NCBI GenBank assembly: GCA_001871075.1
Contig: MNUP01000018.1
Span: forward strand, 1 to 14,994
Direction: 5' to 3'
Origin: Candidatus Desantisbacteria bacterium CG1_02_49_89
GTDB taxonomy: Bacteria > Desantisbacteria > UBA1551
DNA length: 14,994 bases
The notes beneath the pieces are model-generated. The model was not told the origin of the DNA and searched no databases. It saw only the letters and a program-made list of their open reading frames with translations. The translations under genes and the position numbers were made by a program. Positions 1 to 14,994 of this stretch are shown piece by piece. Position 1 is the stretch's first letter, and every line of letters begins with the position of its first letter.

Positions 1-22
1 TCTTCTCCCCTTCAGGTAAGGA

Positions 23-62
23 TGATTTGTATCCCCGCGGCAAGCCGCGGGGGGTTAAATCA
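23..62 (-). repeat. Hairpin containing the stop codon of the AlbA_2 gene
   Basis: Arms CCCCGCGGC (33-41) and GCCGCGGGG (44-52) pair perfectly around a 2-base loop. Outside a 4x4 internal loop a further 6 bp pair (TGATTT 23-28 with AAATCA 57-62). On the gene strand the outer arm starts with the TGA stop codon. There is no T-tract, so it is not a classic intrinsic terminator. It resembles the palindromes elsewhere in the window but lacks the GTAG foot. Confidence 0.7.
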
Positions 63-869
63 TATTTTTGCTAAATATCCATTTCTGTATAAATCTATTC
101 TTCGAAAATCTTTAATATCAATTTTTAGTCCTTCTAATGTAGGCAGAACGTCTCTCCCTTTAAAATCTAAAATCCATCCTTCTTTCCTTTCGTTTGGTAA
201 TAAATTCTTAAGTAGTTCCCTTAAGTTATTATCATAAATATTAATTATCTCGTCTTTAATCAAAATAGGTGCTGCTCCTATGACATAAAAAGGTGATCCT
301 CCTGCTTCTTGTATTAAAATATTTTCTCTTGACAAAATAAAACTCTTGATATCTTCTGATAAACTATATACTTTTGAAAATCCATCTTTTAATTCATCAG
401 TGCTCATTTTTGATTTTTGTCTATCATGACGTTTCCAAAATTGAAATAATCCCTTGAAAGTAACCATATGTGGCATACGAAGACTTCGCGGTATATGTAA
501 AATTATGATTGGATTTTGTTTTCCACTTGGTACTATTTGAATTTCAAAACCAGGTATACGAGGATCTATGCTACTCAGACATAAGGAAGATATTCTATCT
601 CTTTCTTCTTCGGCATTCTCAACTCCCAATATTTCAGTAGGAATTCCTTGATCTTCATCATCTTCCTTTATTCCTATAATAAGATATCCTCCATAAGCAT
701 TTGCAAAAGCAGTTATATCCCTTAACATTTCTCTTATGCTTTCGTCATTTCGTTCATACATTTTTTCTTTATACTCAATACTTTGACCTTCAGCTATTTT
801 ATCTTTAATTAATTTCTCAATATCTGTCTGTCTCCAATCTGCAATAGCTTTATTTAATATTATTGACAT
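60..869 (-). CDS. AlbA_2 (Schlafen-type) putative nucleic-acid-binding protein
   Basis: Residues about 15-165 fit the AlbA_2 domain (Pfam PF04326, often labelled divergent AAA_4 or Schlafen AlbA_2). Visible hallmarks are EGQSIEYKEK at 27-36, DITAFANAYGGYLIIGI at 51-67, and FWKRHDRQKSKM at 144-155 followed by a short helix. Residues 170-269 form a C-terminal region I do not recognise. The family is usually annotated as nucleic-acid binding and occurs in regulators, Schlafen-like RNases and defence loci; the exact role here is unknown. The ATG is supported by TTAGGAG six bases upstream. The gene lies 68 bp after the HNH gene on the same strand, so cotranscription is likely. It is AT-rich like the two genes before it. 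The TGA stop is part of a hairpin (23-62), so the protein may be shortened at its C-terminus. Confidence 0.8.
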   Translation of the reverse strand: MSIILNKAIADWRQTDIEKLIKDKIAEGQSIEYKEKMYERNDESIREMLRDITAFANAYGGYLIIGIKEDDEDQGIPTEILGVENAEEERDRISSLCLSSIDPRIPGFEIQIVPSGKQNPIIILHIPRSLRMPHMVTFKGLFQFWKRHDRQKSKMSTDELKDGFSKVYSLSEDIKSFILSRENILIQEAGGSPFYVIGAAPILIKDEIINIYDNNLRELLKNLLPNERKEGWILDFKGRDVLPTLEGLKIDIKDFRRIDLYRNGYLAKI

Positions 870-937
870 ATCATACTCCTAATTTAATTATAAATTTCGT
901 TGATTAATTAGGTGACATGCTCTTCAAAATTTAATAT

Positions 938-1621
938 TTATTTAACTTCTCCAAAATTGTAACACTCTTCTCCACATTGTTTACATATTAGTCTTTTCAC
1001 TTTAAATCCAAAACTCGTATCTTTGATAATACTATTAAATTCCATACCGCCACATTTACAGCCACAAAATTTATTGGTGCCATAATTCCAGAAATTTTTC
1101 AGCATGAGCAAAATGATATTTTGTGCATATTTAATACTTTCTACATTTTTATTACTAAAATCAAGTTTATCCCATTCTTGTTTATTTAACCGACACTGAT
1201 CAAACAAAAAATGATGTGTAGGGCATAAAGATACTAAATTTCCTTTATTAGCCGAACCTCCATTTTCTCTGGGAATAATATGACAGAAATCTGCGCATCT
1301 TGACTCTCCACAAATTTCACAAGGCTTATACTCTCTTCTAACATTATCTTGATTCTCTGGAAGAGCAGCTGCTATTGGTTTTGTAATATTCAATGGCATT
1401 TCAATTCCAAACTTTTTTTCAATAATCTTTGTTCCTATCCATGATTTTAGTAGTACTATTATCTCATTTCTTAAATCAATGATTTCATTATGGATCGGCA
1501 TGCTTAATTGCTTGTTTTTCTCAAAGAAGATACTAAATAAATCATGGATCGCTTCACGAAATTCGTAGGTTTCATGATGAAATTTTCCATACATGTATTT
1601 TCTCTTTTCCCTTTTTTTCAT
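938..1621 (-). CDS. HNH endonuclease-like protein with C-terminal zinc ribbon
   Basis: The 227-aa protein has a lysine-rich N-terminus, a mostly helical first 90 residues, and then an HNH core: CEIC (101-104), CHIIPRENGG (113-122, candidate catalytic His114), GNLVSLCPTHHFLFD (127-141, with Asn128 and a second Cys/His pair). The Cys pairs are typical of zinc-stabilised HNH domains. The C-terminal part has CGCKC (186-190) and CKQC (213-216), probably a second zinc ribbon. HNH proteins cut DNA in restriction, homing and defence systems; the target here is unknown. The ATG overlaps the TGA of the upstream HEPN-like gene as ATGA, which indicates translational coupling. The Shine-Dalgarno is weak (AGAAGAG). 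The stop is TAA, with no hairpin after it. Confidence 0.82.
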   Translation of the reverse strand: MKKREKRKYMYGKFHHETYEFREAIHDLFSIFFEKNKQLSMPIHNEIIDLRNEIIVLLKSWIGTKIIEKKFGIEMPLNITKPIAAALPENQDNVRREYKPCEICGESRCADFCHIIPRENGGSANKGNLVSLCPTHHFLFDQCRLNKQEWDKLDFSNKNVESIKYAQNIILLMLKNFWNYGTNKFCGCKCGGMEFNSIIKDTSFGFKVKRLICKQCGEECYNFGEVK

Positions 1622-2019
1622 TTATAACTCTTCTGAAATAGTTTGAAAAGTGAACTTTTAATTTCTGTATATTTATTTTTAAATTTTTCGTATAATTCTT
1701 TATCCTTTTGTAAATCTAACTCATAATTATTTAAAGCTATTTTAAAATATTCCCAAAACCCAATAATATTTAACCGCATTATCTGAAACCCGCGCATACT
1801 CCATAATACTTCAGGATTTTTATCCCTATAAATTTCTACCCCTAAGCCTAATGAACCATCATGCATCAATCCATTTCTAAAAGCATAGTAAAGAATATTG
1901 GCAGCACTTTCAACTGATTCCCCATTTTTTGTAAAAAATAACTTATCTTTAAAATATTTTTCTCGTTCAAAAAACTTTGGCATATAATTCTCTAAAAATT
2001 TTAAAAACGTTTGTCTCAC
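1618..2019 (-). CDS. HEPN-like protein, 3' part of an interrupted gene
   Basis: This ORF of 133 codons starts at a GTG. Residues 48-53 read RNGLMH, an R-X4-H motif with Asn after the Arg, the signature of HEPN RNases; the context YYAFRNGLMHDG suits that fold. It is in the same frame as the ORF at 2023-2223: that ORF ends in TGA, one CAA codon follows, then this GTG. I infer one ancestral gene of about 190 residues split by a nonsense codon, because the 66-aa piece has no independent end and this piece starts without a good Shine-Dalgarno. Termination and restart at the GTG two codons later is possible. The TGA at its 3' end overlaps the ATG of the HNH gene. I do not recognise the precise family. 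Confidence 0.6.
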   Translation of the reverse strand: MRQTFLKFLENYMPKFFEREKYFKDKLFFTKNGESVESAANILYYAFRNGLMHDGSLGLGVEIYRDKNPEVLWSMRGFQIMRLNIIGFWEYFKIALNNYELDLQKDKELYEKFKNKYTEIKSSLFKLFQKSYK

Positions 2020-2022
2020 TTG

Positions 2023-2223
2023 TCATGGTTTGATTCTGTTCGCATAAAATCCAGAAACAGCATCAATTGAGCCACAAATTAATTTAGCTGCTGCTACATC
2101 ATATTTATTCTCAATTAATAGTTTTATAGGAAGCAAAGCTTCTTTTTTGAAATCTTCCCAAAATTTTTCTTCATAAAAATTAAGCATTTTTTCTCTAAAA
2201 ATCTTCTGGCATGAGGAAGTCAC
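2023..2223 (-). pseudogene. HEPN-like protein, 5' part before an in-frame TGA
   Basis: The 66 codons run from a GTG at 2223, but the likelier start is the ATG at 2185-2187 (MLNFYEEKFW), preceded by AGAG; the first twelve codons run straight out of a GTAG palindrome. From that ATG the product is a helical 54-residue segment including ALLPIKLLIENKYDVAAAKL and ending SGFYANRIKP. It stops at TGA (2023-2025), and the same frame continues with QVRQTFLKF into the R-X4-H-bearing ORF. The helical repeats plus the downstream RNGLMH suggest the N-terminal half of a HEPN-like domain. It could be a pseudogene, a recoded gene or a sequencing error. Confidence 0.55.
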
Positions 2224-2226
2224 AAA

Positions 2227-2248
2227 GGGCGGGCAAGCCCGCCCCTAC
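2227..2248 (-). repeat. GTAG-footed palindrome (REP-like)
   Basis: Arms GGGCGGGC and GCCCGCCC (2227-2244) flank a 2-base loop. On the minus strand the element begins with GTAG. The same palindrome recurs at 3301-3322 and 4701-4722 and, mutated, at 14012-14033. It lies just upstream of the HEPN-like gene and seems to supply its GTG start region. Confidence 0.85.
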
Positions 2249-2273
2249 CCACTCCCTAAAACACTCGCACGCT

Positions 2274-2293
2274 CTCGCTGTTAGACAGGCGAG
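2274..2293. repeat. Small hairpin in the 2224-2345 spacer
   Basis: CTCGCTGT (2274-2281) can pair with ACAGGCGAG (2285-2293) with one bulged base and a 3-base loop. The rest of this spacer shows no gene and no clear minus-strand promoter for the HEPN-HNH-AlbA_2 unit. Confidence 0.4.
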
Positions 2294-2345
2294 AAGTGCA
2301 CAGTCTCCCCTAAACACAGTATTTCCTTTCATTATTATACAAAAC

Positions 2346-2374
2346 TTGACTTTTGACAAAAAATGTGATATAAT
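2346..2374 (+). promoter_or_regulatory. Sigma70-type promoter, near-consensus, plus strand
   Basis: TTGACT (2346-2351), a 17-base spacer, then TATAAT (2369-2374): five of six -35 matches, a perfect -10 box and optimal spacing. Predicted transcription starts near 2381. It points away from all known genes and toward the structured element at 2391-2453. AT-rich DNA can produce such matches by chance, but the spacing and the structure downstream make this one credible. Confidence 0.6.
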
Positions 2375-2380
2375 ATCTTT

Positions 2381-2453
2381 AGATTTAAAAGAGGTTGTAG
2401 GTCGCCTTTAGGCGGCAGCGCATATGCGTGGGATCCTACAACCTTATTTTTTT
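2381..2453 (+). ncRNA. Candidate small RNA: three-way junction plus T-tract
   Basis: Outer arms GGTTGTAGG (2393-2401) and CCTACAACC (2435-2443) pair over 9 bp, extendable by two weaker pairs. Inside are two hairpins: TCGCC-TTTA-GGCGG (2402-2415) and GCGC-ATAT-GCGT (2418-2429, ending in a G-U pair). TTATTTTTTT follows at 2444-2453, as in an intrinsic terminator. Read from the promoter at 2346 this gives a transcript of about 70 nt, antisense to the last codons of the DUF3800 gene. It can also be read as two GTAG palindromes facing each other (a BIME-like pair), since both outer arms contain GTAG. On the minus strand it may terminate the DUF3800 gene. The structure is clear; expression is inference. 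Confidence 0.45.
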
Positions 2454-3265
2454 ACGTATTCCTCCAAACACCAACGCCAGTTATTATTTTCTCCGCTTTC
2501 AATCTTCTTTTGTGTTTCTGCCGGCATTATCTTTAAACCATATCCCCAGCAATTTTGTTGATAATTATATATAAGCCCTTTGATCTTCTTTGCATAGTCA
2601 AAAACACATCCTTTTTTCAAAATAGTCTCAAAACCTGCCCAAAATATACCTGCAATTGCGTCTGCAATCTGTAAACCTTCCTGTTTACCCGGAGTATACA
2701 CTTCTATCAGATCAAAATCAATATATTTCCATTCAATCCTTATGTCAATATCATTAAGTTCTGATTTTCGTTTTAAAACGTTAAAGTAATCTTTTAATTC
2801 TCCGAAGCTCATATTAGAACGGTTTGAGAATATAAATTTCACTTTGCCTGTATTTAACCCCGTCTTTTTCAACTCGTCTCTGACTAACCAGGAAACTCTT
2901 TCCAGCAGATACCTGGCGCAATAAAAATAAAGACGGTACCTCTCCCCAAAAAATTCCTTTTCCCTTATATCAGGTTTGCATACAGCCACTGTCGCAATAT
3001 GCCATTTATATTTGCCGATCTGTTCAGCAAAAATATCCTTTTCTATGTGATGCAATTTTCTCCAATGGAGAGGTTTATTAGCCGGCCATTTTAACCTACT
3101 TTTAATTTCCGCAATTAAATCAACCACGGCTTTCTCTTCGGTATTTTTAATAACCAAAGCAGAAATTATAAACCATTCACTGCTTCCCTGCCCAAAGCTG
3201 AATCCTTCATCTCCGGATTCATCAATAAAACAAATATAATTATAAGATTTGTCAGAATGATGCAC
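2444..3265 (-). CDS. DUF3800 domain protein
   Basis: The 273-aa protein matches DUF3800 (PF12686). It has FIDESGD at 13-19 after a short beta strand (YNYIC), a mixed alpha/beta middle, and LQIADAIAG at 198-206. The acidic residues Asp15, Glu16 and Asp202 are the pattern usually read as an RNase H-like metal-dependent nuclease fold; the biochemical activity of the family is not settled. It often occurs in mobile and defence-rich regions, consistent with the neighbouring AT-rich cassette. The GTG start is supported by AGAGG seven bases upstream. The TAA stop abuts the outer stem of the structure at 2391-2453. The gene is separated from its neighbours by repeats, so it is probably a single-gene unit. 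Confidence 0.85.
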   Translation of the reverse strand: MHHSDKSYNYICFIDESGDEGFSFGQGSSEWFIISALVIKNTEEKAVVDLIAEIKSRLKWPANKPLHWRKLHHIEKDIFAEQIGKYKWHIATVAVCKPDIREKEFFGERYRLYFYCARYLLERVSWLVRDELKKTGLNTGKVKFIFSNRSNMSFGELKDYFNVLKRKSELNDIDIRIEWKYIDFDLIEVYTPGKQEGLQIADAIAGIFWAGFETILKKGCVFDYAKKIKGLIYNYQQNCWGYGLKIMPAETQKKIESGENNNWRWCLEEYVKK

Positions 3266-3300
3266 AATAATTCCTCTTTAGAAAGATTAGGGGGCTTTCC

Positions 3301-3348
3301 GGGCGGGCAAGCCCGCCCCTACGCGGGCGTGATGAATCACGCCCCTAC
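3301..3348 (-). repeat. Tandem pair of GTAG palindromes with different arms
   Basis: The first (3301-3322) has arms GGGCGGGC/GCCCGCCC and the same sequence as 2227-2248. The second (3325-3348) has arms GGGCGTGAT/ATCACGCCC around a 2-base loop. Both begin with GTAG on the minus strand and they are separated by 2 bp. Confidence 0.85.
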
Positions 3349-3389
3349 CCTTATCCACTAATAGCAAAGTAAGCCCTGCAGCTGTCAAT

Positions 3390-3411
3390 GTGCGATAAAT
3401 CGCACCGCTAC
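3390..3411 (-). repeat. GTAG palindrome, GTGCGAT arms
   Basis: GTGCGAT (3390-3396) and ATCGCAC (3399-3405) pair perfectly; CG and then CTAC follow, so the minus strand reads GTAGCG before the stem. The copy at 14070-14092 has the same layout but different inner arm bases. Confidence 0.8.
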
Positions 3412-3417
3412 AAAAAC

Positions 3418-3463
3418 GCAAGCCTCCCTCCATAATGACTGGCGGGTCTTCGAAAAGGCTTGC
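3418..3463. repeat. GGGTCTTCGA element, copy A
   Basis: Inverted arms GCAAGCCT (3418-3425) and AGGCTTGC (3456-3463) enclose a conserved core, CCATAATGACTGGCGGG then TCTTCGA. Other copies are at 11988-12031 (intact) and 13826-13943 (split). The arms differ between copies while staying complementary. Confidence 0.75.
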
Positions 3464-3471
3464 CCTATCCG

Positions 3472-3512
3472 CCCCGATGTCCATCGGGGAGAAACCTCGC
3501 CCCAAAGGGGCG
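3472..3512. repeat. Two adjacent short palindromes
   Basis: CCCCGATG (3472-3479) pairs with CATCGGGG (3482-3489) around 2 bases. CGCCCC (3498-3503) pairs with GGGGCG (3507-3512) around AAA. Neither has a GTAG foot. Confidence 0.65.
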
Positions 3513-3535
3513 GGCGACAAAATTCCTTGTTGTTG

Positions 3536-3593
3536 CGCTGACACGTTGATACGCTGCCTGCCCGCCAATCTTGCTGGGCGGGACACGCTTTTA
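3536..3593. repeat. Octamer array interrupted by a palindrome, reaching a stop codon
   Basis: CGCTGACA (3536-3543), CGTTGATA (3544-3551) and CGCTG (3552-3556) are octamer units of the kind at 4757-4796. A palindrome with arms CCCGCC (3561-3566) and GGCGGG (3577-3582) follows, then ACACGCTTTTA, which resembles the end of the 4757-4796 array. The last three bases are the stop codon of the ADP-ribosylglycohydrolase gene. Confidence 0.6.
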
Positions 3594-4643
3594 CACACTA
3601 GCTAATTCTTCAAGCGATTTACTTTGAGACTTGAGCAGTCCGGACTTCTTTAAAACTAATTCGGTCATCTTGATTGCGGTTTCCCTGAAATCCTGAAAGC
3701 CCCTGCGTTTTTGCAAGCCTTCCATCCATTCTTTCGGTATAGAATCCAGGCCGTTCAAAGCACCGCATAGCTGCCCGTTCAGGCTTGAGATAGTATCCGC
3801 GTCCCTGCCTATATTCGCCCCGCCGATAATTGCCGTCTTCGTATCACCGCCCGATGCCTTGAATATGCCGAATGCCAGGGCAAACACTTCCTGCGGGTCA
3901 ATTGCCTCCCACTGAAGCATATCAGCATAAAGGCCTTCCCTTGCGGAGAATACATCCTTATATTTACCGCCTATCTCCACGGCCTTGATCAGGGTTTCCT
4001 TAAGATTGTTGATCGGCCTTTTGTCAAATGTCACGATCGGCTTGTCCGGGGCAACCCTTATTGCTGTATCAAGGATGGAATCCACTGTCGAGCCTGGCCT
4101 GAACGCTTCTGCTATAGCGGCTGCGATAACACCGGGAATATACATATCCAGGTCTCTCTGGAACATTGAAGCGATATCCAGGGCATCGGTGTACGCCCTG
4201 TCCGGGTCGCAAGCGTTGTAAATACCTGCCGGGCTTATTGCCATTAAGCCGCTGCCCGTGACAATATTAAATACTCCGGTAGCCCTTGCCGGAATACCTT
4301 TCTTGAGCAGTTCATAGGTATTTTTCATGCAGAAGAAAAACTTGTTCGGGTTCATCTCCGCGAGCCACCTTTCGGCATAATCTTCCACAGTGACAGGCCC
4401 GCCTTTCCTGATATAGGTATGGCACAGGATCTGCGTGAGCGCCGTGTCATCGGTCCCGACATCAAAATTGGGATCTCCGCCCTTTGTTTTGTCGGAACTC
4501 TCCCACGGATCTTCGAGGCGTCCTTTCTTTTCGTCAATATCCCTGTAATGCCAGCCTTCAGCAGGCCTGCCGAGGTTATCGCCGATAGACCCGCCGGCCA
4601 GGCACCCAAAAACCTTTTTAAACAGCATTGTGCTTTCAAGCAT
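3591..4643 (-). CDS. ADP-ribosylglycohydrolase family protein
   Basis: The 350-aa protein carries the metal-binding signatures of the DraG/ARH family (PF03747), which removes ADP-ribose from proteins or related substrates using two Mg ions. They are GSIGDNLGRPAEG (18-30, with Glu29), GTDDTALT (63-70, with Thr64, Asp65 and Asp66) and GRDADTISS (279-287, with Asp281, Asp283 and Thr284). These match the residues that bind metal in DraG and human ARH3, so the enzyme is probably active. The substrate is unknown; no nitrogenase or ADP-ribosyltransferase gene is seen nearby. The ATG at 4641-4643 has GAGGGGG eight bases upstream, within the repeat at 4651-4690. A second possible start, Met6, lies just before the conserved domain. 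No signal peptide is seen, so it should be cytoplasmic. Confidence 0.9.
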   Translation of the reverse strand: MLESTMLFKKVFGCLAGGSIGDNLGRPAEGWHYRDIDEKKGRLEDPWESSDKTKGGDPNFDVGTDDTALTQILCHTYIRKGGPVTVEDYAERWLAEMNPNKFFFCMKNTYELLKKGIPARATGVFNIVTGSGLMAISPAGIYNACDPDRAYTDALDIASMFQRDLDMYIPGVIAAAIAEAFRPGSTVDSILDTAIRVAPDKPIVTFDKRPINNLKETLIKAVEIGGKYKDVFSAREGLYADMLQWEAIDPQEVFALAFGIFKASGGDTKTAIIGGANIGRDADTISSLNGQLCGALNGLDSIPKEWMEGLQKRRGFQDFRETAIKMTELVLKKSGLLKSQSKSLEELASV

Positions 4644-4650
4644 TGTTTAT

Positions 4651-4690
4651 TCCCCCTCACCCGCAACCCTCTCCCGCCAGGGGCGAGGGT
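4651..4690 (-). repeat. CCCTC-rich hairpin repeat that supplies a ribosome-binding site
   Basis: ACCCTC (4666-4671) pairs with GAGGGT (4685-4690), with more G/C pairing inside. On the minus strand the element continues to GTGAGGGGGAA, just ahead of the ADP-ribosylglycohydrolase start. Similar CCCTC/GAGGG repeats are common between genes in many bacterial genomes. Here its edge serves as the Shine-Dalgarno sequence. Confidence 0.55.
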
Positions 4691-4700
4691 ATAAGCAACC

Positions 4701-4746
4701 GGGCGGGCAAGCCCGCCCCTACGCGCAGGCTAAAGCCTGCGGCTAC
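4701..4746 (-). repeat. Tandem pair of GTAG palindromes
   Basis: 4701-4722 has arms GGGCGGGC/GCCCGCCC. 4724-4746 has arms CGCAGGCT (4724-4731) and AGCCTGCG (4734-4741), then G and CTAC. Both read GTAG first on the minus strand. The second matches the layout of 13985-14007, with different arm bases. Confidence 0.85.
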
Positions 4747-4756
4747 CTTGTTTTTG

Positions 4757-4796
4757 CGTTGACACGTTGATACGTTGACACTCTGACACGCTGTTA
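4757..4796. repeat. Octamer array (five units) overlapping a stop codon
   Basis: The units are CGTTGACA, CGTTGATA, CGTTGACA, CTCTGACA and CGCTGTTA in unbroken 8-bp steps. The last three bases are the TAA stop of the 1816-aa gene on the minus strand. Confidence 0.85.
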
Positions 4797-7700
4797 CTCG
4801 ACCCTATAATACCACGCATCCGGGTACGTGCCGGCAAAACTGATCTCTCCGGCGTTATCCTTGAACTCAACCTTACCGAGTTCTTTTTTATCTTTGTCAA
4901 GCACTGTGACTTTCGTGACCTTCGCGGAATCCCCGAGTATCTTCTTAACCCTTAAGCATAGGTTGAATTTCTGGCCGTGCGGTATGGGAAGGACTGTCAG
5001 GGCTGCCTTTTCCTTATTTATACGCAGTGTCGCGTCTGTGGCAAGCGTCCCGAAATCCACAACCGTGCCGGGCAGGTTCTTTGAAGCGAAAACCCCCTTG
5101 GATTCCTTCGCGACTGTCGCTTTCAGGTTTGTTATCTGCCCGTCTTTCTGGTCCGCGATTATTTTCCCTATGATATACCTGTTCTCTCCGTCGTTGGCGC
5201 CTTTCATAACAGCTCGCCTGCCTGTTGTCGGGTCCCACAGCCCCACTCTTATGTCATAGGAATCCAGGTCAAACTCATCAGGGACTACGACCGTGTAAGG
5301 GCCGTCCTCGACTGTCTGCCCTTTTACCCACTTGCTTGATCTGCTTGGCAGCTGGTGGTCGTTCTGATAAAGTATCTTTCCTCCCTCGTCAGTAAAATGC
5401 ACGAAGCACGCGTAGTCTATGTCTCCCGGTTCTCCGGCAACCCACCTGTACTTGATCTTGAACTTTCTTTCACCCAGATAGGTAAGCTCTGAAAGCTGCG
5501 GCTCGATAATAAGGGTTGCTTCCGCGTGCATAGTCTCATACGTGCGCGGGTCAGCGAAGATCCACTCCGGAGTCTCCGAATAATCCCCCAGCTTCCCGTT
5601 GAAAAGCGCGGTGGCCGCAAGAGCTCCCGCGCCCTTTCCGAGGAACCCGTACGGCGGAAGCGTGTATCCCTCGACCTTCCATTCATTTTCGTTGTTTATC
5701 CACAGTTCCAGGCCGCTTGTGTATTTCACGTTAACCTTCCTGGACGCGTCTATGCGGGAAGCCGTATTTGAATTCACCCATTTGTCGCCCAGCATATACT
5801 GGATCTTTTCCGCGAGAAAAGGAGCATACCTTGCCATCATCGGCTGTGTCAGATAATACTCCCTCAGGGTCTGCGTCAGGTTCTTGTGGAAAGAAGTGTC
5901 TATGAAACCCGCGTGGCCGTATGCAAGCTCCTGGCCGCGGTATTTTTCGATCTCCAGCTCTGTCCAGCGCCTGTCAACCTGGCCCTGGAGCTCGTACCAT
6001 CTTGAATAATACCCCATCCCGTGGTTGACCATAAGCGGGTGGACTTTCAACAGGTCAAAATCCACCAGCACCGGGCAGAACTGCCCGTTGGCTATCTGCG
6101 CCTCGCACCCGTCAACGCGTCCTGCCCAGAACGCGTGCTGGTTTCCCTCTCCGAATATCGGCCCGCCGTGTGTCTCCCTTTCGAAATTGTAGAGCCACGT
6201 GAGCTTGTCAAACACGTATTTAAAACTCGCCGCCCCCTCTTCTTTCGCGTCAAAATCCAGTTGCCATGGAGCGCCTGTGGGCTGGACATCCAGGTAAGCC
6301 GCCTTTGTCTGGTATGCTTTGTTGATCAGCGGGCTTTCCTGCCTCGCGTATTTCTCTATCCAGGTCGGCTTCATCCTGAAAGACTGGATCTTCGTGCCCG
6401 GCTGGTACCAGGCGTTGATCCTGTTCTTGTTCTGGTCAACAGCCACGGCTTCTTCCGTGTATTCGGAATAATCGGGATAATAATCAATGTAATTCTCGTG
6501 GAGAGAGAGCACGTAGCCGAGATTTTTCGCCGTGACGCCCAGTATCTTCATCCCCTCGTCCCCGCCCATGCGCGGGTCTGCCGGGTAATGGGACGGAAGT
6601 TTAACATCGTATCCCCACCTCTGCCACACGTGATAGATTATCACAAGGTTGTCAATGCCGTAGCCTTTCAGGGTTTCCAGATATTTCGCGCTGTCCTTGT
6701 ACTGGTCGCCTGTCCACCAGTCCAGCATGACCCTGGAGCCCAGCACATCCATGTACGGGGTCCTGGGATTCGGCATGTTCGGGAGCACTTCAAGCAGGTC
6801 GTCGGACACCGCGATGTACAAGCTCTCTTTCAGCGGGTTCCTTGTCCTGTCTGTCTTCTGTGAATAGATGGCTCCGGGACCAGCGTAAGGATCGAACCAG
6901 GAACATCCTGTCTTTGTCCAGTCATAATAACCTGAAACAAAATAGTTGTTCGTGTAATAAACCGGTATCCAGTTCATGTAGGGGACCATGACCTGCTTCG
7001 CCGGTATCCCTGCAAGCGGCCCTTTGAACGAATTAAAAAGCGCCTGCGAAGAAGAAACATCGATCAGCAGGCTCTTTCCCTGGACCGAAAAGGCATACGC
7101 AATTTTGATATTCTCATTTTCGCACGCGGCTTCGCAGTTATAAGTGAGTTTGTTGTTTTCAAGCTTTGCGTTTAGGATCTTCGGGCTGAGTTTCGCGGTC
7201 GAATAATTCTTGTTCCCTATAGATATCTGCGGGCCGGTGTAAGCCGGTTCGCTCTTGAACAGCGTCACCCCGTTGACAAGCACGGCTACGTTAAGCGTCA
7301 GCCCGGGAATGACCTCATACGAAATAGTGTTGTCCTCGCCCTTGTATTCAAAAACATATTTTCCGCTGTCCTGCCTTGCTGAATTCAAATATTTTACAGC
7401 GTCAACAGAAGGAATTATTGTAGGCACAGCGGGCGCTGCCAGGGCAAGCAGGCTTTTACGCTCCCTCATCCTTATGGCGAACGCCTTAGCATACGCGGTC
7501 CCGGTGAAAACCTGGTCCTGGTATTTTAAAGAGCTTTCCAGCGTGTATTCTCCCTCGGATTTCAAAGAAGCCATATCTTTCACGATATGCTTCTCCGCGG
7601 CGTCAACCTTTTCCGCCACTGCCTGCTTGTCTATAACATTGCCCGCCCTGTCTTTCAGGGTTATATCGCCTGACAGGTCTCCGCCCGGTTTGACAGTGTA

Positions 7701-10244
7701 AACGCCTATCATCGCTTTCGGCGTTTCGCCGGGTATGTAAAGGTCTTTATCCGGGCTTGCCCACGCGAACGCGTTGTCGCAGAACGTCAGCTTGCCGAAT
7801 GTCTGGGGGTTAAACCAGTAATCCGCGCTGTTCGGCGCCGGCTTCCACGCCATTTCGTGTATGCGTTTCCCCGGCTTATCCGTGTCGCCTATGATAAGCT
7901 GGAAACCGAGGCTCTGGCCTGCCTGCGGGGTTATGCCCATTGAAGCGAACGGTATCTTTACTTCCATTATCCAGCCGTTGTCAAACATCTTTGCCGCTGT
8001 TTCCACGAGCCTGTAATTATAGTCCTTGTGGTCAAACCCGTTGTAGGACTGCAGTTTTACCATGGGCTTAAGCCCATCGCCTTCCGGGATGATCGCGAAC
8101 AGGTAATCGTCCTTTCCAGGAGTAGGACCAGGAGTAGAGCCTTTAGGCTCATTACCTGGAGTAGGGCCTTTAGGCCCGTTATTAGAAATATATATCCTCG
8201 TGTAATCGCTCTGGAAAAAGTCCCTGCTCTGCTTATCCTGAAAATTAAGCGAATCGTCGCTTCGCACCTCGGCAAGATAAAGGTTGTCCTTGTCATACCC
8301 CAGGTAAAATGTGGAACCCAGGTCCATAACCCCTTTCCACTCCTCGTCCTCTATGGTAAGCTGTTTCTTTTCCCCTATGCACAGCGGCGCGCCTGTTATT
8401 TCCTGCGGCCAGTCGCTGATATCCCCGTCAATCTTCAGAGATTTGGGGATCTTGAACACAGGAGCGGTCCCAAGAGGGAAAATATTCGCCAAAGGCGGGA
8501 AAGGCGTGGCAGCCGCTCCCTGCATGCTTTTTAATTTCCTGAATTTTATGTCTTTTATCCTGCCAGGGGTCCCGGAAATTATCAGTTTTCCCAGCACTAT
8601 CTTGTCACTTCCGCTCGTGGCTCCTCCCAGTTCCGGGAACCTTCCCTTTTCATTGTACAGGCCCAGCTGGATGTAGTAAACACCCGCCCCGCACTTTTCA
8701 GGCACGCCCACGTTGAAAGGGCCGTCGATAAAAGTGCTTTTTTCCTTCCAGGAAGATACCGGTGTCGCGGGCGCGTGGTCTCCCTGGAAAGCTATGTCCT
8801 CCCGGTCGTTCTCGCCGTAATCAGCATTGGTATAATGTATGAAAACAGTATAGTCCTCCTCTATCTTTTCCTTTACAAGCCACTCGTAGGTAACGCTGAA
8901 CTGGCTTTTGCCCAGGTACTTGAAATCGCTGATCCTGGGATAGATAACGCCTTCCTTTATCTCATAATCCGGCTCTTCGTCGTCCACAAATTCCTCCGCT
9001 TTTTCCCCTGTTTTTTTCACGGCTTCAACTTTCGGCAGTTCCTTGCCGGAAGCGATGATCCCCAGGTCCTTCTGGGTAATTTTGCCGGGGAACACCCTTA
9101 TGTCGTCAACCGCTATCGCTCCCTGGAAACGGACCCCTATAACAAGGAAATAGTCGTCAAAATCGTCCAGGGTGAACGTTGAAAGCATTGTGCCTGTCTT
9201 GCCTGCAGGGTCCTTGATGTCGATCCAGCCCTTGTCCGACGGCCCGGGACCCGGAGTCGCGGTGCGCGCAAGGAAATAAAAAGTGCAGTCGCCTTTTTTT
9301 TCTGTCACTTTATAGTTGAAAACAACCGTGTAGGTGCCTTTGGCCTTGAACTGAAGGTTCACCGGGTCAGAATGGAAAAACTCAAACCACTCCCCTTCCT
9401 GTTCAACGGTGGTGCAGAAAAGGGATGATTTGCCAGCGATAACGTTTTTCGGGTCATTCGAGATCTCAGCGCCGAACGCAATTATATATTCCTCGGGTTC
9501 ACCTGGTTCAAACCCGTACACCGCGATTGCTTTTCCTTTTTCCTCTGCCGCCCCCGCCTTAACCTTAACCTTGTCCACCTCGTAGGTGGACATGGGTGCT
9601 GCTACCTGCCCGGGTTTTGCCATGTCAATAACGAATTCCCCGAACGACGGGCATCCGGCCGCGTCGCCCTGCCAGCCGGGATGTGCGAAATAGCCTTTTT
9701 TCTGTGATGTGCCGCATGACCTGGAAGTTGCCTCAAAAGTAGAGCCCGTCACAGCCGGATCATTCGGAGAAACGTCTTCCTCATCATTGATATAACCTGT
9801 GCGCGCTGGTTTTAGTTTCTGGAAATCGAATAGTATTTTCGCTGAAACAGGCATCACCCCGTCGAATTCTTTCGGCAGGTCGCCCTCAATAATGTAGATG
9901 TCACCCCAGCACGCCCAGTCAAAAACCGTGGTTGCACCGGGATCTGTGATGAATTTGAGCGCGATCTTTTTATCCCTGAACTTGCTCATGTCGATCCTGC
10001 ATGCCTTCCAGGCAATCTCTGTCCACTCATCCTCACCTACGAGACTGCCTTTCTTTCCCGGCTCGCCTATCTCAACCTTGAAAATGACCCCGTCCGCCGG
10101 TTCAGCCCCGTCCCCGATACCAACGGAATAAACAAGCCACAGCTTCTGCTGCTCCGCGGCAGAGCAGTGGCCAGTGTCCAGTGGCCAGTGTCCAGTTAAA
10201 ACAGATACTAAAAGAATAAACCATATTAGGTTGAATTTTTTCAT
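4794..10244 (-). CDS. Large secreted multimodular carbohydrate-active protein
   Basis: This 1816-aa protein has a signal peptide (hydrophobic 4-17, cleavage near CSAA 27-30). Residues 33-210 are a jelly-roll-like module (GIGDGAEPADGVIF, then DPGATTVFDWACWG). 235-390 is a second possible sugar-binding beta domain, ending AIAVDDIRVFPG. 430-560 is a beta-sandwich module repeated at 1575-1700 (FVHF, QNDH, W, DGPY, RVGLW). 600-822 fits a CBM9/DOMON-like domain (LKIDGDISDWP, GWIMEVKIPF). About 1160-1570 resembles a TIM-barrel glycosidase region, perhaps DUF5696 or GH101-like, with candidate catalytic Asp1319 (YLDV) and Glu1366 (FGEGNQH). I infer extracellular glycan binding and possibly cleavage. 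AAGGAG five bases before the ATG supports the start. The residues 690-712 loop and part of the signal peptide are encoded by repeats. The first modules are closely related to the gene upstream. Confidence 0.85.
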   Translation of the reverse strand: MKKFNLIWFILLVSVLTGHWPLDTGHCSAAEQQKLWLVYSVGIGDGAEPADGVIFKVEIGEPGKKGSLVGEDEWTEIAWKACRIDMSKFRDKKIALKFITDPGATTVFDWACWGDIYIIEGDLPKEFDGVMPVSAKILFDFQKLKPARTGYINDEEDVSPNDPAVTGSTFEATSRSCGTSQKKGYFAHPGWQGDAAGCPSFGEFVIDMAKPGQVAAPMSTYEVDKVKVKAGAAEEKGKAIAVYGFEPGEPEEYIIAFGAEISNDPKNVIAGKSSLFCTTVEQEGEWFEFFHSDPVNLQFKAKGTYTVVFNYKVTEKKGDCTFYFLARTATPGPGPSDKGWIDIKDPAGKTGTMLSTFTLDDFDDYFLVIGVRFQGAIAVDDIRVFPGKITQKDLGIIASGKELPKVEAVKKTGEKAEEFVDDEEPDYEIKEGVIYPRISDFKYLGKSQFSVTYEWLVKEKIEEDYTVFIHYTNADYGENDREDIAFQGDHAPATPVSSWKEKSTFIDGPFNVGVPEKCGAGVYYIQLGLYNEKGRFPELGGATSGSDKIVLGKLIISGTPGRIKDIKFRKLKSMQGAAATPFPPLANIFPLGTAPVFKIPKSLKIDGDISDWPQEITGAPLCIGEKKQLTIEDEEWKGVMDLGSTFYLGYDKDNLYLAEVRSDDSLNFQDKQSRDFFQSDYTRIYISNNGPKGPTPGNEPKGSTPGPTPGKDDYLFAIIPEGDGLKPMVKLQSYNGFDHKDYNYRLVETAAKMFDNGWIMEVKIPFASMGITPQAGQSLGFQLIIGDTDKPGKRIHEMAWKPAPNSADYWFNPQTFGKLTFCDNAFAWASPDKDLYIPGETPKAMIGVYTVKPGGDLSGDITLKDRAGNVIDKQAVAEKVDAAEKHIVKDMASLKSEGEYTLESSLKYQDQVFTGTAYAKAFAIRMRERKSLLALAAPAVPTIIPSVDAVKYLNSARQDSGKYVFEYKGEDNTISYEVIPGLTLNVAVLVNGVTLFKSEPAYTGPQISIGNKNYSTAKLSPKILNAKLENNKLTYNCEAACENENIKIAYAFSVQGKSLLIDVSSSQALFNSFKGPLAGIPAKQVMVPYMNWIPVYYTNNYFVSGYYDWTKTGCSWFDPYAGPGAIYSQKTDRTRNPLKESLYIAVSDDLLEVLPNMPNPRTPYMDVLGSRVMLDWWTGDQYKDSAKYLETLKGYGIDNLVIIYHVWQRWGYDVKLPSHYPADPRMGGDEGMKILGVTAKNLGYVLSLHENYIDYYPDYSEYTEEAVAVDQNKNRINAWYQPGTKIQSFRMKPTWIEKYARQESPLINKAYQTKAAYLDVQPTGAPWQLDFDAKEEGAASFKYVFDKLTWLYNFERETHGGPIFGEGNQHAFWAGRVDGCEAQIANGQFCPVLVDFDLLKVHPLMVNHGMGYYSRWYELQGQVDRRWTELEIEKYRGQELAYGHAGFIDTSFHKNLTQTLREYYLTQPMMARYAPFLAEKIQYMLGDKWVNSNTASRIDASRKVNVKYTSGLELWINNENEWKVEGYTLPPYGFLGKGAGALAATALFNGKLGDYSETPEWIFADPRTYETMHAEATLIIEPQLSELTYLGERKFKIKYRWVAGEPGDIDYACFVHFTDEGGKILYQNDHQLPSRSSKWVKGQTVEDGPYTVVVPDEFDLDSYDIRVGLWDPTTGRRAVMKGANDGENRYIIGKIIADQKDGQITNLKATVAKESKGVFASKNLPGTVVDFGTLATDATLRINKEKAALTVLPIPHGQKFNLCLRVKKILGDSAKVTKVTVLDKDKKELGKVEFKDNAGEISFAGTYPDAWYYRVE
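8116..8177 (+). repeat. GTAG palindromes inside the coding region
   Basis: Within the CBM9-like domain, the plus strand has GTAG followed by GAGCC-TTTA-GGCTC (8134-8150, sharing its G) and GTAG followed by GGGCC-TTTA-GGCCC (8161-8177). A 12-bp direct repeat, CCAGGAGTAGGA, starts at 8116. They encode the Pro/Gly-rich residues 690-712 (NGPKGPTPGNEPKG and on). Orientation is opposite to that of the clear intergenic copies, where GTAG is on the minus strand. The reading frame is kept. Confidence 0.7.
10165..10197. repeat. Heptamer array in the signal-peptide region of the large gene
   Basis: CAGTGGC and CAGTGTC alternate in four 7-bp units from 10165 to 10192, then a partial CAGTT. On the gene strand this encodes residues TGHWPLDTGHC between the hydrophobic core and the cleavage site. 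Confidence 0.85.
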
Positions 10245-10311
10245 TACATCTCCTTTTTTAAAAAAATGATTACAGCGATTTTTTACTGACGATTGCAGCG
10301 ATAAAAATTTA

Positions 10312-10375
10312 ACAGGGATTTAGCGGGATTCAAACTACAATACTTTTTGCTTTTTAAATCTCATTAAATCCCTGT
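10312..10375. repeat. Imperfect inverted repeat with ACAGGGATTTA arms
   Basis: ACAGGGATTTA (10312-10322) and TAAATCCCTGT (10365-10375) pair perfectly over 11 bp. With a few mismatches the arms extend to 19 bases each, leaving a spacer of about 26 bases. The left arm also contains a near-direct repeat, GGGATTTA/GGGATTCA. Confidence 0.6.
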
Positions 10376-10400
10376 AAAAAGCCTTTTTCGTGATTTCCTC

Positions 10401-10532
10401 GCCCATCCTTTCAGTTGGGCGAAGTCTCGCCCGCTGAAAGACGGACGGAGTGCTTTCGTCCGCAGCCCGCCACGATTATTGGCGGGCGCAGGCCCCTGCG
10501 TTATAGTTCCAGCTTCATCGGAACTGCAGGGG
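10401..10532. repeat. Cluster of four or five hairpins after the 384-aa gene
   Basis: Visible stems are CTTTCAG/CTGAAAG outside GGGCGA/TCGCCC (10408-10440); GGACG/CGTCC near 10443-10462; GCCCGCCA/TGGCGGGC (10465-10487); CGCAGG/CCTGCG (10487-10500); and CCCCTGC plus AGTTCC arms on the minus strand (about 10494-10532) with one bulge. The GCCCGCCA hairpin resembles the core of the GGGTCTTCGA element. No T-tract follows any of them. Confidence 0.6.
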
Positions 10533-10540
10533 GAAATCTT

Positions 10541-11695
10541 TTACTTTTGATTTTTCATTTTTTCGAATTTAATATCCGTGATCTTGCCCGGCTCTCCGCT
10601 CACGATGAGCTTGCCCAGGTAGAACCTGCCGCCCCCGTCGCTCAATCCCGCTATATCCGTGCTTCGCCCGTTCTCGTTGAAAAGCCCCATTGCTATGTAA
10701 TAGATCGCGGGCCCGTTCTGTTCAGGAACTGTCAGGGAATAGGGGCCGTCTTTTATGGGCGTGTTTTCCTTCCACTGGGATGTTGGCTTCGAAAAACCAT
10801 GGTCTCCCTGGAACGCTATATCCTCGCGATCTTTTTCCCCGAATTCAGGGCTGGTAAAATGCACGAATATGTTGTAATTCTGCTCGATGACCTCTGAAAC
10901 CATCCACTCGTAGGTGATCTTGAATTTCACGCCGCCTGTGTAACTAAAATCCTTGACCCTCAAGGATATTATGCCTTCTTTTTCCTCGTAATTCGGCTCT
11001 TCGCCTTCTATCGGCCCACCCCCCTCATCTATTTTCGTTTTTTTAGATTTTTCTTCGGGGGGCGAGGTTGCTATCGCAAGATTTGCCAGGTCTATCACGA
11101 ATTCACCGAATGTCGGGCATCCTGCCGCGTCTCCCTGCCAGCCGGGATGGGCGAAATATACCGGTTTCTCGACTCCGCCGCACGCGCGTTTTGTCGCTTC
11201 AAAAGTTGAGCCTGTGTTTTTGGTGTCGATCGGTGTAATATCCTCGTCTTCCTTGATATAGCCCGTGCGCGCAGGCTTTATCTTCATGAAGTCAACAAGC
11301 ACGGACACACCTGCGGGAAGCGCTTCTCCGTTATAATTCTTCGGCAATTCTCCCTTTATTATCCTTATCTCTCCCCAGCTCGCCCAGTCGCAGTTAGTCG
11401 TGGCTCCGGGATCGGTTATGAACTTAATTGCTATCTTTTTATCCCTGAACTTACTTATCTCAACTTTGCAGAACTTCCAGCTTGATTCAGCCCATTCATC
11501 CTCAGCAACAGAGCTTCCTTTCTTGCCCGGCTCGCCTATCTCGACCTTAAAGGTAACCCCGTCCGTTTCCTGCGTGCCGTCGCTTATTCCAACATAATAG
11601 ATGAGCCATAGCTGGTCTTTCTGCTCAGCAGAGAAACAATAACCAAACCACAGAGCGCACAGAGGAATACACAATAATATTGCTATCCTTTTCAT
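10541..11695 (-). CDS. Secreted jelly-roll/beta-sandwich protein, paralogue of the large protein
   Basis: The 384-aa protein has a signal peptide (hydrophobic 4-20, cleavage near FSA 21-23). Residues 28-205 align without gaps worth noting to residues 33-210 of the 1816-aa protein (GISDGTQETDGVTF, DPGATTNCDWASWG, YFAHPGWQGDAAGCP), about two thirds identical by eye. Residues 240-378 align to residues 430-570 of it (FVHF, DREDIAFQGDH, DGPY, MGLFN, LGKLIVSG). The 235-415 segment of the large protein is missing here, replaced by a short linker rich in E, K and G. It probably binds carbohydrate outside the cell; no catalytic part is visible. AAAGGAG eight bases before the ATG supports the start. 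The gene is 296 bp upstream of its paralogue. Part of the signal peptide is encoded by a 9-bp repeat. Confidence 0.85.
   Translation of the reverse strand: MKRIAILLCIPLCALWFGYCFSAEQKDQLWLIYYVGISDGTQETDGVTFKVEIGEPGKKGSSVAEDEWAESSWKFCKVEISKFRDKKIAIKFITDPGATTNCDWASWGEIRIIKGELPKNYNGEALPAGVSVLVDFMKIKPARTGYIKEDEDITPIDTKNTGSTFEATKRACGGVEKPVYFAHPGWQGDAAGCPTFGEFVIDLANLAIATSPPEEKSKKTKIDEGGGPIEGEEPNYEEKEGIISLRVKDFSYTGGVKFKITYEWMVSEVIEQNYNIFVHFTSPEFGEKDREDIAFQGDHGFSKPTSQWKENTPIKDGPYSLTVPEQNGPAIYYIAMGLFNENGRSTDIAGLSDGGGRFYLGKLIVSGEPGKITDIKFEKMKNQK
11649..11666. repeat. Nonamer pair in the signal-peptide region
   Basis: CACAGAGCG (11649-11657) and CACAGAGGA (11658-11666) encode part of residues 10-16, just inside the hydrophobic segment. 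The same CACAGAG word is found outside genes at 11742-11749 and 13701-13718. Confidence 0.6.
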
Positions 11696-11762
11696 AAAAA
11701 AAACTCCTTTCGACTTAAAGTAAGTTTTTTGCCGCTGAAACCACAGAGAAATTCTATTTTGC

Positions 11763-11789
11763 CACTGAAGGCACTGAGTTCACTGAGTT
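11763..11789. repeat. Nonamer array CACTGAGTT
   Basis: Three 9-bp units, CACTGAAGG, CACTGAGTT and CACTGAGTT, with no spacers. A looser CGAAAC array follows. Confidence 0.8.
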
Positions 11790-11835
11790 TTTAGACTGCG
11801 AAACTTTAAACTCGAAACCTCGAAACAAATATATT

Positions 11836-11863
11836 ACTCATGACTCATGACAAGTGACTAATG
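11836..11863. repeat. Heptamer array ACTCATG
   Basis: Four 7-bp units: ACTCATG, ACTCATG, ACAAGTG and ACTAATG, then ACTG. Confidence 0.8.
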
Positions 11864-11906
11864 ACTGCCCTTTAACCACGAATTCTCACTGATTTCCACG
11901 GATTTA

Positions 11907-11934
11907 ACTTTCAACCTTCAACTTTCAACTTTTA
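11907..11934. repeat. Heptamer array ACTTTCA
   Basis: Four 7-bp units: ACTTTCA, ACCTTCA, ACTTTCA and ACTTTTA, then ACTA. Confidence 0.8.
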
Positions 11935-11987
11935 ACTACATTTAATAACCACGGGTAAACACTGTTAATTTACGCTGCTAAGAAAAA

Positions 11988-12031
11988 ACAGGCTCCCACC
12001 ATAATGATTGGCGGGTCTTCGAGAAGCCTGT
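11988..12031. repeat. GGGTCTTCGA element, copy B (intact)
   Basis: Arms ACAGGCT (11988-11994) and AGCCTGT (12025-12031) enclose CCCACCATAATGATTGGCGG and then GTCTTCGAGA. This intact copy shows where the copy at 13826 has been opened. Confidence 0.75.
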
Positions 12032-12037
12032 GGCTTC

Positions 12038-12061
12038 GGGCGTCATAAATGCCGCCCCTAC
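12038..12061 (-). repeat. GTAG palindrome with one arm mismatch
   Basis: Arms GGGCGTCAT (12038-12046) and ATGCCGCCC (12049-12057) match at eight of nine positions, and CTAC follows at 12058-12061. The layout is that of 3325-3348. Confidence 0.7.
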
Positions 12062-12071
12062 AATTATTTCA

Positions 12072-12106
12072 CGTACGACGCGCGACGTTCGACGTACGAC
12101 GTTATT
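12072..12106. repeat. Heptamer array CGTACGA overlapping a stop codon
   Basis: Units CGTACGA, CGCGCGA, CGTTCGA, CGTACGA and CGTTATT run in 7-bp steps. The last unit contains the TAA stop (12102-12104) of the 518-aa gene on the minus strand. Confidence 0.8.
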
Positions 12107-13658
12107 TCGCCAGGACTACCGTCCCTGTTTTAACAACCGGGACCGCGTAGCCTATCCTTACCTGATAAATGTATACACCGACAGGGGCAATTCTACCATA
12201 GCTGTCTTTGCCATCCCAGCCGATCTGCGCGAAACCGCTGCATTCCACATTTTCAGCGATCATTTTTATGAGAGACCCTTTCATATTATAGATCTTCGCT
12301 GTCACAGGAGCTGAAGGCTCAACACTCAGCATAAGTTTTGTTTCATCGCATTTCCCATCCCCGTTAGGCGAAAATGGATCGGGAAAAAACACTACTTTAT
12401 CTTTTACAACAAGCGCGCTGTTGTCTATGAAAAGAACGCTGAAATTACAGCAGAACAACTCCTCGTTCTGCAAGGTCCTGCCGCCCTCAAGCTTCAGGGT
12501 CGCGAAACCCTCTCCCAGGAAACCGCAGATCTGGGTTTCACCTGTTGTAAATACAGAACCTGCCCAGGTCCCGGTAGAACCGGGTATTGATAGCGTGCCG
12601 CCTGAACCCGAAACTATGGTCACTGTCGGGCTGTAACCGGTGTCAACCCCTATGTTAAACGCGTATTCAAAACTTATATTCTCCCCTGCCTTTACCTGGA
12701 AAGACGGCCTTGAGATCAGCGACTTTACAGGGGAACCTATATTCACCTCTTTCAGAAGGGGCGAAATAGAAGGACTGCTCGAATAGAGTATTGCCCTGTA
12801 CTGGAAATACCAGCCAGGAGGGTCCAGGACCTCGTCGCCGGAGGTATAATAGGTATCAGACCATTCTTCAGCAAGCACGTCAGCAGGAGTTGTCCCTGCC
12901 CTTGTATTGAAAACCACTGAGCATCCGGCAACAGTGTCCGCAACCCAGGAGATCCTGCCGAAAGTGGTCTTGCCGCCGCAGTCATACACACTCGAAAGAT
13001 ATATGCCTGCGCCCGTGAAAACACCTTTCATGAAAAATATGCCGTCCATCCATCCGTCACCCGAAGGATCGCTTGCGCCGTTCCACCAGGCTTGGTCAAT
13101 GCTTACTTTCGCGCAGTTTGAAGGAAGCTCATAGGTTGCTCCGGAACCGATGCCACCAACTGTGATAAAATAATAGACCCACCCGCTGCTTAAAGAAAAA
13201 TCCTGCAAATCTTTGTGCATAAACTCGGTGCCGCCGGAATCATACAGTATCAGGCGGAAGTAATAATCGCCTTTGGTTATGTCGCACTTAAGCCAGGCGC
13301 CAAGCGAATAAACCACTGAAGAGTTATTTTCTATCTCTATTATCGAACACCTTGCTCCCTGCGGATTGCCGCTTCCGCTGGCTGAGACCTTTGAGCTGAA
13401 ACTGCCGCTGTATCCCGCTGACTGGACAGAGCTGTTCTGGTTCCAGCCCTTGAACCCGTCCTCGAAATCACCGTTCTGGACAAGGTTGGGCGAGAGCGTG
13501 ATGCCGCCGGTTGTAAGGATCGCCGCGTTGAACGAACCCTGCCCGAATTCATCGTAGGTTTCGCGCAAAGGCAGGCCCTCGGCGAACGCCGTGTAACGTG
13601 TAACGTGTAACGTGAAAAACAGAAGCCCAAGAAGGAAATACTGACGTAATCTTTTCAT
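12102..13658 (-). CDS. Secreted protein with carbohydrate-binding-like and FlgD-Ig-like domains
   Basis: The 518-aa protein has a signal peptide (hydrophobic 8-16, cleavage near AFA 24-26). NLVQNGDFEDGFKGW (58-72) starts a CBM4/9-like beta sandwich running to about 215 (ending DGIFFMKG). Residues 220-410 form further beta-rich modules I cannot name. Residues 415-518 fit the FlgD Ig-like or gliding-motility-type C-terminal domain: DPFSPNGDGKCDE (427-439), AKIYNMKGSLIK, WDGKDSYGRIAPVGVYIYQV. In related proteins such C-termini help anchor or export the product; which applies here is not visible. The ATG has no good Shine-Dalgarno; the bases ahead of it are a CACGAAA array. Both gene ends touch repeat arrays. 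It probably binds glycans at the cell surface. Confidence 0.83.
   Translation of the reverse strand: MKRLRQYFLLGLLFFTLHVTRYTAFAEGLPLRETYDEFGQGSFNAAILTTGGITLSPNLVQNGDFEDGFKGWNQNSSVQSAGYSGSFSSKVSASGSGNPQGARCSIIEIENNSSVVYSLGAWLKCDITKGDYYFRLILYDSGGTEFMHKDLQDFSLSSGWVYYFITVGGIGSGATYELPSNCAKVSIDQAWWNGASDPSGDGWMDGIFFMKGVFTGAGIYLSSVYDCGGKTTFGRISWVADTVAGCSVVFNTRAGTTPADVLAEEWSDTYYTSGDEVLDPPGWYFQYRAILYSSSPSISPLLKEVNIGSPVKSLISRPSFQVKAGENISFEYAFNIGVDTGYSPTVTIVSGSGGTLSIPGSTGTWAGSVFTTGETQICGFLGEGFATLKLEGGRTLQNEELFCCNFSVLFIDNSALVVKDKVVFFPDPFSPNGDGKCDETKLMLSVEPSAPVTAKIYNMKGSLIKMIAENVECSGFAQIGWDGKDSYGRIAPVGVYIYQVRIGYAVPVVKTGTVVLAK
13591..13614. repeat. Heptamer array GTGTAAC in a signal-peptide region
   Basis: Three exact 7-bp units GTGTAAC (13591-13611) followed by GTG. 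On the gene strand they encode TLHVTRYT between the hydrophobic core and the cleavage site of the 518-aa protein. Confidence 0.85.
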
Positions 13659-13671
13659 TTCAATTTTTTAC

Positions 13672-13718
13672 CACGAAAGCACGAAGTCACGAAATTTAAC
13701 CACAGAGAACGCAGAGAA
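13672..13718. repeat. CACGAAA octamer array and CACAGAGAA nonamer pair
   Basis: CACGAAAG, CACGAAGT and CACGAAAT (13672-13695) run in 8-bp steps. CACAGAGAA and CGCAGAGAA (13701-13718) are two 9-bp units. The first array lies immediately upstream of the 518-aa gene start. Confidence 0.75.
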
Positions 13719-13733
13719 ATATCTTGGTTTTCA

Positions 13734-13761
13734 ACTTGATACTTGACACTTGACTCTTGAT
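13734..13761. repeat. Heptamer array ACTTGAC
   Basis: Units ACTTGAT, ACTTGAC, ACTTGAC and TCTTGAT in exact 7-bp steps, then ACTGAAA. Confidence 0.8.
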
Positions 13762-13798
13762 ACTGAAATCAACCACGGATTTATTAGGAACCAGAGGA

Positions 13799-13831
13799 GT
13801 AGCCCCTTTAGGGTCGTAAAACAACGGGGCT
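13799..13831 (+). repeat. GTAG element with AGCCCC/GGGGCT arms
   Basis: GTAG (13799-13802) leads into CCCCTTTAGGG, a short palindrome. AGCCCC (13801-13806) also pairs with GGGGCT (13826-13831) over a longer loop. The right arm is shared with the start of the split GGGTCTTCGA element. Confidence 0.5.
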
Positions 13832-13943
13832 CCCACCTTAATGATTGGCAGCTTGCCCGCCGTAGCATCCGCAACCTTTCCGCGAATAGCGGAGAGATAA
13901 GGTTGACGGAGTATCTGCGCAGGCGCGGGTCTTCGAGAAGCCC
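13826..13943. repeat. GGGTCTTCGA element, copy C, opened by a 77-bp insert
   Basis: The left part runs GGGGCTCCCACC to ATTGGC (13826-13849); the right part runs GGGTCTTCGAGAAGCCC (13927-13943). In the intact copy these parts are contiguous. The insert (13850-13926) contains a long hairpin: TCCG-CAACCTT pairs with AAGGTTG-A-CGGA, and TCCGC/GCGGA pair within it. Confidence 0.7.
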
Positions 13944-13949
13944 TGAGTT

Positions 13950-13973
13950 ACTCCGAAGGAGTCCCTTTGGGAC
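13950..13973. repeat. Two overlapping small palindromes
   Basis: ACTCC-GAA-GGAGT (13950-13962) and GTCCC-TTT-GGGAC (13961-13973) share two bases. Confidence 0.6.
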
Positions 13974-13984
13974 AAATTTCTTTA

Positions 13985-14007
13985 CGCAACCTAAAGGTTG
14001 CGGCTAC
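13985..14007 (-). repeat. GTAG palindrome, CGCAACCT arms
   Basis: CGCAACCT (13985-13992) pairs with AGGTTGCG (13995-14002) around AA; G and CTAC follow. The layout is that of 4724-4746, with compensating changes in both arms. Confidence 0.85.
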
Positions 14008-14011
14008 CTTT

Positions 14012-14033
14012 GGGCGGGCAAGCTCACCCCTAC
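14012..14033 (-). repeat. GTAG palindrome, decayed copy
   Basis: Same position pattern as 2227-2248, but the right arm reads GCTCACCC instead of GCCCGCCC, so two pairs are weakened or lost. Confidence 0.75.
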
Positions 14034-14069
14034 GCGTACGCAAAACTGAAGCCTTGCCCTACGAAAAAT

Positions 14070-14092
14070 GTGCGCCTAAGGCGCACCGCTAC
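14070..14092 (-). repeat. GTAG palindrome, GTGCGCC arms
   Basis: GTGCGCC (14070-14076) pairs with GGCGCAC (14080-14086) around TAA; CG and CTAC follow. The layout matches 3390-3411. Confidence 0.85.
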
Positions 14093-14095
14093 TTT

Positions 14096-14130
14096 GTAAA
14101 CTTGTAAACTCTGTAAACTATGTAAACTAT
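14096..14130. repeat. GTAAACT array overlapping a stop codon
   Basis: GTAAACTT (8 bp), then GTAAACTCT, GTAAACTAT and GTAAACTAT (9 bp each). The last unit contains the TAG stop (14127-14129) of the DUF11-type gene on the minus strand. Confidence 0.8.
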
Positions 14131-14882
14131 TTTACGCGGACTCGGAATCGCACGGCTTTTGTTTTGTTGATTCCGAGGGAGCTGAACTGCCAGCGCAGGC
14201 CCCTGATACTGGTCTCCGGCGCAGGGCTTCCCGCAATCCAGGAAACCAGGTCAGCGGTCCACGCCCAGGTGTCGCATACGCCTGTGTCTTCTATAGACAC
14301 AAAAACTGTTGGAGAGAATGTTGACGTGTTAAATACTTGAGTATCAAATAGGATCACGTTTGTCATTGTTTCCATACCGAGGTTGCTCAGCATGACCGTG
14401 TATTCAATGGTTTCGTCTGAATCAACAGCGACAAAATCGCCTGCCGCGCCTGTTTTCAGGTTTTTCTGCCCTGCCGTAATAAACATTACAGGCATATTGA
14501 CGGTTTCTGTCTGTGAAACGAAAAGACCGGCATCCGGCTGGGACACGGTTATGACAGGATTGCCGCCCTTATGATCTAAGTAATAACCTGACAGAAGTCC
14601 TGAACTGAATCTTGCGATCGTTATATCCTGCCAGACCGTGTTGCTAAGGGAAAACCGGCCAACCGGCGAACTGGTAGACAGGCAAACCATATCATTGAAT
14701 AAAACGTCTGTTTCGCCCCAGTAATCAGCGGCGGTAACAGAGAAAACGCCTGATTCCCTGTTGAACATTTCAAATGGAAGAGTGATGAATTCCAAAGAAG
14801 CCGCGCTTATGGTCTCGGTCTGGGCAGCCGGAAGCAGTCCCGCATCCGGGTTTTCCGCGCTGATAACAATACGTGCGCTCCC
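14127..14882 (-). CDS. Surface protein fragment with DUF11-like C-terminus
   Basis: The frame is open from 14945, but its first 21 codons are the shadow of the glycosidase-like sequence, so the real product is read from about 14882. It has two related segments, ARIVISAENPDAGLLPAAQT and PVITVSQPDAGLFVSQTETV, separated by a beta-rich stretch (SGVFSVTAADYWGETD, CLSTSSPVGRFSLS, GYYLDHKGGNP), so it looks like a repeat protein of the cell surface. The last 110 residues (DETIEYTVMLSNLGMETMTNVILFD, then SLGINKTKAVRFRVRVK) fit the DUF11 Ig-like domain found in bacterial surface and cell-wall proteins. It has no start or signal peptide of its own. The TAG stop lies in a repeat array. It is probably the 3' part of a longer gene, now joined to another. 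Confidence 0.6.
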   Translation of the reverse strand, partial: GSARIVISAENPDAGLLPAAQTETISAASLEFITLPFEMFNRESGVFSVTAADYWGETDVLFNDMVCLSTSSPVGRFSLSNTVWQDITIARFSSGLLSGYYLDHKGGNPVITVSQPDAGLFVSQTETVNMPVMFITAGQKNLKTGAAGDFVAVDSDETIEYTVMLSNLGMETMTNVILFDTQVFNTSTFSPTVFVSIEDTGVCDTWAWTADLVSWIAGSPAPETSIRGLRWQFSSLGINKTKAVRFRVRVK

Positions 14883-14994
14883 AGACCCAGATAGTTGTGG
14901 CGCCCTGCCCGTGGATCGCTCCCTGCCAGAGCACGTTCCTGACATGCGCGGGCGGTATATACCCGAAATCCCTGTCCATGATAAGGTGGTTTTC
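14869..14994 (-). pseudogene. Fragment of a glycosidase-like gene, cut by the window edge
   Basis: The minus strand enters the window in frame with ENHLIMDRDFGYIPPAHVRN and continues as VLWQGAIHGQGATTIWVWER, then TY. This reads like the barrel of a glycoside hydrolase in the GH42-type group, where a Glu-Asn-His strand end and an LWQGAIHGQGATTIW-type strand are typical. The match is from memory of the family style, not a search. After TY (about 14869) the frame gives CYQRGKPGC and then runs to a stop at 14770, which does not look like a continuation. A second, out-of-frame protein starts at the same place. Confidence 0.5.

Follow-up and report, generated by a model that had tools for sequence, protein, structure and literature searches.

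Short tandem arrays of seven-base units are concentrated in the signal-peptide codons of the genome analysed here. There they are translated in frame, the peptide that they encode is under selection, their unit changes between paralogues, and identical arrays occur in paralogues that have otherwise diverged. The window, MNUP01000018.1 (14,994 nucleotides), is one whole contig of the draft genome (2.48 Mb, 150 contigs) that, as sequence only, forms our evidence base. Scans of this genome covered 1.91 Mb, and the TRF census of arrays covered its first 1.36 Mb. Genes were called with a home-made hexamer model and signal-peptide-like N-termini were flagged by a simple rule; cut sites came from a crude predictor, which was confident for 18 array signal peptides. 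An array was counted where a mismatch-tolerant period score of at least 13 was reached in codons 5–35.

Repeats in the window and across the genome

Read in the minus-strand coding sense, three signal-peptide genes of the window each carry a microrepeat at the place reported in a preliminary description of this DNA. Gene 1 (4794..10244, minus strand; ORF and Pfam evidence) encodes an exported protein of 1,816 aa with CBM9-like and DUF5696 stretches. Its signal peptide spans residues 1–29 (10158–10244, minus strand) and the N-terminus reads MKKFNLIWFILLVSVL[TGHWPLDTGHC]SAA, where brackets enclose the peptide encoded by the array. This array (10165..10196, minus strand; codons 17–27; TRF 64 at period 14 and 50 at period 7) consists in the coding sense of four and a half heptamers, ACTGGAC ACTGGCC ACTGGAC ACTGGCC ACTG. 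Gene 2 (10541..11695, minus strand; exported, 384 aa) is paralogous to the N-terminal part of gene 1; its signal peptide (about 11630–11695, minus strand) contains two copies of a 9-mer, CACAGAG plus two bases (11649..11666, minus strand), at codons 10–16, read as IPLCALW. Gene 3 (12102..13658, minus strand; exported, 518 aa) has sub-threshold matches to CBM_4_9 and CHU_C/FlgD_ig, and its signal peptide (13581–13658, minus strand) holds a perfect array, (TTACACG)3.6 in the coding sense (13590..13614, minus strand; TRF 50). Codons 15–23 of gene 3 are thereby read as FTLHVTRYT, three residues short of the AFA^E cut site; the TTACACG unit recurs elsewhere in the source genome. The division of the three genes into two families was also confirmed, with 73% downstream DNA identity between genes 1 and 2 and gene 3 standing apart.

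A chance origin had been considered unlikely for all three repeats. This holds for genes 1 and 3, whose arrays were matched by 0 of 5,000 base or codon shuffles at periods 5–12, and does not hold for gene 2 taken alone, as 6–7% of shuffles reach its CACAGAG nonamer. CACAGAG-N(1–3)-CACAGAG is found in 22 copies in 1.91 Mb compared with 0 in Markov simulations, so the gene 2 repeat genuinely belongs to a dispersed family; 20 of these copies are intergenic and both coding ones fall within signal-peptide codons 8–30. An Rfam search of the region gave no match. The weak C-terminal CHU_C/FlgD_ig matches of gene 3 and the 28 matches to PorV-like paralogues in the source genome suggest that this organism may possess a type IX-like secretion system.

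Across the first 1.36 Mb, TRF reported 346 period-7 arrays with 87 canonical units, most often in about four copies, and 382 period-7 spans were identified in 1.91 Mb. Within the window, an intergenic AACTTTC array (11906..11937, no strand assigned; TRF 50) belongs to a unit type also present in several signal peptides elsewhere; further intergenic arrays, included for comparison and likewise unstranded, are ACTAATG (11836..11866; TRF 34), ACGTACG (12071..12102; TRF 43) and ACTTGAC (13734..13764; TRF 41). Exact 21-mers from many signal-peptide arrays recur in intergenic DNA. The gaps between genes, both genome-wide and in the window (11700–12100 and 13660–14130), are crowded with dispersed repeats including heptamers, octamers, nonamers and the CACAGAG family.

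The comparison with cytoplasmic genes and other codon positions, proposed as a check in the preliminary description, was strongly positive. Period-7 arrays lay in codons 5–35 of 31 of 396 signal-peptide-like genes and of 1 of 822 others (1.91 Mb; Fisher 7e-15), and codons 51–81 of the same 396 genes contained none. Codon shuffles of the genes gave 0 arrays reaching a score of 13, and among periods 4 to 24 nothing was comparable to 7 besides its multiples. Repeats arising as a by-product of leucine-rich cores were ruled out, because a period of 7 does not fit whole codons and no arrays appear after codon shuffling. The array genes mostly belong to few loose protein families; with families collapsed by single linkage of the mature proteins, the counts were 9/242 and 1/511 (2e-4). 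Arrays were present in 33 of 298 proteins with a hydrophobic N-terminus and no further TM segment, and in 0 of 59 multi-spanning membrane proteins with such an N-terminus. Their carriers include SurA-like, DegP-like, BatD-like and ApbE proteins. Array density was 1.06/kb in signal-peptide codons 8–30, 0.78/kb in intergenic DNA and 0.01–0.07/kb in gene bodies. For TTACACG-type arrays the corresponding values were 0.50/kb in signal peptides and 0.042/kb in intergenic DNA, a 12-fold excess (Poisson 9e-7, with paralogues collapsed by hand). This enrichment supports the earlier proposal that repeat DNA is recruited into signal peptides.

Position, reading frame and selection

The typical array signal peptide, MKKILLLLLVF[TLHVTRDTLHV]VYA^ES, is composed of a short core, the array, three residues and the cut. 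Signal-peptide arrays measure about 28–31 bp (4 copies) and represent the unit types TTACACG, TTCAACT, TTCAGCT, CACTGGC, CACTGTC, CTATGGT and TAACTTG. In most of the 18 confident cases the array ends at −4, with a three-residue gap to the predicted cut. Signal peptides averaged 26 aa where an array is present and 24 aa where there is none; the array thus takes the place of part of the h/c region rather than adding ten residues.

The frame was tested in arrays that follow a signal-peptide-like start and lead into a long ORF. Of these, 35 of 36 were in frame (1/3 expected, p=5e-16), and the single out-of-frame array is a doubtful case. The arrays are also shaped at the level of codons. The CGT arginine codon of TTACACG-type arrays was altered in 10 of 17 copies; among copies read in either of the remaining phases, G7 changes numbered 6 of 41 (p=0.001). 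These counts include related genes, so that some related arrays count more than once. The same position was altered in 9 of 56 intergenic TTACACG-type arrays. Lysine and arginine make up 2.4% of translated arrays compared with 13.4% of virtually translated intergenic arrays. Selection acts on the array-encoded peptide. The frame test and the codon-phase pattern of arginine also ruled out that start codons had been over-extended into intergenic arrays.

Unit turnover between paralogues and in a relative

Among the PorV-like paralogues, comparison of L175_8644 with L184_6871 showed 93% identity in the 5' coding part and 86% downstream, but only 62% in the array, where the units differ. Conversely, L184_6871, L083_7859 and L087_3910 share an imperfect 30-bp array that is 100% identical, whereas their downstream identity is 64–74%. 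Gene 1 and L157_13077 match in their n-regions (36 of the 48 bases that precede the array) and in their cut sites, and carry a CACTGGC-type and a CTTACAC-type array, respectively, in the same codon register. These patterns are consistent with the unit being exchanged between genes while position and length hold, and the presence of one and the same array in diverged genes suggests a recent origin for many arrays. The preliminary description had spoken of inserted or expanding repeats; the arrays do not add ten residues, and it is the unit that turns over, while number and place are fixed.

An apparent Bat-type operon (L023:2266-11421), composed by sequence of MoxR-, DUF58-, BatA/B-, BatD- and BatC-like genes, includes three exported genes with related n/h regions, whose signal-peptide arrays are of two unit types.

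Comparison within the phylum was with one relative, G001, seen at loci brought in by searches. In G001 the signal peptide of the SurA-like orthologue contains a period-7 array of 53 bp with a TGTCATC-like unit (0 of 20,000 shuffles), where the SurA-like protein of the source genome carries TTACACG. The trace of 7-base periodicity in a PorV-like orthologue is weak and is reached by 76 of 5,000 shuffles. No array is present in the signal peptide of the DegP-like protease orthologue (69% identity), nor in most G001 signal peptides, so the arrays are dispensable. A BatD orthologue was sought in G001 and none was found. We also observed that a G001 LptE-like lipoprotein (L222:1495-2041) starts within a heptamer array that encodes its n-region (MQLKAESSKFKV).

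Origin of the arrays and comparison with known repeats

The explanation that we consider probable, with some reserve, is that the arrays are exchangeable, frame-blind heptamer cassettes that serve as signal-peptide filler and are replaced by copying. The genome is scattered with arrays of ~30 bp, some four heptamers each and of scores of unit types, and in Sec signal peptides an array would be translated to fill the space from the short hydrophobic core to the cleavage box. As 7 and 3 are coprime, a stop-free heptamer array gives one seven-residue cycle that is the same in all three frames. Because this cycle is frame-independent, swapping arrays of equal length would keep the frame, the length and the uncharged, mildly apolar character of the segment. 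Arrays would be taken up and kept there, as the segment may demand little else of its sequence, and selection against arginine would then trim resident arrays. The unit would change through short gene-conversion-like copying between arrays, together with internal slippage or mutation, while place and length are held. Identity patterns within this one draft genome point to such copying, and we infer that the arrays are of benefit by making a signal peptide that works and not through a regulatory effect.

The arrays could instead arise or land anywhere, be purged from genes and be kept in loose signal peptides, with no recruitment or exchange. Their frequency between genes and rarity in gene bodies agree with this, as do the presence of signal-peptide units between genes and the array-less DegP-like orthologue of G001. 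However, neutral landing predicts at most about one sixth of the intergenic density, given frame and orientation, whereas density in signal peptides exceeds the intergenic value (1.06 against 0.78/kb), although frame, stop codons and charge all restrict which arrays can sit there, and for TTACACG-type arrays does so 12-fold. Signal peptides are not lengthened by ten residues and the unit is replaced between nearly identical flanks, which also speaks against simple landing. Passive tolerance alone fits the density data poorly, and we regard it as possible but rather unlikely. Arrays being lost more slowly under selection could account for part of the pattern, but many arrays may be young, as noted above. 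The exchanged segment might also be larger, with arrays acting as recombination seams at which the n-region and core are swapped between unrelated exported genes. The three genes of the Bat-type operon, with common n/h-region DNA and different array units, fit such shuffling, but homology ends at the array in few cases and many of the 5' matches come from dispersed repeats that lie ahead of the start codon, and we consider this reading improbable.

Two further readings would make the repeat functional as DNA, as mRNA or as a switch. The arrays may act in DNA or mRNA as binding sites for a regulator, a role proposed for TAACTGA repeats upstream of start codons (PMC4679880), and be translated incidentally. 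For 68 of the 255 co-directional intergenic heptamer arrays the next start codon is no more than 20 nt away, which recalls that system. Against this, unit sequence differs between paralogues, selection falls on the peptide, and in co-directional gaps the intergenic arrays of signal-peptide unit types mostly run opposite to the sense used in signal peptides (39 vs 14, p 8e-4). A shared mRNA motif is disfavoured because same-type intergenic arrays mostly oppose transcription, and we consider the regulatory reading very improbable. Transcripts of these antisense intergenic arrays could in principle pair with signal-peptide arrays. The unit is not a multiple of 3 and its place matches the leader repeats of Neisseria opa (PMC3960869), so gain or loss of 7 bp could shift the frame and switch the exported protein, as in phase-variable contingency loci. 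But the arrays are short and mostly imperfect, SurA-like, DegP-like, BatD-like and ApbE carriers are unlikely switch targets, and the frame counts (35 on, 1 doubtful off) led us to reject phase variation as the main role; of the readings considered here it appears the most remote.

Several known repeat systems resemble parts of this pattern. Xanthomonas and Nostoc contain heptameric tandem repeats (GGGAATC, GGGGA(T/C)T) described as intergenic (PMC4692102), and marine Beggiatoaceae contain intergenic TAACTGA repeats, the proposed regulator sites upstream of start codons (PMC4679880). As in those genomes, we found 7-base units in short, heterogeneous arrays, hundreds per genome and mostly intergenic, which vary extensively in length and sequence between relatives; the Xanthomonas arrays are likewise commonest at about four copies (PMC4692102). 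Those accounts describe one main unit type per genome and do not mention signal peptides (PMC4692102; PMC4679880), whereas here there are scores of types and the coding arrays are concentrated in signal peptides. Thus the arrays share with such STRR-like repeats their number and shortness genome-wide but are not essentially intergenic, their density in signal-peptide codons 8–30 being equal or higher. In Neisseria Opa, CTCTT coding repeats in the leader peptide act as a phase switch (PMC3960869). Our arrays likewise have a unit not divisible by 3 and are translated inside the leader as part of the signal peptide; Opa repeats, however, vary in number and switch frame, whereas here the number is near-fixed, loci out of frame amount to the single doubtful one (35/36 on), the unit sequence varies and many unrelated genes are involved. 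A Yersinia repeat unit forms part of one predicted signal peptide (PMC2759123), which similarly represents a dispersed short repeat recruited into coding sequence and signal peptide, but that is one isolated instance, of a MITE-like element of 168 bp, whereas the heptamer arrays here are 30 bp long and occur in dozens of genes. The preliminary description knew of no established account. This is correct for the genome-wide signal-peptide pattern and not for its parts, since heptamer arrays and single leader repeats (Neisseria Opa, PMC3960869; Yersinia, PMC2759123) were already known.

In the literature searched, which included few subscription journals, we found no report of systematic use of heptamer arrays in signal peptides. 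An exact TTACACG scan returned 30 foreign stretches, none recognisably a signal-peptide array, and 15 of the foreign genomes holding TTACACG arrays had few AACTTTC-type arrays; on these two counts we rejected a general rule across bacteria. In Patescibacteria (L112, L121, L130, L124, L133), TTACACG arrays lie in frame within ORFs resembling conserved enzymes; examples are a TIM-like ORF, with the array close to its N-terminus, and ORFs resembling Pth and PrmC that contain an array. The palindromic elements of Rickettsia reportedly also lie in frame in many genes of one genome, a likeness to the present arrays; they are longer, palindromic and not known to be concentrated in signal peptides. 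As with RU/RPE-type elements, one repeat is found here both between genes and in frame in unrelated genes, but it is not a mobile or palindromic element of conserved sequence, as period and length alone are conserved.

Signal peptides tolerate diverse sequence, and their raw material is rarely visible. Here a source of signal-peptide sequence can be seen, namely intergenic heptamer arrays that would enter a defined sub-segment, and the coprimality of 7 and 3 would make these arrays interchangeable without damage to the frame. A bolder and, in our view, unlikely extension is that a lineage-wide heptamer scaffold is kept by active array copying, so that export signals would be renewed together and independently of their cargo proteins. 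The arrays provide a natural experiment on the coding requirements of the segment that precedes the cut site, and a case in which repeat DNA would have been turned into protein sequence repeatedly within one genome.
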